A DNA stretch of 64,000 nucleotides, from contig NZ_CP035119.1 of the NCBI RefSeq assembly GCF_004087835.1, positions 744,001 to 808,000 of the forward strand, read 5' to 3'. Under the pieces are notes generated by a model that was given only the letters and a program-made list of their open reading frames with translations, had not been told where the DNA came from and did not search any database. This document shows, one piece after another, positions 1 to 64,000 of this stretch (the stretch's first letter is position 1; the number at the start of each line of letters is the position of its first letter). The DNA is from Halorussus pelagicus (lineage in GTDB: Archaea; Halobacteriota; Halobacteria; Halobacteriales; Haladaptataceae). The position numbers were made by a program, and so were the translations under genes.

Positions 1-198
1 GGTCTCGGTCTCGCGGCGACCGACACCGTCCGCAAGATTCTCGAACTCGGCGGCGTCGAGAACGCGTGGACCAAGAGTCACGGCAACACCCGGACGACGC
101 TCAACCTCGCCAAGGCGACGTACAACGCCTTGGAGAACGCCGCGGAGTCCCGCGGCCCGCGCGGTCGAACTGACTTCAGCGAGGAGGTGGCCGAGTGA
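1..198 (+). CDS. rpsE: 30S ribosomal protein S5, C-terminal part
   Basis: The window opens inside this gene; 65 residues and the stop are visible. The reading frame gives a typical archaeal S5 tail, with a [17 protein letters not shown] stretch and then an alternating basic and acidic end. S5 sits on the small subunit near the mRNA entry and helps decoding accuracy. Its TGA overlaps the ATG of the L30 gene (TGATG), so the two are almost certainly co-translated. The order S5, L30, L15 is the standard end of the archaeal spc operon and supports the call. The N-terminal part lies outside the window. Confidence 0.93.
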
Positions 199-662
199 TG
201 AAGGCGGTCGTCCAGATTCGCGGTGAAGTTGACATGACCGGCGAAACGCAGGACACGCTGGAGATGCTGAATCTCCACCGCGTCAACCACTGCACGCTCG
301 TCCCGGACACCGACGCCTACCGCGGTATGGTCGCAAAGGTCAACGACTACACCGCCTACGGCGAACCCAGCCAAGACGTGCTGGAGACGGTACTTCAGAA
401 GCGCGCCGAACCCGAAGCGGGAAGCGCCGACATCGACGACGAGTGGGTCGCCGACAACACCGACTACGACGATGTGAGCGACCTCGCAAGCGCGCTGCTG
501 GACGAGGAGACGACGCTGCGAGAGCAGGGTCTCTCCCCGGTCCTCCGACTTCACCCGCCGCGTGGCGGTCACGACGGAATCAAGCACCCGACTAAAGAGG
601 GCGGTCAGCTCGGCAAGCACAACACCGAGCAGATCGACTCGCTCCTGAAGGCGATGCGATAA
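198..662 (+). CDS. rpmD: 50S ribosomal protein L30
   Basis: A 154-residue large-subunit protein of the long archaeal/eukaryotic L30 (L7) type; bacterial L30 is only about 60 residues. The N-terminus [12 protein letters not shown] and the later LNLHRVNHCTLVPD block are typical. I chose the ATG that overlaps the S5 stop; an in-frame GTG one codon earlier is also possible. A conserved HPPRGGHDGIKHP segment near the C-terminus is characteristic of the archaeal extension. The L15 gene follows after 2 bases, so the three genes form one transcription unit. Confidence 0.95.
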   Translation: MKAVVQIRGEVDMTGETQDTLEMLNLHRVNHCTLVPDTDAYRGMVAKVNDYTAYGEPSQDVLETVLQKRAEPEAGSADIDDEWVADNTDYDDVSDLASALLDEETTLREQGLSPVLRLHPPRGGHDGIKHPTKEGGQLGKHNTEQIDSLLKAMR

Positions 663-664
663 CC

Positions 665-1141
665 ATGACGGACAAGAAACGACGACAGCGCGGCTCCCGC
701 ACGCACGGCGGCGGTAGTCACAAGAACCGGCGCGGTGCCGGTCACCGCGGCGGACGCGGACGCGCGGGTCGCGCCAAACACGAATTCCACAACTACGAAC
801 CGCTCGGCAAGCACGGCTTCTCCCGACCGGATAAGGTTCAGGACGAGGTCCTGACCATCACCGTCCAGAAGCTCGACGAGGACGCGGCCCTGATGGCCGC
901 CGAGGGCGATGCCGAGGAGACCGACTTCGGCTACCGTCTCGACGTTCGAGACATCGTCGAGGACGGCTGGGACGCCGACGCCGTGAAGGTTCTCGGCGAC
1001 GGCCAAGTGCGCAACCAACTCGAAGTGACGGCCGACGCCTTCTCTGCGAGCGCGGTCGAACTCATCGAGGAGAAGGGCGGCGACGCCGTCCTCAGTGAGC
1101 GCGGCGAGGAAGACGACGCGGACGACTCGAACGACGAGTAG
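665..1141 (+). CDS. rplO: 50S ribosomal protein L15
   Basis: A 158-residue protein with the glycine- and arginine-rich N-terminus expected of archaeal L15 (GSRTHGGGSHKNRRGAGHRGG), which threads into 23S rRNA during large-subunit assembly. The C-terminal half is a compact acidic domain ending in a run of Asp and Glu, a salt-in adaptation. The usual next gene in haloarchaea is secY. Here a HAD gene and a gene on the other strand come between, so the ribosomal transcript probably ends just downstream in a T-rich stretch. Confidence 0.95.
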   Translation: MTDKKRRQRGSRTHGGGSHKNRRGAGHRGGRGRAGRAKHEFHNYEPLGKHGFSRPDKVQDEVLTITVQKLDEDAALMAAEGDAEETDFGYRLDVRDIVEDGWDADAVKVLGDGQVRNQLEVTADAFSASAVELIEEKGGDAVLSERGEEDDADDSNDE

Positions 1142-1154
1142 TCGCGCAGTCGCA

Positions 1155-1168
1155 GTTTTCGATTTTTC
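1155..1168 (+). terminator. T-rich candidate terminator after rplO
   Basis: Two T runs (four and five Ts) lie just after the L15 stop codon. Archaeal polymerase can terminate at T-rich tracts without a hairpin, and none is visible here. This would end the ribosomal transcript before the HAD gene, which has its own TATA-like element. The call rests on composition and position only. Confidence 0.3.
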
Positions 1169-1253
1169 GATGGTGTTCGGTTTCGATTTGAGTGGCGACA
1201 GCGTTGAGACAATCGAGTGAAACGCTTATGAGGCCACCTCTTCAATACGGAGT

Positions 1254-1913
1254 ATGACCTACGATACCGTCGTCTTCGACAACGACGGTGTCCTCGTCGG
1301 CCGGACGAGCTTCGACGTTCTGCGGGACGCGACCCTACGAACGTTCGAGAAGTTCGACGTGACCGACCCGGACTCCGACCACGTAGACGATATGACGGTA
1401 GGCGCGACACCGAGTCGCGTCAGTGAAGTTTGCAGGACGTACGACCTCGACCCCGAGCGGTTCTGGCGAGCCCTCGACAGCACCTCCTCGCGCGCCCAGC
1501 AGATGGAGGCTCGTGAAGGACGCAAGACCCCCTACGACGACGTGGACACGCTGGCCGACCTCGACACCTCGATGGGAATCGTCAGTTCGAACCAGCAAGA
1601 GACGGTGGATTTCCTCATCGATCACTTCGATGTGGACCATCTGTTCGAGACGGCGTACGGCCGCGAGGCGACCATCGAGAGCCTCGACCGGCGCAAGCCC
1701 AACTCCCACTACATCGACCGGGCGCTGTCAGACTTGGACGCCGACTCGGCGCTGTTCGTCGGCGACAACGAGTCGGACATCCGGGCCGCTGAGAACGCGG
1801 GCATCGACTCGGCGTTCATCCGGCGACCCCACCGTCGAGATTGGGACCTGAACGTCTGGCCGACGTGGGACATCGAGTCGCTGGACGACCTCCACAGAAT
1901 CTGTAGCGCCTGA
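1254..1913 (+). CDS. HAD-superfamily hydrolase (phosphatase-like)
   Basis: A 219-residue protein with all four HAD motifs: the nucleophile block VVFDNDGVL near residue 6, motif II at GIVSSNQ near residue 104, a Lys in RRKPNS near 143, and the metal-binding GDNESD near 164. The cap between motifs I and II is the small helical type of the phosphoglycolate phosphatase group, so a small phosphate ester is the likely substrate, but which one is unknown. A CTTATGAG element 22-29 bases before the ATG fits a TATA box with almost no leader. It sits alone between rplO and a gene on the other strand. Confidence 0.88.
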   Translation: MTYDTVVFDNDGVLVGRTSFDVLRDATLRTFEKFDVTDPDSDHVDDMTVGATPSRVSEVCRTYDLDPERFWRALDSTSSRAQQMEAREGRKTPYDDVDTLADLDTSMGIVSSNQQETVDFLIDHFDVDHLFETAYGREATIESLDRRKPNSHYIDRALSDLDADSALFVGDNESDIRAAENAGIDSAFIRRPHRRDWDLNVWPTWDIESLDDLHRICSA

Positions 1914-1956
1914 GGAAGCCGACAGCACTCGCGGGAAAGCGGCGCGCCAGCGGTAG

Positions 1957-2679
1957 CTACGCCAGCGGTTCAGACGGCCGCGACCGGTCGTACGTCTCCC
2001 GGAGCGTGTCGGCGAACTGGCCGCCCTTCCGAAGCGCGATGGTGACGACGACGAACTCTTCGTCGGCGGGCCGGAGGATGAACACCTCGCGCGGAGCCGA
2101 CCCCTCCTGTTCGTTCACTCTATCGACCAGCGGTTCGACCGGGCGAGTGCCGTCGCGGAACGACTCGAACGTCCCAGTAGTCGGACTCTCAGCGAAGACG
2201 TAGAGGACGCCGTTGACCTCGTTGTCGGTGTTTCGCGTGACGCGACTGTTCATCAAGTCGCCCGCGGCGCGCGCGTCGGTCCACGTCTCTCGGGCCACGT
2301 CGAACACGGGGTCGATGTCGTCGGCGAAGACGTACAGCGTCGGACGGCGAACCGACACAGACCGGACGGTCGGGTCGGGACTCGACCAGTCGAGGTCGGC
2401 GTCGATGAGGTAGCCGGGACGGAGGTCCGAGACCGGCGCGTCGTGTCCCGAATCGGCGGTGACGACCGGTTCGAACGTCTGGAGGTCGAGGAGTCGAAGT
2501 CGCCCGTCGGATACCTCAAGGATGCGATAGCGCTTCGGGCCGGTGGCTCCCTCGTCCGTTCGGGCATCGTCGTGGTCGGTCGCGTCTCCGTTTTCGTCGT
2601 CGCTTGCGGTCCGAGTGTCGTCCATCGATCCATCGCCGTTCGCGGACCGGTCGTCGGTGCGCCAGATGTCGTCGCTCAT
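1957..2679 (-). CDS. Conserved haloarchaeal protein, DUF6663-like
   Basis: A 240-residue soluble protein with a highly acidic, disordered first 50 residues. A predicted alpha/beta body follows, opening with KRYRILEV and LRLLDLQTFEPV. That opening and the RPGYLIDADL segment recall the haloarchaeal family I know as DUF6663; the match is from memory. No catalytic motif stands out. I chose the ATG at MSDDIW because the longer upstream reading is basic and un-haloarchaeal and overlaps the secY promoter. It is divergent from secY, and its function is unknown. Confidence 0.72.
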   Translation of the reverse strand: MSDDIWRTDDRSANGDGSMDDTRTASDDENGDATDHDDARTDEGATGPKRYRILEVSDGRLRLLDLQTFEPVVTADSGHDAPVSDLRPGYLIDADLDWSSPDPTVRSVSVRRPTLYVFADDIDPVFDVARETWTDARAAGDLMNSRVTRNTDNEVNGVLYVFAESPTTGTFESFRDGTRPVEPLVDRVNEQEGSAPREVFILRPADEEFVVVTIALRKGGQFADTLRETYDRSRPSEPLA

Positions 2680-2797
2680 GCGACGGTGTAGGAGTTGACG
2701 CGGGGAAAAGCACACGCATCGGTGCCTCTGCAAGTACGACGACGGTCGCCCGTATCGTGAGACTTTGTCACATTCGTATCGTGGTTCAAAGCGAAGC

Positions 2798-2805
2798 ACA
2801 TACAA
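2798..2805 (+). promoter_or_regulatory. Candidate TATA box of secY
   Basis: An ACATACAA element preceded by purine-rich CGAAGC (BRE-like) lies 26-33 bases before the secY ATG, the spacing expected for a leaderless haloarchaeal transcript. It suggests that secY is transcribed independently of the ribosomal genes in this genome. Confidence 0.4.
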
Positions 2806-2830
2806 GCCCCCGTCCGATGTATTGCGATAT

Positions 2831-4300
2831 ATGAGTTGGAAAGAGACGGCAGAACCAATACTCACCCGGATGCCCTCCGTAAGGCGTCCGGAGGGCCACG
2901 TTCCGTTCAAGCGAAAGCTTGGGTGGACCGCGGGCGTGTTGGTTCTGTATTTCTTCCTCACGAACATCTACCTGTACGGGGTCAACATCGGAAGCCAAGA
3001 CGCCTTCGGCCAGTTCCGCTCGATTTTGGCGGGTGGCCAAGGAACAGTCCTGCAACTCGGAATCGGTCCGATAGTCACCGCCTCCATCGTCCTCCAACTT
3101 CTCGGTGGTGCCGACTTGCTCGGACTCGACACCGACGACCCGCGGGACCAAATCCTGTATCAGGGTCTCCAGAAGGTGCTGGTGGTCGGGATGATATTCC
3201 TGACCGGCCTGCCGATGGTGTTCGCAGGTGGGTTCCTACAGGTAGACCCGCAGGTCGCCCAGAGCCTCGGCGTCGGCACGATGGGCGTCAAGTGGCTCAT
3301 CTTCGGCCAGATCGCGGTCGGGGGTATCCTCATCCTGTTCATGGACGAGATCATCAGCAAGTGGGGCGTCGGCTCCGGTATCGGCCTGTTCATTATCGCC
3401 GGTGTGAGCCAGAAGCTCCTCGGCGGCCTGTTCGCGTGGCCCGGCCTGCCGGGCCAGACCGGCCTCATCCCGACATGGATTTCCCTCATTACCGGGAGCG
3501 CCCAGAACGCGCCGTCGCTGTTGACCAGTGACGGCATCCAGTACCTGCTGCTCGACGGCGGTGGGATTCTCGCGCTCGTCACGACGGTCCTCATCTTCGC
3601 GGTCGTCGTGTACGCCGAGAGCGTCCGCGTCGAGATTCCGCTGAGTCACGCCCGCGTGAAGGGCGCTCGGGGTCGATTCCCCGTGAAGCTCATCTACGCC
3701 AGCGTCCTACCGATGATCCTCGTCCGGGCGCTACAGGCGAACCTCCAGTTCCTCGGCCAGATTCTCTACAGCCAACTCGGGGCGGGTGGGATGCCCAACT
3801 GGCTGGGAACCTACTCGGGCGGCCAGCCCACCGGCGGGCTGTTCTACTACCTTGCGCCGATTCAGACGCGAGGCCAGTGGATGTGGTGGACCGGGACGGT
3901 CGGTCAGGAGCCGTGGCAGGTCATCATTCGGATTCTCATCGACCTTACCTTCATGGTCGTCGGCGGTGCCATCTTCGCCATCTTCTGGGTGGAGACCACC
4001 GACATGGGTCCGGAAGCGACCGCCAAGCAGATTCAGAACTCCGGGATGCAGATTCCCGGCTTCCGCCAGAACACGGGCGTCATCGAGAAGGTCATGGAGC
4101 GCTACATCCCGCAGGTCACGGTCATCGGCGGCGCGCTCGTTGGCCTACTGGCCGTGTTGGCGAACATGCTCGGCACCATCGGCGGCGTCTCCGGGACGGG
4201 CCTGCTGCTGACAGTCTCCATCACGTACAAGCTCTACGAGGAGATTGCCGAAGAGCAACTGATGGAGATGCACCCGATGATGCGCGACATGTTCGGATAG
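2831..4300 (+). CDS. secY: Preprotein translocase subunit SecY
   Basis: A 489-residue polytopic membrane protein, the pore of the Sec translocon in the cytoplasmic membrane. It has about ten membrane segments; the N-terminus MSWKETAEPILTRMPSV followed by FKRKLGWT is the conserved archaeal entry into the first segment. The plug region follows (SQDAFGQFRSILAGGQGT), and the basic cytoplasmic loop carries VRVEIPLSHARVKGARGR, where ribosomes and SRP receptor dock. The longer upstream reading was rejected because it adds non-conserved residues before this start. The gene is normally adjacent to rplO in haloarchaea; here 1.7 kb separates them. Confidence 0.96.
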   Translation: MSWKETAEPILTRMPSVRRPEGHVPFKRKLGWTAGVLVLYFFLTNIYLYGVNIGSQDAFGQFRSILAGGQGTVLQLGIGPIVTASIVLQLLGGADLLGLDTDDPRDQILYQGLQKVLVVGMIFLTGLPMVFAGGFLQVDPQVAQSLGVGTMGVKWLIFGQIAVGGILILFMDEIISKWGVGSGIGLFIIAGVSQKLLGGLFAWPGLPGQTGLIPTWISLITGSAQNAPSLLTSDGIQYLLLDGGGILALVTTVLIFAVVVYAESVRVEIPLSHARVKGARGRFPVKLIYASVLPMILVRALQANLQFLGQILYSQLGAGGMPNWLGTYSGGQPTGGLFYYLAPIQTRGQWMWWTGTVGQEPWQVIIRILIDLTFMVVGGAIFAIFWVETTDMGPEATAKQIQNSGMQIPGFRQNTGVIEKVMERYIPQVTVIGGALVGLLAVLANMLGTIGGVSGTGLLLTVSITYKLYEEIAEEQLMEMHPMMRDMFG

Positions 4301-4379
4301 TCGGTCCGAACGTGACGTTCTGAACTATTTTCGCCGTCGTTCCGTAACTGATTCGCTCGACTCTCAAACTTCGGGAGAT

Positions 4380-5288
4380 TCAGACGCGGTACAGTCGCGC
4401 CGTCCAGAACTCTCGGAAAGCATCGCCTAGCGCATCCTCAGGGTCACCAGTCGCGTCCACCGCGCGCGTGGCGTCAGCGCGCTCCTCGAACTCCCCGAGG
4501 AGGGTGCGCTGGCCGACGACGAAGAGTCGGTCGGCCGACGACTCGGCCAGCGCCTCGTCGAGGGTTGCCTCGCACTTGTCGATGTGCTCGTCTATCTGGG
4601 CGTCGCGGCGGCGTTCGAATCGGCCCTGCGAAAAGCCGCCCTTCGAGTGGTCGCCCTTCACGTCGCTCTCGAACCCCTCGAAGCCGACTCGCTCGCGGCC
4701 CTCGTAGGTGCCGACCGCGAACACGTCCGACCGGACCACCGCCAGCGCGAACGCGCCGGTCGGCAGGAACCACTCGCGCTCGATTCGGAATCCCTCGCCC
4801 CACTCCGCAAAGGGGTCGGGTGCGACCGGCGGCGTCAGTGCGGCGCTCACGAGACCGGCGTCGTCGCTGACCGCGAGGCAGGGGCGTGCGCGAGCGACCA
4901 GTCCGGCGTGGTCGCCGAACGCCTCTTCGACTTTGGAGGGTACTCCCCGGTCGCCGTCGGTGACCATCGCGGTCAGCGCGCCCTCGGGGTCGGTCTCGAC
5001 GGAGTCGAGACGCGATAGGAGTTCCGCGAGGCGGTCGCCCCGGACGGTCTCGACCCCGCGGAAATCGAGGTCGGTCTCGTCGGACTCGGTACGCTCGACC
5101 CGATCTTCCAACTCGGTGATGCGGTCTTGAAGCCGATTGACCCGCTGTTCGGCCTCCTGTCGGGCGGTCGCGTCCTCGGAACGGCGCTCCTGTTCGGCCT
5201 CCAACTGGCGTTGAAGGTGGCGCTTCTCGTCTTCGAGGTCGGCGATTCGTTCTTTCAACTCCGCGCGCCCGAGCAACTGGTCGAGCAT
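4380..5288 (-). CDS. Vms1/ANKZF1-like peptidyl-tRNA release-factor-superfamily protein
   Basis: A 302-residue protein. Residues 1-75 form a coiled coil (RAELKERIADLEDEKRHL onward), followed by an alpha/beta domain of the archaeo-eukaryotic release-factor superfamily. The key visible motif is GGFSQGRFERRR near residue 215: eukaryotic Vms1 and ANKZF1 carry a catalytic-loop Gln in an equivalent place and release nascent chains from stalled 60S ribosomes. Haloarchaeal homologues are commonly listed as Vms1/Ankzf1-family peptidyl-tRNA hydrolases. A ribosome-rescue role is inferred from the family. I chose the ATG at MLDQLL; a TATA-like TATATAG element lies about 95 bases upstream, implying a short leader. 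It is divergent from the metallophosphoesterase. Confidence 0.78.
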   Translation of the reverse strand: MLDQLLGRAELKERIADLEDEKRHLQRQLEAEQERRSEDATARQEAEQRVNRLQDRITELEDRVERTESDETDLDFRGVETVRGDRLAELLSRLDSVETDPEGALTAMVTDGDRGVPSKVEEAFGDHAGLVARARPCLAVSDDAGLVSAALTPPVAPDPFAEWGEGFRIEREWFLPTGAFALAVVRSDVFAVGTYEGRERVGFEGFESDVKGDHSKGGFSQGRFERRRDAQIDEHIDKCEATLDEALAESSADRLFVVGQRTLLGEFEERADATRAVDATGDPEDALGDAFREFWTARLYRV

Positions 5289-5453
5289 TCGCCCCGAAAA
5301 GTGACCGGAGGCGTCTTGTAGCTTCTGCTTGGGGTCGCCTCGCTCCGAGCCTCGTTGCGCTTCCGACCACTCGAATCTATATAGTTTAGGGTGCCAAATA
5401 TATACTTTCTGCGCTACGCTTATGAGCGTCAGGCGGGTAGCTTCGACTAAGCA

Positions 5454-6518
5454 ATGACCGAGGGAAGTGGGGTCCAGAAGCTCCGACCTGCCGCACCCGA
5501 ACCGACTGAAAACGACCACCGCGACGACGGAACCGTCGATTTCTCCGCCCTGACCGCTCGCGCGGAACCGACCACGCTCGCGCGGTTCGGTGCGCCGCGC
5601 GCCGAGACCCGGACCGCGCTGGCGGTGTTTTCCGACCCGCACGTCTCGACCGAGAAGTCCGGAACGTGGAAGGCCTACCACCGGACCGAGACCCGCCTCC
5701 GAGGCGCGGTCGCCGACGCCAACGACCGCGGGGTCGATGGCGTAATCCTCGCGGGCGACCTGACCGAGGACGGCCGCCCCGAGGACTTCGACGCGACTGC
5801 GGACGCGCTGGCCGACTTGGACGCGCCGTTCGTCGCGGTGCCGGGCAACCACGACGTGCCCAAGGCGTTCGACGACCACGAGACGCCGCCCATCTCCGCG
5901 TTCGAGGACTGGTTCACGCCCGAGTCGTTCCCCTACCGGGCGCGACTCGGCGGCGTGGACGTGCTGGGGCTGAACTCGGCGTCCGCGCCCGACGGCGAAC
6001 TCGACGCGACCCACGACGGCGCAATTTCCGACGACCAACTCGCATGGCTTGAATCGACGCTCCCTGAGACCGACACCGCGCTCGTCGTGAGCCACCACAA
6101 CCTGCCGGGTCTCGAAGCCCACCTGAGCGAGGACCACTACGCGCCCCATCCGCCGGTCGGCGACGCGCCCGCGCTCGTGGACGCGCTCGCGGACCGCGAC
6201 GCGCTCCACCTCTCGGGCCACGTCCACCTGCCCGCGGCGATTAGCGAGGCGGCAACGCCTCGAACTGCGAGCGGGCAAGGCCCGCGAGCGGGAGACGTGC
6301 GAGGGCTGGTTTGCCCGGCCCTCTCGTCGTTCCCGCAGGCCTACGCGCTCGTGGAGGTCGGTCCCGAGGGGACGACTGTCCGACTCGTCCCGGTCGCCGA
6401 CGAGGCGGGCGTCGCGGAGGCCTACGACCTCGCGCGGACCCACTCCGAGCGGAGCCGTGACGTTGCGGAGATGGTCGAAGCGCAGTTAGCCGACCTGCCG
6501 CTGGCCGACGAGCGGTAG
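5454..6518 (+). CDS. Calcineurin-like metallophosphoesterase
   Basis: A 354-residue soluble phosphoesterase with the full metal-binding set: FSDPH near residue 60, GDLTEDG near 99, GNHD near 125, SHHN near 214 and SGHVH near 258. The two-metal site hydrolyses phosphomono- or phosphodiesters; the substrate is unknown. The first 45 residues look disordered. Between the last metal motif and a conserved VRGLVCPALSSFP segment lies an Ala/Gly/Arg-rich insert encoded by two back-to-back DNA hairpins, which looks like a repeat absorbed in frame. A CTTATGAG TATA-like element sits about 30 bases before the ATG. Confidence 0.88.
   Translation: MTEGSGVQKLRPAAPEPTENDHRDDGTVDFSALTARAEPTTLARFGAPRAETRTALAVFSDPHVSTEKSGTWKAYHRTETRLRGAVADANDRGVDGVILAGDLTEDGRPEDFDATADALADLDAPFVAVPGNHDVPKAFDDHETPPISAFEDWFTPESFPYRARLGGVDVLGLNSASAPDGELDATHDGAISDDQLAWLESTLPETDTALVVSHHNLPGLEAHLSEDHYAPHPPVGDAPALVDALADRDALHLSGHVHLPAAISEAATPRTASGQGPRAGDVRGLVCPALSSFPQAYALVEVGPEGTTVRLVPVADEAGVAEAYDLARTHSERSRDVAEMVEAQLADLPLADER
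6245..6285 (+). repeat. Double-hairpin repeat inside the metallophosphoesterase gene
   Basis: Two adjacent inverted repeats: CGAGGCG-GCAA-CGCCTCG (6245-6262) and GCGGGC-AAG-GCCCGC (6271-6285), with GCGAG flanking the second on both sides. They stay in frame and encode a low-complexity EAATPRTASGQGPRAG stretch. The density of perfect stems is far above the surrounding coding sequence, so I read this as a small repeat element inside the gene. Confidence 0.55.
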
Positions 6519-6549
6519 AAATAAACAGATGTTGACTTGAATGGACTCG

Positions 6550-7629
6550 TCAGTCGGCCGCAACCGGAGACCGACGTTCGTCGCCAGCCATCCGGAGAAC
6601 GTCGTCGAAGAAGCCGAGCGTGTCGTGGGGACCGGGGTTGGCCTCGGGGTGGTACTGGCGCGTGATGACGTTCAGGTCGTCGCTCTCCAGTCCCTCGGCG
6701 GTATCGTCGTTGACGTTGACCTGCGTCACGTCGAGTTCCGGGCCGGGTTCGGCGACGGTGTAGCCGTGGTTCTGGGTCGTCATCACGACCTTGTCGCTCC
6801 GGAGGTCCCGGACCGGTTGGTTGACGCCACGGTGGCCAAAGTCCATCTTCTCGGTCGTGCCGCCGAGCGCGCGCGCGACGATCTGCTGGCCGAGACAGAT
6901 GCCCGCCAGCGGGACCTCGCCGACGAACTCGGAGACGAGCGACTGGGCGGCCTCGAAGTTCGCGGGGTCGCCCGGCCCGTTCGAGACGAACAACACGTCG
7001 GGGTCGAGGTCCGCGACTTCGCCGGGCGTCACGTCGTAGGGCAGGACGTGGACCGTCGCGTCGCGTTCGAGCAGCGACTCGGTGATGGACCCCTTCGCGC
7101 CGCAGTTCACCAGCGCCACGTCGGGACCATCGGCCGCCCCGTCAGGAGTGTGGGTCTCGCGCTGTGAGACGCTGACCTGCGCGCCGATGTCGGTGTGGTC
7201 GCTCATCCCCGGACAGTCCGCGAGCGCCTCCTTGGCCGCCTCCGGAGAGGCGTCGGGACCGGCCGAGATGCCACACTTCATCGCGCCGCCCTCCCGAATC
7301 TGTCCCACGAGGTCGCGCGTGTCGAGGTTGTCCACCGCGGGGACGCCCTCGCTTTCGAGCCATTGGGCCACGTCGTCGGTGAGTTCGCGCGCGACGACCG
7401 CGCGGGGGTGGACTCGCTCGTCCTCGAAGCGCTCCTCTCGGACGCCGTAGTTACCGATGAGCGGGTACGAGAACGTGAGGACCTGCTCCTCGTAGGAGGG
7501 GTCGGTCAGACTCTCTTCGTACCCCGTGTACGCGGTCGTAAATACCAGTTCCCCGTGAGTCGTGCCCGGAGCGCGACAGCGCGCCTCCACGACGCTGCCG
7601 CCTTCCAGTGCCACGTATGCATCTGTCAT
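6550..7629 (-). CDS. carA: Carbamoyl-phosphate synthase small (glutaminase) subunit
   Basis: A 359-residue subunit that releases ammonia from glutamine and channels it to CarB for carbamoyl phosphate, the precursor of arginine and pyrimidines. The N-terminal domain starts TDAYVALEGG. The C-terminal class I glutamine amidotransferase domain has the nucleophile Cys in GICLGQQ near residue 239 and the His and Glu in HPEANPGPHD near the end. I prefer the ATG at MTDAYV; an ATG four codons earlier is also possible. The gene is divergent from an Lrp regulator across a palindrome-rich spacer, and carB is about 50 kb away on the opposite strand. Confidence 0.95.
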   Translation of the reverse strand: MTDAYVALEGGSVVEARCRAPGTTHGELVFTTAYTGYEESLTDPSYEEQVLTFSYPLIGNYGVREERFEDERVHPRAVVARELTDDVAQWLESEGVPAVDNLDTRDLVGQIREGGAMKCGISAGPDASPEAAKEALADCPGMSDHTDIGAQVSVSQRETHTPDGAADGPDVALVNCGAKGSITESLLERDATVHVLPYDVTPGEVADLDPDVLFVSNGPGDPANFEAAQSLVSEFVGEVPLAGICLGQQIVARALGGTTEKMDFGHRGVNQPVRDLRSDKVVMTTQNHGYTVAEPGPELDVTQVNVNDDTAEGLESDDLNVITRQYHPEANPGPHDTLGFFDDVLRMAGDERRSPVAAD

Positions 7630-7648
7630 TACGAGATTCATACGTAAT
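7628..7648. promoter_or_regulatory. Inverted repeat ATTACG-N9-CGTAAT at the carA start
   Basis: The arms ATTACG and CGTAAT overlap the carA translation start, so a bound protein would sit on or just after the transcription start. The same half-site recurs in the Lrp-side palindrome at 7680-7696 and before carB. A TATA-like TTTATAC on the minus strand lies between the two sites. Confidence 0.5.
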
Positions 7649-7679
7649 ACCGGTGTATAAACCTTGCTTTCGTAGCGAG

Positions 7680-7696
7680 ATTACGAATTTCGTAAT
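7680..7696. promoter_or_regulatory. Perfect 17-bp palindrome between carA and the Lrp gene
   Basis: ATTACGAA-T-TTCGTAAT is a perfect dyad of the size and AT-rich core expected for an Lrp/AsnC-family binding site. It lies about 50 bases from carA and 36 bases from the regulator gene, placing it in both promoters. Autoregulation plus control of carA is the simple reading; this is inference. Confidence 0.6.
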
Positions 7697-7731
7697 TATC
7701 AAGTAACTCCCCGGTCTACTATCGCATCTCA

Positions 7732-8145
7732 ATGGACGAACTCGACCGCGAAATCCTGAGCATCCTCCGCCGAGACGCCCGAAAACCGTACACCGAGATA
7801 GCCGAACAGGTCGGCACGTCGGAAGGGACGGTCCGCAACCGCGTCGAGCGCATGGCCGACGACGGCGTCATCGAACGCTTCACCGTGACCACCCGGACGG
7901 GCAACGTGAAGGCGATGATAGAACTCGACGTGGCGGTGGACGTGAACACCTCCGACCTCGGCGAGCGCGTGGCCGACTGGGAGCAGGTGGACTTCGTCTG
8001 GCAGGTCTCGGGCGAGGAGGACATCGTACTCGTCGTGGACGCCGCCGACACCCAGAGCGTGAATCAGTTGATTTCGAAAGCGCGCGAACTGGAGGAAGTC
8101 GTCAACACGAAGACGCGCCTGATTCTGGACGAGAAGTTGGGGTGA
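7732..8145 (+). CDS. Lrp/AsnC-family transcriptional regulator
   Basis: A 137-residue regulator. Residues 1-55 are the winged helix-turn-helix (MDELDREILSILRRDARKPYTEIA, then GTSEGTVRNRVERM), and residues 60-137 are the RAM ligand-binding domain, ending with a conserved VNTKTRLIL strand. Family members form octamers or dimers and often sense amino acids or related metabolites. The divergent position next to carA and the shared palindromes suggest control of carbamoyl-phosphate synthesis, perhaps in response to arginine, glutamine or another nitrogen signal. The effector cannot be read from the sequence. Confidence 0.92.
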   Translation: MDELDREILSILRRDARKPYTEIAEQVGTSEGTVRNRVERMADDGVIERFTVTTRTGNVKAMIELDVAVDVNTSDLGERVADWEQVDFVWQVSGEEDIVLVVDAADTQSVNQLISKARELEEVVNTKTRLILDEKLG

Positions 8146-8282
8146 TTGAGACCGAGATTCTGAAGGCGTCGAAAGCGAATTGTGAGAAATTCGGAAGTCG
8201 CTTTTGAAGACTTCGAGAGTCGGCTCTGAATGACCGCTAACTCGCGGAAAGCGTCGAGCTAGCTACTGCCGACGCCACTCAT

Positions 8283-8470
8283 ACCGCACGGCACCGCCCC
8301 GCACCGCAACCGCGGACCTCACACCTCCCCAACCGCCTGCGGTCCTCGCTTCGCTGCGGTCCTCGTCCACCGGCGGACAACCCGCGTCCGCCGAGCCGTC
8401 GTTCGCATCCGCTCACGACGACCTCGCGCGGTTGGCGCGGCGCGCAGTCGCGCCGCGCCAGCGCGCGCCG
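8283..8470 (+). repeat. Dispersed GC-rich intergenic repeat, copy A
   Basis: It begins with an ACCGCACGGCACCGC block that aligns to the complement of 53555-53602 at 46 of 48 positions, apart from one 5-base tandem difference. A variable middle follows (TCGCTTCGCTGCGGTCC), then CTCGCGCGG and a perfect 12-bp stem, TGGCGCGGCGCG-CAGT-CGCGCCGCGCCA (8433-8460). It lies between the convergent Lrp and Tat-protein genes, which are 408 bases apart. The preceding part, 8146-8282, shows no gene. No ORF or target-site duplication was recognised, so it may be a non-autonomous element or a structured repeat. Confidence 0.7.
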
Positions 8471-8553
8471 GGATGGATGTTCGGTGAACGCGTTTCAGTT
8501 ACGAAAACCGAAACCGGATCGAATCGCGTTTACACCCCCCGATTCCGACGTTC

Positions 8554-10419
8554 TCAGTTCCCTCGTCCCGGACCGCCGTCGAAGCTCACTTCCGCGATGC
8601 GGGTGTTGTAGGGGTCTCGCTCCTCGGTCTCGGGCGGAATCTCCACGTCGGGCGAGTATTGGCTCACAGTCCAGAAGCGCCCGCTCTGTGGGTCCACGGC
8701 GACGCCGTTGTAGTCGCCCCACCGGAGCGGGTTGCCGACCGTACCGAAGCCCTCGCCGTAGTCGTAGTTCGATTCGCCGTCCTGCACGACGAGCGAATCG
8801 GCCAGTTGACCCTGCGCGTCGTCCGCGGTCCGGCCCGCGACGACCGCCTGAATGTAGGTGTCCGGACCGCTCCGGTCGTGAGCTATTACCATCCGGCCGC
8901 CGTCAGCCCCGACCGTCGGGATGTAGTAGGAGGTTCCCGGTTCACCGTAGACGCCGCTCTGGACGACCGAGCGCGTCGCCACGTCGATTTCGTACCACCG
9001 AATCGCCGCGACCGCGCGCCCGTCGCCGTCCCAGTCGTACTGGATGGTGTGGGCGGTCCACAGCGACCCGTCGTCGTAGTCGGCGTTCATCAGGCGCGTG
9101 CCGAGCGTGTCCACGAGGTCAGTCTCGTCGCCGCCCTTCTGGCGCGCTGGCGGCGGATAGCTGTACGGGTCCACCGCGACGGTGTGACACGAGAGCGTCG
9201 GGTCGCCGAGCGGGTCGGTCAGTTCCCAGAGCGTGAGCGTCTCGACGCTCGGCCCGACGGGGAAGTCGGCGTTCACGAGGTAGTAGGCGTTCGACTGCCC
9301 GCCCGCGAACGGTTGGAGCGCGGGCTGGACCGTGAACGTCTGGCCGTCGGAGTTCGGGTCGCTCATCCCCGTGAAGTGGTTGGCGGTCACGTCCTCGCCC
9401 GCGTACATCGCGGCCTTGTCGAGCGTGACCATCGTCACCTCGAACTCCGTGCCGAAGAAGTTCTGGGTCAGGTAGATGGCGTCCCGGCCGACGCCGAGCG
9501 GCGGGTAATCGACCAGCCCCTCGTTTTCCAGCGGCGGGACGCGGTAGACGTGCCACTTCCCGTTCGGGTTGCTCGTCGCCGACACCGCGACGACCCACCA
9601 CCCTCTCGGCGGGCGACTCACCTGCACGTCCTCCAACTCACCCTCCTCCAGCATCTCGCGGTCGATGACCTCGCCGTCGGTCGTCAGGCCCGGTTCGTAC
9701 TGGGTCGCCGCGACGACGAACCGGTCGCTCTCGCGGTCGTAGCGCGCCCGCGGGTCGAACACGAACGGTTCGCCGTAGAAGAACCCGCCCTCAGGTTCCG
9801 AAATCACTGGCTCCCAGAGGCGTTCAAGGCGGAACTGCTGTTCGCGCGTCCCCGACTGCTTGTTGAAGATGGCGACCTGCCGGTTGAGCGCGTGGACGAG
9901 CTTGCCGTTGCCCGCGGCGACCTGCGAGTCAGAGGGAACCCCGCCGCGAGTCTCGTCGGCGTTCACGCCGTCGTACTCGGTGCGCACCGAGAGCGGGCCG
10001 GAGTCGTCGATGTCCGACTCCTGTGCGGCCTGCCGCGGCGGCTGGCGACCCTCGGCGTCGGCGGCGTCCCGGCGACGGTCCGCCATCGCGGCGGCGTCCG
10101 CGGGATTCGCGGCGTCCACCGTCGGTTCGGCGTCCCCGCGACCCTGTTCGGCCCGAATTTGTCCGACGTTGACGGTTCCGCCCGAGTACGTTCGCTCGAA
10201 GGGACCCTCTGCGCAGTCGGTCTGCGCGGTGGCGACGCCCCCGCCGAAATTCGCCAGCGAAAGCCCGCCCAGTCCGACGCCCGTGGCCTGTAACAGGCGT
10301 CGGCGGTCCATCGAGAGGTGTCCGTCGTCCGTGCGGTCTGTTCCGTCGGCGTCCCTGCCGTCAGTTACCGTCCCGTCGTCGTCCGTATCCGAATCGCCGT
10401 TTCGTTTGCTTCGTCTCAT
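8554..10419 (-). CDS. Tat-exported protein of unknown function
   Basis: A 621-residue protein. Residues 1-35 are acidic, then DRRRLLQATGVGLGG is a clear Tat signal (residues 39-65) with probable cleavage after ATA. The mature part has an Ala/Arg-rich linker followed by a long, beta-rich body. Repeated blocks such as WVVAVSATSNPNGKWHVY, DYPPLGVGRDAIYLTQNFF and RWGDYNGVAVDP suggest a beta-propeller-like fold. No catalytic residues can be assigned. The ORF continues about 40 residues before the Arg pair; an internal Met just before DRRR is an alternative start. It stands alone between copy A of the repeat and a gene remnant. Confidence 0.75.
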   Translation of the reverse strand: MRRSKRNGDSDTDDDGTVTDGRDADGTDRTDDGHLSMDRRRLLQATGVGLGGLSLANFGGGVATAQTDCAEGPFERTYSGGTVNVGQIRAEQGRGDAEPTVDAANPADAAAMADRRRDAADAEGRQPPRQAAQESDIDDSGPLSVRTEYDGVNADETRGGVPSDSQVAAGNGKLVHALNRQVAIFNKQSGTREQQFRLERLWEPVISEPEGGFFYGEPFVFDPRARYDRESDRFVVAATQYEPGLTTDGEVIDREMLEEGELEDVQVSRPPRGWWVVAVSATSNPNGKWHVYRVPPLENEGLVDYPPLGVGRDAIYLTQNFFGTEFEVTMVTLDKAAMYAGEDVTANHFTGMSDPNSDGQTFTVQPALQPFAGGQSNAYYLVNADFPVGPSVETLTLWELTDPLGDPTLSCHTVAVDPYSYPPPARQKGGDETDLVDTLGTRLMNADYDDGSLWTAHTIQYDWDGDGRAVAAIRWYEIDVATRSVVQSGVYGEPGTSYYIPTVGADGGRMVIAHDRSGPDTYIQAVVAGRTADDAQGQLADSLVVQDGESNYDYGEGFGTVGNPLRWGDYNGVAVDPQSGRFWTVSQYSPDVEIPPETEERDPYNTRIAEVSFDGGPGRGN

Positions 10420-10579
10420 TGGAACTCCGAGTTGATAATCTCCATATTAAGAGTTAGTTAATTACCTCCTGACAGAGTTTCCAAAGATAAACGAACGAGA
10501 AATTTTAAGATGGGGCGCGCTGTACGTATGTTGCTCTGAGCCGAGCGGAAATACAAAATCGTCGCGGCGTGAAAAATGG

Positions 10580-10783
10580 GTCCCGTCGAATTACTTCGGC
10601 GGCGAGACCGACCACGTCACGAACCTGCTCGCCTCGAAGTTGCGGGTGGACGTGCGCCGGGACGAACCGGTTGGGTTCAGTTTCGACGGCGAGACCACCG
10701 AGTACCAGTCGCTGACGATGGAGACCGGCGAGCGCACGGTGGAGATTCCGGTCGGCGAGCGCTACGAACCGAATCCGGACTGA
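10580..10783 (+). pseudogene. 3' remnant of an unidentified gene
   Basis: This frame reads 67 residues (VPSNYFGGETDHVTNLLASK onward, ending ERYEPNPD) and a TGA. Composition is that of a real haloarchaeal protein: acidic, high GC at third positions, ordered beta-rich pattern. The frame continues upstream only into AT-rich non-coding-looking sequence with no in-frame ATG or GTG before a stop-dense region. It therefore looks like the C-terminal end of a deleted gene. I do not recognise the parent family. The flanking 10420-10579 is AT-rich promoter-like sequence, and 10784-10821 holds nothing visible. Confidence 0.55.
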
Positions 10784-10821
10784 AGCGCTCGTCGTACCGA
10801 ACGAACCGAACTCGGAGAAAA

Positions 10822-11355
10822 TTACACCGCTTGGTCGTGCGGGCCGGAGAACTCCCGCTCGCGGCGGTACTGCTCGACGAACTCCTCGATTTCGAAATCG
10901 AGCATGTCGTCCTCAAACTGGGCCATCGCGTCGTCGTCCTCGGCGTGACTGACGGCGTGTTCCATCAGTTCTACGAGGAGTTCGACCACGATTTCGTGGA
11001 GTTGCCGGGAGTCGAAGTCGGTCAGCCAGACCAACGCGTAGCCAACGTCTTGGTCCTCCTCGACGTTCTCGCTGACGACCTTTTGCGGGAACTCCTCCAG
11101 CACGACGCCCATGATGTGGGGTGTCCCGAACTCGCCGAGGTCGTCGTCGGTGTCGATGGTCGCCTGGAGGACGTTCACGAGGAACTCCGGGACGAATCGG
11201 GAGGGCGGATGCACGTCGGTCACGACCGCGTGGTTCGCGCCGCAGGCACACTCGTACTCGCGCATGCCCATGTCGAGGTCGTGAACGTGGACTGACTCGC
11301 CACAGGGGAGGTCGATTTCGGCCCCCCGACCGCCCGGAACGCGCGGTTCTGCCAT
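10822..11355 (-). CDS. Conserved haloarchaeal protein, DUF5815-like
   Basis: A 177-residue, very acidic protein. Near residue 35 a YECACGANHAVV segment supplies a CxC pair and a His; with Cys in LPCGES near residue 18 these could bind a metal. The middle holds PSRFVPEFLVNVLQAT and a helical DFDSRQLHEIVVELLVELMEHAV segment. The pattern matches the haloarchaeal family I know as DUF5815; the number is from memory. It looks cytoplasmic, with no signal or membrane segment. Function unknown. Confidence 0.72.
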   Translation of the reverse strand: MAEPRVPGGRGAEIDLPCGESVHVHDLDMGMREYECACGANHAVVTDVHPPSRFVPEFLVNVLQATIDTDDDLGEFGTPHIMGVVLEEFPQKVVSENVEEDQDVGYALVWLTDFDSRQLHEIVVELLVELMEHAVSHAEDDDAMAQFEDDMLDFEIEEFVEQYRREREFSGPHDQAV

Positions 11356-11447
11356 GCGACAGGGTTGGGGTTTCGAGCGTTTAAACGCCGCGACTCGCAG
11401 AGAGGCGTGAAGGTTGAAATACGAACACGAGACAACCCCTTCTCAAG

Positions 11448-11555
11448 ATGGCGAAGCGAATCTGTCTCTCGCGAGCGGCTCACGAACGCCTGAAAACGCT
11501 CAGAGACGACGGCGAGACGTTCTCCGAGGTGATACTCCGAGTTACTGTGGACTGA
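11448..11555 (+). CDS. Short VapB-like antitoxin, no toxin partner
   Basis: A 35-residue ORF. Its sequence (MAKRICLSRAAHERLKTLRD, then GETFSEVILRV) matches the N-terminal DNA-binding core of haloarchaeal VapB-type antitoxins (UPF0330/DUF217 group), which usually run to 70 residues or more. No PIN-domain VapC gene follows; the next gene is on the opposite strand and ends 2 bases away. It may be a truncated remnant or a free-standing short regulator. The start is the only ATG in frame. Confidence 0.5.
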   Translation: MAKRICLSRAAHERLKTLRDDGETFSEVILRVTVD

Positions 11556-11556
11556 C

Positions 11557-11970
11557 TCAGGGCCAGTCGTCGCGCTGGTCTTCCTCGGTCGCGTCCTCGC
11601 CGTTGTCGGCCTCCTCGGCGAGTTGCCACTCGGCCGCCTCGGCGGCCTCGGTCACGTCGAGGAACTCCCACTCGTGGTCGTCGGCGAGGTCGCGGTCCTC
11701 GTCGTCCGTGCCGACGAGGACGTGGCGGTCGGTGTCGAACTGCTCGCGGACGCTTTCGAGGCTCTCGCCTTTCCCCTTCGGGCCGGAGAAGAAGTCCTGC
11801 CGGATGCGGTTCTTCCGGGTGAAGTTGGTGACGACGTAGGTGGGCTTGTCCGAGACCACGCCGACGTACTTGCTCCACCTGCGGGCGTCGTCGAACACCG
11901 TGCCGGGTTCGGCCAACTCTTCCAGCGCCGAGAGTTCGAAGGCGAGGGTCATCTCGCCGCTTCCGTTCAT
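11557..11970 (-). CDS. Conserved haloarchaeal protein, DUF7124-like
   Basis: A 137-residue soluble protein. The N-terminus MNGSGEMTLAFELSALEELA and the central SKYVGVVSDKPTYVVTNFTRK and IRQDFFSG segments are strongly conserved in haloarchaea (a family I recall as DUF7124). The C-terminal 30 residues are acidic and low in complexity. A Met nine codons upstream is possible but adds only non-conserved residues. It is convergent with the short antitoxin-like ORF. Function unknown. Confidence 0.68.
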   Translation of the reverse strand: MNGSGEMTLAFELSALEELAEPGTVFDDARRWSKYVGVVSDKPTYVVTNFTRKNRIRQDFFSGPKGKGESLESVREQFDTDRHVLVGTDDEDRDLADDHEWEFLDVTEAAEAAEWQLAEEADNGEDATEEDQRDDWP

Positions 11971-12098
11971 ACCTCCATTTCGGCCCGTGGCGGCCAAAAC
12001 GGCTTCGGTACGGAGCCATCTCTACCGGGGACTCGATGGGCGACTCCAAACGCGGGCGTCGCTCCGGGTCGGACGCTCGAACGCGGCCGAAACGCCGG

Positions 12099-12341
12099 TC
12101 AGACGAGTTCGACGCGGAGGTACTCCGAGAACACGACGACCGGTTCGTCGGCGAGCGCGGTAGCGATTTCTGGCGTGACCGCGACGGTGCCACCGCCCTC
12201 GCGGTCGGCGAGCAACTGCTGGACCTCCTCGGGGAGTTCGTCGAAGTGGCGGACCGGCGCGCCCGCCGGGAGGGTCGTCGTGGGACGGACGCGGACTGTC
12301 CGTCCGTCGCGCTCGGTTCCGGAAATCGTGTTCGAGGACAT
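12099..12341 (-). CDS. Small conserved haloarchaeal protein
   Basis: An 80-residue protein, mostly beta with one short helix (FDELPEEVQQLLADREG), not matched to a named family. Good TATA-like sequence (GGTTTAACATA on the minus strand) lies about 35 bases upstream of the chosen ATG, supporting real expression. A Met six codons earlier is an alternative start. No signal, membrane segment or metal motif is visible. Confidence 0.55.
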   Translation of the reverse strand: MSSNTISGTERDGRTVRVRPTTTLPAGAPVRHFDELPEEVQQLLADREGGGTVAVTPEIATALADEPVVVFSEYLRVELV

Positions 12342-12506
12342 TGTGTTACGTGATACCAAATGTCGTGTAGTATGTTAAACCTTCTGGTCGTCGGAACTTA
12401 CAGTTCGGCTCGATAGATATTCCGTCAGGGCCGCACGTCGAAAAAGAAATCGGGCGGGATAGCCGCGTTCGGCGGCACTACGGGCGCTTGAAGGCCGAGT
12501 CGCTGG

Positions 12507-12743
12507 TCAGAAGCGGTAGCCTTCGTCTTCGTCGCCGAGCGAACGCTCGGTGGTCTCCATCATCTCGTCGGCGAACTCCATCTCGTCGCGGGTGTCGCTC
12601 TCCATCGTGGTCTGGTACTCCTTGATACCGAGCGAGAGTATCTCTTCGAGGGCCTCTTGGCGGTCCACGAACTCCTCCTGCGAGACGAGTTGGTCGATCT
12701 GCATGTCCACGTCGTCGGACAGGGAGATTTCGAGTTGGGGCAT
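12507..12743 (-). CDS. Ribbon-helix-helix-like protein, DUF7120-type
   Basis: A 78-residue protein whose first half, MPQLEISLSDDVDMQIDQLV followed by an EEFVDRQEALEEILSLGI helix, fits a ribbon-helix-helix DNA-binding fold: a beta strand and two helices that dimerise. The second half is an acidic helix, possibly for partner binding. I recall a haloarchaeal family of this type as DUF7120. Target genes are unknown. It is followed 163 bases later by the terminus of an FAD oxidoreductase on the same strand. Confidence 0.65.
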   Translation of the reverse strand: MPQLEISLSDDVDMQIDQLVSQEEFVDRQEALEEILSLGIKEYQTTMESDTRDEMEFADEMMETTERSLGDEDEGYRF

Positions 12744-12905
12744 GTACGTGCGCTACCGGTTCCAGCCACTACAACGTTTGGTTGCCGCACGGTTCGGCCG
12801 CGAACAGCCCCAGAAACGGTAATCGAGGGCGACGAAAACGGAATCGAAACTCGGGCAGACTCGCGGTTCGCACGGTGAGCGCTCGCCAGACGCGACGCTT
12901 CGTCA

Positions 12906-14147
12906 CTACTGTTCCTGCGGAATCGCCAGCTCTTCGGGGTCGAAGTCCTTTTCGAGCAGGGTCTCTTTCTGGTCGGCGACCTCCGCTTCCTGCCGGATGA
13001 GGTCCTTGTAGTTGCCCTGCGGGGCGATGTCGCCGATGAGGACGCCGCCGATGAGCTTGCCGTCCTTGAACGCGAGGCGTCGCCACTCAGTGTCGCTGTA
13101 CTTGCGCTCGCACTCGTCGTCGCCCAGCGTCGGGAAACCGAAGCTGAGGAACGGGAAGTCGAAGTGCGTGATGGAGTACGACGAGACCCAGCGGAACGAC
13201 TCGACTTCGTCGTCGGCGACCATGTTCTTCGCGGCGATCTGGCCCTGCTCTTTCGCACTGCCCCACGAGCCGTTCTGGGCGTGTTCGTCGAGGATGGTGT
13301 CGTAGTAGCGGGTGATGTCACCGGCCGCGTAGATATCTTCGACGCTGGTCTGCATGTACTCGTCAACGACGATGCCGCTGTCCTCCTCGATGCCCGCTCC
13401 TTGGAGGTACTCGGTGTTGAAGTTCAGGCCGATGGCGACGCCCACGAACTCGCTGTCGTACTCCTCGCCGTTGGCGTCCACCGTCGAGACGACCCGGCCG
13501 TCGTCGTCGGTCTCGAAGCCTTCGACGCCGCTTTCGAGGACGGGTTCGACGCCCTTCTCTTCGAGGGCGTCGTGGATAATCTCCGCGCCGTCCAGACTCA
13601 GGCCGTAGCGCCACCAGCGGTTGCCCCGCATGATGTACTTGGCATCGACTCCTTGGGCGGCACAGACCGCCGCGAGGTCGATACCGAGCAGGCCCGCACC
13701 GACGACGACGCCCGTGTCGGCCGCGTCCGCGTTCTCCTGAATCTTCCGGGCGTCTTGGAACGTCCAGAAGTGGTGGACGCCCTCAGCGTCGCTGTTGTCC
13801 ACCGGAAGCTGGGTCGGCGTCCCGCCCGTGGCGACCAGCAGTTTGTCGTACTCGAACGTGCCGCTGTCGTGGGTGTGTACCTCGTGTGCGTCAGGGTCCA
13901 CGCTCGTCACGAACGTGTTGAGTTCGAGGTCGATATCCCGCTCGGCGTACCAGTCTTCCTCGTGGATGGAGATGGGTGCTTCGGGGAGCTTTCCTTTGGC
14001 GAACTCCTTGATGAGGATACGGTTGTAGAGTGCCTCACCTTCGTCTGTAATCACGGATACGTCGGCGTCGGGGTCCTCCTCGCGGATGGTCTCCGCCGCG
14101 GAACTCCCCGCGATACCGTCACCGATTATGACGTACGACTCGCTCAT
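12906..14147 (-). CDS. NAD(P)/FAD-dependent oxidoreductase
   Basis: A 413-residue flavoprotein of the pyridine-nucleotide-disulfide/NirB-like group. The FAD Rossmann motif is YVIIGDGIAGSSAAE at residues 4-18, and the NAD(P) motif is VVVGAGLLGIDLAAVCAAQG near residue 145. The FAD-closing IYAAGDITRYYD lies near residue 275. No redox-active CxxxxC is seen, so it is not a classical disulfide reductase; electron transfer from NAD(P)H to an unknown acceptor is likely. I chose MSESYV because it directly precedes the FAD motif. It is divergent from the DUF6149-like gene. Confidence 0.85.
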   Translation of the reverse strand: MSESYVIIGDGIAGSSAAETIREEDPDADVSVITDEGEALYNRILIKEFAKGKLPEAPISIHEEDWYAERDIDLELNTFVTSVDPDAHEVHTHDSGTFEYDKLLVATGGTPTQLPVDNSDAEGVHHFWTFQDARKIQENADAADTGVVVGAGLLGIDLAAVCAAQGVDAKYIMRGNRWWRYGLSLDGAEIIHDALEEKGVEPVLESGVEGFETDDDGRVVSTVDANGEEYDSEFVGVAIGLNFNTEYLQGAGIEEDSGIVVDEYMQTSVEDIYAAGDITRYYDTILDEHAQNGSWGSAKEQGQIAAKNMVADDEVESFRWVSSYSITHFDFPFLSFGFPTLGDDECERKYSDTEWRRLAFKDGKLIGGVLIGDIAPQGNYKDLIRQEAEVADQKETLLEKDFDPEELAIPQEQ

Positions 14148-14252
14148 AACCGAGTCTTCATCTTCGGGGTTAAAGTCGGTTGCTATCTCCGTATTATGCG
14201 AGACGTTCACGGACAGACGAGCTTTTGGGCGTCGCGTCCTAACACTCGCCCG

Positions 14253-14846
14253 ATGAAGATAAACCAGAACGTCCGCCACTTCGCTTCGCGGAAGGCGCTG
14301 GAGCTTCCGGTGGTCTCCGACATCGTGAAGCAAAAGCTCGTGGACCTCCACACCCGCATCTTCCTCGAAAAGGCAGACGAGGCCCACCGCGAGGAGCGCC
14401 GGGAGCGACTCGACGCCTTCTTCGACGCGACGATGGACACCTACCTCGCGGCGCTACAGGAGGGTGCACCCGAGGCCGAGGCCCGTGAAATCACCCACAT
14501 CCAGGCCAACTTTGACTTCTACAACCACGGCTGGACCGAGATGATGGAGTTCCCCAGCGACGAACTCGACCAGCATTACGACCGCTACGCCGAGTTCTTC
14601 GAGCGCCACGGCATCGCCATCGAGGACCCTCTCGGCGAGTTCATGCCCGCCGACGGCATCCCGGACTCGCCCTCGACGCCCGAGAAGTTGGAAGAGCCGG
14701 AACACCCCTACGCCGAGGACGGGTTCGCCGACGACGTGTACGTGCAGGGACCCGACGGCGAGGTTCGCGTGGGTGGCCAAGAGGAACCCGACGAAGTGGA
14801 CCTGACCGACGCCCCCGGCGTGAGCGACGAGGACGCCGAAGCCTAA
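14253..14846 (+). CDS. Conserved haloarchaeal protein, DUF6149-like
   Basis: A 197-residue, mainly helical protein: residues 1-110 hold amphipathic helices (KALELPVVSDIVKQKLVDLH, then DEAHREERRERLDAFFD), and the last 60 residues are acidic and loop-rich. The N-terminal MKINQNVRHFA block is highly conserved in haloarchaea (family I know as DUF6149). No signal peptide or membrane segment. Function unknown; it is divergent from the FAD oxidoreductase, with about 105 bases between the starts. Confidence 0.72.
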   Translation: MKINQNVRHFASRKALELPVVSDIVKQKLVDLHTRIFLEKADEAHREERRERLDAFFDATMDTYLAALQEGAPEAEAREITHIQANFDFYNHGWTEMMEFPSDELDQHYDRYAEFFERHGIAIEDPLGEFMPADGIPDSPSTPEKLEEPEHPYAEDGFADDVYVQGPDGEVRVGGQEEPDEVDLTDAPGVSDEDAEA

Positions 14847-15005
14847 CCGGGGTCCGCGCACCCTCCGGATTCAATTTCGTTTCTCCGAGCGGTAGAAGAC
14901 ACAAAACAACGGCCGGGTGCGGATTTCTACCTTACAGTTCGTATTCTGAGACGTGCGGGAAGAAACAGCTATAAACATAGAGGGGATTGTGGGGAATCGA
15001 ACACA

Positions 15006-15374
15006 ATGTCCGGATTCGATATCGAAGCCGACGAGTCGGCGAATCGACTGCACATGGAACTTCGCGGGTCGCTGAGCGAGGCGGAGGCGGCGAGCGCCAT
15101 CGAACGAGTCGAGGCGGAAGCCGCGAAGCTCTCGCCGGGATTCGACGTTATCAACGATATCTCCGCGTTCAAACCCCTCTCCCAAGACGTGGCCGACATC
15201 ATCGCGGAGGGCAAAGAGGCGCTGACGGTCCGCGACGCCGCGGCGCTGGTGCGTGTCACGGGCGACTCGGCGCTCGGCGACATGCAGTTTAGCCGCGTCG
15301 GCGGCGACGAGGGCTACGAGGTCACGAAGGCCGAGACAGTCGCGGAAGCCGAGGCGAAACTCGACGAACGCTAG
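15006..15374 (+). CDS. STAS-like small protein
   Basis: A 122-residue protein with an alternating strand-helix pattern. It opens with FDIEADESANRLHMELRGSL, which resembles the N-terminal strand of SpoIIAA/STAS-type proteins, and continues with FDVINDISAFKPLSQ and a helix KEALTVRDAAALVRV. STAS domains act as anti-anti-sigma or regulatory modules, but archaea lack sigma factors, so a partner cannot be named. A TATA-like GCTATAAAC lies about 30 bases upstream. Its stop nearly touches that of the convergent oxidoreductase. Confidence 0.65.
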   Translation: MSGFDIEADESANRLHMELRGSLSEAEAASAIERVEAEAAKLSPGFDVINDISAFKPLSQDVADIIAEGKEALTVRDAAALVRVTGDSALGDMQFSRVGGDEGYEVTKAETVAEAEAKLDER

Positions 15375-15375
15375 C

Positions 15376-16776
15376 TCACTCGGGGGTGATTACTTCTTTC
15401 CGGCCCGCGATGCGGTCGGCACACTCGTAACCCGCGACGATGCCGCCGTTCAGACTGCGCTCGGGATACTGCGCCCTGCTGGCCATCCCGGCGTAGTAGA
15501 GACCGTCGGCGACTTCCGCCGAGAGGTCGTAGGGAATCACCGTGTCGAGATACCCCCGTTCGTAGATGGGCGCGGCGCGGGGGTTCTTGCCGAGGCGGAA
15601 CTCCTCGACGTGCGAGCGGTCCCAGTCGGGGAACATCTCCTCGATGTGGCCGAGCCACAAGTCCTCGATTTCCGTCTCGTCCATCTGCCAGAGGTCCTCC
15701 TCGTAGTCCTGAATGTAGCTGGCGACGTACAGAAGATGGTCGCCGCCGTAGTTCTCCGGCGGCATGTAGTTGGTGTGCTCGATGAGCGCGCCGAACGGGG
15801 CGTCGTGGGCGACGTTCAGCCAGTAGGTGTCGGTCAGCGCTTCGTCCATCGTCACCAGCGCACAGACCGCGCCTTGGAAGTCGATGTCACATTCGTAGCC
15901 ACAGAGGTCTTCGAGGACGTTGGGCATCGCCGCGACCACTACGTCGTCCACGGCGTGCGTTTCGGTGGCGACGCCAGGGTCGGCCGCTTCGACGCCTCCG
16001 TCGGTCTCCGCCGCCTCACCGACCTCGGCGCTCGCCGCCGGTTTCGTCTCGACCGTCATCTCGCTGACTCGGCCGTCGTCGAGGTTGAGGTCAGTCACGC
16101 GAGCGTTCGTAGTGATGTTCTCGCGCCCGACCGCCGCTACGAGGGCGTCGAGCAACCGACCGAACCCGCCTTCGAGATAGCCCAGCGGTTCGCCCCGAAG
16201 GAGGTCGCGCTCGCCGCGGAACTTGATGCGACCCAACAACCACGCGGCGCTCACGTCGCCTTTCCGGTCGCCGAACTTGGCGTCCAGCAGCGGTTCGAAA
16301 AAGCCCTCGTAGACGCCGTTGGAGGTGTGTTCGCGCAGGAACTGTTCGATGGGCACGTCCTCGAAATCCTCCAGATTCTCGTAGGTATCGAACGTCGGAA
16401 TCCCGCCGCGCACGTCTATCTCTTGGGTGAGCATTGTGAGGCGGAACTTGTCGTAGACGCTCATGTGCGGGTAAGCCAGAATCTCCCACGGCTTGTCCAT
16501 CGGGTAGACGGTCCCGTCCCAGTAGTAGGCGTTCTTGCCGATGGGCCACGTCACGTCCTCTCCCAGTCCCAACTCCTCGATGAGGTCGATGATGGTCTCC
16601 TCGGAGGCCGAGAGGTGGTGGTAGAACTTCTCGACGGGGTCGCCCGCGGTCTCGTAGACCGCCGCGAGACCGCCGATCTGGTCGCTGGCTTCGAATACTT
16701 GCACGTCGTGTCCGTGCTGCTGGAGGCGGTAGGCGGCCGCGAGACCCGCGATTCCGCCACCGACGACACCTTTCAT
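15376..16776 (-). CDS. FAD-dependent amine-oxidase-type oxidoreductase
   Basis: A 466-residue flavoprotein. The N-terminal VVGGGIAGLAAAYRLQQHGHDVQVFEASDQ is the FAD motif of the amine oxidase/protoporphyrinogen oxidase/UDP-galactopyranose mutase superfamily. IGGLAAVYETAGDPVEKFYHH and YLEGGFGRLLDALV support it, and the C-terminal GLYYAGMASRAQYPERSLNGG closes the flavin site. Homologues in haloarchaea are annotated as NAD(P)/FAD oxidoreductases, and some lie in polysaccharide loci. Here the neighbours give no pathway hint, and the substrate is unknown. I took the Met directly before the FAD motif as the start. Confidence 0.82.
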   Translation of the reverse strand: MKGVVGGGIAGLAAAYRLQQHGHDVQVFEASDQIGGLAAVYETAGDPVEKFYHHLSASEETIIDLIEELGLGEDVTWPIGKNAYYWDGTVYPMDKPWEILAYPHMSVYDKFRLTMLTQEIDVRGGIPTFDTYENLEDFEDVPIEQFLREHTSNGVYEGFFEPLLDAKFGDRKGDVSAAWLLGRIKFRGERDLLRGEPLGYLEGGFGRLLDALVAAVGRENITTNARVTDLNLDDGRVSEMTVETKPAASAEVGEAAETDGGVEAADPGVATETHAVDDVVVAAMPNVLEDLCGYECDIDFQGAVCALVTMDEALTDTYWLNVAHDAPFGALIEHTNYMPPENYGGDHLLYVASYIQDYEEDLWQMDETEIEDLWLGHIEEMFPDWDRSHVEEFRLGKNPRAAPIYERGYLDTVIPYDLSAEVADGLYYAGMASRAQYPERSLNGGIVAGYECADRIAGRKEVITPE

Positions 16777-16914
16777 ACCACTCCGTTCGCCGCCGCCCGG
16801 CAAAGGTCTTGTTGAAGCCCCGGTGTGACGGTTGCCTGCAAGTCGTCGCTCCGGTCGTCTCTCGCCGAGTCGCGTTCAGGCCCCTTTTTGAGTTCCGGGC
16901 GCGTACTCCGGCGT

Positions 16915-17364
16915 ATGACTCGATTCGACGCCACGACCCCCGAGGAGCGCCAGAAACTGTTCGCGGAGGGCATCGTCGCCCACCGCGAGCGCGCGAGTCC
17001 GTTCGTTACCTTCGAGACCCACGCTGACGCGACGGCCGAATCCGGCGGGAGCGCGACCGACGGCGCGGACGCCGAGGGCGAGAACTCCGACGCTCCCCAG
17101 CAAGCCCCGCCGTGGGTCCAGTTCGGCGACGGCACGCTCAACCTCGACTGCACCGACGCGGAGTTAGACGATCTCAAGGCCTTGCTCGGCGAATTTCCGG
17201 CGTTCAAGATAGACGACATCGTTCGCCCGGAAGAGACCGAAGGCGTCAACGTCCGGGTGTCCGCGCTGGCCGACGCCAACCGGGTCGCCCAGTGCGTCGA
17301 GCGTATCTTCCGAGAAGTGTACGACCGCCCCGAGGAGTTCCGCGCGTGGGTCGCCGCCGTGTAG
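16915..17364 (+). CDS. Conserved haloarchaeal protein of unknown function
   Basis: A 149-residue acidic protein. Residues 1-45 form helices, residues 46-70 are a disordered Gly/Asp/Ala linker, and residues 71-149 make an alpha/beta domain (WVQFGDGTLNLDCTDAELDD, then RVSALADANRVAQCVERIF). No catalytic motif, signal or membrane segment was found, and I do not recognise the family. The start follows a short GC-rich spacer, and the next gene on this strand begins 45 bases after its stop. Confidence 0.62.
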   Translation: MTRFDATTPEERQKLFAEGIVAHRERASPFVTFETHADATAESGGSATDGADAEGENSDAPQQAPPWVQFGDGTLNLDCTDAELDDLKALLGEFPAFKIDDIVRPEETEGVNVRVSALADANRVAQCVERIFREVYDRPEEFRAWVAAV

Positions 17365-17409
17365 GTCGCTTCAACAGGTTTATTTTCTAAGCCCGGTCTC
17401 GATGCACTA

Positions 17410-17811
17410 ATGAGTATTGCCGAGGATATGTGCTCGATTACGTTAGACCACGCGGGCGAAAAGCTCCGATACTTCGTCCGCGCGGACCCCGACAACGGCG
17501 ATCACAGCGAGGTCGAAACTCTCCACCTCCGCGAGGACCTTGACTGGACCGACCGCCGCCAGCGCGAAGTCGAATCCGAACTCCTCGAACTCGTGGCCAG
17601 CGAGAGCTACGAGGAACTGATGGGTGCCGACAACGTCAACCAGATAATCAAGGTCGCCGACACGAAGATTCTGTTCACCGGGTTCGTGGACGACGAAGTG
17701 GTCATCGCCGCCTTCGAGCGGGGTATCCTCCCCATTCTGCCGACGGTCGTTGACGAGTTCCGAGAGTACATGCTCGAACGCGACGTGTCGTTCATCGCGC
17801 TCGACGCCTGA
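17410..17811 (+). CDS. Conserved haloarchaeal protein of unknown function
   Basis: A 133-residue soluble protein opening MSIAEDMCSITLDHAGEKLRY. Two helices follow, then a beta-rich end containing VADTKILFTGFVDDEVVIAAFERGI. The pattern of hydrophobic strands around a central helix resembles a small regulatory or roadblock-type fold, but no residues confirm that. The upstream TATA-like TTTATTTTC about 30 bases before the ATG supports a leaderless transcript. Convergent with the RAM-domain gene. Confidence 0.62.
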   Translation: MSIAEDMCSITLDHAGEKLRYFVRADPDNGDHSEVETLHLREDLDWTDRRQREVESELLELVASESYEELMGADNVNQIIKVADTKILFTGFVDDEVVIAAFERGILPILPTVVDEFREYMLERDVSFIALDA

Positions 17812-17834
17812 CTGGCAGGAAATCGGCGACCGCG

Positions 17835-18065
17835 TCAGTCTATCTGGATGTACGTCCGGGTCGTCCCCACGCCCTCTACTTCGTGTATCCCTCCGGTGAC
17901 GATTTTCTGTAAGGCGCGGACCGTCTCGCCCTCGACTTCGGCGACGATGTCGAACTCTCCGGCGACGACGTGAGACTCCGTGACGCCCGGCAGGTCGCGG
18001 ACGGCCGCGGCCACGCTCTCGGCCGCGCCGGTTCCGGTAATTATTACGATGTACGCACGAACCAT
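17835..18065 (-). CDS. Stand-alone RAM (Lrp/AsnC ligand-binding) domain protein
   Basis: A 76-residue protein consisting only of the RAM effector domain of Lrp/AsnC regulators: strand MVRAYIVIITG, helix SVAAAVRDLPGV, strand SHVVAGEFDIVAEVEG, a second helix ALQKIVTGGIHEV, and strand TTRTYIQID. There is no DNA-binding part. Such proteins are known to assemble with or compete for full-length Lrp proteins, or to act as free metabolite sensors. It could interact with the Lrp encoded at 7732, but nothing in the sequence proves it. Confidence 0.82.
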   Translation of the reverse strand: MVRAYIVIITGTGAAESVAAAVRDLPGVTESHVVAGEFDIVAEVEGETVRALQKIVTGGIHEVEGVGTTRTYIQID

Positions 18066-18351
18066 ACCGCAGTTACGGCGACCGGCAGGAAAGCATTATC
18101 CTCCGGGTGAGTCCCCCAAACGGGGTTTCCGCTCGAAGAGTCGGCGTGGCGTCTGAGCCTCGTTGCGGAGTTTTCAGTTCCGACCGACAAATAGCGGCGG
18201 ACGCTCGCTGCCGTGCTCGAAGTGGGCGATAAGGACAACTGGAGCGAGAGCCAGCCAGATACATGTAGAGTTCGACACGTCGATTGAGTTTAAATATGCA
18301 GTCTTTTAATAACTTTTAACTCTGTCGAGATGTGGTTTTCTACCGTGGTTG

Positions 18352-18636
18352 ATGATGAATAACACACTACTTCGAGCAAGCATCGGGCTATTCGTCGTCG
18401 GTCTGCTTCTCGCTGGAGTAACCGGTATCGGGGCGGCACAGGAAGACGCCTGCTACGCTAGCGCCTGCGGTAATTATCCGTATAGCATCAGCGAGGACCC
18501 GACCGCGATCACCGAGACGGTGACGCAGGAAGACGCCTGCTACGCCAGCGCCTGCGGTAACTACCCGTACAGTCTCGACGGTGACCAAGCCGATTCGAGT
18601 TTCGGCACGCAGTTCGGTCCACAACTCATCGCATAG
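18352..18636 (+). CDS. Small secreted protein with two Cys-containing repeats
   Basis: A 94-residue protein. Residues 2-30 are a Sec-type signal (NNTLLRASIGLFVVGLLLAG), probably cleaved near GAA. The mature part carries two identical 16-residue repeats, QEDACYASACGNYPYS, separated by 13 residues rich in Glu and Thr, and a short acidic tail. Each repeat has a CxxxxC pair, so two disulfides or metal sites are possible. The N-terminus could be either of two adjacent ATGs. AT-rich TATA-like sequence precedes it. I know no family for it. Confidence 0.7.
   Translation: MMNNTLLRASIGLFVVGLLLAGVTGIGAAQEDACYASACGNYPYSISEDPTAITETVTQEDACYASACGNYPYSLDGDQADSSFGTQFGPQLIA
18439..18573 (+). repeat. Tandem 48-base coding repeat in the secreted Cys protein
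   Basis: Unit 1 is 18439-18486 and unit 2 is 18526-18573, starting 87 bases apart. They differ at only a few third codon positions and encode identical residues. Silent-only divergence implies duplication followed by selection to keep the peptide. Confidence 0.8.
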
Positions 18637-18657
18637 TCGAAATCGCGTCGCAGATTT

Positions 18658-20187
18658 TTACGACCGCCAGTACGCCGGAGTCAGCAGGACTAACACCGGC
18701 AGGATTTCGAGGCGACCGATCCACATCAGGAACACCATGAACAACTTCGTCGTGGACGGGAACGGAATGTAGTTGTTCATCGGGCCGACGATGCCGAATC
18801 CCGGTCCGATGTTGCCGAGCGTCGCCGCGGTCGCACTCATCGCATCGAGTGCGATTAAGTCGAGTCCGACGCGGGCCGCGTCGAAGTAGACCAGCATCGC
18901 CGCGACGAAGAAGATGACCAGATACAGCAGGGTGAACGCGTAGATGCCCCGGACCGCGCGCTCGTCCAGCGACCGGCCGCCGAGACGCACCGGCCGGACA
19001 GCCTCGGGGTGAATCGTGGTGAACAGTTCACGCTTGAGCGACTTCAGGATGACCAGCCAGCGCACGATTTTGATGGCACCGCCGGTCGAACCCGCCGACC
19101 CGCCGACGAACAGGGTGACGAACAGGACGAACTGGGCGGAACTGCTCCACGTATTGAAGTCCATGCTGGCGTACCCCGTCGTCGTCACGAGCGAGACGAC
19201 CTGAAACATCGCGTGGCGGACCGCTTTCTCTAAATTGCCCGAGAGCGGTCCGATAGTCGGCGTCTCGGCCATTCCCGCGCCGGTGAACAGCAGAATCGCA
19301 GCTAACCCGGAGAAGGTCGCCAGCACGCCAGCGTAGAAGCGGAACTCCGTATCTTTGCCGAACACCTCGGCCTCGCCGTTGAGCGCGTGCCAGAACAGCG
19401 CGAAGTTGGTTCCGGCGGCGACCATGAACGGGATGATGAGCCACTGCACCGCCGCGGAGAAGTATTCGATGCTCCGCGCGGCGGGCGAGAACCCGCCGGT
19501 CGCCATCGTGGTGAACCCGTGAGCGACCGACTGATACAGCGTCATCTCGGGCGCGAGACCGACGAGGTGGAGACCGTAGAGGAGAGCCATTTCTAGTGCG
19601 GTGATGCCCAGATACGCCTTCCAGAGCGCTCGCGCGGTCTCGGCGATGCGGGGCGTGAGCTTCGTGATACCGGGACCGGGGGCTTCGGCCTCCATCAGTT
19701 GTGCGCCGCCCACCGAGAGTTCCGGCAGGATGGCGACCGCCAGCACGACGATGCCCATGCCGCCGAGCCACTGAGTCTGTTGGCGCCACATCATCAGTGC
19801 CCGCGAGTGGTCCTCGAAGCCAATGTTTTTCATCACCGTCGCGCCCGTGGTCGTGAATCCGCTCATCGACTCGAAGAGGGCGTTTACCGGCTGGGCGATG
19901 GTGCCCTGTCCGGCGATGACGTACGGCGTGGCCCCGATTATCGACACCGCGAGCCACGTCAACGCGACCATCAGGAACCCCTCGCGCGCGCCGAGGTCGG
20001 GGTCGTCGTCTAACCGTTCGAGACTCCACCCGACGCCGACCGCCAGCGCCATCGACGCGACGAACGTTGTCACGCCGTCGCCGTAGAAGACCGCCAGCGC
20101 GAGCGGGAAGAACATCGCCACCGCCAGCCACTTGACCACCGTTCCGACGAGACTGCAACTCGCTCGCCAGTCCACACGCAGGTTCAT
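18658..20187 (-). CDS. trkH: TrkH-family potassium uptake channel
   Basis: A 509-residue membrane channel with about ten to twelve segments and four selectivity-filter repeats: SGFTTTGATVM near residue 110, TMATGGFSP near 227, VSLVTTTGYAS near 322, and ATLGNIGPGFG near 452. Glycines at each filter line a K+ pore. A conserved GSAGSTGGAIK segment near 366 marks the third repeat linker. Haloarchaea accumulate molar K+, so this is central to their osmotic balance. The trkA gene lies 57 bases upstream on the same strand, giving a likely trkA-trkH operon. Confidence 0.94.
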   Translation of the reverse strand: MNLRVDWRASCSLVGTVVKWLAVAMFFPLALAVFYGDGVTTFVASMALAVGVGWSLERLDDDPDLGAREGFLMVALTWLAVSIIGATPYVIAGQGTIAQPVNALFESMSGFTTTGATVMKNIGFEDHSRALMMWRQQTQWLGGMGIVVLAVAILPELSVGGAQLMEAEAPGPGITKLTPRIAETARALWKAYLGITALEMALLYGLHLVGLAPEMTLYQSVAHGFTTMATGGFSPAARSIEYFSAAVQWLIIPFMVAAGTNFALFWHALNGEAEVFGKDTEFRFYAGVLATFSGLAAILLFTGAGMAETPTIGPLSGNLEKAVRHAMFQVVSLVTTTGYASMDFNTWSSSAQFVLFVTLFVGGSAGSTGGAIKIVRWLVILKSLKRELFTTIHPEAVRPVRLGGRSLDERAVRGIYAFTLLYLVIFFVAAMLVYFDAARVGLDLIALDAMSATAATLGNIGPGFGIVGPMNNYIPFPSTTKLFMVFLMWIGRLEILPVLVLLTPAYWRS

Positions 20188-20244
20188 TGACGGCTCACCC
20201 GTCGCTGATTCGTCTGTCGGGACATTGCTACGCTCTCGACCCCT

Positions 20245-21588
20245 TCATAGCTTCTCAGAGACGGCTTGCAGTGCATCGCGCCCGACGAACACGACGACGT
20301 GGTCTCCGGACTCGACGCTGGTGTCACCTCGCGGGACGACGAACTGGCCGTCGCGGGTTATCGCGCCGACGACGACTCCTTCGGGCAGGTCGGCGACCGC
20401 CTCGCTGATGGGTCGTCCGACCAGAATCGAGTCGTCGTCCACCTCGACTTCGAGGACTTCCGCCTTGTCGTTCTCGATGAGCGCGACGTTCTCGGTGTGA
20501 AGTTCGCGCGTAAACCGCGTAATCTCCTCGGCGGTAACCTCGCGGGGGTTGACGCCCACGTCGATACCGACCGTCTCGAACACATCGACGTACTCGCCGC
20601 TCTCGACGACTGCGACGGTCCGGCGCACGCCGAGTTGCTTGGCCAGCACCGAGACGAGCAGGTTCCGCTCGTCGCTTTCGAGGGCCGCGACGACGGCGTC
20701 GGCCTCGTCTACGTGTTCGCGCGCGAGGAACTCGGCGTCGGTCGGGTCGTTCTGCATGACGACCGTGTCAGGCAACTCCTCGGCGAGTTGGCGCGCGCGG
20801 TCGGGGTCCTGTTCGATGAGTCGCGGATGAAGCCCCCGCTCTTCGAGCAGGCGAGCGATGTGATAGCCGATGTCGCTCCCGCCGATGATGACCAAGTCCT
20901 CGTTGCCGGATGGCGTCTGGTTCGGGGCGATTTCGCGGGCGAACCCCTGCACGCTCTCGGGACTCCCGATGACGACGGCCCTGTCGTCGGCCCGGATGAC
21001 CGTCTCGCCGCTGGGAATCTCCACGTCGCCGTTTCTGATGATGGCCGCGAACGTCAGCGAGTCGAATCGGTCGGCCTCCATGACCGTCTGGTCGGCGACC
21101 GGACTCTCCGCGCCGACCTCAAACTCGGCCATCTGGACGGTCCCGCCCGCGAACAGGTCCACGTCTTGGGCCGCGGGCAGGCCGATGACCCGAACGATGT
21201 CCTCCGCGGTCAGGAGGTTCGTACAGACCATGAAGTCCACGCCGAACGCGTTCTGGTTCTCGGCGTGTTGCCACGTTTCGAGGTAATCGACGTTCTTCAC
21301 CCGTGCGATGGTGAACGGGTCATCGACGGTCTTGGCCGTGCCGCAGGCGACCAGATTCGTCTCGTCGTCGTCCGTACTGGCGATTATCATGTCCGCTTTT
21401 TCGACGCCCGCCTCTTGGAGCGTGTCGAGGGAGGTGCCGTCTCCCTCGATTGCGAGAACGTCGTGCGAGTAGGTCAGGGCGTCCACGCGCTCGCCGTCGA
21501 TGTCCACGACGACAACTTCGTGAGCATCCGCGAGACTCTCTGCAATGGAGGAACCGACCTCACCTGCACCGATAATGATGACGTGCAT
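20245..21588 (-). CDS. trkA: Trk system regulator TrkA (double RCK)
   Basis: A 447-residue cytoplasmic regulator that gates TrkH in response to NAD(H) or ATP/ADP. It has two tandem KTN/RCK units: the first starts MHVIIIGAGEVGSSIAESLA with acidic VVVDID, the second LVIIGGSDIGYHIARLLEE near residue 225. Each is followed by an RCK C-terminal subdomain (VEIPSGETVIRADD, then GQFVVPRGDTSVESGDHVV). The full-length double form is typical of archaeal TrkA. It precedes trkH on the same strand. Confidence 0.94.
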   Translation of the reverse strand: MHVIIIGAGEVGSSIAESLADAHEVVVVDIDGERVDALTYSHDVLAIEGDGTSLDTLQEAGVEKADMIIASTDDDETNLVACGTAKTVDDPFTIARVKNVDYLETWQHAENQNAFGVDFMVCTNLLTAEDIVRVIGLPAAQDVDLFAGGTVQMAEFEVGAESPVADQTVMEADRFDSLTFAAIIRNGDVEIPSGETVIRADDRAVVIGSPESVQGFAREIAPNQTPSGNEDLVIIGGSDIGYHIARLLEERGLHPRLIEQDPDRARQLAEELPDTVVMQNDPTDAEFLAREHVDEADAVVAALESDERNLLVSVLAKQLGVRRTVAVVESGEYVDVFETVGIDVGVNPREVTAEEITRFTRELHTENVALIENDKAEVLEVEVDDDSILVGRPISEAVADLPEGVVVGAITRDGQFVVPRGDTSVESGDHVVVFVGRDALQAVSEKL

Positions 21589-21743
21589 CAGTTAGCCTCC
21601 CTCATTCTTGCCGGGTTTTGCGAGGCCCGCGGTATCACTATTTCTATTCGGTGATGTGCGTGGATTTCTCATGGTCGGTCCCGCGCGACCGAGATACGGG
21701 GTCCGTGGTTCGGCTTTCGCTTCGCTCGGAACGCGGAGCGCGC

Positions 21744-22556
21744 TCACGAACTCCCGAACGAGAGCGGTTCGGCGGACTCCCACCGCGGCGCGAACGTCTC
21801 GCGGACGCCCGCCGCGAACTCGGGGTCTTTCATGTCGATCATGGCGAACGCTTCGCCCGGATTCAGGGGGTTGTCCACCTCGATGCAGACCTCCACGTCG
21901 TCAATGAGGTTAAACGTTCCCTGAAGCCCCTCTGCGGTCCGGACTGCGAACTTGGGGTGGTTCGAGAGCGTCTTGGTGTATCGCTGGCCCACGCTCGGGG
22001 GAAGCGTCTCCACGAGTTCCGGCGACATGAGCAACGAGACTTCGACGCCCCGCTCCAAAGCCGCTTCGAGGTGCTGGGAGACGAGTTCGCCAACGTCGCC
22101 GAGGTCGAACTGCGCGGACGTGTCGCCCGTGACCATCACGATTCGGTCGTCCGCGGCGTCGAGGCGCTCGACCAGCAGGTCCGAGGACTCCTCGGCACCG
22201 ACCGCGGCGGTCCAGAACCCTTCCTCGACGGGTTCGCCCGCGTCGAGTTCCTCGGTCAACTCCTCGACGATTTCCTCGTACTGATTCGCCTGCTCCTCCA
22301 ACTCGGCGAGTTTGTCGTCCAGCAGTCGATTCAGCGCAGTCTCAGGTTCGACCGCGACGTACTTCTTTGGCCGACTCGCGCTCTGAGAGCGCGCGAGGTT
22401 GTGGGTCTCCAGACTGCTCAGTACGTCGTAGATGCGACCCATCGGCACTTCGCTCGCGCGCGACAACTCCTTGGCCGTCGTCGGTCCCGCGTCCAACAGC
22501 GCCCGGTACGACCGCGCCTCGTACTCCGAGAGACCGAGGTCTCGTAGACTCGCCAT
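21744..22556 (-). CDS. TrmB-family transcriptional regulator
   Basis: A 270-residue regulator. Residues 1-75 are the TrmB winged helix (LRDLGLSEYEARSYRALLDAG, then KELSRASEVPMGRIYDVLSS), followed by a coiled coil (ELEEQANQYEEIVEELTEEL). The C-terminal alpha/beta domain resembles the PLD-like sensor part of this family. TrmB proteins bind sugars or related metabolites in archaea. The start is the ATG of MASLRDLG, rejecting a longer reading through the upstream intergenic region. It is divergent from the 22681 gene, so it may regulate that gene, but this is inferred from position only. Confidence 0.88.
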   Translation of the reverse strand: MASLRDLGLSEYEARSYRALLDAGPTTAKELSRASEVPMGRIYDVLSSLETHNLARSQSASRPKKYVAVEPETALNRLLDDKLAELEEQANQYEEIVEELTEELDAGEPVEEGFWTAAVGAEESSDLLVERLDAADDRIVMVTGDTSAQFDLGDVGELVSQHLEAALERGVEVSLLMSPELVETLPPSVGQRYTKTLSNHPKFAVRTAEGLQGTFNLIDDVEVCIEVDNPLNPGEAFAMIDMKDPEFAAGVRETFAPRWESAEPLSFGSS

Positions 22557-22680
22557 GTAAAGGGCCAGACGCTCGGACCCTATAAACTCTCGCCCTGTTT
22601 TTAGTTGAAACAGATGTCGCAAGGGCGCGCCGAGCGATACGCCCGAAAGCGTGGTAATCGAGCAGGCCGTAAATCGAGAC

Positions 22681-22980
22681 ATGGGGACGCTACACCTCGC
22701 ACTCCAAGTGGGATTTCGGGAAGACTCCGTTGAGGTTCGCGTCAACGGCGAGTCCGTCTACGCGGAGTCGGACGTTACTACGTCGCTGCTCCTCGGGGTC
22801 GCGGACTCCATCGAATATGAGATCAGGGACGGAAGCCACGAAGTCGTCGTCGAACTGCCAGATCGACAACTGACCAGCGAGTACGAAGTGAAGGTGACGA
22901 GAGACGCGTATCTGGGCGTCTCCGTGGAGAGAAGTCAGGTCGTCTTCCGGGAGTCGGACGAACCGTTCGGCTATCTGTAG
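22681..22980 (+). CDS. Small beta-rich protein of unknown function
   Basis: A 99-residue protein composed almost entirely of predicted beta strands (LHLALQVGFREDSVEVRVNG, then EVKVTRDAYLGVSVERSQVV), suggesting a beta sandwich. No signal or catalytic motif. A longer start at 22651 adds ten unremarkable residues, so I use the ATG before MGTLHLAL. It is divergent from the TrmB gene, with 124 bases between starts, and the metzincin-like gene follows after an AT-rich spacer of about 146 bases. Confidence 0.55.
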   Translation: MGTLHLALQVGFREDSVEVRVNGESVYAESDVTTSLLLGVADSIEYEIRDGSHEVVVELPDRQLTSEYEVKVTRDAYLGVSVERSQVVFRESDEPFGYL

Positions 22981-23126
22981 CCCGAGCGACTTTGCGTAGC
23001 GTCTCGGTCCACAGCCGAAATCGAAGGGCAGGATTCATAGATACTACAGCATTATATCTAAATATATCAAAATTTTCGGCGTGCTATTCCGAGAATGTTT
23101 TCACCTTAGTAATCCAACCCTTTTAC

Positions 23127-25361
23127 ATGCCTGGGGAGCAACAAGAGGGTGATTGGGGAGAACCGTCAATTCCTGCAGCGATCCGCACACAGTTCCAGTC
23201 AGGCGACCGCTCGGCGGGCCAGCGCGAGAGAGAGTGGCGAGATCGAGTGCCCGACGACTGGCGAGACCGGTGGGACGACGACTGGTGGCGATGCCTCCGT
23301 CGCGGACCGGTGATCGGACGGTACGTCGGAGAGATGACCGCACCGAACCGAGGAAAGTACGAACTCGTGTTACGGGTGGACATCGACCCGCGGCACGCGA
23401 ACTCGCCGGTGATGAACCGAATCAGCGGGGATGTCTTCCAGAAGTACCGCTTCGAGTGGCGCGGCGAGACCTACGAGTGGCGGGTGTACCGCGAATCGTG
23501 GATCGTCGATGAGCCGAGCACGAACTGGCAGGACTGCTACGTGGACGTGAAAGGCTCGGTGCGATACTGGGAGGGGTCACACCCGTCAACGCGACTCGAA
23601 CTGCGGATTCCGTGGGGGACGCTGCAACCGGCCGGACCCGCAGAGGTCACGCTGCGCGAGACGGGCAACAGTGCAAGCCGGTCGTACACCTGCCAGCGCG
23701 AGTCCGACGCGTTCCGCGACCTCACGCTGGAGGTAGACGTTTGCGAGTCGGTCAATACTGACCCCGTTCTTCCGGAGTACGACACGCACGCACACAACAC
23801 GCGTCCACCGGGGCTGCCACAGCGAACGCTCACCATCGAGGAGGCCTACCGGGAAGCTGGCGTAGACCTCACTCTCGGTCCCGGCCGAACGGTCATCGAC
23901 GACAGCGCCTCCACGTTCAACACATGGTCGGTCGCGGAACTCCACGACGCGATGGAGACTCACTTCAGCCAGTACAGTGGCGGCTGGCCGAGCTGGAACA
24001 TGTGGGGACTCTTAGCGAGCGAGTTCGACAGTTCCAGCACCGCCGGAATCATGTTCGACGCTCGGGCCTCGTACGGGGGCGCTGGCGAACCGCCCGAACG
24101 GCAAGGCTTCGCGGTGTTCGGCGAACACAGTTGGTTCGACGACCTCCCGACCGACGGTCCCGCCAACCAGACGGAGGCCGACGCCATGCGCCAGTACCTC
24201 TACACATGGGTCCACGAGGCGGGCCACGCGTTCAACTTCTTGCACTCGTGGGACAAGGGCCGTCCGCAGTCGCTCTCGTGGATGAACTACCCCTACCGGG
24301 TCTCGAACTTCTGGCAGAACTTCGAGTTCCGGTTCGACGACGAGGAACTGATCCACATGCGCCACGGCAACCGGAACGCGGTGATCATGGGCGGCGACGC
24401 GTGGGCGACCGGCGGCCACCTGAGAGGGAACGAAGAGATACCGCTGGACAGACTCTCGCGCGTCGAAGGGAATCCGCCGGTGGAGTTGCTGGTCCGTTCG
24501 AGCGACTACGTCGAGTTTCTTGAACCGGTCGAAATCGAACTCCGGTTGCGGAATCTGATGGACGACCGGCCGGTCGATGTGGACTCGCGGCTGAGACCGG
24601 AGTTCGGAAACGTGACCATCTTCATCCGCCGACCCGACGACACGGTGGTCCGCTACAAACCGGTCGTCCACCAGATGGGCGAACGAGAGACGATCACGCT
24701 GAAAGCCCCAAGCCGGGCCACCGAGGGCGAAGACCGGTACAGCCAGCGCGTCTTCGTCGGCTACGGCAAAGACGGCGCGTACTTCGACCAACCCGGTCAG
24801 TACGCCGTCCGGGCGGCCTATCAGGATCAGGAGGACCTGTTGGTCGTCTCCGAGACCCACACCTTCCGCGTCGGGACGCCCCAATCGAGAACAGAGGACC
24901 GATTGGCCTCGTCGTTCTTCAGCGACGAGGTCGGTCTCGCGCTGTCGTTCGCTGGATCGCGGTCCCCGTACCTACAGAACGGGATGGCGGTTCTGGAAGA
25001 AGTCGCCGAGGAGATGAGTGACGATGTCGCGGGCGCGAAGGCCGCCACGACCATCGCGGCCAGCTTGAAGGATTCCTTCTTCAGCGTTCGAGACGGAAGC
25101 GTGACGAAACTCGAAGATGCACAGCCCGAACGGGCGCTGGAGTACACCGACACCGCGCGAAATGTCTACCGACGACGCGACGACAAGTCGCTGAATATCG
25201 CGTACAACGAACTTGCTCGGACGCGCGCGGGCTTGCTCAAGCAGGCGAACGAAGAAGAACAGGCCAAAGAGGAGGTCGAACAACTCCGCGAGGATCTGGC
25301 TGACCGCGGCGTGAACCAGCCCGTCCTCGACGACATCGAGCGATTCGGTGACAGCCTGTAG
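23127..25361 (+). CDS. Large metzincin-like metalloprotein, unknown function
   Basis: A 744-residue protein without a visible signal peptide or membrane segment. The centre holds HEAGHAFNFLH near residue 368, an HExxHxxxxxH zinc site, followed about 15 residues later by SWMNYP, the classic Met-turn. Together these mark a metzincin-type peptidase. The first 300 residues are beta-rich with many Trp, Cys and Arg. The segment after the zinc site includes a beta-sandwich-like domain. The last 150 residues are helical and charged (NEEEQAKEEVEQLREDLADRG). I chose the ATG at MPGEQQEG; a longer reading through AT-rich DNA was rejected. Its codon use is somewhat less GC-extreme than its neighbours. Confidence 0.7.
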   Translation: MPGEQQEGDWGEPSIPAAIRTQFQSGDRSAGQREREWRDRVPDDWRDRWDDDWWRCLRRGPVIGRYVGEMTAPNRGKYELVLRVDIDPRHANSPVMNRISGDVFQKYRFEWRGETYEWRVYRESWIVDEPSTNWQDCYVDVKGSVRYWEGSHPSTRLELRIPWGTLQPAGPAEVTLRETGNSASRSYTCQRESDAFRDLTLEVDVCESVNTDPVLPEYDTHAHNTRPPGLPQRTLTIEEAYREAGVDLTLGPGRTVIDDSASTFNTWSVAELHDAMETHFSQYSGGWPSWNMWGLLASEFDSSSTAGIMFDARASYGGAGEPPERQGFAVFGEHSWFDDLPTDGPANQTEADAMRQYLYTWVHEAGHAFNFLHSWDKGRPQSLSWMNYPYRVSNFWQNFEFRFDDEELIHMRHGNRNAVIMGGDAWATGGHLRGNEEIPLDRLSRVEGNPPVELLVRSSDYVEFLEPVEIELRLRNLMDDRPVDVDSRLRPEFGNVTIFIRRPDDTVVRYKPVVHQMGERETITLKAPSRATEGEDRYSQRVFVGYGKDGAYFDQPGQYAVRAAYQDQEDLLVVSETHTFRVGTPQSRTEDRLASSFFSDEVGLALSFAGSRSPYLQNGMAVLEEVAEEMSDDVAGAKAATTIAASLKDSFFSVRDGSVTKLEDAQPERALEYTDTARNVYRRRDDKSLNIAYNELARTRAGLLKQANEEEQAKEEVEQLREDLADRGVNQPVLDDIERFGDSL

Positions 25362-25365
25362 GCCG

Positions 25366-25578
25366 TCACTCTCGCAAATCGTCGGGGAGTTCCGGATCTA
25401 GTAAGTCTTCGACGCGGCAGTCGAAGTACCGCGCCAACTTGAACGCGAGTTCGATGGAGGGGTCGTATCGCTCGCGCTCGATGGCGTTTATCGTCTGGCG
25501 CGTGACCCCGACGGCCGCCGCGAGGTCGGCCTGACTGATACCTTCGGCGTCCCGGTAGTCGCGGATGTCGTTCTTCAT
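25366..25578 (-). CDS. XRE-family helix-turn-helix regulator
   Basis: A 70-residue single-domain regulator. The helix-turn-helix is SQADLAAAVGVTRQTINAIE, followed by the standard tail YDPSIELAFKLARYFDCRVEDLL. This compact form is common in archaea and bacteria, frequently paired with a small DUF2178-type membrane protein, as here: the two genes overlap by 4 bases (ATGA). The pair probably shares the promoter with the tandem GTAAAG palindromes, and the regulator is a good candidate to bind them. Confidence 0.9.
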   Translation of the reverse strand: MKNDIRDYRDAEGISQADLAAAVGVTRQTINAIERERYDPSIELAFKLARYFDCRVEDLLDPELPDDLRE

Positions 25579-25994
25579 GTGCGCGAGCGCAGGGTGAGAT
25601 AGACGACGGCAAACACGGCGTACAGTGCGACAAAGGCGTAGAGCGCGGGCCAGATTGCCTCGGGCATCGTAACGTCGCTGACCTTCGGGAGGACGCGCGC
25701 CAGCGAGGCCGCGACGACCAGCACGGGCGCGAAGATGGTGAGCGTGAGCTTGCTCGCTCGCCGTTCGAGCGCTTGGTCGCGCTCGTCGAACAGCGTCACC
25801 GAGGTGCCGACCCAGACCGCGAGGAAGCCGACGATGCCGACCCAGTAGACGGCCTCGCTGACGAGGGGATAGCCGAGTATCTCCCTGAGAAAGATGGCGA
25901 TTACTGCGCCCCCAACGGGGAAACCGACCAGCAGTTGCCGATAGCGTCGCGCCTTTTCGAGTCGTTTCGGTCCGGCCGTGTGTGTCTGTGTCAT
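25575..25994 (-). CDS. DUF2178-type small membrane protein
   Basis: A 139-residue protein with four predicted membrane segments (QLLVGFPVGGAVIAIFL near residue 20; YWVGIVGFLAVWVGTSVTLF; TLTIFAPVLVVAASLA; LYAFVALYAVFAVVYLTL). The FDERDQALERRAS loop between segments 2 and 3 is the signature of the DUF2178 group. Such proteins travel with an XRE regulator. Start at MTQTHTAG was chosen because the longer ORF runs into the palindromic operator and has a different composition. Function unknown, possibly sensing or transport at the membrane. Confidence 0.8.
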   Translation of the reverse strand: MTQTHTAGPKRLEKARRYRQLLVGFPVGGAVIAIFLREILGYPLVSEAVYWVGIVGFLAVWVGTSVTLFDERDQALERRASKLTLTIFAPVLVVAASLARVLPKVSDVTMPEAIWPALYAFVALYAVFAVVYLTLRSRT

Positions 25995-26055
25995 GGATTG
26001 GGTGTGATGTTGTCTCGTGGTGTACCGGCTGGCGGTACGCGGAGACGGTCGTCGT

Positions 26056-26104
26056 GTAAAGCGAACCTGTCGTAAAGTTCTCTTTACAGTAAAGCAGACT
26101 TTAC
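26056..26104. promoter_or_regulatory. Tandem GTAAAG/CTTTAC palindromes (operator)
   Basis: Two perfect dyads, GTAAAG-TTCT-CTTTAC (26072-26087) and GTAAAG-CAGA-CTTTAC (26089-26104), are one base apart. A third half-site GTAAAG lies at 26056-26061, about 16 bases before the first. Sites spaced by roughly 1.5 helical turns favour cooperative binding of a dimeric helix-turn-helix protein. They lie 62-110 bases upstream of the DUF2178/XRE operon and are most simply the XRE regulator's own operator. Confidence 0.65.
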
Positions 26105-26204
26105 ACATTTACTTAACTCTACCGGAGATTCGACTCTCGGCGCAACTCTCAGGAGAATACACCGGAAACAGCAAGAGAAAACGTGAGGAGCCGAGAATCG
26201 GCGT

Positions 26205-27977
26205 CTACTCGGTCAACTCGGCGACGCGGTCGCTCAGTTGCTCGGGAGTCTCCACGGTCTCGGAACGTTCGCCGTCCACGACGACGTGGGCGGTCCCGTC
26301 CTCGTACTCGTCACCCGAGACGCCCGGAATCACGACCTTCTCGTGGTCGGCGACTCGCATCGCGGCGCGGTGGAGGTCCGACCCGGCCTCGTCGGCGACT
26401 TCGACCACGAGCGGGTCCCGGCAGAGGCGCGCCGCGGCCGTGGCGTAGGCCGCGACCTGTACGCCGAAGCGGTCGGCCGCGTCCGCGAACGCCGCAATGG
26501 CGTCGGCGGCGGCCTCCCGATAGTCGTCGTCGCCGGTCAGAAGCGCGAGGTCGGTCAGCGCGTCGGCGATTTCCGCGTTGTGGTCGAGCGGGCGCATCGG
26601 TCGGTCGAGCAGGCCCGGACCCTCGCGGGGACCGTCCACAAACGCGCCGGAAAGAGACTCGTCGCCGTCCTCGCCGCCTTCCCGCAGTTCGGCGAGCGCG
26701 TAGTCGCCCACCTCGCGGGCCGCGTCGAGATACTTCTGGTCGCCCGTGACCTGTCGGGCGGTCGTGAGCGCGCCGAGCAGGTGGGCGTGGTCGGCCAGCA
26801 GACCGGACTCGCTCTCGTCGCCCGTCTCGCCGTCGTCGAAGTGGACGACTTCGCCATCCTCGACCAGTTCGTCCAGCACGTAGTCGAGCGCGCGCTCGGC
26901 GTAGGTCCGGGCGCGCTCGTCGTCGGTGTAGGCGTGGTAGGTCAACAGTGCGTCGGCCGCCATCGCGTTCCAGTCGGCGAACGCGGTCGGGTCCACCGCG
27001 GGCGCATCCGCCGTCTCGCGGTCGCTCGGCGCGAGACCGTAGTAGTCAGGGTCGTCCTCGGTGTCCGCTTGTTGTGCGTCGCTCTCGCCTTCGCTTTCGG
27101 CCACGTCTCCGTCCTCGTCTCCATCGCTCTCGGGCACGTCCGGCGAGTCACCGGGGGCCTGACTCCCGGCGAAAGCGTTCCCGTTCCAGAGAGTCGTCGT
27201 CAGATACTCGATGGTGCGCTCGGCGGGGTCGCGGTAGTCGTCGTCGCCGGTGTAGAGGTAGGCGTTGGCGAACGCTCGGACCAGCGCGGCGTTGGTCGAG
27301 AGCAGTTTCTCGTGGTGGACTTCCGTCCAGTCGCGGCCCTCCGCAAACCGGAAGAATCCGCCGTCGTAGTCGTCGTAGAGGTACTGGTTGACCGCTTGGA
27401 GCGTTCCGAGCGCCTGTTCGCGCTCGCGCTTGAGCGCGAACTCGACGGTCCGGGGGAGCGGGAACTTCTCGCTGTCGCCCCACCCGCCGAACTGGTCGTC
27501 GAACTTGTCGCCCAACTGCCCGGCGACCAACTGCTCGATTTCGGGTGAAAGGTCCCCTGCTGGCGGGTCCTCCCGCAGACTCCGCGGGATGCGGGCGGCC
27601 TCCTCGCCCTTGTGGCTCCAGAGGTCCCGCACGCGCTGGACGACCTGTCGCATGGCGTCCACATCGAGGTAGGTCGCGCCCGTGAGCAGGTCGCCGTCGG
27701 GCGTGCAGAAGACGGTCGAGGGGAACCCGCCGACGTTGTACCGCTCGCGGACCCGCGGTTGACGGTCGATGTCCACCCGGACCGGCACGAACGAGTCGTT
27801 GACGTTCGCGGCGACCATCGGGTTGCTGTACGCCTCGCGGTCCATCTCGTGGCACCACGAACACCACGTCGCCGACAGCGAGAGCAGGACCGGCGTGTCG
27901 GACTCTCGGGCCTCCTCGAAGGCGGCCTCGCCCCACTCGCGCCACTCCACCTTGGTCTTCTCGGCGCTTTCGTTCAT
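26205..27977 (-). CDS. Thioredoxin-domain DUF255 protein
   Basis: A 590-residue protein of the DUF255/YyaL (spermatogenesis-associated 20) group. Residues 1-120 are a thioredoxin-like domain with the redox motif ATWCSWCHEMDREAYSN (CxxC), a VDIDRQPRVRERYNVGGFPSTVF block with the cis-Pro, and then a long alpha-helical barrel-like body (NQYLYDDYDGGFFRFAEGRDW onward). A disordered Asp/Glu/Ser-rich insert of about 50 residues interrupts the body near residue 270. The body resembles a six-hairpin glycosidase-like fold. A redox role is suggested by the CxxC; the substrate is unknown. The start at MNESAEK was chosen over a basic, un-haloarchaeal upstream reading. Confidence 0.85.
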   Translation of the reverse strand: MNESAEKTKVEWREWGEAAFEEARESDTPVLLSLSATWCSWCHEMDREAYSNPMVAANVNDSFVPVRVDIDRQPRVRERYNVGGFPSTVFCTPDGDLLTGATYLDVDAMRQVVQRVRDLWSHKGEEAARIPRSLREDPPAGDLSPEIEQLVAGQLGDKFDDQFGGWGDSEKFPLPRTVEFALKREREQALGTLQAVNQYLYDDYDGGFFRFAEGRDWTEVHHEKLLSTNAALVRAFANAYLYTGDDDYRDPAERTIEYLTTTLWNGNAFAGSQAPGDSPDVPESDGDEDGDVAESEGESDAQQADTEDDPDYYGLAPSDRETADAPAVDPTAFADWNAMAADALLTYHAYTDDERARTYAERALDYVLDELVEDGEVVHFDDGETGDESESGLLADHAHLLGALTTARQVTGDQKYLDAAREVGDYALAELREGGEDGDESLSGAFVDGPREGPGLLDRPMRPLDHNAEIADALTDLALLTGDDDYREAAADAIAAFADAADRFGVQVAAYATAAARLCRDPLVVEVADEAGSDLHRAAMRVADHEKVVIPGVSGDEYEDGTAHVVVDGERSETVETPEQLSDRVAELTE

Positions 27978-28143
27978 TCCGGTCGGACTTGGGAGTCGGC
28001 CGGGATGGGTCTTGCTATGTCGGAGTCGTCTGACGATTGTTTCGAGGTCTCTCGCGGTCGGGTCGGTCGTCGCCTCTCGCCCCGAACCCCGGCGACCGGC
28101 TACCCGTCGGACCCACCGATTCGCCCCGAGCGAGACGCTTACA

Positions 28144-28719
28144 ATGCCGGGCCCCGAAGCACGAAGCGTGCAGCGAGACCGGCTTCTACTCGGACTGGCG
28201 GCGGTCTTCGCGGGTATCGCCATGCTCCAGTTCGTGATGGCGTTCGTCTCCAGTCCCGCGCTACTCGCGGTCGCCGTGCCGTTCGCGGCGGCGGCCTACC
28301 TCATCTGGTACCACGCCACCGGGCGGCTCCGAGCGCGCGTCGAGAGCGGTCGGGCCGGAAGCTACCGCCGCGCGGACCCCGAGACCGGCGGGTTCGGTGC
28401 CGGGCCGCGCGACTCGTTCTCCGGCCGCCGGGGCTTCGACGGTGACGGCGGGTTCGGCGCGCGCGAGGCCCGCGGGCGGCGCGCTCGCGCCGGAGCAGAC
28501 GCACGCGGCGGCCGACGCGCACAGACGGTCGGCGACACTGAACCGACCCCGAGGGAGGCCTACCGCGTCCTCGGACTCGACGCCGACGCCGACTCCGACG
28601 AGGTCCGGCGGGCCTACCGCCAGCGCGTCAAGTCGGTCCACCCCGACCGCGAGTCGGGCGACGAGGAGGAGTTCAAGCGCGTGACGGAGGCCTACGAGGT
28701 GCTGAACGACCGCGACTGA
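28144..28719 (+). CDS. Membrane-anchored J-domain protein
   Basis: A 191-residue protein. Residues 10-55 hold two close membrane segments (LLLGLAAVFAGIAMLQFVM and ALLAVAVPFAAAAYLIW). A Gly/Arg/Asp-rich linker of about 70 residues follows, then a C-terminal J domain with the invariant HPD in KSVHPDRES. J domains stimulate Hsp70 (DnaK) ATPase, so this likely recruits DnaK to the membrane. There is no Gly/Phe zinc-finger region, so it is a type III J protein rather than DnaJ. The start ATG follows a CTTACA TATA-like stretch. It is divergent from the thioredoxin-domain gene. Confidence 0.85.
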   Translation: MPGPEARSVQRDRLLLGLAAVFAGIAMLQFVMAFVSSPALLAVAVPFAAAAYLIWYHATGRLRARVESGRAGSYRRADPETGGFGAGPRDSFSGRRGFDGDGGFGAREARGRRARAGADARGGRRAQTVGDTEPTPREAYRVLGLDADADSDEVRRAYRQRVKSVHPDRESGDEEEFKRVTEAYEVLNDRD

Positions 28720-28825
28720 GGGTGACGCCTCGGAATCTCGAAACGTTAGCCGGGCCGAGCGGCGGCTCTCACCAATCGGATTTATTACGGATGGGTCATA
28801 ACACCTCGCTAACTTTCGTTTCGCC

Positions 28826-30280
28826 ATGTCAGCGAACTCCCCGCAGTACCGCGTCGTCGCCCTCGTCGCAGTCCTGCTTGCCGCCAGCGTCGCTCCCGCG
28901 TTCGGTCCGAGCGCCGTCGAGACGACCAGCGCGGCGAGCGCGTCGTTCTCGCCGAGCGTCATCTACGAAGAGCGCGGAGACGTAGCGAACATCAGTGTCA
29001 ACGTAGACGGCGGCGGAATCGTCAACATCGGGTCTCCATCGGACGCGTTCTGGTTGCAGGTCGAGGTCGGCGGCGGGAAGAAGAAGATACAGTTGAACAC
29101 CTATGAGGCGGGAATGGCCGAGACCCCGGCGGAGATGAAAGCCGCCGTCTCGGGTGGGACGGTGGTCGATTTCGGATACTCGGACTTGGACAAGGCACTC
29201 GTCGCCAGCAAGTACACGATTAACGCCACCAAGAACGGCAACGAGGTGGGCGTCGGCGCGCTCGTCCTCCAAGAGCGCGGAAGCTACGACGTGTCGCCCC
29301 GAATCGCGCCGGAAAGCGTCTCAGCCGACAAAATAGCCTCGAAGAAGGGCGTGCGAGAGCGCTCGGTCCCGCCGGGCGGGAAGGTCGCCCACGACGACTG
29401 GATGGTCGTCCACGTTAACGCCACCGGCGTCAAGGGTGCTATCGAGGAGGCCAATTTGAGCGGCGATAACGGGATTATGCAGGTGAACTTCATGCAGTCG
29501 AATCCGCCGCTGAACGAGAACGGTCACCAGTTCACTGGCGCGAACGCGACTCGCGTCTTCACGCTCGGCGACACCGAGGGATTCTACCTCGCGGTCGATA
29601 CGGGCGAGAACGGTATCGAACCCGGCCAGCGCTATCGCGTCGAGTTCGTCGTTCCCGAGAAAAGCCCGCTCGCCGACAAGCGCCAGAACGTCTCGACCGA
29701 AATCAAGGTCGTGGACCGCCGGATACAGATAGAGCGCAACGGACCGGGCAAAACCATCGTCGTGGACGACAAGACCACGATTCGCGGGACGACCAGTCTG
29801 ACGCCCGGCACGAACATCAACCTCTCGGCGCGCGACAGCGAAATCCCGCCGTTCCACCTCTCGGAGATGGTCACGGTCACCCGGAACCGGACGTTCTCGA
29901 CGACGTTCGACTTCTCGGACATCGAACCCGGCCGGAACTTCCAGATTCGACTGGAGGACCAGAAGACGAGCGTCCCGGCGCAGGTCGCAATACGCGCGAC
30001 CACGACGACGACGACGGCGCCGGACACGACGACGGCGACCACGACCGTCAACACGACGACCGAAACGCCCACCACCACGGAGACGACCGCGAACGGGCTG
30101 ACACAGCGACCCATGAATAGCACTCCCAAGCCACTGACCCAACAGGCGAGCGCGAACGGAAGCGAAGACGGCGACGAGAGCGATGGAGGCGGCGGTCTCG
30201 TCCCGGTTCCCGGCTTCGGCCCGGTCGCGGGACTCCTCGCACTGCTGGCGGGCGGCGTGATAGCCGCCCGTCGGGGGTAG
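28826..30280 (+). CDS. PGF-CTERM surface glycoprotein (BGTF-domain type)
   Basis: A 484-residue exported protein. A Sec signal covers residues 1-35 (VVALVAVLLAASVAPAFG). The body is a repetitive beta-sandwich protein with many N-glycosylation sequons (NISV, NATK, NATG, NLSG, NRTF). A Thr-rich, probably O-glycosylated stalk follows at 390-425, and at the C-terminus VPVPGFGPVAGLLALLAGG then Arg: the PGF-CTERM signal processed by archaeosortase ArtA. It resembles the haloarchaeal BGTF/DUF7827 surface proteins. TATA-like GATTTATTAC lies about 45 bases upstream. The protein belongs to the cell surface layer. Confidence 0.88.
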   Translation: MSANSPQYRVVALVAVLLAASVAPAFGPSAVETTSAASASFSPSVIYEERGDVANISVNVDGGGIVNIGSPSDAFWLQVEVGGGKKKIQLNTYEAGMAETPAEMKAAVSGGTVVDFGYSDLDKALVASKYTINATKNGNEVGVGALVLQERGSYDVSPRIAPESVSADKIASKKGVRERSVPPGGKVAHDDWMVVHVNATGVKGAIEEANLSGDNGIMQVNFMQSNPPLNENGHQFTGANATRVFTLGDTEGFYLAVDTGENGIEPGQRYRVEFVVPEKSPLADKRQNVSTEIKVVDRRIQIERNGPGKTIVVDDKTTIRGTTSLTPGTNINLSARDSEIPPFHLSEMVTVTRNRTFSTTFDFSDIEPGRNFQIRLEDQKTSVPAQVAIRATTTTTTAPDTTTATTTVNTTTETPTTTETTANGLTQRPMNSTPKPLTQQASANGSEDGDESDGGGGLVPVPGFGPVAGLLALLAGGVIAARRG

Positions 30281-30336
30281 GTGCGATGTTTTTTATACGG
30301 GGGCTGAGGATATGAACTCGAACACGGTTCCCCCGC

Positions 30337-30341
30337 GGTGA
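30337..30341 (+). promoter_or_regulatory. Shine-Dalgarno-like GGTGA before the Mrr/DUF4352 gene
   Basis: GGTGA, complementary to the 16S rRNA 3' end, ends 4 bases before the ATG at 30346. It favours this start over a second ATG four codons later. A strong TATA element, TTTTTATAC, sits at 30289-30297, so this gene has a leader of about 25 bases, unlike most neighbours. Confidence 0.5.
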
Positions 30342-30345
30342 AATC

Positions 30346-31377
30346 ATGTTGCAGGGAATGGACCAGTCCGAGTTCGGGAAGTTCGTTGCGGCCCTCTGGG
30401 AGCGTCAAGGCTGGCAAACGCAGGTCAAGCGCGACGACGGTAGAACGTTCGTCGCGGTACAGCGACCCAACACCGGCGAGGAGGGCCTGTTGTGGGCGAT
30501 ACCCGACGGTGAAGTCGGGGGCAAACAGGTCCAGCAGTTCGCCAAGCTCTGTAAGCAGTACGGCGTCTCGGAGTCGGCTATCGTCACTGCCGGGACAGTC
30601 TCTGACCACGCAAACAAGGTCTCGCAGGGGTCGGGCGTGGACCTCCTCGACGGCGAGGGCGTCGCCAAAATCCTCAAGCAGAAAGAGTGGACCGACCTCG
30701 CCGAGCAGTACGGCGATGGCGATGGGGGCGGCGGTGCCGAGACGGCGAGCGGCGGAGACGGTGACTCGCCGCTCGACCAGTTACAGGCGGTCGGCGACCG
30801 AGTCGGAGCGAAACTCTCGGGCGCGCTCGGTGGCACGTCGATTCCGACGAAGCCAGTGATAGCGGTCGTGGTCGTCGTCGCCCTGCTCGCGGTCGGCGTC
30901 CTGTCGGGCGTCTCCGTGCCGTTCCTCGGCGGCGGCGGAAACGGGCCGGTTTCGGCCGAGTCGGTCGCACCGGAAAACAGCACGAGTACGCTCAACGTGA
31001 CGTGGAACGCCCGCGTCACCGACACCATCGACCCCAACGAGAGCGACGGCAGAGCCTACAACCCGCCGCGAGGCTATCAGTTCGTCCTCGTCCAGATGCA
31101 GTTCAAAAACGGCGGAGAGAGCAGCGTGAATCTGACCAAGAAATCGTTCAAGTTCCGGACCGACGAGCGGACCTACAGCCATCAGCCCTTGAGCGAACAC
31201 GAGGGGTTCATGGGCTTGCAGATGTCGCCCGGCACGCGGTACGCCGGTTGGATGGTGTTCGCGGTGCCCGAGGACTCATCCGGGACGCTGGTCTACGACC
31301 AGAGCGTAACCGGCGACTCCATCGCCGTCAAGTTCACGCGCGATTCGAATCTCGAAGTGAGCGTTAGCGACCGGTGA
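30346..31377 (+). CDS. Restriction-endonuclease-like (Mrr) plus DUF4352 membrane protein
   Basis: A 343-residue chimera. Residues 1-110 resemble the Mrr/restriction-endonuclease-like fold (SEFGKFVAALWERQGWQTQVK, then TFVAVQRPNTGEEGLLW and a QQFAKLCKQYGVSESAIVTAG helix/strand). Catalytic Asp/Glu/Lys positions are not all obvious. A Gly/Asp-rich linker precedes one membrane segment, VIAVVVVVALLAVGVLSGV near 175-195. The outer C-terminal half is a DUF4352-like beta sandwich with NSTS/NVT sequons and GYQFVLVQMQFKNGGESSVNL. It may monitor the envelope from inside and outside; no reaction is assigned. Confidence 0.72.
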   Translation: MLQGMDQSEFGKFVAALWERQGWQTQVKRDDGRTFVAVQRPNTGEEGLLWAIPDGEVGGKQVQQFAKLCKQYGVSESAIVTAGTVSDHANKVSQGSGVDLLDGEGVAKILKQKEWTDLAEQYGDGDGGGGAETASGGDGDSPLDQLQAVGDRVGAKLSGALGGTSIPTKPVIAVVVVVALLAVGVLSGVSVPFLGGGGNGPVSAESVAPENSTSTLNVTWNARVTDTIDPNESDGRAYNPPRGYQFVLVQMQFKNGGESSVNLTKKSFKFRTDERTYSHQPLSEHEGFMGLQMSPGTRYAGWMVFAVPEDSSGTLVYDQSVTGDSIAVKFTRDSNLEVSVSDR

Positions 31378-31500
31378 ATATTTTCGAAGCTACTCCTCAG
31401 CGAATTTGCGCCGAGAGGCGCAAAATCGCCGGATAACGACGGACGTGTCGCCATCCAAACTCGGGCAAGGCTTTTGACGACTCCGCCCTAATCGAGGTGT

Positions 31501-33162
31501 ATGTGCCCTACCCGGGCCACGCTGCAACGCGCCCTTGACCGCGGCGAGCGAGAGGGCGGCAGCGTCGAGTTCAAAGAGCGACTGACCAGAGAACTGCACC
31601 TCGCCGACGGCCGGATGGAGAGTCTGGCGGCCCAACTCCGCCACCGCGTTCTCTCGGGCGACGGCGAAGCGACCTACGTCGTCGGCGTGACCGACGACGG
31701 CGGCATCGCCGGAATCGACCACGACGACTTTTCGGAATCGATGGACGTGTTGAGCCTGCTCGCCGAGGAGGCCGGTGCCCACATCGAGGACGTACAGACG
31801 TGGGGCATCACCGACGGGACCATCACCACCGAAGGCGAGGCCGACGGTCTCGTGGGCGTCGCCACGGTTCGAGAGGGTGCGATGCTCGACACCGACAGCG
31901 AACACATCGTCGTCGGGACCGCGGGTCACGTAGACCACGGCAAGTCCACGCTGGTCGGGTCGCTCGTGACCGGACAGGCCGACGACGGCGAGGGCAGCAC
32001 GCGAGGGTTCCTCGACGTGCAACCCCACGAGGTCGAGCGCGGTCTCTCGGCGGACCTCTCGTACGCCGTCTACGGATTCGACGGCGAGGGACCGGTCCAC
32101 ATGGACAACCCCCACCGAAAGACCGACCGAGCGCGCGTTGTCGAGGAGTCCGACAAGTTGGTCTCGTTCGTGGACACCGTGGGTCACGAACCGTGGCTCC
32201 GAACCACGATTCGGGGGCTGGTGGGCCAGAAACTCGACTACGGACTGCTGACGGTGGCGGCCGACGACGGCCCGACGAAGACGACCCGCGAGCATCTGGG
32301 CGTCCTGCTGGCCACCGAACTCCCGACCATCGTGACCGTCACGAAGGCCGACGCCGTCTCCGACGAGCGCGTCGCCGAGGTCGAACGCGAAGTCGAGCGC
32401 CTGCTCCGGGACGTTGGCAAGACGCCCCTGTTGGTGGATCGCCACGGCGTGGACGCCGCAGTCGAAGAAATCAACGAGAACGTCGTCCCGGTGCTGACGA
32501 CCAGCGCGGTCACGATGGACGGACTGGACACGCTGGACGAACTGTTCGAGCGACTGCCCAAGACGACTGCACAGGCCGGACCCTTCCGGATGTACATCGA
32601 CCGGACCTACTCGGTGACGGGGGTCGGCGCGGTCGCCTCGGGAACCATCATGTCCGGGGAGGTGGAGGCTGGCGACGAACTCCTGCTCGGCCCGATGGCC
32701 GACGGGTCGTTCCGCGAGGTGGAGGTCCGCTCTATCGAGATGCACTACCACCGCGTGGACGAGGCGAAGGCGGGCCGCATCGTCGGCATCGCGCTGAAGG
32801 GCGTCCGCGAGGAGGACATCGAGCGCGGCATGGTCCTGCTCCCCGGCGACGCCGAACCCGAACCGGTCCGAGCGTTCGAGGCCGAAGTCGTCGTCCTCAA
32901 CCACCCGACCAGAATCAACGACGGCTACGAACCAGTGGTCCACCTCGAAACCGTCAGCGAGGCCGCGACGTTCCACCCGGAGGGCGGTCAACTCCTGCCC
33001 GGCGACTCAGGGGCGACCACGGTCAGGTTCAAGTTCCGCCCCTACCTCGTCGAGGAAGGCCAGCGGTTCGTCTTCCGCGAGGGCCAGAGCAAGGGCGTCG
33101 GCACCGTGAAAAGCGTGAATCCCGGCGAGGATTCGGACGCCGACCCCGGCGAGACCGAGTAG
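31501..33162 (+). CDS. GTPBP1-family translational GTPase
   Basis: A 553-residue GTPase related to EF-Tu/EF1A and the GTPBP1/2 group. A helical N-terminal domain of about 110 residues precedes the G domain: P-loop GTAGHVDHGKST near residue 140, G3 as DTVGHEPW near 222, and G4 as TKAD near 282. Two beta-barrel domains follow, with conserved YSVTGVGAVASGTIMSG. GTPBP1 proteins act on mRNA decay or ribosome quality control in eukaryotes; the archaeal role is unproven. It heads a row of same-strand genes; the next gene starts 4 bases after its stop. Confidence 0.88.
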   Translation: MCPTRATLQRALDRGEREGGSVEFKERLTRELHLADGRMESLAAQLRHRVLSGDGEATYVVGVTDDGGIAGIDHDDFSESMDVLSLLAEEAGAHIEDVQTWGITDGTITTEGEADGLVGVATVREGAMLDTDSEHIVVGTAGHVDHGKSTLVGSLVTGQADDGEGSTRGFLDVQPHEVERGLSADLSYAVYGFDGEGPVHMDNPHRKTDRARVVEESDKLVSFVDTVGHEPWLRTTIRGLVGQKLDYGLLTVAADDGPTKTTREHLGVLLATELPTIVTVTKADAVSDERVAEVEREVERLLRDVGKTPLLVDRHGVDAAVEEINENVVPVLTTSAVTMDGLDTLDELFERLPKTTAQAGPFRMYIDRTYSVTGVGAVASGTIMSGEVEAGDELLLGPMADGSFREVEVRSIEMHYHRVDEAKAGRIVGIALKGVREEDIERGMVLLPGDAEPEPVRAFEAEVVVLNHPTRINDGYEPVVHLETVSEAATFHPEGGQLLPGDSGATTVRFKFRPYLVEEGQRFVFREGQSKGVGTVKSVNPGEDSDADPGETE

Positions 33163-33166
33163 AATC

Positions 33167-33487
33167 GTGGACCGGGACCGACTCGTCACGCTCGCCACGA
33201 CGGCGTTCGCGGCCGCGCTGTTCGGTCTCAGTTCTCTCGGACTGGTCGTCGCGCTACGAAGCGGCGAGGATATCCTCTCGGCGCTGTTCGCGGTCTACCT
33301 GACCGGACTCCTGCTCGGGGGTGTCCTCCGGGGCGCGATGGACGCTCGCGGCTGGCAGGTGGCCTTCTTCGGCGGCGTCGCGCTCTGGGGCGGCTACGAG
33401 TACGCCACCGCTGGCGATCTCGTCTCGCTGTTGCTCGCCGTGTTGGGTGTCGTGATGGTCGCGGCGAATCTGCTGGACCTTCGGTGA
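33167..33487 (+). CDS. Small membrane protein, copy 1 of a duplicated pair
   Basis: A 106-residue protein with a GTG start just after the GTPase stop, so probably co-transcribed with it. It has three or four membrane segments (TLATTAFAAALFGLSSLGLVV near residue 8, ALFAVYLTGLLLGGVL, VAFFGGVALWGGYEY, LLLAVLGVVMVAANLL). It aligns with the gene at 33531 over the whole length, most clearly in GWQVAFFGG and the YEYA/VEYA region. No functional motif. Confidence 0.7.
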   Translation: MDRDRLVTLATTAFAAALFGLSSLGLVVALRSGEDILSALFAVYLTGLLLGGVLRGAMDARGWQVAFFGGVALWGGYEYATAGDLVSLLLAVLGVVMVAANLLDLR

Positions 33488-33530
33488 CGACCCACCGGCA
33501 TTTTTCTGACACCGGGGCGAAATCTCCGGC

Positions 33531-33881
33531 GTGATTCGACGTTCGTCCCCCCGAGCGCAGTTCGACGTGACGCTCCTCGCCAAGGTGTTCGCCTCGCTCC
33601 TGTTCGTGGTCGCGCTGGCGGCCGCCGTGGCGACGGTGCAGTCGGGCGAGTTCGACTCCATGGCCACGGTCGGGGGCTCGCTGTACGTCACGGGGGCGCT
33701 CGCGGTCGGCGTCCTGTTCGACGTGACCGACGGTTGGCGCTGGCAAGTCGCATTCTTCGGCGGAATGGTCGTCTTCGGACTGGTCGAGTACGCGAGTTCC
33801 GACGACTTGTACTCCCTACTGATGGTCGCGGCGGGCGCGGCGATGCTCGTCGCACTCGCGGTTGACACTCGCTCGAAGTGA
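33531..33881 (+). CDS. Small membrane protein, copy 2 of a duplicated pair
   Basis: A 116-residue protein starting at a GTG (MIRRSSPRAQ). It has four hydrophobic segments and the same order of elements as the 33167 protein: a WRWQVAFFGGMVVFGLVEYASSDDLYSLL core matching the first protein's GWQVAFFGG and YEYATAGDLVSLL. They are tandem paralogues that have diverged strongly (roughly one third identical by eye). Function unknown; perhaps a two-subunit membrane complex. Confidence 0.68.
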   Translation: MIRRSSPRAQFDVTLLAKVFASLLFVVALAAAVATVQSGEFDSMATVGGSLYVTGALAVGVLFDVTDGWRWQVAFFGGMVVFGLVEYASSDDLYSLLMVAAGAAMLVALAVDTRSK

Positions 33882-33960
33882 CCGCTTCTGTTGTCACCTG
33901 CAATATACGTGTGACGCCGGAGGCCAACCATTAAGTCGGGGCTGTGAGAACTTTGACCGA

Positions 33961-34872
33961 ATGGCTGGCGAAGACATCGGCGAGCCGTCGCAGTCACCCG
34001 ACGACTCGCTGGAGGGGTGGCTGGACGCCAAGGCCGAGGAGTTGGGCCTGAGCCGCGAGGAACTACTGGCTCGCCTCCGAGACGGCGACGCGCCCGAGGG
34101 GGCGGTCGGCGGCGAGGCGTTCGCGGCGCTCCGCCGGGAGTTCGGCGAGCGTCTGTCGGAGACCCGCGAGGAGTTCGAGAGCCAACTCGCCGAAGTCGAG
34201 ACCGACCTCGCCGACGCCGAAGGCGATTTCGACGACAAAATCGAGGACGTGCGCGAGCGAATCGTGCAGGTCAAGCGCGAGACCGACGAGAAAGCGCCCG
34301 CCGACCACGACCACCCGGACCTGCGCGAGCAGACCGAGGGCGCGGCCGACCGCGCCGACCGACTCGCCGACGAAGTTGACGCGCTCTCCGAGACAGTCGA
34401 AGAACTGGACGAGCAGGTCGAGAGTGGGTTCGAGAACTACGAGGACGTGTTGGAGTATCTGACCGACGCGACCGACGACTTAGAAGAGCGACTCACCACG
34501 CTCGCGGAAGTCACCGTCGAGTTGCGCGACCAGACCCGGACGCTGACGGCCCGCCACGCCGCCCGCGCGGCGGCCGACGAACTCGCGCATCTCGCCAACC
34601 GCCGCGGCGTCGAATCGGCCAAGTGCGGCCACTGCGGCGAGACGGTCCACGTCGGCCTGCTCGCCGAACCGAAGTGTCCCCACTGCGCGAGCACGTTCAA
34701 CGACGTGGAACCCAAACAGGGACTGTTCGGGTCGGCCAAACTCGTGGTCGGCGACCCGCCCGCGCTGGAGGGCGAGCGCGCCGACTGGGACCTCGGGAGC
34801 GTGATGGACGCCGGGGGCCAAGACATTGGCAGCGCGCTCGACGACGTTCTCGCGGAGGACGACGACGAATGA
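33961..34872 (+). CDS. Coiled-coil protein with a C-terminal zinc ribbon
   Basis: A 303-residue cytoplasmic protein. Residues 15-40 resemble a small helical motif (EGWLDAKAEELGLSREELLARL). Residues 55-205 are long acidic coiled coil. At 220-245 a zinc ribbon reads AKCGHCGETVHVGLLAEPKCPHC (two CxxC pairs), and the acidic tail includes SVMDAGGQDIGSALDDVL. The longer upstream ORF was rejected. Its stop overlaps the next start (ATGA), so the two products are made together. No named family fits well. Confidence 0.72.
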   Translation: MAGEDIGEPSQSPDDSLEGWLDAKAEELGLSREELLARLRDGDAPEGAVGGEAFAALRREFGERLSETREEFESQLAEVETDLADAEGDFDDKIEDVRERIVQVKRETDEKAPADHDHPDLREQTEGAADRADRLADEVDALSETVEELDEQVESGFENYEDVLEYLTDATDDLEERLTTLAEVTVELRDQTRTLTARHAARAAADELAHLANRRGVESAKCGHCGETVHVGLLAEPKCPHCASTFNDVEPKQGLFGSAKLVVGDPPALEGERADWDLGSVMDAGGQDIGSALDDVLAEDDDE

Positions 34873-35618
34873 GCGACGAACGTGACGAGCGCCAGCGCGA
34901 CGACCAACGGCCAGAGGTCCCGGAGCGCGACACTGAGACGGACGCCGACTGGGAACCCGACATCGACGCCGACCGTGAATCCGACATCGACGCCGACCCC
35001 GACCGACCAGACGCCCGGCGCGACCGGAACGAACCGCTCGCGGACCTCGCCGCGGAGGTCCGCGAACGGACCGGCAAGCGAGCGCGCGACGACGGAAGTC
35101 GGAGCGGGCGACTGCCGGACGGCGAGCGGCGGAGCGAGCGCCCGGAGGAGTCCCAGCGCGAGGGACCGCTGGCCGATATGGCCGCGGCGGTGGACGAGCG
35201 ACGAAATCGGAAGCGCGACGACCCCGACGCCTTCGAGTCGGTCGAAGTGAGCGACATCGACGGCGAGCGACTCTGGAAGCAGTTGGCCGACGACGAGGAG
35301 GGACCGGCGGTCGCTGCTCCGCCCGAGCAGTCCGCCGACGCGACGGCGTCGGCGGACGCGACCGACGGCATCCCAGACGCGACCACCCAACTCGCGGACG
35401 CGACCGACCGCGACGTGCGAACGATTCCGAAAGCGACCTGTCACGGCTGTCCGCACCTCGGCGACCCGCCGGAACTCCACTGCACGCACGAGGGCACCGA
35501 CATTCTGGCGATGACCGACGCCGACCACTTCCGGGTTGCCGACTGCCCGATAGTAGTGGACGGCGAGGAGGACATCGGCGGTATCACCCGCGGGAGCGAG
35601 GGCGACGACGAGTCGTAA
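34869..35618 (+). CDS. Acidic disordered protein with a C-terminal Cys/His cluster
   Basis: A 249-residue protein whose first 200 residues are Asp/Arg-rich and disordered, with recurring EPLADLAAEVRER- and GPLADMAAAVDERR-type modules. Only the last 60 residues look folded: CHGCPHLGDPPELHCTH and then ADHFRVADCPIV supply four Cys and several His, a likely zinc or Fe-S site. Translationally coupled to the zinc-ribbon coiled-coil gene by a 4-base overlap. I recognise it only as a haloarchaeal conserved pattern; function unknown. Confidence 0.65.
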   Translation: MSDERDERQRDDQRPEVPERDTETDADWEPDIDADRESDIDADPDRPDARRDRNEPLADLAAEVRERTGKRARDDGSRSGRLPDGERRSERPEESQREGPLADMAAAVDERRNRKRDDPDAFESVEVSDIDGERLWKQLADDEEGPAVAAPPEQSADATASADATDGIPDATTQLADATDRDVRTIPKATCHGCPHLGDPPELHCTHEGTDILAMTDADHFRVADCPIVVDGEEDIGGITRGSEGDDES

Positions 35619-35741
35619 TCGGGCTGGATTCGGTCGCTCGCCCCCGAGTCGCCCCGAGACCAGTCGCCCGCAGAACGAAGAGTCCGGCGACCTGACCGGT
35701 CGAGCGTGGCGCTTATCAGTACCCGCCAGTTACCTCCGAAC

Positions 35742-36071
35742 ATGCAATTCTGCGACGAATGCGGCTCCATGATGAAGTCGATGGGGTCGAAGATGGTGTG
35801 TGCGAACGACGACTGTCAGGGCACGACCGACAAGGATGAGGAGGTGGCCGCCGACTTCGTCTCGACGGAGGAACAGAGCGGCGACGAAGTCATCGAAACC
35901 TCCGAGAACGCCAACTTCGAGGGGAAACCGACGGCCGACGACGTGACCTGCGACGAGTGTGGCCACGGCAAGGCGTGGTACACTATCAAGCAGACCGGCT
36001 CAGCCGACGAACCGCCGACGCGGTTCTTCAAGTGCCAAGAGTGCGGCCATCGGTGGCGCGAGTACAGCTAA
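35742..36071 (+). CDS. tfs: Transcription factor S (TFS, RPA12/TFIIS-like)
   Basis: A 109-residue RNA polymerase cleavage factor. The N-terminal ribbon is FCDECGSMMKSMGSKMVC (two CxxC-type pairs), and the C-terminal ribbon is CDECGHGKAWYTIKQTGSADEPPTRFFKCQECGHRW. The SADEP loop carries the Asp-Glu that enters the polymerase active site and promotes transcript cleavage in backtracked complexes. The position usually Arg in QTRSADE is Gly, as I recall for other haloarchaea. The start at MQFCDEC was chosen over an extra 12-residue reading. Monocistronic by position. Confidence 0.93.
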   Translation: MQFCDECGSMMKSMGSKMVCANDDCQGTTDKDEEVAADFVSTEEQSGDEVIETSENANFEGKPTADDVTCDECGHGKAWYTIKQTGSADEPPTRFFKCQECGHRWREYS

Positions 36072-36090
36072 CGGACCGCGATTCGGCCAC

Positions 36091-36480
36091 CTACTCGTTT
36101 ACTCGTGAGTCGTCTCGTGCGGGCGGCGTCTTCGAGACGACGACCCCGAGGTCCCCGCGGTGGTCGGCGACCGCCCGATAGACCCCTTCCCGGAACTCCT
36201 CGTAATCCTTGAAGTTCCGGAGGAACCCGACCAGCGGAGCGAGTTCGTCGGCGACGTTCGACCGGACAAGAGCCTGTTCCAGCGACTCGCCACAGGAGTA
36301 GACTTCGCCGTCGGTCAGTAGGTGCGAACACGACTCGTAATCGTCGGGCAGGCGCTCGCGCTGGTCGTCGGACAGTTGCGTGAAGCCGACGACCTCGAAG
36401 TCCGAGCGTCGTTCGAAGAAGTCGGCCCACCACGTACAGAATCCGCAGTCGTCGTCGTAAACGAGCGTAGCGTCGTGCAT
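36091..36480 (-). CDS. DCC-family (DUF393) thiol-disulfide oxidoreductase
   Basis: A 129-residue protein with the DCC signature YDDDCGFCTWWADFF at residues 7-21, the thioredoxin-like CxxC active site of DUF393. A conserved helix near residue 95 (LRNFKDYEEFREGVYRAVADHR) is typical of the family. No signal peptide; it acts in the cytoplasm, substrates unknown. I chose the Met at MHDATLV, eight codons into the longer ORF, because family members start near this point. Convergent with tfs. Confidence 0.85.
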   Translation of the reverse strand: MHDATLVYDDDCGFCTWWADFFERRSDFEVVGFTQLSDDQRERLPDDYESCSHLLTDGEVYSCGESLEQALVRSNVADELAPLVGFLRNFKDYEEFREGVYRAVADHRGDLGVVVSKTPPARDDSRVNE

Positions 36481-36640
36481 GTTCGAGCGAAAGAGCGTCG
36501 GCAACTAATTCCTACTGGAATCGTGTCCGCCGTGACGACCGCGAACTAGGCCACAGACGCTCTGCGGCTCGCTCGTCGCCGTCGATTCGAAGCCCGAACC
36601 GGAGTTGCGGTAAACACCAAAGTCTAAATATCGACGCTGA

Positions 36641-36930
36641 ATGTCCGACAGTGGAAACAATGGGAGCGGACGTGACAACTCGTCGAGTCAGTCACTTCGT
36701 CGGACGAACTCGTCAAAGTTGAGGCGATTTCGCGCCACGAGCTACCTCCGAAAGTTCGGGCGCTCGTTGACGAGTACAACCGCTTCGACGGGAGTCGAGA
36801 CGAGTTCCTCTGGAAGTGAGCACACCGGCTCACCACCCACTTCACGTTCTCGTTCGTCTCCGACGAACACGTCCCGACGTGCGGACGGCCAAGACACTAG
36901 CGAACGTCGATTCGGTCCTCTTCGAGTGGC
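36641..36930 (+). pseudogene. Decayed gene with frameshifts and a stop
   Basis: Three reading frames in series look like one broken protein: MSDSGNNGSGRDNSS from the ATG at 36641; then from 36688 SVTSSDELVKVEAISRHELPPK onward to DGSRDEFLWK and a TGA (36817-36819); in the same frame AHRLTTHFTFSFVSDEHVP; then a shift near 36880 to DVRTAKTLANVDSVLFEW, after which similarity fades. The middle part recalls a haloarchaeal conserved protein with EYNRFDGSRDEFLWKW and VPDVRTAKT elements that I cannot name with certainty. At least two frameshifts and one in-frame stop mean it is non-functional. It lies just before ppc; 36505-36640 shows nothing else. Confidence 0.6.
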
Positions 36931-36981
36931 AATTTTCACACATACCCGACGTTTTAGCCATCCCAGCGCGTAGGATGTGGT

Positions 36982-39675
36982 ATGGAACTACACGCCAGAG
37001 ACGTACGTCGGGACGTACGGGAACTCGGCGCGCTTCTCGGAGACGTACTCGAAGGCCAAACGTCCGCCGAGGCGTTCGATGTGGTCGAGTCCGTCCGAAC
37101 CGAAGCCATCGACTACCGTCGCGGCGAGACCGAGAGCCGCGACGACCTGCGCGCGAATCTTGCCGACCTGCCGCCCGAGCGCGCCGGGGTCGTCGCCCGC
37201 GCGTTCGCCACCTACTTCGAACTCATCAATCTCGCCGAGGAGCGCGAGCGCGTCCGGGCCGTCCGCGAGGGGTCCCAAGAGGGAACGCTCTCCGACAGCG
37301 TGGCCGAGGCCGCCGAGCGACTGGCCGAGGCGGACGCCGACGCCGAGGAGGTCCAGGGGGTCTTGGACGACGTGCTGGTCGAACCGACGTTCACCGCCCA
37401 CCCGACCGAGGCCCGCCGAAAGACCGTGAAGGCGAAACTCCGGACGGTCGCCGAGGCCATCGAGACGCTGGACGAGCGCCGCCTGACCGACCGCGAGGAA
37501 GCGGCCGTCGAGCGCGACCTCGAAGCCGAAGTGACGAGTCTCTGGCAAACCCCGCAGGTCCGCGAGCGCAGGCCCGAAGTCACCGACGAGGCGCTCAACG
37601 TCCAGTGGTACCTCGAAAACACGCTGTTCGACGTGGTCGGAGAGGCCTACGACGAACTGGAGCGCGCGCTCGGCGAGGAGTTCGACGGCGTGGAGGTGCC
37701 CAAACTCTTCGAGTTCCGGTCGTGGGCCGGGAGCGACCGGGACGGCAACCCCTACGTCACGCCCCAAGTGACCGCCGAGACGCTGGAACGCCAGCGCGAG
37801 GTCGTGGTCTCGCGCTACCGCGAGGAGTGCAAGCGCCTTTCGGGCGTCCTGAGCCAAGACGACCGGAGCGTCGCGGTCGGCGACGAGTTGCGAGAGCGAT
37901 TGGACGCCGACCGCGAGCGCATGCCGGGCGTCGCCGAGGAGGCCCGCGAGCGCTACCCCGACGAACCCTACCGCCAGAAGTTGCGGTTGATGCGCGAACG
38001 CCTTGACCGAGTGGGCGACGTGCGCCCCGGCGGCTACGACGACGCCGACGAACTGTTGGCCGACGTGGACGCCATTGGCGAGAGCCTGCGCGCCAACAGC
38101 GCGGAGACGGTCGCGGAGGCCCGCGTGGACCCGCTCCGGCGGCGAGTCGCCACCTTCGGTCTCTCGCTGGCCAGCCTCGACCTGCGCGACCACCAACAGA
38201 ACCACACTGCGGCGGTCGGCGAGGCGCTGGCCCGCGAGGGTATCGACTACGAGAGCATGGACGAAGACGAGCGCGTCGAGACGCTGACCGAGACCATCCT
38301 GCAGGACGACCCCGTCATCGACCTCGAAGCGACCGACGACCTCTCGGAGAGCGCCGAGCGCGTCCTCACGCTCTTTTCCCGGACCGCCGACTGGCAGGCC
38401 GAGTACGGCGTGGAGGCCATCGACACCTACTGCATCAGCATGACCGAGGAGCCGAGTCACGTCCTCGAAGTCCTCTTCCTCGCCGACCAGGCCGGAATCG
38501 TGGATCTGCCAGGCTACTCGGGTCTCGACGTGGTCCCCCTGCTCGAAACGGAGTCGGCGCTCTCGGGCGCACGCCGAATCATGGGGACGCTCTTCGAGAA
38601 CGAGGCCTACGCGGCCGCCGTGGAGGCTCGGAAAGGAACCCAGGAAATCATGCTCGGCTACTCGGACTCGAACAAGGAGAACGGCTTCCTCGCGGCGAAC
38701 TGGAGCCTCTACCGCAACCAGAAGCATCTCGCGGACATCTGCGACGACCACGACGTGCGCCTGCGCCTGTTCCACGGCCGGGGCGGGTCCATCTCGCGGG
38801 GCGGCGGCCCGATGAACGACGCCCTGCTCGCGCTCCCGAACGAGACGGTCACGGGCGAGGTCAAGTTCACCGAACAGGGCGAGGCCATCGCCGAGAAGTA
38901 CGCCAACCCGAAAATCGCCGAGCGGAACCTCGAACAGATGCTCAACGCCCAGATTCGGGCGCGCCACGAGGCCGTCCGGGAACCAGTCGAGGACGTGCCC
39001 GACGAGTGGGCCGCGGCGATGGAGACCGCGGCGGACGCCGCCCGCGAGTCCTACCGGGACCTGCTCGAAACCGAGGGGTTCGTCTCGTACTTCGAGGACG
39101 CGACGCCAATCGAGGTCATCGAGGAACTGAACCTCGGGTCGCGTCCGGCCTCCCGGTCGGGCGAGCGCACGGTTGAGGACCTGCGGGCGATTCCGTGGGT
39201 GTTCTCGTGGACGCAGGCCCGGTGTATCCTGCCGGGGTGGTACTCGTTGGCGTCCGGGTTGGACGAATATCTCGACGCAGGCGGCGACGCCGAGACCCTG
39301 CGCGAGATGTACGCCGAGTGGCCGTTCTTCCGGACGATGGTGGACAACGCCGCCCTTGCGCTGGCCCGGACCGACCTCGACATCGCTGCGGAGTACGCCC
39401 AACTCGCGCCCGCCGACCGGCGCGAGCAGTTCTTCCCGCGAATCGAATCGGAGCACGAGCGCGCGGTCGAACTCGTGACGACTATCGCCGACCGCGACGG
39501 CCTGCTGACGCGCGAATGGCTCGAAGAGAGTCTGGAACGCCGGAACCCCTACGTGGACCCGCTGAACCTGCTCCAGACGAAACTGCTCTCGCAGTCCCAC
39601 CTCACTCCCGAGGAAGAGCGAACGCTCCGACTGACTGTCAAGGGAATCGCGGCCGGGATGAAGAATACGGGGTAG
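36982..39675 (+). CDS. ppc: Phosphoenolpyruvate carboxylase
   Basis: An 897-residue enzyme that makes oxaloacetate from PEP and bicarbonate, replenishing the citric acid cycle. It is of the large (bacterial-like) type, not the short archaeal PepcA. All three catalytic segments are present: FTAHPTEARRKT near residue 137 (catalytic His), GYSDSNKENGFLAANW near 557, and FHGRGGSISRGGGP near 596. The C-terminus ends in the usual Asn-Thr-Gly. A TTTTAGC TATA-like element about 28 bases before the ATG fits a leaderless transcript. A convergent transducer gene follows. Confidence 0.95.
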   Translation: MELHARDVRRDVRELGALLGDVLEGQTSAEAFDVVESVRTEAIDYRRGETESRDDLRANLADLPPERAGVVARAFATYFELINLAEERERVRAVREGSQEGTLSDSVAEAAERLAEADADAEEVQGVLDDVLVEPTFTAHPTEARRKTVKAKLRTVAEAIETLDERRLTDREEAAVERDLEAEVTSLWQTPQVRERRPEVTDEALNVQWYLENTLFDVVGEAYDELERALGEEFDGVEVPKLFEFRSWAGSDRDGNPYVTPQVTAETLERQREVVVSRYREECKRLSGVLSQDDRSVAVGDELRERLDADRERMPGVAEEARERYPDEPYRQKLRLMRERLDRVGDVRPGGYDDADELLADVDAIGESLRANSAETVAEARVDPLRRRVATFGLSLASLDLRDHQQNHTAAVGEALAREGIDYESMDEDERVETLTETILQDDPVIDLEATDDLSESAERVLTLFSRTADWQAEYGVEAIDTYCISMTEEPSHVLEVLFLADQAGIVDLPGYSGLDVVPLLETESALSGARRIMGTLFENEAYAAAVEARKGTQEIMLGYSDSNKENGFLAANWSLYRNQKHLADICDDHDVRLRLFHGRGGSISRGGGPMNDALLALPNETVTGEVKFTEQGEAIAEKYANPKIAERNLEQMLNAQIRARHEAVREPVEDVPDEWAAAMETAADAARESYRDLLETEGFVSYFEDATPIEVIEELNLGSRPASRSGERTVEDLRAIPWVFSWTQARCILPGWYSLASGLDEYLDAGGDAETLREMYAEWPFFRTMVDNAALALARTDLDIAAEYAQLAPADRREQFFPRIESEHERAVELVTTIADRDGLLTREWLEESLERRNPYVDPLNLLQTKLLSQSHLTPEEERTLRLTVKGIAAGMKNTG

Positions 39676-39700
39676 CGACCTAGAAACGCCTTTTGTCGGC

Positions 39701-41266
39701 CTACAGCTTCGAGACCGTGTCGTCGAGGTCGGTAATCATCATCACCTGCTCCTCGGTCGCGGTGGCGATGGTGTCCACCTCTTCGGAGACTCGGTCGGCC
39801 TTGTCCGCGGCGTCGTCTATCATGCTGGCGACCTCTTCCGTGCTGGCGGCCTGCTGGTCGGTCGCGTCGGTAATCTCGCCCATCCCGGTCGCCGTCTCGG
39901 TGGCGGCGTCCACGATGCGCTCTAACTTGTCGCCGGTCTGCTCGACCGCATCTACCGTATCGGCGATGGAGCGTTCGCTCTCGCCGAGACTGTCGAGCGT
40001 ACTCTGGGCGCGGTCCTCGATGCGTCCGACCATCGACTCGATTTCGGAGGCGCGGGTCTGGGACTCCTCGGCGAGGGTCTTGACCTCCTCGGCGACGACC
40101 GCGAACCCGTCTCCGGCCTCGCCCGCGCGGGCGGCCTCGATGGAGGCGTTGAGCGCGAGCAGGTTGGTCTGGTCGGCCACGTCGTTTATCATGTCCACGG
40201 CGTCGCCGATTTCCTCCACGGCGTTCTGGAGCGCTTGGGCGTCCTCGACGATGCTCTCGCGGGCCTCGTCGGTCTCCTTGGTCGCCTCGATGGCGCGCTG
40301 GCCGAGTTCTTGGCCCTCTTCGGCGAGTTGTTGGGCCTCGCGGCTCTGCTCGCCGACCTCGTCGGCGCTGGCCGCTATCTCCTCGATGGTGGCGCTCTGC
40401 TTGGAGACCTCGCTGGCAATCTGGCTCATCCGGTCAGACTGCTCGTCGGTGAGTTGACTGATTTCTTGGGCGCTCTGGTTCACGTCCTCCGAGGACTCGT
40501 CCAAGTCGGCCACGGTCGCTTGGGTCTTCTCGCCGACCGCCTGCGCGCGGTCGAGTCGCTGTTCGAGGTCGTCGTTCTGTTGAGCTAGCTCCTCGTTCTC
40601 TTCGCGCAGTCGCTCGACCTCCGCTTGCAGGTCCTCGTCGCCGTCTTCGTCGCTCTCGTAGGCGTCGAGACCGACGCCCGCGTCGAGCGCGAACAGGCGC
40701 GCGAGCGAGGAGACTTCCTCGAACGTCTCGCCGATGTGGGTGTTGACCTGCTCGACCAGTACGTCGAGGTCGCCTGCGCTCGCGTCGTCGGCGACGACCG
40801 CGCCCCCGTCGGTCGCCGTTTCCTCGTTCTCGCCGTCGCCCTCGCTCGTCGGCGCGAGTTCTCGGACCGCTCGCTCGATATCCGCTTCGAGCGATTCGCG
40901 CAGGGCGGGGAGGACCGCCTCGAACCAGCGAGCGTGACTGCAGAGATACGCCGACCGTGACAGACCGACCGCGTCGTGGGCCGCGCCGAACCGTCCCCGA
41001 GCGGCGAATCCGTCGGCGTCGAACTCCGCGGCGGTCAGCGAAACGCCGAGGTCCGCGAGCGCCGCGGCCTGCTCGTCGTCCACCTCCTCGCGGGTCTCGT
41101 ACGCTTCCAGAAGGCGGTCCACGATTGCGCCCTCTCGGTGGTCGAGGGAGAGACCCGCGAGCGTTTCGGAGTCGGTATCGTCGAACCCGACGAGAGACTT
41201 TCGCGCGTTGAGTTCGCCCGGAGCGACCGCGACTTCGTCGTCTGATTCGGTTGAGATTTTGGCCAT
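39701..41266 (-). CDS. Soluble globin-type methyl-accepting transducer (HemAT-like)
   Basis: A 521-residue chemotaxis transducer without membrane segments. The N-terminal 170 residues resemble a protoglobin/HemAT sensor; [20 protein letters not shown] near residue 90 has the proximal-His pattern of the F helix. A flexible acidic linker follows, then a long coiled coil ([21 protein letters not shown]) and the signalling tip with [32 protein letters not shown], the CheA/CheW contact. It is likely an aerotaxis or gas sensor in the cytoplasm. Heme binding should be tested. Alone, convergent with ppc. Confidence 0.85.
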
Positions 41267-41370
41267 TTTAGCTAATCATAAAATATCTATCTCGGAACTT
41301 AAATCAATACGGTTTCGAATGGCGGCAACAATCGTTACGGATGTCGCTGACCTTCTTCGGGGGACGAAAC

Positions 41371-41910
41371 ATGACCGACGACCAATCACTCGACCTCGAC
41401 AGACGCAACTTTCTAAAGCGGAGCGCCGTCGGCGCGTTCGGGTTCGCCGGATTCGCCGCGCAGGACGAACCGAGTCGAACCCGGTTCACCCGCCGGATGG
41501 CGTTCAACTATCCCGAGCGACTCGACGCGTCTCTCAGGCGGAAGATAATCCTGCTGACCGACCGGACGAACGAGAATCCCGACGTGAGTGAGGTGAGCGA
41601 CTGTCAGTTCTCGAACTGGCCCCCCGAGAGGCTGACCCTCTGGGAAGGCATCATCGTCGAGTGGGAGGGCGCGCCGCAGGGACTCTTCGGAACGACGACT
41701 TCCGAGGTGCGCGCCCAGCAACTGGTCGAACGCAAGCAGATATACGTGGACGAACAGGACACGCCGCCCGAACTGGGGACGCCGTACATCGTCAACCGTC
41801 TCGAAACCTGTCCGGGAGACACCGCTGGCGTGACCGCCACCCAACTTCCGGGTATCGACATCAAGACTGGTCCCGGCGTGAGTACCGGCAAGCGGTCGAA
41901 GAGCAACTAA
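41371..41910 (+). CDS. Tat-signal protein of unknown function
   Basis: A 179-residue protein. Residues 10-35 are a Tat signal (LDRRNFLKRSAVGAFGFAGF), with the double Arg and hydrophobic core; cleavage near AAQ. The mature part contains DCQFSNWPPERLTLWEGII and a TCPGDTAG segment, giving two Cys. No family recognised. An upstream Met at 41341 is possible but adds only ten residues before the Tat signal. The next 185 bases hold only a 33-codon ORF that I do not trust. Confidence 0.65.
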   Translation: MTDDQSLDLDRRNFLKRSAVGAFGFAGFAAQDEPSRTRFTRRMAFNYPERLDASLRRKIILLTDRTNENPDVSEVSDCQFSNWPPERLTLWEGIIVEWEGAPQGLFGTTTSEVRAQQLVERKQIYVDEQDTPPELGTPYIVNRLETCPGDTAGVTATQLPGIDIKTGPGVSTGKRSKSN

Positions 41911-42095
41911 CTCGAACCCTCGCCCGACTGGCGCTGAAACGGAACGGTTCGACAAGACCGACCCCGATGTTCAAGTACGAGGACGCGACGAACCTTGCCC
42001 GGACGCTCCGTGCGGTCGTCCGGAGTCGCGGCCGGAGACCGACAGTCCGACTACCCCGAAAGGGCTGAGCCAGACACCGCGCGAGCGACGGCTAC

Positions 42096-42413
42096 TCAGG
42101 ACGGAAACGGGCAGAGACTCGCGGTCAGCACCGCTCGCTTGTCGGTCTCGTTGCGCGCGCCGTGAACCTCGCCGCGGTCGTGGAGGACGACGCCGGGAGC
42201 CTGAACTGTCTCCTCGTCGTCACCCTGAATCACCGTGACCGCGCCTTCGAGGACGTGGAAAACGTTGGTCGCGTCGGCGTGTTCGTGGGGCGATAGCTCC
42301 GCGCCGGGACCGAGCGCGAACGCCTTCACCAGCACGTCGTCGGTCACGGCTACTTCCGTATCTATAAGCTGTCCGTCGTCCGGGTCGAGGTCCGGGTAGC
42401 GGTCGAGTCCCAT
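42096..42413 (-). CDS. Cupin-domain protein
   Basis: A 105-residue single cupin. Motif 1 is GAELSPHEHADATNVFHVLEG near residues 35-55, with His, His and Glu; motif 2 is PGVVLHDRGEVHGARN near 78-95, with His. These residues bind a metal inside a small beta barrel. Enzymatic role and substrate cannot be read; many such haloarchaeal cupins are sugar or dioxygenase relatives. A Met 93 codons upstream gives a basic N-terminus of composition unlike the rest, so I start at MGLDRYPD. Confidence 0.82.
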   Translation of the reverse strand: MGLDRYPDLDPDDGQLIDTEVAVTDDVLVKAFALGPGAELSPHEHADATNVFHVLEGAVTVIQGDDEETVQAPGVVLHDRGEVHGARNETDKRAVLTASLCPFPS

Positions 42414-42893
42414 GTCACGGCAGACGCCAGGACGAGTCTTAAAAGTGGGCGGAGGGACAGCTCGGCCGGTCCGAAAGCGGGGCGGCGGTCGATGGGTGCG
42501 GTTAGTGTGCCTCTGAGCGTCGCAGACGACGAGCAGCGGCGAGGGAGTCGGCTGTCGCGCTGGCGGGACCGGACCGGTGGGCGAGCGGCCCGGCCGGGTA
42601 GACTCGCCGCCGCTGGTCGTGCCGGGACGTGTGGTTGCGGTCGTCGATGCACTGTCGGGAGCGGACGACAGCGCGAGTCGCGCTGACCGCATCGACTCGT
42701 AGGAATCGCGTCCACTTGAACTGAGACGACCGTCCAGACAGTTCAGCCCCGTTCACTGACGGAGTGAACGGTCGTGAACTGTTCAACGGTCGCGTAGGTC
42801 TGTGACCGCGGTTGGTCGTCTCGGAAACTCAGCGTTGGGAAGAACAGTCGCTTCCCGCCGTCACGACGAGCGGCGGCCCTATCGGGACAGCGA
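42414..42893. other. Gene-poor 480-base stretch, possible degraded sequence
   Basis: No convincing gene here. One frame (ending in a stop near 42701) reads PPLVVPGRVVAVVDALSGAD, which has some coding character, but it has no start and no family. The reverse strand offers only shadow ORFs. The main visible structure is the strong hairpin at 42739-42781. The stretch may be remnant DNA, an RNA gene or just spacer between the cupin and a small membrane protein. Confidence 0.4.
42739..42781. repeat. 43-base nested hairpin in the gene-poor stretch
   Basis: The outer arms CAGTTCA (42739-42745) and TGAACTG (42775-42781) pair perfectly. After a 3x3 internal loop the inner arms CCGTTCACT and AGTGAACGG pair perfectly, closing a GACGG loop. 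Sixteen base pairs in total is more than chance suggests. It might be a dimeric operator, a structured RNA element or a terminator; there is no T tract on either side. Confidence 0.55.
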
Positions 42894-43112
42894 CTACGTG
42901 CGATGCTCGCCGACGAATCCGTTCGAGAAGGCGATCCACGCCAGCACGCTCACGAACAGGATGGGCGGCAGGATGGCGAACCCCCAGAGCGGGTCGATGC
43001 CCCACGCGAGCAACAGGACCACGTCGAACAGCCCGAGCGCCAGAAACGGTAGGACGGCCAGCGCCGCCCGCTTGCGGTTTACCGACCCCGAAGATGGGAA
43101 GCGATTCTCCAT
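42894..43112 (-). CDS. Small two-segment membrane protein
   Basis: A 72-residue protein with two hydrophobic segments (ALAVLPFLALGLFDVVLLLAW and GFAILPPILFVSVLAWIAF) and a short basic N-terminus MENRFPSSGSVNRKRA. The longer upstream reading was rejected as it overlaps the next gene's promoter. Similar short membrane proteins are common in haloarchaea; function unknown. Divergent from the MBL-fold gene. Confidence 0.62.
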   Translation of the reverse strand: MENRFPSSGSVNRKRAALAVLPFLALGLFDVVLLLAWGIDPLWGFAILPPILFVSVLAWIAFSNGFVGEHRT

Positions 43113-43232
43113 GTTCGAACGACCGGTCCGCACCGACAAAAAGCGTCCGTTCCCGAGGGCAGTCGAGGCGTCGGCGTGCGACGCCCACACTCCGGTGGAG
43201 TCGGTCGAAGAGCCTCGCGGGGACAGTAATTT

Positions 43233-43252
43233 GAGGTATGATATTGTACCTC
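43233..43252. promoter_or_regulatory. Palindrome GAGGTA-N8-TACCTC before the MBL gene
   Basis: Perfect six-base arms surround an ATGATATTG-like AT core, ending 5 bases before the ATG at 43258. A protein bound here would block transcription start or the ribosome. The AT core may itself be near the transcription start. Confidence 0.4.
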
Positions 43253-43257
43253 GTGGT

Positions 43258-43953
43258 ATGGCGACTGCGACCCAACTCGAAGCCGAATCCGGCAGCGAGG
43301 CGGGCGTCTGGTGGCTCGACCTCGGAAGCGTCAACGCCTATCTCGCCGACGACGGCGGCGACCTCGTGTTGGTCGATGCCGGAACTCCGCGAAACGCAGG
43401 TGACATCCGCGACGGCATCCGCAAGGCGGGCTATCACGTCTCGGACGTGGCCCGCGTTCTCGTTACGCATTACGACGTGGACCACGTCGGCGCGCTCTCG
43501 AAACTCGGACTGGACGCGCCCGTCTACGTCGGCCGGGCCGACGCCGAGATACTGGCGGGCCAGCGGAAACCGAGCGCGCGCAACCACAAGGGCCTGCTCC
43601 AGCGCGCGGCCGACGCCCTCGTCTCGGTACCGGACCTGCCCATCCGGCCGGTTGAGGACGGCGACCAAATCGGCGGATTCACGGCGTACCACACGCCGGG
43701 ACACTCGCCGGGCCACACGGCTTACGTCGCCGAGTCGCCGAGTGTGGCCTTCCTCGGCGATTTGGTCCGCGAGGAGGGCGGCAAGTTAGAGACCTCGCCG
43801 TGGGCCATCAGCTACGACACCGGCGAGGTGGCCCGGAGCGTCCGGCGGTTGTCCGACACCGCACCCGACTTTGAGGTGGCCGCGATGGGCCACGGGACGC
43901 CAATCATGCGCGGCGGGAGCGAGCGACTGCGGGAGTTGGCCGAGCGCGTGTAG
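43258..43953 (+). CDS. MBL-fold metallo-hydrolase
   Basis: A 231-residue metallo-beta-lactamase-fold hydrolase. Metal ligands are visible in THYDVDHVG near residue 71 (HxxxDH), HTPGHSPGHT near 145 (His), FLGDLV near 168 (Asp), and a final GHGTP near 208 (His). Such enzymes hydrolyse thioesters, lactones or phosphodiesters; glyoxalase II-like activity is possible but unproven. The start was chosen just after the palindrome. The methyltransferase gene follows 62 bases later on the same strand. Confidence 0.88.
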   Translation: MATATQLEAESGSEAGVWWLDLGSVNAYLADDGGDLVLVDAGTPRNAGDIRDGIRKAGYHVSDVARVLVTHYDVDHVGALSKLGLDAPVYVGRADAEILAGQRKPSARNHKGLLQRAADALVSVPDLPIRPVEDGDQIGGFTAYHTPGHSPGHTAYVAESPSVAFLGDLVREEGGKLETSPWAISYDTGEVARSVRRLSDTAPDFEVAAMGHGTPIMRGGSERLRELAERV

Positions 43954-44015
43954 CGAGTGCCGACAAATCGCACACCCCCGGACGTTTACGTGTGACGAGC
44001 GAGTCGGTCGAACCG

Positions 44016-44639
44016 ATGAGCGACCGAGACGCGGTTCGTCGAGCCTACGACGAGATGGCCGAGACCTACGCCGCCGAGCGCTCCGAGCGGGGTCGTGGAG
44101 TGGAGATTCTGACGGCGTTTCTGGACTCGCTTCCGGAGAACCCCCGCGTCCTCGACGCCGGATGCGGACAGGGAACGCCGGTTCTCCGCCGAGTCGCCGA
44201 GTCGGGCGACCCGGTGGGTCTCGACTTCTCGCGCGAGCAGTTGGGACTCGCGTACGAAACCGTCCCCGGCGCACCGCTCGTCCGGGGCGACATGACCGCG
44301 CTCCCCCTCGAAGCGGACGCGTTCGACGCCGTGACCGCCTTCCACTCGTTGATTCACGTCCCCTCGGGCGACCACGAGACGGTCCTCGCGGAGTTCGCGC
44401 GCGTCGTCCGACCCGGCGGGCGCGTCCTTCTGACAGAGGGTATCGAGGAGTGGTCCGGGGCGAATCCGGATTGGCTCGACAGCGGCGTCGAGATGCGATG
44501 GGACATCGCCGGGGTCGAGGAGACGAAAAATCAATTGGAACGCGCCGGGTTCACGGTCGAAGACGAGTGGCGCGTTACCGACGAACTGGCCGACGACGAG
44601 GTTGAAAAACCGTTTCTCGAAGCGCGGTTAGAAGGGTGA
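44016..44639 (+). CDS. Class I SAM-dependent methyltransferase
   Basis: A 207-residue methyltransferase. SAM motif I is VLDAGCGQGTPVLRR near residue 44, motif II is GLDFSREQ near 68, and motif IV is AFDAVTAFHSLIHV near 100; RVVRPGGRVLL near 128 is the post-motif. It belongs to the methyltransferase-11/25 group with small-molecule substrates; the target is unknown. A GTG start eight codons upstream is possible. It is convergent with the DUF7126 gene; only 8 bases separate the stops. Confidence 0.85.
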   Translation: MSDRDAVRRAYDEMAETYAAERSERGRGVEILTAFLDSLPENPRVLDAGCGQGTPVLRRVAESGDPVGLDFSREQLGLAYETVPGAPLVRGDMTALPLEADAFDAVTAFHSLIHVPSGDHETVLAEFARVVRPGGRVLLTEGIEEWSGANPDWLDSGVEMRWDIAGVEETKNQLERAGFTVEDEWRVTDELADDEVEKPFLEARLEG

Positions 44640-44647
44640 AATCGCTC

Positions 44648-44968
44648 TCAGGCCGCCAGTTCCTCGGCGACGGCTTCCGCCGACAGCAGTTGCGGGTCCA
44701 CGATGAGGTCGGCCTGTCCGCGGGCGAAGTCCGGCAGGTCGTCGTCGGTGTAGACGACGACGTGCAGGTCGTCGGTGAGGTCCTTGGCGACCGGGATGGC
44801 CGTCGCGCCCGCCGTCTCGGTCAGGACCAGCGTGTCGGCGTCGGTGATTCCGGCCGCTTCGAGCGCGGGACGGTTCGGGGAGTCCTCGATGCGGGTCAGT
44901 TCGACGCCCTCGGTTTCGAGCGCGTCGCCCAGTCCGTCTCGGTCGGGACCGAGAAGAATTGCCTTCAT
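44648..44968 (-). CDS. DUF7126-type small protein in the guaA operon
   Basis: A 106-residue alpha/beta protein: MKAILLGPDRDGLGDALETE is a Rossmann-like first unit, followed by GITDADTLVLTETAGATAIPV and DDLHVVVYTDDDLPDF. It resembles a small nucleotide-binding (TrkA-N-like) domain and matches the haloarchaeal family I know as DUF7126. Its start follows the guaA stop by 4 bases, so it is probably co-transcribed with pyrG and guaA. A role in purine regulation is a guess from position. Confidence 0.75.
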   Translation of the reverse strand: MKAILLGPDRDGLGDALETEGVELTRIEDSPNRPALEAAGITDADTLVLTETAGATAIPVAKDLTDDLHVVVYTDDDLPDFARGQADLIVDPQLLSAEAVAEELAA

Positions 44969-44972
44969 CGTC

Positions 44973-45890
44973 TCACTCGTACTCGATGGTCGCGGGCGGC
45001 TTGTGGGTCACGTCGTAGACCACCCGCGAGACGTTGTCGTTCTGTCCCGTGATGCGACTCTGGATGCGCTGAAGCGTCTCCCAGTCGATTTCTTGGGCGC
45101 GCGCGGTCATGCCGTCTCGACTCTCGACCGAGCGTACCGAGACCACGTAGCCGTGGACGCGGTTGTCGCCCTTGACGCCGGTTGCCTTGCCGAGGACCGC
45201 GGCGAACGCCTGCCACGGGTCGTACTCTTCCAGTTCCTCTTCGACGACGTGAGTCGCCTCGCGGGCGACCTCCAACTTCTCGTCGGTGACCTCTCCGAGG
45301 ATGCGGACCGCGAGACCCGGACCGGGGAACGGCATGCGCTCGGCGATAATCTCTTCGAGGTCGAGTTCGCGGGCGACTTCTCGGACCTCGTCCTTGTAGA
45401 GGTCGCGCATCGGTTCGACGATGCCCTCGAAGTCCACCACGTCGGGCAGGCCGCCGACGTTGTGGTGGGACTTGATGGTGCCCTCGCTCTCGATGCGGTC
45501 GGGGTAGATGGTCCCCTGCACGAGGAACTGGGCATCGGTCTCCTCGGCGACCGTCTCGAACTCCCGAATGAACTGCTCACCGATGGCGTGGCGCTTCTTC
45601 TCGGGGTCGGTGACGCCCGCGAGTACGTCGAGGAAGCGGTCTTTCGCGTCCACGATGCGGAGACTGTCCATGTAGTCGAACGTCTCCCGAATCTCGTCGG
45701 TCTCGCCCTTTCGCATCAGGCCGGTATCGACGTAGACCGGGGTGAGTTGGTCGCCGACGGCCTCGTAGGCCAGCGCGGCGGCCGTCGAAGAATCGACGCC
45801 GCCCGACAGCGCGATGACGGCGTTGGCGTCGCCGACCTGTTCACGAATCTCTGCGATCTTCTCGTCGATGAATTCCTCTGTGTTGACCAT
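44973..45890 (-). CDS. guaA: GMP synthase, ATP-pyrophosphatase subunit
   Basis: A 305-residue subunit that adenylates XMP and transfers ammonia to form GMP. The P-loop [19 protein letters not shown] near residue 25 identifies the N-type ATP pyrophosphatase. The C-terminal dimerisation domain has [18 protein letters not shown] and ends with [16 protein letters not shown], which binds XMP. In archaea the glutaminase part is a separate protein, as the length here shows; that gene is not in the window. Its ATG overlaps the pyrG stop by one base. Confidence 0.94.
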
Positions 45891-47548
45891 CAGGCTTCGA
45901 CCTCCTCGGCGTTTTTCGCGTCTGTTTCGGACTCGTCCAGCACGGCCTCAAGCAGGCCGACGAACGGCGGACTTGCGCGGGTCGGCCGCGACCGGAACTC
46001 GGGGTGGAACTGCGTGCCGACGAAGTACGGATGGTCGGCCAGTTCCACAATCTCCATGCGGTTGCCCGACTGCCCCGAGAACACGAGGTCGGTGTCCTCA
46101 AACTGCTCGAAGTATTCGGGGTTGACCTCGTAGCGGTGGCGGTGGCGCTCCGTGCAGGACGTGCCGCCGTAGATTCGCTCCGCGACGGTTCCGGATTCGA
46201 TGTCGGTCTCGTGGGCACCGAGTCGCATCGTCCCGCCGAGGTCTTCGAGGTCGTACTGCTCGGGTAGGAGGTCGATGACCGGGTGGGGCGTGTCCGGTTC
46301 GAGTTCCGCAGAGTGTGCGCCCTCCAGTCCGAGGACGTTCCGGGCGAACTCCACGACCGCGAGTTGGAAGCCAAGACAGAGACCGAGGTAGGGCACGCCG
46401 TTCTCGCGGGCGTACCGAACGGCCTCGATTTTCCCCTCCGTGCCGCGAGAGCCGAATCCGCCGGGGACGACGACGCCGTCGGCCTCGCGGAGGCGCTGTT
46501 CGTGGTCGTCGTCCATCTGCTCGGAATCGACCCACCGGACGTTCACGTCCACGTTCTTCTCCAGTCCGGCGTGCTTGAGCGCCTCGTTGACCGACATGTA
46601 GGCGTCTTCGAGGTCGTACTTGCCGACGAGCGCGATGTCCACTTCGCCGTGGGTGTCTTGAGTGACGAGGTTGCGCCACGTATTGTCGCGCTCGTCCTTC
46701 GGAAGCGCGTCGTCGGCGAGGTCGAATCGGTCCATCACGTACTCGTCGAGACCTTCTTCTTCGACCATCAGCGGGACGTGATAGATATCTTTCACGTCAG
46801 GGTTCGAGAAGACGGCGTCAGTCGGTACGTCGCAGAACAGCGCGATTTTCTCCTTGGTCGAGGGGTCGAGTTCGTCCTCGCCGCGCCCGACCAGAATGTC
46901 CGGTTGGAGTCCGATGGAGCGCAGTTCCTTCACGGAGTGTTGGGTCGGCTTGGTCTTCTGCTCGCCGTTCTTCGAGTAAGGAACGAGCGTGACGTGCGTC
47001 AGCAGGAAGTCCTCCTCGTCTTCCTCGTGGGCGAACTGCCGGAGGGCTTCGAGGAACGGCATTCCCTCAATGTCGCCCACCGTACCGCCGACCTCCACGA
47101 TGCACACGTCGTGGCCCTCGGCGGCCTCCCGAATCCGGCGCTTGATGTCGTCGGTGACGTGGGGAATAATCTGGACGGTCTTGCCCAGATAATCGCCCGC
47201 GCGCTCCTTCTCGATGACGTGCTGGTAGGTCTTGCCCGTGGTGACGTTGTGGTCGAACGTCATGTCGATGTCGAGGAATCGCTCGTAGTTCCCCAAATCG
47301 AGGTCCACCTCGCCACCGTCCTTGAGGACGTACACCTCGCCGTGCTGGAAGGGGTTCATCGTCCCCGCGTCCACGTTGAGGTAGGGATCGACTTTGACCG
47401 CGGTCACGTCGAATCCGGCGTTGGCCAGCAGACGGCCGGTGCTGGCGGCGGTGATACCCTTGCCGAGTCCCGACATGACGCCCCCGGTAACGAAGATGAA
47501 CTTGTTCCCGAGAGAAGGGTCGTAATCAGTTTCCGGTTCTGTCGGCAT
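45890..47548 (-). CDS. pyrG: CTP synthase
   Basis: A 552-residue enzyme making CTP from UTP, ATP and glutamine. The N-terminal synthetase domain begins [20 protein letters not shown] near residue 17 (P-loop). The C-terminal glutaminase has the nucleophile in [15 protein letters not shown] near 386 and the His-Glu pair in [13 protein letters not shown] near 518. I chose MPTEPETD because it lies just before the conserved block; the longer reading is shadow. First gene of the pyrG-guaA-DUF7126 operon, divergent from the HtrA gene. Confidence 0.96.
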
Positions 47549-47709
47549 ACTGGGTGTCGGCGGCCGCTGTTCAAAACGATTTCGGAGCGAGAAAGGACCG
47601 TCAGAGGGTGGCACGATTGGGGCGCTCGAACGGCGGAAATACTCGTCTAGCGGGCCGCTCGCCGGACGCTATCCCAATCTTCTTTATCGAGCAGTGGGAG
47701 GAAAACCCG

Positions 47710-48813
47710 ATGGAAAACGGACCAACTCGCAGGCGCGTCCTCGGTTCGCTCGCGGCCGTGGCAACGGGTAGCGTCGCGGGCTGTTCGAGCGACTCGCCGC
47801 CCGGTTCGGACGGACCGAATAACGGTGGCTCCGAGACCGACCCCGCGCGCGGCGCGTCGGAGACGACCGCCGCCGACGCCGACAGCGTCTACACGCGGGT
47901 CTACCGGAAGACCTCTGACTCTGTCGCGCTGATTCGCACGCCGAGCGGGTCGCAAGGGTCGGGGTTCCTCTACGACGACCGCCACTACGTCACTAACTAC
48001 CACGTCATCGGGTCGGCCGACCGCGTGAGCGTCCAGTTCGACGACGCACTCTCGCGGGTCGGCCGCGTCGTCGGCCGCGACCCCCGGAGCGACCTCGCGG
48101 TCGTTGAGGTGGACGTGCCCGACGGCATCGCGTCGCTGGACCTGACTGACTCGGAGACGCCAATCGGCACCCGCGTCGCGGTCGTCGGCAGTCCCTACGG
48201 TCTCCGAGGGTCGCTCACCTCCGGCATCGTCAGCGGCGTGGACCGACAGGTGGCGAGTCCCGTCGGCGACTACCGGATTCCCAACGGCATCCAGACCGAC
48301 GCGCCGGTCAACCCCGGCAACTCCGGCGGGCCGCTCGTGAACCTCTCGGGCGACGTATTGGGCGTCGTCAACTCCGGGGGCGGCGACAACATCGCGTTCG
48401 CTATCTCCGCGTCGCTGGTGCGCCGGGTGGTCCCGGCGCTCATCGCCGACGGCGAGTACGACCACCCGTTCCTCGGCGCGCGCGCGACGACGGTCACGGA
48501 ACTGGTCGCGCGAGCGAACGAGTTCCCCACCGCCGAGGGCGTTCTCGTGGTGGACGTTCCGGCGGGCGTCCCGGCCGAGGGGCAACTTCGGCCCTGTACG
48601 AGCGTCAAGCAGGTTGAGGGATTCCGCGTCCCGGTCGGCGGCGACGCCATTCTTGCCGTCGAGGGAACGACGATTCGAACCGAGAAGGACCTCCACGCAT
48701 ACCTCGCGCTGGAAGCGAGTCCGGGCGACACGCTGTCGGTCGAGGTCCGGCGCGACGGCGGGACGACGACCGTTCCGGTCGAAATCGGCGAGCGTCCGGA
48801 ACTGGTCGCGTAA
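47710..48813 (+). CDS. HtrA/DegP-type serine protease, Tat lipoprotein
   Basis: A 367-residue envelope protease. Residues 1-26 are a Tat lipoprotein signal: TRRRVLGSLAAVATGSVAGC, with Cys at the lipobox. An acidic linker follows, then a trypsin-like domain with the triad His in VTNYHVIG near 98, Asp in DPRSDLAVVEV near 127 and Ser in NPGNSGGPLVN near 205. A C-terminal PDZ domain spans about 270-365. It likely degrades misfolded exported proteins in the cell wall zone. Start at MENGPT directly before the double Arg. Divergent from pyrG. Confidence 0.92.
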   Translation: MENGPTRRRVLGSLAAVATGSVAGCSSDSPPGSDGPNNGGSETDPARGASETTAADADSVYTRVYRKTSDSVALIRTPSGSQGSGFLYDDRHYVTNYHVIGSADRVSVQFDDALSRVGRVVGRDPRSDLAVVEVDVPDGIASLDLTDSETPIGTRVAVVGSPYGLRGSLTSGIVSGVDRQVASPVGDYRIPNGIQTDAPVNPGNSGGPLVNLSGDVLGVVNSGGGDNIAFAISASLVRRVVPALIADGEYDHPFLGARATTVTELVARANEFPTAEGVLVVDVPAGVPAEGQLRPCTSVKQVEGFRVPVGGDAILAVEGTTIRTEKDLHAYLALEASPGDTLSVEVRRDGGTTTVPVEIGERPELVA

Positions 48814-48849
48814 AGTGCTGAAAGTCGTCGCCGTCTCTTCCTCGGCCGT

Positions 48850-49206
48850 TCAGTCGTCTTCCCAAGGGTAGTTCTGGCCGCCGCCCTCGTAGGGTTCGTT
48901 CTTCGGGTGTGTTGGGCCGTTACTACTCGATTTCTTCGCGTTAGCTCGGAGTTGGAGGGCGAACGCGAGGAGAAAGCAGAGATTCGCGGCGACCTGAAAC
49001 GCGAACGTCTCGAACGGCGTCGCACAGTCGGTGACGCATCGTGGATTGTTCGCTACGGAGAACGGAATCAACCCAATGAAGACCAGCGGATACGCGATTT
49101 CCTCTTCCAGTTTCAGCGACCCCTCCGCGCGAAGTGAGAAGACGAGGGCGGTGAGACTCGCTCCCGAAACGAACAGAGCGAGGTTGACCATCGAGAGGAG
49201 TTTCAT
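48850..49206 (-). CDS. Membrane protein of unknown function
   Basis: A 118-residue protein with three hydrophobic segments (LSMVNLALFVSGASLTALVF near residue 5; EIAYPLVFIGLIPFSVA; FAFQVAANLCFLLAFALQL) and an acidic/aromatic tail with PYEGGGQNYPWEDD. A short loop between the last two segments has two Cys (PRCVTDC) that may form a disulfide outside. The ORF is a few residues longer upstream. Lower GC than its neighbours. No family recognised. Confidence 0.6.
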   Translation of the reverse strand: MKLLSMVNLALFVSGASLTALVFSLRAEGSLKLEEEIAYPLVFIGLIPFSVANNPRCVTDCATPFETFAFQVAANLCFLLAFALQLRANAKKSSSNGPTHPKNEPYEGGGQNYPWEDD

Positions 49207-49242
49207 ATCGGAAATCAACGCTCTTCTGAAATGACTGTATCG

Positions 49243-49899
49243 TTACCCGAGCTGTTCGACCAGAAACGCGCCGACGGCGTCGGCCACCTTCGCGTGCTGG
49301 CCGACGAAGAAGTGGTCGGCGCTCATCTCCACGGTCTCGCACTCTAACTCTTTCGCGCGCTCGACCAGCGGCCGCCAGTCGGCCGTGTCGTCTCGCGTGC
49401 CGTAGACGACCTGCACCGGTCCTTCTACGTCTGCTAGCGCCTCGGCGGCGTCCAAGTCCTCGGCCAACCGTGAGGCGGGCGCGAGCAGAGAGACGGCGTC
49501 CGGTTGGGGGTCGGTTGTCGCGGCCGCGAGGGTCGCCATCGCGCCGCCGAAACTGAACCCGAAGACGCCCACGCGGTCGTACCGCTCGCGCGCCCACCGC
49601 AGGGCGTTGCGGGCGTCCTCGCGCTCGCCATACCCCTCGTCCCAGTCGTCGTAGTCGAACCGCAGGCAGGCGATTCCGGACTCGACGAGGGCTTCGCTGA
49701 CGGCGGTCAGGCGCTTGTCGCCGCGGTGGCCGCGGTGCTGTGGATGAGGCGGGCAGGCGACGACTATCCGCGAGGCGCTGTGCGCCTTGGTCTCGTCGGG
49801 CGGCGAAGCCGCGAGGTCGGCGTTCGCGTCGGCGTCGGGCGTGTCGAGGGTCGCGCGCACGTCGCGGCCGCCGGGAATCGGCAGGTCCTCGGAGTGCAT
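49243..49899 (-). CDS. Alpha/beta-hydrolase
   Basis: A 218-residue hydrolase fold. The nucleophile elbow is FGFSFGGAMATLA near residue 112 (Ser), the acid is in VVYGTRDDTADWRP near 165, and the catalytic His in EMSADHFFVGQHAKV near 195. The oxyanion region is VVACPPHPQHRGHRGDKR. It resembles the dienelactone hydrolase/COG2945 group; the substrate is unknown. I started at MHSEDLP, since the upstream extension is basic and overlaps the next promoter. Confidence 0.85.
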   Translation of the reverse strand: MHSEDLPIPGGRDVRATLDTPDADANADLAASPPDETKAHSASRIVVACPPHPQHRGHRGDKRLTAVSEALVESGIACLRFDYDDWDEGYGEREDARNALRWARERYDRVGVFGFSFGGAMATLAAATTDPQPDAVSLLAPASRLAEDLDAAEALADVEGPVQVVYGTRDDTADWRPLVERAKELECETVEMSADHFFVGQHAKVADAVGAFLVEQLG

Positions 49900-50076
49900 G
49901 GCCGGTCGTTGTGGAAGCGTCCGGATAAGGGTTGTATTCCGGCTCTGGTGCGAGTGAGCTGGAGACACGGACCGCAGGAGGAGTTTCGGTAGAGAAATTT
50001 CCGCTCGTTCGTGGTGTCGAGACCCCCCGACGACCCCGCCGAAACGACTGCCGAGCGTCAGACGACTGTTGGGGAG

Positions 50077-50101
50077 GTGAGGATTTTAAGGGTCCCCTCA
50101 C
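50077..50101 (+). promoter_or_regulatory. pspA promoter with flanking inverted repeat
   Basis: A TATA-like ATTTTAAG sits between GTGAGG and CCTCAC arms (50077-50082 and 50096-50101). The TATA centre is about 29 bases before the pspA ATG. A dyad around the TATA box suits a repressor that excludes TBP, which would give stress-induced expression. GAGGGTGA just before the ATG is a good Shine-Dalgarno match. Confidence 0.5.
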
Positions 50102-50114
50102 GAAAGAGGGTGAT

Positions 50115-50951
50115 ATGGGAGTGCTTTCACGCCTGTCGTACGTCGTCCGGTCGAAGATAAACGCCGTGCTGAATCGAGCCGAGGACCCCTCCGAGACACT
50201 CGATTACTCCTACGAGCAGATGCGCGACGAGTTACAGGAGGTTAAGCAGGGCATCGCCGACCTGACGACCCAGAAGAAGCGACTCGAAATGCAGAAGCGC
50301 CGCCTCGAAGAGAACGTCGAGAAGCACAACGAGCAGGCGCGTCAGGCCGTCAATCAGGACCGCGAGGACCTCGCCCGGCGCGCGCTGGAGAAGAAAAAGC
50401 AGAAGATGAACCAGATCGAGGACCTCGAAGGCCAAATCGCCAACCTGCAGAACACGCAGGACAACCTCGTCGAGAAGAAAGACCAGCTCCAAAACCGCAT
50501 CGAGGAGTTCCGCACGAAGAAAGAGAGCATGAAGGCCCGCTACGAGGCCGCCGAGGCACAGACCCGCGTCTCGGAGGCCATGACGGGCGCTGGCGACGAA
50601 ATGGAGGACGTTGGCCGCGCCATCGAGCGCGCCGAGGAGCGCACCGAGGACATGGAGGCCCGCTCGGAGGCGATGGACGAGTTGCAGGACTCGGGCGTCT
50701 TCGAGGACGCCCTCTCGGACAAGGACAGCCTCGACCGCGAACTCGAAGACGTTCGGACCTCCGGCGAAGTGGACGCCGAACTCGAAACCCTCAAGACCGA
50801 GATGGGAAAGGGGTCGAGCGGCTCCGGCGAGTCGGACGCCGAACCTGCCGACCTCGACGCGGCGGACCTCGAAACCGAAGTCGAGACCGAGACCGCGAGC
50901 GAGGACATCGAAGCCGAGTTAGAGGACCTCAAAGACGACGAGAGTAGCTAA
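50115..50951 (+). CDS. PspA/IM30 (ESCRT-III-like) membrane-maintenance protein
   Basis: A 278-residue protein of the PspA/Vipp1 family, now grouped with ESCRT-III. The N-terminus MGVLSRLSYVVRSKINAVLN is the amphipathic membrane-binding helix. Residues 25-200 are the long coiled-coil hairpin (EDPSETLDYSYEQMRDELQE, then QKKRLEMQKRRLEENVEKHN). The last 70 residues are acidic. It would polymerise at stressed membranes. Its stop overlaps the 3' end of the convergent surface protein gene. Confidence 0.92.
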   Translation: MGVLSRLSYVVRSKINAVLNRAEDPSETLDYSYEQMRDELQEVKQGIADLTTQKKRLEMQKRRLEENVEKHNEQARQAVNQDREDLARRALEKKKQKMNQIEDLEGQIANLQNTQDNLVEKKDQLQNRIEEFRTKKESMKARYEAAEAQTRVSEAMTGAGDEMEDVGRAIERAEERTEDMEARSEAMDELQDSGVFEDALSDKDSLDRELEDVRTSGEVDAELETLKTEMGKGSSGSGESDAEPADLDAADLETEVETETASEDIEAELEDLKDDESS

Positions 50952-52297
50952 CGAACCGCGGTCGCGTTCGGGTCGCTCGTCGCCGACGAGCGACCCGAAT
51001 GGGCTGGCGAATCTTGGGCCGAACTCCGCGCTGAGTCCCGCACTAAACTCCGCGCCGAGTTCTCTGCCGCTTCGGCGAGGCGCGCGGCAGTGTCGGCGGT
51101 TTCGGCGGCCGTGACGCGGACCGTCGCGCCGTCGCGTTCCACGATGTAGTACATCCCCGGCGCGTGGTCGCTGGCCGGAACCAAGAGCGTGTCGTCCGAC
51201 GTCTGATTGTCGCGCGCGCCGCTGGCGTCGAGCAGGTCGCGCCACGCGGCGGCGAACTCGCGCGCCTCGTCTCCCGATTCCCACATCGTCACCCAGCGAG
51301 TCGCCGGTCCGGTCTCGTCGGCGGCGTAGTAGTCCATCCGGTCGTTTGTCCACCCCTCGGCGGCGTCGGCCGCGCGGGCGAACCGCAGGCCGTTCAGCCG
51401 GAGCGCGTGGCGGACGACCAACTCGCCCACGGTGTCGGTGTGGTAGCGGGTCAGGTTCCGGTCGCCGGAAATCTCGGGCGAGTCGGGGAGCGGCGCGCGC
51501 TCGATTTCCTCGCCGGGGTGGAGCAGTTCGGCCGTCGAGTTCGGCGGGCGCTCGATGGCGGCCGACCGATTCGCGGCCGAACTCCCGGCCGCCTCGTGGA
51601 ACTCGTAGCCGTAGTAGTAGGGCGTCCCGGCGATGCTGTGTGGCCACGCCGCCCGCGTCAGCGTCCGGTTGTACTCGCCGACCGAGTAGTCGCTCTCGCC
51701 GTCGCGGTCGAGATACTGTTGGGTCACCCACATCGCGTCGCCCTCCACGAGCGCGGTAGTGACGAGTCGGGAGTCAGTCGTCCATCGGTCGAACGCCGAC
51801 CGGAACTGTCGGCGCGAGGGCGTCAGTAGGTCGTGTTGAAACTGGAGCGCGTGGACGAACTCGTGGGCCAGCACCGCCTCTTGGGAGACGCCGTGGTCGG
51901 TCAGGTCCGACTCGTCGAGTAGGTAGATGTGGACCTCGCCCCGGCGCTCGACGGTGTAGCCCAACGGGTGCCTGCGCTCGGTCGTGGCGTTCGAGTACAA
52001 CTGAAGCGCCTGCGCGCCGATGGGCCGGATGCCCCCGAACGCGTCGCGCACGTCGTAGGGCGGTCCCTCCTCGGCGTCGTACTCGTGGAGCGTGATGTCT
52101 TGGGTGGCCGAGAGGTCACGCAGTCGTTCGACCCGACTCAGCACCGTCGTCGGGTCGTAGTCCGGTTCGAACCCCTCGGTCTCGATGTCGATTGTCTCGT
52201 CGGTCGCCGGTGGCGTTTCGTCGCCCGCGACCGGAACCGCGCCCGCGAGGACGACGAGCGCGACTGCCAGCGCGACCGTGCGCCGGGAACGTGGCAT
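50948..52297 (-). CDS. Hvo_1808-type surface protein
   Basis: A 449-residue exported protein. Residues 1-30 are a Sec signal (TVALAVALVVLAGAVPVAG). The body has HEFVHALQFQHD near residue 145, an HExxH zinc motif, followed by a helical region and DGDAMWVTQQYL, with Asn sequons (NATT, NRTL, NRSA, NSTA) suggesting glycosylation. The C-terminal 60 residues are Ala/Ser-rich without a membrane anchor. Homologues are listed as Hvo_1808 family surface proteins; peptidase activity is not established. Start at MPRSRRTV chosen as the base of the signal. Confidence 0.82.
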   Translation of the reverse strand: MPRSRRTVALAVALVVLAGAVPVAGDETPPATDETIDIETEGFEPDYDPTTVLSRVERLRDLSATQDITLHEYDAEEGPPYDVRDAFGGIRPIGAQALQLYSNATTERRHPLGYTVERRGEVHIYLLDESDLTDHGVSQEAVLAHEFVHALQFQHDLLTPSRRQFRSAFDRWTTDSRLVTTALVEGDAMWVTQQYLDRDGESDYSVGEYNRTLTRAAWPHSIAGTPYYYGYEFHEAAGSSAANRSAAIERPPNSTAELLHPGEEIERAPLPDSPEISGDRNLTRYHTDTVGELVVRHALRLNGLRFARAADAAEGWTNDRMDYYAADETGPATRWVTMWESGDEAREFAAAWRDLLDASGARDNQTSDDTLLVPASDHAPGMYYIVERDGATVRVTAAETADTAARLAEAAENSARSLVRDSARSSAQDSPAHSGRSSATSDPNATAVR

Positions 52298-52369
52298 GAC
52301 CACAGGCACGGCGCGGAGCGTCAAAAGGCCCGCGGGTATTTTCCGTAGAGCGAGCGTAGGGGGTCGCAC

Positions 52370-53410
52370 ATGTCGGATAGCGACGGCTCTCAGCCCGACG
52401 ATACGATGCGCGAGCGGGCCGACGAGAGTAGTTGGAAGCTCTGGTTGCTGATGGAGGCCAATCGGTGGGTCGTCGCGGGGATACTGCTCGCTGGGGTGTT
52501 CGTCTCGCTCGTCGTCCTCGGCGTCCTCGACCCCTCGCCGCTCCAGCGGTCGGTGGCCCAGTCCGACCCGGTCGAGACGCTGTTTCAGGCGTTCACGACC
52601 GCCATCATCACGGGCGTCACGCTGGTCGTGACGCTGAATCAGTTAGTCCTCTCGCAGGAACTCGGGCCGGTCGGCGACCAGCGCGAGCGCATGGAGGGCG
52701 CGATGGCGTTCCGCGAGGACGTAGAGCAGGCCCTCGACAGTCCGGTCAGTCCGCCGGAACCGTCCGCCTTCCTACAGGCGCTCATCGACGAGAGTCGCTC
52801 GCGGGCCGACGCGCTCGCCGACGAGGTGAGCGACAGCGCCGACGAGGAGTTTCGGAGGGAGGTCCAACAGTTCGCCGATAACCTCGAAGAGAACGCGAGC
52901 GAGGTCAGCGACCGACTGGACGACGCCGAGTTCGGAAGCTACCACATGCTCTCGGCGGTGCTGGATTTCAATTACTCGTGGAAAATCTTCACCGCGCGGC
53001 GACTCCACAGCGAGGGCGGGGTGGCACTGACCGAGGCGGCCGACGCCGCGTTCGACGACTTGGAGGATGTGTTGGCGTTCTTCGGCCCGGCGCGCGAACA
53101 CTTCAAGACGCTGTACTTCCAGTGGGAACTGGTGGACCTCTCGCGGGCGATGCTCTACTCGGCGGTCCCGGCGCTGGTCGTGGCCGCCGCGATGGTTCTC
53201 TACTACGACGCGCTGGCGGTCACCGGCGCGACGCTCGGCGTCAGCAACGACATTCTCCTCACGAGTCTCGCAGTCACCGTTTCGGTCGTGCCGTTCATGC
53301 TCCTGCTGTCGTTCATCCTCCGGATTGCGACGGTGGCCAAGCGGACCCTCTCCATCGGCCCGTTCGTCCTCCGGAACGTGGACCGGAGTGACGAACTGGA
53401 CTTCGAGTAA
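52370..53410 (+). CDS. Four-segment membrane protein of unknown function
   Basis: A 346-residue protein. Two segments near the N-terminus (VVAGILLAGVFVSLVVLGV and TTAIITGVTLVVTLNQLVL) and two near the C-terminus (AVPALVVAAAMVLYYDAL and LAVTVSVVPFMLLLSFIL) frame a large cytoplasmic helical region (residues 95-250). A QELGPVGDQRERM motif follows segment two. Conserved in haloarchaea, unnamed. Divergent from the surface protein gene by 72 bases. Confidence 0.68.
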   Translation: MSDSDGSQPDDTMRERADESSWKLWLLMEANRWVVAGILLAGVFVSLVVLGVLDPSPLQRSVAQSDPVETLFQAFTTAIITGVTLVVTLNQLVLSQELGPVGDQRERMEGAMAFREDVEQALDSPVSPPEPSAFLQALIDESRSRADALADEVSDSADEEFRREVQQFADNLEENASEVSDRLDDAEFGSYHMLSAVLDFNYSWKIFTARRLHSEGGVALTEAADAAFDDLEDVLAFFGPAREHFKTLYFQWELVDLSRAMLYSAVPALVVAAAMVLYYDALAVTGATLGVSNDILLTSLAVTVSVVPFMLLLSFILRIATVAKRTLSIGPFVLRNVDRSDELDFE

Positions 53411-53461
53411 CGAGTAGGGATTCCCTCGGGCGCGCTCCGAGTGGCGTTTCGGACCTCGGCG

Positions 53462-53602
53462 CGTGCTGGCGCGGCGCGCGACTGCGCGCCGCGCCTTTCC
53501 GCGCGAGGGATGAGTAGCGCAGGACGGAGCGAAGCGGAGGACGAGCAACGCAATCGGTTGGGGAGGCGTGAGGTCTGCGGTTGCGGTGCGGTGCCGTGCG
53601 GT
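53462..53602 (-). repeat. Dispersed GC-rich intergenic repeat, copy B
   Basis: Inverted relative to copy A at 8283-8470. Its complement begins with the same ACCGCACGGCACCGC block (53555-53602), passes through a CCGCTTCGCTCCGTCC middle and CTCGCGCGG, and ends in a perfect 12-bp stem GGCGCGGCGCGC-GACT-GCGCGCCGCGCC (53468-53495). The shared ends with a variable middle define the element. The surrounding spacer, 53411-53810, holds no other gene. A GTG upstream of the stem gives only shadow frames. Confidence 0.7.
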
Positions 53603-53810
53603 TGTGGTGCGGTGCAGTCGCGGGAGACTCCATCGTTCAAGCCTGAAGCTAGCGTCTCCTTGCTGGTCGTCGTCGCTGACGCTGAGATTTCTTTACCTGC
53701 GTCGTCGTCGCTCCGCGGTAGATGGACGAGGCCCCAAAATTGAGCAAGCTTTGACCGACACGACGAACAAGCACTTATCCACTCGGACGCCCAACCGGAC
53801 GCCGAGACCC

Positions 53811-54239
53811 GTGCCGACACTCCGTATCCCCAAGTCGGTCCGCGAGGACGTTCTCGCTCGCGCACGCGAGGGCGTGCCCAAGGAAATCTGTGGCATTCTC
53901 GCCGGAAAGCGCGACCGAGGTACCCATCGCGTCGAGAGCCACCACCCCGCCGAGAACGTCGCCGCGACGCCGCAAACGCGGTACGAAATCGACCCGCGCG
54001 AACAACTCGACCTGATGGAGAGTATCGAGGAGGACGGGCACGAGGTGGTCGGGTTCTACCACTCACACCCCCGCGGCCCGGACGAACCGAGCGCGACCGA
54101 CGCCGCGCAGGCGACGTGGCCCGGTCGGTCGTATCTCATCGTCTCGCTGGCAACGCCGGAGGACCCCGCCGTGACCTCGTGGCGGTGGACCGGCGACGAG
54201 TTCGCGCGGGAGGACGTGCGGGTGGTCAACGGAAGGTGA
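53811..54239 (+). CDS. Desampylase (JAMM/MPN+ metalloprotease)
   Basis: A 142-residue JAMM protease. The catalytic set is Glu in PKEICGILAG near residue 25, then YHSHPRGPDEPSATD near 83-97 (HxH, Ser and Asp), which coordinate Zn. Haloarchaeal enzymes of this type (HvJAMM1) cleave ubiquitin-like SAMP from target lysines and chains, recycling the modifier. Length fits. The start is a GTG at MPTLRIPK; there is no ATG nearby. A TATA-like ACTTATCC sits about 35 bases upstream. It lies just after the repeat copy B. Confidence 0.88.
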   Translation: MPTLRIPKSVREDVLARAREGVPKEICGILAGKRDRGTHRVESHHPAENVAATPQTRYEIDPREQLDLMESIEEDGHEVVGFYHSHPRGPDEPSATDAAQATWPGRSYLIVSLATPEDPAVTSWRWTGDEFAREDVRVVNGR

Positions 54240-54343
54240 CGCGCAGTTCGTCAGCAAAGAGTGCCACGCAGGTCGGCGGCGAGGAGACGACTCGCCCGTC
54301 GCGTTGAGGTACAGTTTTACCCCGCGAAACCCACCGTTGGGGT

Positions 54344-55390
54344 ATGAAGGCCGTCCAGTTCAGCGACCACGGGGACCGGAGCGTCATCGACTACGGCGAG
54401 TTCCCGGACCCGACGCCGGACCGCGGCGAGGTACTGGTAGACGTGAAGGCGGGCGCGCTCAATCACCTCGACGTGTGGACGCGCCGGGGGTTGCCGGGGT
54501 TGAACCTCGACATGCCCCACATTCCGGGGAGCGACGGCGCGGGCATCGTCCTCGAAGTTGGCGAGGACGTGACCCGGTTCGAACCGGGCGATCGCGTGGC
54601 GCTCTCGGCGGGCGTCTCCTGCGGGAAGTGTGAGTTCTGCCGCGACGGCGAGTACACGATGTGCGTGAACTTCCACGTCGTCGGCGAACACGTCCGGGGC
54701 GTCCACAGCGAGCGCGCCGCGATTCACGAGGACAACCTCGTCGAAGTGCCCGCTGGCGTCGATTTCGAGACCGCCGCGGCCGCGCCGCTGGTCTTCCAGA
54801 CCGCGTGGCGGATGCTTCTGAATCGCGGTGACCTCTCGCCCGGCGAGGACGTGTTGGTTCTGGGGGCCTCGGGCGGCGTCGGCCACGCCGCGGTCCAAAT
54901 CGCCGACTACGCCGGGGCGAACGTCTACGCCACCGCATCGACCGACGAGAAGTTGGCGTACGCCGAGGAGGTCGGTGCCGACCACACCATCAACTACGAG
55001 GACGACGACTTCGCGGCCGAGATTCGGGAGTTGACCGGCAAGCGGGGCGTGGACGTGGTAGTCGATCACGTCGGCGCGGCGACGTGGCGCGACTCGCTGT
55101 CGAGTCTCGCCAAGGGCGGCCGGGTGCTGACCTGCGGCGCGACCACGGGCGGCACCCCCGAGACGGACATCAACCGCATCTTCTGGAACCAGTTGCAGGT
55201 TATCGGGTCCACGATGGCGAACCCCGGCGAGGTTGACGACGTGTTGGAACTCGTCTGGGACGGCACCTTCGAACCCCGAATCCGGGAGGTGCTTCCGATG
55301 AGCGAGACGGCCCGCGCCCACGAGATGCTCGAAGAGCGCGAAGGCTTCGGAAAAGTTGTTGTCGTCCCCGACAGCGAGTACAACAAATGA
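54344..55390 (+). CDS. Zinc-binding MDR-family dehydrogenase
   Basis: A 348-residue alcohol dehydrogenase/quinone reductase. The N-terminal GroES-like domain carries the structural zinc lobe CGKCEFCRDGEYTMC near residue 92 and HIPGSDGAG near 62. The NAD(P)-binding domain starts with LVLGASGGVGHAAVQIADYAG near 165. The catalytic Cys expected in the first zinc site is not seen in LNHLDVW, so it may be a zinc-structural-only reductase. Substrate unknown. It overlaps the next small gene by 4 bases (ATGA), forming an operon. Confidence 0.88.
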   Translation: MKAVQFSDHGDRSVIDYGEFPDPTPDRGEVLVDVKAGALNHLDVWTRRGLPGLNLDMPHIPGSDGAGIVLEVGEDVTRFEPGDRVALSAGVSCGKCEFCRDGEYTMCVNFHVVGEHVRGVHSERAAIHEDNLVEVPAGVDFETAAAAPLVFQTAWRMLLNRGDLSPGEDVLVLGASGGVGHAAVQIADYAGANVYATASTDEKLAYAEEVGADHTINYEDDDFAAEIRELTGKRGVDVVVDHVGAATWRDSLSSLAKGGRVLTCGATTGGTPETDINRIFWNQLQVIGSTMANPGEVDDVLELVWDGTFEPRIREVLPMSETARAHEMLEEREGFGKVVVVPDSEYNK

Positions 55391-55677
55391 GCGACGACAC
55401 CTACACTCACCGACCGGGACGCATCGAGGACGAGAACGACAACGAGACGGCGGACGCCGTCCACCCCAACGCACCGGTCGAGCGCGGTCAGGAGGAGTGG
55501 GACTGGCGCGGATGGGTGCTGGTCGGCGTCATCGTCCTCTGCTTTCTGGTGATTCCGGCGACGATTCTCTATCTGCCGCCGGTCCGACCGTTCAAGTTCG
55601 CCTACCTCGTGTTGCCGATGATTCCGGCGATACTGCTCGGCGCGACGGCGGTCTGGTCGGCACAGCGCTCCGACTGA
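55387..55677 (+). CDS. Small two-segment membrane protein
   Basis: A 96-residue protein with an acidic cytoplasmic N-terminus, a WDWRG pair of Trp at the membrane edge, and two segments (WVLVGVIVLCFLVIPATILY and FAYLVLPMIPAILLGATAV). It starts within the stop of the MDR gene, so it is probably co-translated. Conserved in haloarchaea; function unknown. A GC-rich hairpin follows 19 bases downstream. Confidence 0.68.
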   Translation: MSDDTYTHRPGRIEDENDNETADAVHPNAPVERGQEEWDWRGWVLVGVIVLCFLVIPATILYLPPVRPFKFAYLVLPMIPAILLGATAVWSAQRSD

Positions 55678-55696
55678 GACACTTCGAAGACGGTTC

Positions 55697-55719
55697 GCGC
55701 CGCGCCGTCGGCGCGGCGC
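55697..55719. terminator. GC-rich hairpin after the MDR operon
   Basis: GCGCCGCGCC-GTC-GGCGCGGCGC is a perfect 10-bp stem with a 3-base loop right after the two-gene operon. It resembles the stems of repeat copies A and B in sequence, so it may be a solo piece of that element, or simply a terminator-like hairpin. No T tract follows. Confidence 0.4.
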
Positions 55720-55840
55720 AAACGCGTGGGAGAGCGAGAGAGCGGGCAGAGATGCACCGACTGTACGTCGAAAGACAGAGATACGACACGAATTACGGCG
55801 TCGGCGTTGATTTAAGTTTTCGTCTGCCAAATACGCTCAC

Positions 55841-56485
55841 ATGGTCGATTTCCAGTCACGCGACACGCGGCGACACGACGACGAGGACGAGCAGTCGGGC
55901 GAGAGCGACACCGACCAAGAGAGCGACCCGCCGACGGACGAGACCGACCGCGCCCACGACGACAACGCTGACGACGACCATTCCCACGACCATCACGCTC
56001 ACGACGTGGACACCCTCGGGGCGGCGGTCGTGACGGTGTCGTCCTCGCGGAGTCTCTCCGAGGACCCTTCGGGCGACGTTATCGTCGCGGGCCTCGAAGA
56101 CGCGGGCCACAGCGTCGTGAGTCGGGACCTCATCGGCGACGGCTTCGACGGCGTGCAGGGGTCGGTGAACGCGCTGGCCAAGCGCGACGACGTGGACGTG
56201 GTCGTGACGACCGGCGGGACCGGCGTGACGCCCGACGACGTGACCATCGAGGCCGTCAAGCAACTGTTCGACAAGGAACTGCCTGGATTCGGCGAACTGT
56301 TCCGCCTGCTCTCCCACGACGAAATCGGCACCAAGGTCGTCGGCACGCGCGCGACGGCGGGCGTCGTGAACGGCGCGGTCGTCTTCTGCTTGCCGGGGAG
56401 CGAGAACGCCGCGAAACTGGGCGTCGAGGAGATAATCGTCGAAGAGGCCACGCATCTGGCCGGACTGGCCGGACGCAAAGAGTAG
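55841..56485 (+). CDS. MoaB/MogA-type molybdenum cofactor protein with a His/Asp-rich head
   Basis: A 214-residue protein. Residues 1-55 are Asp/His-rich (DDDHSHDHHAHDVD near 44-57), and residues 58-214 are the MoaB/MogA fold: AAVVTVSSSRSLSEDPSGDVI, then VVTTGGTGVTPDDVTIEAV with the catalytic Asp, and FCLPGSENAAKLG. The family adenylates molybdopterin before metal insertion. The histidine-rich head is unusual for MoaB and could bind Ni, Zn or Mo species. Start at MVDFQSRD with TATA-like TTTAAG about 26 bases upstream. The NUDIX gene is convergent. Confidence 0.85.
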   Translation: MVDFQSRDTRRHDDEDEQSGESDTDQESDPPTDETDRAHDDNADDDHSHDHHAHDVDTLGAAVVTVSSSRSLSEDPSGDVIVAGLEDAGHSVVSRDLIGDGFDGVQGSVNALAKRDDVDVVVTTGGTGVTPDDVTIEAVKQLFDKELPGFGELFRLLSHDEIGTKVVGTRATAGVVNGAVVFCLPGSENAAKLGVEEIIVEEATHLAGLAGRKE

Positions 56486-56503
56486 CGAACTCGTCTCGTC
56501 GAA

Positions 56504-57091
56504 CTACTCGAAGTCCCGCCGCATTGCGATTTCGAACCACGGGCAGAGTCGGAGTTGGCGGTACCACTCCGGATGCTCGTGGAGGCGCTCGTAGGGGACC
56601 CACATCACGCCCGCGACCTCCTCCTCGTCGGGGTTGAGCGAGAGGTCGTCCAGCGTCACCTTCAGCACGGCACAGACCTCGTGTTCGACGCCCGCGTTCT
56701 CGAAGTATCGCTTGTACTCGAAGCGGTCGGTCACGCGCAGGTCGTCGTACTGGTCGGGCGAGATGCCCAACTCCTCGTCGAGGCGCTGGCGAGTCGCTTC
56801 CTCCTGTGTCTGGCCCTGCACCGGGTGGGAAGCCACGGTGCCGTCCCACCATGTCCCCCAGAGGCGCTTGTCAGGCGCGCGCTGGGCCAGCAGGATGTTG
56901 CCGTCGCCGTCGAAGACCAGCGTGGTGAACGCCCGGTGGCGGATGCCGTCGCCCGTGTGGGCGTCGAGTCGGTTGACGGTATCCTGTTCCTCGTCGTCGG
57001 CATCGACCGCGACGACGTGCTGGCGTGCGTTCTCGTGTCGCTCCTCGGAAGTCGGCGCGGCGGCGTCGGCCGCCGTATCGTCGGCGCTCAT
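56504..57091 (-). CDS. NUDIX protein, type I isopentenyl-diphosphate isomerase-like
   Basis: A 195-residue NUDIX-fold protein closest to type I IDI: HRAFTTLVFDGDGNILLAQRA near residue 52, WDGTVASHPVQGQTQEEAT near 87, then LDEELGI, and EHEVCAVLKVTLDDL near 140. In bacterial IDI a Cys stands in the VCGHP context; here the aligned site is Ala in VASHP, while the catalytic Glu in EHEVC remains. It may still isomerise IPP/DMAPP by another route or have changed function. Haloarchaeal proteins of this kind are often annotated idi. A disordered first 20 residues precede the fold. Confidence 0.78.
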   Translation of the reverse strand: MSADDTAADAAAPTSEERHENARQHVVAVDADDEEQDTVNRLDAHTGDGIRHRAFTTLVFDGDGNILLAQRAPDKRLWGTWWDGTVASHPVQGQTQEEATRQRLDEELGISPDQYDDLRVTDRFEYKRYFENAGVEHEVCAVLKVTLDDLSLNPDEEEVAGVMWVPYERLHEHPEWYRQLRLCPWFEIAMRRDFE

Positions 57092-57308
57092 CGGCCGCTG
57101 ATTGGCGCGGATGGGTAAAACCGTCTTCGATAGTCCGTGGCGATGTGTGTCATTGAGCGCGGCCCCCGAGTCAGTCTGCCGAGCACGACCCCGCCAATCA
57201 ATCTTCCAAGCGCGACCTCGCCTAATCGACCCGCCGAGCGCACGGGCGCTGGCGCGCTCCGTCTCGCCAGCGCCCCGCGAGACCGAAATCCGAACGCTCG
57301 GCCGAAAA

Positions 57309-57365
57309 TTACGAAAATCGAAATCCGGTTCCGAGACTCGTAATTCATCGTCGGATTTATTACGA
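57309..57365 (+). promoter_or_regulatory. carB promoter with TTACGA half-sites
   Basis: TTACGA occurs at 57309-57314, TCGTAAT at 57338-57344, and ATTACGA at 57359-57365; the last two form an inverted pair 14 bases apart. A TATA box TTTATTA (57356-57362) overlaps the last site and lies 29-35 bases before the carB ATG, so a protein bound there would compete with TBP. The same half-site is used in the carA/Lrp palindromes. Confidence 0.6.
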
Positions 57366-57390
57366 TGAGCGAACTCCTCTCTACCAACGA

Positions 57391-60300
57391 ATGACCGACG
57401 ACACAGCAGGCGACGGACGGACCATTCTGCTCATCGGTAGCGGACCGATTCAGATCGGACAGGCCGCAGAGTTCGACTACTCCGGCGCGCAGGCCTGCCG
57501 CGCGCTACAGGAGGAGGGCGCGCGAGTCGTGCTGGTCAACTCCAACCCCGCGACCATCATGACCGACCCCGAGATGGCCGACGAGGTGTACATCGAACCC
57601 ATCACGACGGAGGCCATCGCCGAAATCATCCGGAAGGAGAACCCGGACGGCGTTATCGCGGGTCTCGGCGGCCAAACCGGACTGAACGTCACCGCGGAAC
57701 TCTCCGAGGAGGGCGTCCTCGAAGAGTACGACGTGGACATCATGGGCACGCCGCTGGATACCATCTACGCCACCGAGGACCGCGAACTCTTCCGCCAGCG
57801 CATGGAGGAACTGGGCCAACCCGTCGCGCGCTCGACGACCATCACGCTGGACGACGACGAGGAGGTCTCGGCCATCACCGAGGACGACCTCGAAGAGCGC
57901 GTCGAGGCCGCGGTCGAGGAGGTCGGGGGTCTCCCCGTCATCGCTCGGACGACCTACACGCTCGGCGGGTCGGGGTCCGGCGTGGTCGAAGAGATGGACG
58001 AACTCCTCAAGCGCGTCCGGAAGGGCCTGCGCCTCTCGCGCAACGGCGAGGTCCTGATTACCGAATCTATCTCCGGGTGGGTCGAACTGGAGTACGAGGT
58101 GATGCGCGACGCGGGCGACTCGTGTATCATCATCTGCAACATGGAGAACATCGACCCGATGGGCATCCACACGGGCGAATCAACGGTCGTGACGCCCTCG
58201 CAGGTCATCCCCGACGACGGCCACCAAGAGATGCGCGACGCCGCCTTGGAGGTCATCCGCGACCTCGGTATTCAGGGCGGCTGTAACATCCAGTTCGCGT
58301 GGCGCGACGACGGCACCCCCGGCGGCGAGTACCGCGTCGTGGAGGTCAACCCCCGCGTCTCGCGGTCGTCCGCCCTCGCCTCGAAGGCGACGGGCTATCC
58401 CATCGCCCGCGTGACGGCGAAGGTGGCGCTCGGCAAGCGCCTCCACGAAATCGAGAACGAGATTACCGGCCAGACCACCGCGGCCTTCGAGCCAGCAATC
58501 GACTACGTGGTCACGAAGGTCCCGCGATGGCCCAAGGACAAGTTCGGCGACGTGGACTTCGAGTTGGGCACCGCCATGAAATCGACCGGTGAGGCGATGG
58601 CCATCGGTCGGACCTTCGAGGAGAGCCTGCTCAAGGCCCTGCGCTCCTCGGAGTACGACCCCGACGTGGACTGGAGCGCAGTTGACGACGACACCCTCGA
58701 AACCGACTACCTCGAAACCCCGACGCCGGACCGTCCCTACGCGATGTTCGAGGCCTTCGACCGCGGATACACCGCCGAGGAGGTCGTGGACCTCACGGGC
58801 ATCTACGAGTGGTACGTCGAGCGGTTCCAGAACGTCGCCGAGGCCGCCGTCGCCGCCCAAGAAGGCGACTTCGAGACGGCCGCCGAGCGCGGGTTCACCG
58901 ACCACGAGATTACCGCGATTGCGGGCGGCGAGTTCGACGACACCCACTCCTCGTGGATTCCCGACGAGGACGGCACGGCGTCGGCCGACGCGGCCGACGC
59001 CCCGGAGAAACCGACCGACGGCGCGGGCGTCACGGTCGAAGACGTGGAGGCGAACGCGCCCGAGCGAGACTTCAAGCAGGTGGACACCTGTGCGGGCGAG
59101 TTCGCGGCCTCCACGCCGTACTACTACTCTTCGCGCAGACCCGGCGCGGGACTCGGGCGCGACGAGGTACAGGTCGATAGGGACGTAGAGAGCGTCGTCG
59201 TGGTCGGCGGCGGTCCCATCCGCATCGGACAGGGCGTCGAGTTCGACTACTGCTCGGTCCACGCGGTCCGCGCCCTGCGCGAGCAGGGCATCGAAGCCCA
59301 CGTCGTGAACAACAACCCCGAGACCGTCTCGACGGACTACGACACCTCCGACGGTCTCTTCTTCGAGCCGATTACCGCCGAAGAGGTCGCCGACGTTATC
59401 GAGACGGCGAACGCTGACGGCGTGATGGTCCAGTTCGGCGGCCAGACCTCCGTGGACATCGGCGAACCGCTCGAAGCCGAACTCGAGCGCCGCGGACTCG
59501 ACTGCGAGATTATGGGCACCGCCGTCGAGGCGATGGACCTCGCAGAGGACCGCGACCGGTTCAACCGCCTGATGGACGAGATGGGTATCAGCCAACCGGA
59601 AGGCGGCTCTGCAACGAGCGAGGAGGAAGCGCTCGAACTCGCTCACGACATCGGCTACCCGGTCCTCGTCCGTCCCTCCTACGTCCTCGGCGGGCGCGCG
59701 ATGGACGTAGTGTACGACGACGAGGAACTGAAAGAGTACATCGAGGAGGCCGTCAGGGTCTCGCCCGACAAGCCGATTCTCGTGGACGAGTTCTTGGCGG
59801 ATGCGGTCGAACTGGACGTGGACGCCGTGGCGGACGGCGAGGACGTACTCATTGGCGGCATCATGGAACACGTCGAATCGGCGGGCGTCCACTCCGGGGA
59901 CTCCGCGTGCATGATTCCGACGCGCGCGCTGGACGACGACACCCTCGGGAGAGTCCGCGAGGTCGTCGAGAACATCGCGGCCGCGTTAGATACGGTCGGC
60001 CTGCTGAACGTCCAGTTGGCGGTCCAAGACGGCGAGGTGTACGTCCTCGAAGCGAACCCGCGCTCCTCGCGCACCGTTCCGTTCGTCTCGAAGGCGACCG
60101 GCGTCCCCATCGCCAAACTCGCCGCGAAGGTGATGGCGGGCGAGTCGCTGGCGGAGTTGGACGCCGACGAGCAGATTCCCGAGCAGGTCAGCGTCAAGGA
60201 GGTCGTGTTGCCCTTCGACCGCCTGCCGGGGAGCGACCCGCGTCTCGGCCCGGAGATGAAATCGACCGGCGAGGTCATGGGTACCGCCGACACCTTCGGC

Positions 60301-60687
60301 AAAGCCTACGACAAAGCGCAGGACTCGACCGGCAAGCCGATTCCTGAGGAGGGAACCGCGCTGGTGGACCTCACCGACGACTTCGAGGAGTATTTCAGCA
60401 CCGAGGAGTTCGCCGACTACTTCGAGGTTGTCACCCCCGACGAGTTCGAGGACGACGCCGAGAACTGGACCGACCACGCCAAGCAGTCGGTCTTAGAGGG
60501 GAACATCGACTGCATCGTCTCGCGGAACCGAGACCTGCTGGAGACCGCCGTCGAGGAGGAAATCACGTACTTCTCGACCGAAGCGAGCGCCGCGGCGGCG
60601 CTCGAAGCGCTCGCCGCCAAAGACGAACCCCTCGACGTGGAACCGGTCGGCGACCGCCGTAAACAGGTTCGCAACTGGGGCGAATAG
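57391..60687 (+). CDS. carB: Carbamoyl-phosphate synthase large subunit
   Basis: A 1098-residue enzyme with two ATP-grasp halves: the first begins SGPIQIGQAAEFDYSGAQAC near residue 16, the second GGPIRIGQGVEFDYCSVHAV near 605. They phosphorylate bicarbonate and then carbamate, using ammonia from CarA. An acidic linker (residues 525-575) separates the halves. The C-terminal allosteric MGS-like domain is shorter than the bacterial one and keeps only part of the usual pattern. The promoter holds the same TTACGA sites as carA. It stands alone, about 50 kb from carA. Confidence 0.95.
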   Translation: MTDDTAGDGRTILLIGSGPIQIGQAAEFDYSGAQACRALQEEGARVVLVNSNPATIMTDPEMADEVYIEPITTEAIAEIIRKENPDGVIAGLGGQTGLNVTAELSEEGVLEEYDVDIMGTPLDTIYATEDRELFRQRMEELGQPVARSTTITLDDDEEVSAITEDDLEERVEAAVEEVGGLPVIARTTYTLGGSGSGVVEEMDELLKRVRKGLRLSRNGEVLITESISGWVELEYEVMRDAGDSCIIICNMENIDPMGIHTGESTVVTPSQVIPDDGHQEMRDAALEVIRDLGIQGGCNIQFAWRDDGTPGGEYRVVEVNPRVSRSSALASKATGYPIARVTAKVALGKRLHEIENEITGQTTAAFEPAIDYVVTKVPRWPKDKFGDVDFELGTAMKSTGEAMAIGRTFEESLLKALRSSEYDPDVDWSAVDDDTLETDYLETPTPDRPYAMFEAFDRGYTAEEVVDLTGIYEWYVERFQNVAEAAVAAQEGDFETAAERGFTDHEITAIAGGEFDDTHSSWIPDEDGTASADAADAPEKPTDGAGVTVEDVEANAPERDFKQVDTCAGEFAASTPYYYSSRRPGAGLGRDEVQVDRDVESVVVVGGGPIRIGQGVEFDYCSVHAVRALREQGIEAHVVNNNPETVSTDYDTSDGLFFEPITAEEVADVIETANADGVMVQFGGQTSVDIGEPLEAELERRGLDCEIMGTAVEAMDLAEDRDRFNRLMDEMGISQPEGGSATSEEEALELAHDIGYPVLVRPSYVLGGRAMDVVYDDEELKEYIEEAVRVSPDKPILVDEFLADAVELDVDAVADGEDVLIGGIMEHVESAGVHSGDSACMIPTRALDDDTLGRVREVVENIAAALDTVGLLNVQLAVQDGEVYVLEANPRSSRTVPFVSKATGVPIAKLAAKVMAGESLAELDADEQIPEQVSVKEVVLPFDRLPGSDPRLGPEMKSTGEVMGTADTFGKAYDKAQDSTGKPIPEEGTALVDLTDDFEEYFSTEEFADYFEVVTPDEFEDDAENWTDHAKQSVLEGNIDCIVSRNRDLLETAVEEEITYFSTEASAAAALEALAAKDEPLDVEPVGDRRKQVRNWGE

Positions 60688-60707
60688 AAGCGGCGACGAA
60701 AACGGAC

Positions 60708-60983
60708 TCAGAGCGCGGCGAGGACGACCGCACCGCCAACCACCAGCGCCGCCAGCGCGTACCACGGTTCGCGTCGCACGGTCCGCTGTGCGGCCGGTAT
60801 CTCGCCGGTGTACTTCACACCGAGCGCCACGGCGACGAACGTGGACGTGACGCCGACGGCGACCGTCGTCCGGCCGATTCCGTGGGCGTATCCCGTGAGA
60901 ACGCCGATGACTGCGCCGAGAACGACGGCGTGGAGTTCCGTGTACGTGAGGGGGTTGTCCGTCCCGAGGACCGGTTTTCCCAT
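60708..60983 (-). CDS. Small membrane protein of unknown function
   Basis: A 91-residue protein with an N-terminal MGKPVLGTDNPLTYTELH segment and three hydrophobic stretches (VVLGAVIGVLTGYAHGI, VTSTFVAVALGV, WYALAALVVGGAVVLAAL). The start follows an AT-rich TATA-like TATTATTCC on the minus strand. A longer reading from 61058 was rejected as it runs through this promoter. Convergent with carB. Function unknown. Confidence 0.6.
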   Translation of the reverse strand: MGKPVLGTDNPLTYTELHAVVLGAVIGVLTGYAHGIGRTTVAVGVTSTFVAVALGVKYTGEIPAAQRTVRREPWYALAALVVGGAVVLAAL

Positions 60984-61058
60984 GGAATAATATGAGTCTA
61001 TCGGAGTTAAATTTGTTTTTGCGGGCGAGAAAGCAGAGTCCCAACGACGGACCGCCAC

Positions 61059-61415
61059 TCACGTTCCCGCGCTGGGAAGTTCGCTCTGGTATCGGAGCAG
61101 TTGGTCGGCGCACTCGGCCTTCGCCAACAGGACTTCGGTGAGTTTCGGCGGGTTCTTGATGTCGGCGTCGTCGAGGAACTCCTCGGGGAGCGCCAGCGTC
61201 CCCTCGGGAACGCCGTCGTCGCCCGAGACCGCGACGTGGCGATTGCCGACCTTCATGACGAGGGGACTGTCGAGGCGTTCGACGCCCTCGCCCGTGGCGT
61301 ACAGTTGTTCGTTTATCTGCTCGTGCTGGTCGCGCCGGATGGCCGCGCGGTCGCCCTCGAACGGCTCGACGTAGAGTCGCCCGAGGTAGTAGCCGCTGGA
61401 GAACTCTGTGAACAT
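61059..61415 (-). CDS. Conserved haloarchaeal protein, DUF5802-like
   Basis: A 118-residue soluble protein. FSSGYYLGRLYVEPFEGDRA and REQHEQ-type RRDQHEQINEQLYATGEGVERL are the conserved core of the haloarchaeal family I know as DUF5802. The C-terminus is helical (EVLLAKAECADQLLRYQ). A perfect palindrome, GGTAT-TCT-ATACC (61423-61435), sits 8 bases before the start and includes the TATA-like element, perhaps a repressor site. Function unknown. Confidence 0.72.
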   Translation of the reverse strand: MFTEFSSGYYLGRLYVEPFEGDRAAIRRDQHEQINEQLYATGEGVERLDSPLVMKVGNRHVAVSGDDGVPEGTLALPEEFLDDADIKNPPKLTEVLLAKAECADQLLRYQSELPSAGT

Positions 61416-61603
61416 GTAACATGGTATTCTATACCCCTGTGGAATATCAATGTTTCGTAAAGATTTATATAGTAGTACAAATCTATTTTTAATACTTTCC
61501 GACTTTCGGACGGTAGAACTCCTCCGCCGCTCCGGATTCCGACCGTCGCCCGCGTTCGCCCGCTCTGAGAAGACCTATGACGGTGGCGCTCCGGCCTGCC
61601 GGT

Positions 61604-62251
61604 ATGAAGAGTCCGGAGCGCGTTGCGCGGCAGTTCCTCGAAGACGGGCCGAACCTCGCGTGGTTGCTCTCAGTCAACGTGCTGGCGATGCTGGTCGGGG
61701 TCCAGTTCTACGTCGAGACGCTACCCGAAGTTCCGGTCTACCTCTGGCCGCTCTACGCCGACTCGCCCGCCGCGCTGTTCCTGGTAACCCTCTCGCTAGC
61801 CACGCTCCTGCCGAATTTGGGGCGTCGCGCCGCCGACGCGCCCCGGAATCGCGCGCTGGCGTACCTCCACACGTTGGCGTTCGCGTGGCTAGTCAAGTAC
61901 GGTCTCTGGACGTTCGTCTCGCTGAATCTGGGCTTCTCGTCGTACTTCGGGGCGCCGTGGAATCCCGACGCCTTCTGGGCCTACTGGTTCATCGTCGTGA
62001 CCCACCTCGGGTTCGTGGTCGAGGCCGCACTCGTGCCCTACTACGGCGCGACGACTCGCGGCGCGCTGGCGACCGCGCTCGCGGCCCTGCTGGCGAACGA
62101 CGCCATCGACTACCTGTTCGGTCTCCACCCGCCGCTTCGGTACGAACCCGGCCTACTGTTGCCCGTGGCGACTGTCGCACTCTCGATTCTGGCGGTCGCG
62201 GCGGCCGCGCGCGCCTTCGAGGACCTACCGGAGAACCCCCGCTCCGCGTAA
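61604..62251 (+). CDS. DUF1405 membrane protein
   Basis: A 215-residue protein with six hydrophobic segments (LAWLLSVNVLAMLVGVQFYV near residue 15; LFLVTLSLATLL; YLHTLAFAWLVKYGLWTFV; FWAYWFIVVTHLGFVVEAALV; and two more). It matches the DUF1405/YpjA family, whose role is unknown. The KYGLWTFVSL and WFIVVTHLG motifs are conserved. I chose the Met at MKSPERV; a Met nine codons earlier is equally possible. An AT-rich TTTATATAG element about 140 bases upstream suggests a long leader or an unrelated promoter. Confidence 0.8.
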   Translation: MKSPERVARQFLEDGPNLAWLLSVNVLAMLVGVQFYVETLPEVPVYLWPLYADSPAALFLVTLSLATLLPNLGRRAADAPRNRALAYLHTLAFAWLVKYGLWTFVSLNLGFSSYFGAPWNPDAFWAYWFIVVTHLGFVVEAALVPYYGATTRGALATALAALLANDAIDYLFGLHPPLRYEPGLLLPVATVALSILAVAAAARAFEDLPENPRSA

Positions 62252-62365
62252 CGTATTCTAATCCGGATTTAAACTCTAAGAGCGCGCTTCGGCGAGTGAA
62301 ATTCCTTTCTAAACGGAACGAACGAATGTCGCCCTTTTTAAGCTGCGGACGTAAAGGTCGAAATG

Positions 62366-63487
62366 ATGAGTCCCTATCGAGCCGTCCTGTTGGCGCTGTT
62401 CGTGGTCGGCGGTGCGCTGGGCGCGGCCGCTCCCGCCAGCGCGACGAACCACGACGGGGAGGCGACCCGAGTCGTCGCTTCGACCGGAGACCGAGTCGGC
62501 CTCTCGGACGCGCGACCGGCACCCTCCACGAACGGCGCGGCCGCCGCGAACAACGGCACCAACTCGTCGCTGGGCACGAACATCTCTTCGTTCATGCAGT
62601 CGAACGCGGCCGAAGTCGATGGTACGGTCGAGACCGGCATGTGGTCGGCGGCGTTCAACGGCACCGAAAACGAATCCGCCCGAGGCGAACTCGTCGAGAT
62701 GCGGACCGTCGAACTCCGCGAGCGACTGACCGAACTCCGCGAGCGCCGGAGCGAACTCGTCGCCGCGCGCGAGGCGGGCAACATCAGCGAGACCGCGTAC
62801 AAGGCGCAGGTAAGCCGCCTACTCGGAGATATCAACGCTCTGCAATCGGCCATCGACGTGACCGCGACGAACGCACGGGAAGTGAACGAGAGTAGCGGGA
62901 TGACGGCGAGCGTCGAGACGAACGCGAACGCCGAGATGAACGCAAACGCCGAAATGAACGCGAACGCCGAAGCACTGGCCGGTCTCCGCGCCGAAGCCGG
63001 GAACCTGACCGGTCCCGAGGTTGCGTCGGTCGCACGGAACGTGACCGGCGCCAGTAACGGGGACCGCGGTCCGCCGAGCGGCGTCGGTAACGACAACGCC
63101 GCAAACGCCGCCAGCGATACTGCTCCGGGAAACGGTAACGCCGCAAGCCCGACCGACGGCACGACGCCCGGTAACGGCAACGCCGCGGGACGGGAGAAGG
63201 GCATGAGCAACGCAGGTAACGGAAGCGTCGCGGGCAACGGCAGCGGAATCGACGCGAACGACGGAAACGGCGTCACCGACCCGAGAAACCGGTCGAACGG
63301 ACCGCCGGACCACGTCGGCAACGCCACGAACGGCAGTAGCGGCCCGCCGGACAACGCTGGCAATGCCGCGGACGGTTCGCGGGGTAACTCGGCCGCCGAG
63401 GACGCCGCGCTAACGGGCGCGACGACCGACTCCACCGACCGCGTCTCCACGGCGTTCGTCGCTGGCGTCGGCTCTTTCGCGGCCTGA
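62366..63487 (+). CDS. Secreted Asn/Gly-rich protein of unknown function
   Basis: A 373-residue exported protein. A Sec signal covers residues 1-27 (YRAVLLALFVVGGALGAAA). The first 150 mature residues include a coiled-coil helix (ELRERLTELRERRSELVAAREA). After it come NANAEM repeats and then a long Gly/Asn/Ala-rich region with repeated GNGNAA, NGSGPP-like and PDHVGNATNG elements and many sequons. There is no C-terminal anchor or PGF motif, so it is probably released or cell-wall trapped. A TTTTTAAG TATA lies 28 bases upstream. Function unknown. Confidence 0.65.
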   Translation: MSPYRAVLLALFVVGGALGAAAPASATNHDGEATRVVASTGDRVGLSDARPAPSTNGAAAANNGTNSSLGTNISSFMQSNAAEVDGTVETGMWSAAFNGTENESARGELVEMRTVELRERLTELRERRSELVAAREAGNISETAYKAQVSRLLGDINALQSAIDVTATNAREVNESSGMTASVETNANAEMNANAEMNANAEALAGLRAEAGNLTGPEVASVARNVTGASNGDRGPPSGVGNDNAANAASDTAPGNGNAASPTDGTTPGNGNAAGREKGMSNAGNGSVAGNGSGIDANDGNGVTDPRNRSNGPPDHVGNATNGSSGPPDNAGNAADGSRGNSAAEDAALTGATTDSTDRVSTAFVAGVGSFAA

Positions 63488-63556
63488 TTCGGTCACTGAG
63501 CGGTTCCGGACCGAAAGACACGCTTTTGAGCGCGGGATGCGTAACCTCGGCATCGA

Positions 63557-64000
63557 ATGGACTCCGCCGAGCTACTCGACATCCTCGGAAACGAGAATCG
63601 CAGGCGCATCCTCCGCTTACTCTCGCGCAAACCCTGTTACGTCACGGAGATCAGCGAGTATCTCGGCGTCAGCCCGAAGGCCGTCATCGACCACCTCCGG
63701 AAGCTGGAGGACGCCGGACTCGTCGAGAGTCGGACCGACGACCAGCGCAGGAAGTATTTCAGCATCTCGCGCAACCTCCGCCTCGAAGTGAACGTCTCGC
63801 CCTACGAGTTCGGAATGAAGAGCGCCTACCCCGCGAGTACGAGCCTCGACGCGAGCAGGTGGCGCCACGTCTCGCTCAACGTCCAACTGGCCGCCAGCGA
63901 CGACGAGGACAGCGACGAGTCGGACGCAGACGAACGCGAGGGAACCGACGACGCAACCGACGCCGTGGAAGCGGACGACGAGACCGACCCCGACGAAATC
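63557..64000 (+). CDS. ArsR-family transcriptional regulator, partial
   Basis: The window ends inside this gene after 148 codons. Residues 1-70 are a winged helix-turn-helix (LLDILGNENRRRILRLLSRK, then EISEYLGVSPKAVIDHLRKLEDAGLV), followed by the wing RTDDQRRKYFSIS. The next part, VSPYEFGMKSAYPAST, is conserved in a haloarchaeal ArsR group. The visible end is highly acidic. It follows the secreted protein gene by 69 bases on the same strand. Ligand and targets unknown. Confidence 0.85.
   Translation, partial: MDSAELLDILGNENRRRILRLLSRKPCYVTEISEYLGVSPKAVIDHLRKLEDAGLVESRTDDQRRKYFSISRNLRLEVNVSPYEFGMKSAYPASTSLDASRWRHVSLNVQLAASDDEDSDESDADEREGTDDATDAVEADDETDPDEI

Follow-up and report, generated by a model that had tools for sequence, protein, structure and literature searches.

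How can the two subunits of one enzyme be kept together in regulation when their genes are dispersed? This question is raised by a stretch of 64,000 nucleotides from Halorussus pelagicus (referred to as the window, to whose coordinates our positions refer). Here carA, encoding the small subunit of carbamoyl-phosphate synthase (CPS), occupies positions 6550-7629 on the minus strand, while carB, encoding the large subunit, occupies positions 57391-60687 on the plus strand, with its ATG at 57391 about 50 kb from the carA region. Both genes were identified by profile matches above the cut-off (TIGR01368 and PF00988 for carA, TIGR01369 and NF003671 for carB). The carA start is probably at 7629 rather than at 7641; the CarA alignments of relatives begin at the methionine at 7629.

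The regulator next to carA

Divergently from carA lies a gene for a regulator of 137 amino acids (7732-8145, plus strand). It shows an N-terminal AsnC-type helix-turn-helix domain (PF13404, 64 bits) and a C-terminal RAM ligand domain (PF01037, 48 bits), both above the Pfam cut-off, as is characteristic of the Lrp/AsnC (feast/famine) family. Its best match in the PDB is LrpA of Pyrococcus furiosus (1i1g). With 115 bits against a cut-off of 180 bits, the protein does not belong to the LysM equivalog family of NCBIfam (NF040947).

The regulator is 67% identical to its ortholog in Halobacterium salinarum DSM 3754, whose gene adjoins both carA and carB. Since this ortholog occupies the place that PMC4177876 gives for Trh3 (VNG1816G), we regard the regulator as a Trh3 ortholog; the equation with VNG1816G rests on synteny. 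Orthologs of trh3 are 59-100% identical to each other in our panel of 59 genomes, where paralogs reach about 30-40%. They are present in 58 of the 59 genomes and, as the sampling of the order was extended, in 290 of 292 and then 390 of 392 members.

A Trh3 circuit of H. salinarum has been known since 2014. That publication describes ChIP signals at trh3, carA and carB, motifs conserved in 18 halobacterial species and a carA-carB co-expression of r=0.69 (PMC4177876). As in H. salinarum, the regulator gene in H. pelagicus is divergent from carA with operators shared in the intergenic region, a similar motif precedes the separately transcribed carB, and the arrangement points to autoregulation (PMC4177876). 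In contrast to H. salinarum, where carB is next door, carB is here 50 kb away. The closest Trh3 ortholog with a measured SELEX motif is TvFL3 of Thermoplasma volcanium, and this motif matches the car and trh3 sites (PMC4177876). Joint control of the CPS subunits by regulators that sense end products is also found in Escherichia coli, where ArgR and PurR act on carAB. There, however, carAB is a single operon and the regulators are unrelated, whereas here separate genes are co-ordinated in trans.

Probable operator sites at the two promoters

Between carA and trh3 we found a perfect 17-bp dyad, ATTACGAATTTCGTAAT, at exactly the predicted place (site 1, 7680-7696). Its centre, T7688, is 59 bp from the methionine codon of carA and 44 bp from that of trh3. 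A weak middle site (7662-7674, centre 7668) follows 20 bp from site 1. It consists of a single conserved arm, TTTCGTA (7668-7674), in which the CG step is kept in all 53 genomes compared. The carA TATA box, TTTATACA (7654-7661, minus strand), was assigned from its sequence and its conserved ATAA. A third site, TTACGAGATTCATAC (7629-7643), is centred at 7636, 52 bp from site 1, and spans the predicted transcription start as well as the start codon; its left arm is conserved.

At the carA start, the original prediction had instead paired ATTACG with CGTAAT. Both hexamers exist, at 7628-7633 and 7643-7648, but the panel's four further members of the genus (G011, G028, G043 and G051) lack the CGTAAT arm. 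Because the right arm is not conserved within the genus, this 15-bp-spaced pair was rejected in favour of the dyad at 7629-7643, the conserved partner of site 1.

Upstream of carB, the three expected TTACGA/TCGTAA half-sites were found at 57309, 57338 and 57360, the last overlapping the TATA box TTTATTA (57356-57362, plus strand). They are parts of three dyads. Site 1, TTACGAAAATCGAAA (57309-57323, centre 57316), has two mismatches; site 2, TTCCGAGACTCGTAA (57329-57343, centre 57336), lies 20 bp from it; and site 3, TTACGATGAGCGAAC (57360-57374, centre 57367), overlaps the TATA box and borders it downstream.

The geometry of the sites is strongly conserved. On a dyad score with a maximum of 12 (background 4.0, sd 1.8), the carA/trh3 sites at 0, -20 (the half-site) and -52 reach means of 12.0, 6.8 and 9.7 in 53 genomes, and the three carB sites reach 11.6, 9.9 and 10.5 in 56 genomes. 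In 56 of 59 genomes, a raw count that is inflated by relatedness like all our genome counts, the carB promoter carries TTATTACGA around the TATA box; counted from the first base of this sequence, the dyad centres fall at -41, -21 and +10. The distance from the dyad centre to the carA methionine is 58-59 bp in 53 of 53 unsplit panel genomes, that to the trh3 methionine 39-45 bp. The spacing to carA is thus the less variable one, and the phase to carA is more rigid. The centre spacings of 20 and 31 bp at carB and of 20 and 32 bp at carA are near whole helical turns, and both promoters show the 13-17-bp imperfect inverted repeats at whole-turn spacing that define archaeal Lrp operators. Similar operators at carA/trh3 and carB are kept across haloarchaea, and the half-sites proved to be conserved in relatives, the test that the original prediction had set for itself.

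Are these sites rare enough to be meaningful? The bare hexamer TTACGA is about as frequent in the window as chance predicts (21 observed, 18.9 expected), and for this reason we dropped it as evidence. The 15-mer dyad TTACGAANTTCGTAA, in contrast, occurs five times in the window with up to three mismatches against 0.95 expected, a number reached in none of 100 shuffles, and four of the five matches fall in the carA/trh3 and carB promoters. With up to two mismatches it is found at six places in the 3.49-Mb genome, two of them being carA/trh3 and carB. The exact TWCGAWNWTCGWA occurs at seven places, again including these two, and its reversed control at none. Three of the other five exact places are within coding ORFs and one is near small ORFs. 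Across the panel, the dyad with up to one mismatch is present in 56 of the 59 genomes, mostly as a single copy and nearly always upstream of trh3, while a reversed pattern gave two matches in all 59 genomes together. Further one-mismatch matches in these 59 genomes did not recur outside the car and trh3 sites. Regarding the three genomes without such a dyad, G001 and G057 retain a two-mismatch version in place, and G007 is without trh3.

Some single matches may be mentioned separately. An exact TWCGAWNWTCGWA at C2:140197-140209 (L127:1501-1513) precedes an amidohydrolase-like ORF by about 40 bp and may mark a further Trh3 target. A dyad-like TTACGAAAACCGAAA with three mismatches, at 8499-8513 between the 3' ends of a convergent gene pair, is probably due to chance. 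Moreover, three copies of TCGTAA lie within 260 bp at 36200-36460, away from the car genes.

Separation of the genes and loss of the regulator

The genomes of the order offer natural controls. In 28 genomes carB is less than 15 kb from trh3, whereas in 28 others the two genes are far apart or on different contigs; the carB operators are conserved in both sets. At eight named loci of the Haloferacaceae clade, carA and trh3 themselves have moved 265-3101 bp apart. Each of the eight carries a pair of dyads, with centres at 58 bp from carA and at 39 bp from trh3, which are the distances of the single shared site in unsplit members of the clade. The split state requires four changes on the tree, at least three of which are forced by supported branches. 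In Halorubrum aquaticum and H. cibi (L144 and L147; also G013 and G053) carA and trh3 are separated by a small gene, by eye pyridoxamine-oxidase-like, and an operator is retained on either side of it.

Among 392 genomes, trh3 is absent from just two, G007 and G209. In G209 it is gone from beside carA although the contig runs on. There, the operators at carA have degenerated (ATTACGA, for instance, has become ATTACCG) with the AATTAA core kept, and at carB the two upstream dyads are lost and TTATTACGATG is kept. In G007, dyads were found at neither the carA nor the carB promoter. The TATA boxes persist in both genomes despite the loss of the operators. The third carB TTACGA overlaps the TATA box and outlives the regulator in G209, so that this element is at least partly core promoter.

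Conservation, the duplication of the dyad at split loci and the decay of the sites with trh3 loss all support the proposal that a single regulator co-ordinates both CPS subunits, which is also backed by the ChIP of orthologous Trh3 in H. salinarum (PMC4177876). As the circuit was published there, the proposal is a correct rediscovery. The three-site geometry of 20 and 31/32 bp, the doubling of the operators at split loci and their loss along with trh3 are evidence beyond the published circuit, as far as the accessible part of PMC4177876 describes it.

Mode of action and alternative explanations

With a probability of roughly 0.8, we consider the TTACGAANTTCGTAA-type dyads to be operators of Trh3, arrayed on one face of the DNA, where the resulting complex most likely represses both car genes. 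The sites, geometry, conservation, co-loss and duplication come from our analysis; the ChIP data and the carA-carB co-expression come from H. salinarum. Trh3 dimers would bind the strong anchor dyad and cooperate with the weaker site 20 bp, or two helical turns, away. The third dyad, 51-52 bp or five turns from the anchor, would be on the same DNA face, and the bound protein may bend or wrap the promoter. At the third dyad, the complex would block RNA polymerase and thus repress the two subunits together. Placed between carA and trh3, the anchor dyad may also serve the autoregulation of trh3, and an amino-acid ligand may tune the binding; Arg, Gln and Lys have been predicted as ligands of Trh3 (PMC4236453).

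Related systems make such an arrangement plausible. In archaeal Lrp arrays the sites are as a rule two or three helical turns apart, and Ss-LrpB of Sulfolobus solfataricus likewise uses regularly spaced dyads of 13-17 bp, two or three turns apart, and wraps DNA (PMC2995911). LrpA of P. furiosus blocks RNA polymerase from a site that borders the TATA box downstream, a position like that of site 3 (PMC2995911). Ss-LrpB and LrpA differ from Trh3 in their targets and DNA motifs, and Trh3 may act by a similar mechanism.

The strongest alternative is that Trh3 on the same sites activates carA and carB, with the upstream dyad helping to recruit TBP/TFB as in Ptr2 or BarR, and represses trh3 alone. 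Strong dyads do lie upstream of the TATA box at both promoters, and trh3 expression in H. salinarum shows a weak positive correlation with carA and carB (PMC4177876). Due to this correlation, and since a trh3 deletion in H. salinarum had no growth phenotype (PMC4236453), repression is not established. However, in both promoters there is an overlap of the third dyad with either the transcription start or the TATA box. As this dyad spans the predicted carA start and adjoins the TATA box of carB downstream, RNA polymerase is most likely blocked by the complex, and the match to the blocking position of LrpA (PMC2995911) led us to favour repression. The TATA boxes that survive in both trh3-less genomes, with the operators gone, also point to repression, as they better fit a dispensable repressor than a required activator. 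For the sign of regulation, repression would hence be favoured as the somewhat probable outcome, and activation of the car genes appears doubtful.

It is improbable that the sites serve another regulator, be it a further Lrp paralog or a pyrimidine regulator, with the proximity of trh3 being incidental. Between 5 and 15 Lrp homologs are encoded per genome in the 59-genome panel and the ChIP targets of the H. salinarum Lrp proteins overlap (PMC4236453), but the dyads vanish exactly with trh3 although G007 keeps other Lrp paralogs, a dyad precedes trh3 even where carA is not adjacent, and Trh3 itself was detected at these promoters by ChIP in H. salinarum (PMC4177876). That the palindromes are AT-rich core-promoter elements (BRE, TATA or initiator) or chance is highly improbable: one carB TTACGA does overlap the TATA box and persists in G209, and the bare hexamer occurs at chance frequency in the window, but such elements would be expected at many genes, whereas the dyads are near-private to the car and trh3 promoters genome-wide with almost no control matches, keep a fixed spacing and are lost together with the regulator.

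Returning to repression by Trh3, it seems reasonably probable that the system amounts to an 'operon in trans', in which a single Lrp protein recognises a common array of three sites over 51-52 bp at two promoters that are not linked, and at hardly any other place. Selection would maintain the array separately for each gene; it would be duplicated when carA and trh3 separate and erased when trh3 is lost. This provides a clean sequence-level case of an archaeal regulator keeping together the dispersed subunit genes of a single enzyme. The regulon seems almost confined to car and has a clearly defined operator, and promoter duplication and gene loss serve as natural controls. Trh3 thereby becomes directly testable for the geometry of its binding, the sign of its effect and its ligand.

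Two further observations count against the explanation of the dyads as Trh3 operators. The middle site at carA is only a half-site. Moreover, in the members examined of families f7 and f9 a Trh3 homolog is present and dyads were found at neither carA nor carB. In these families carA and carB are located away from the Trh3 homolog, and a perfect dyad lies upstream of the homolog itself, at about 200 bp in G006 and about 40 bp in G008. On contig C116 of G008 (L094:1-462 and 582-1517), the Trh3 homolog with its perfect dyad is in tandem with the adjoining arcC. This gene encodes carbamate kinase, so that another carbamoyl-phosphate enzyme stands beside the same regulator in a lineage without car operators.
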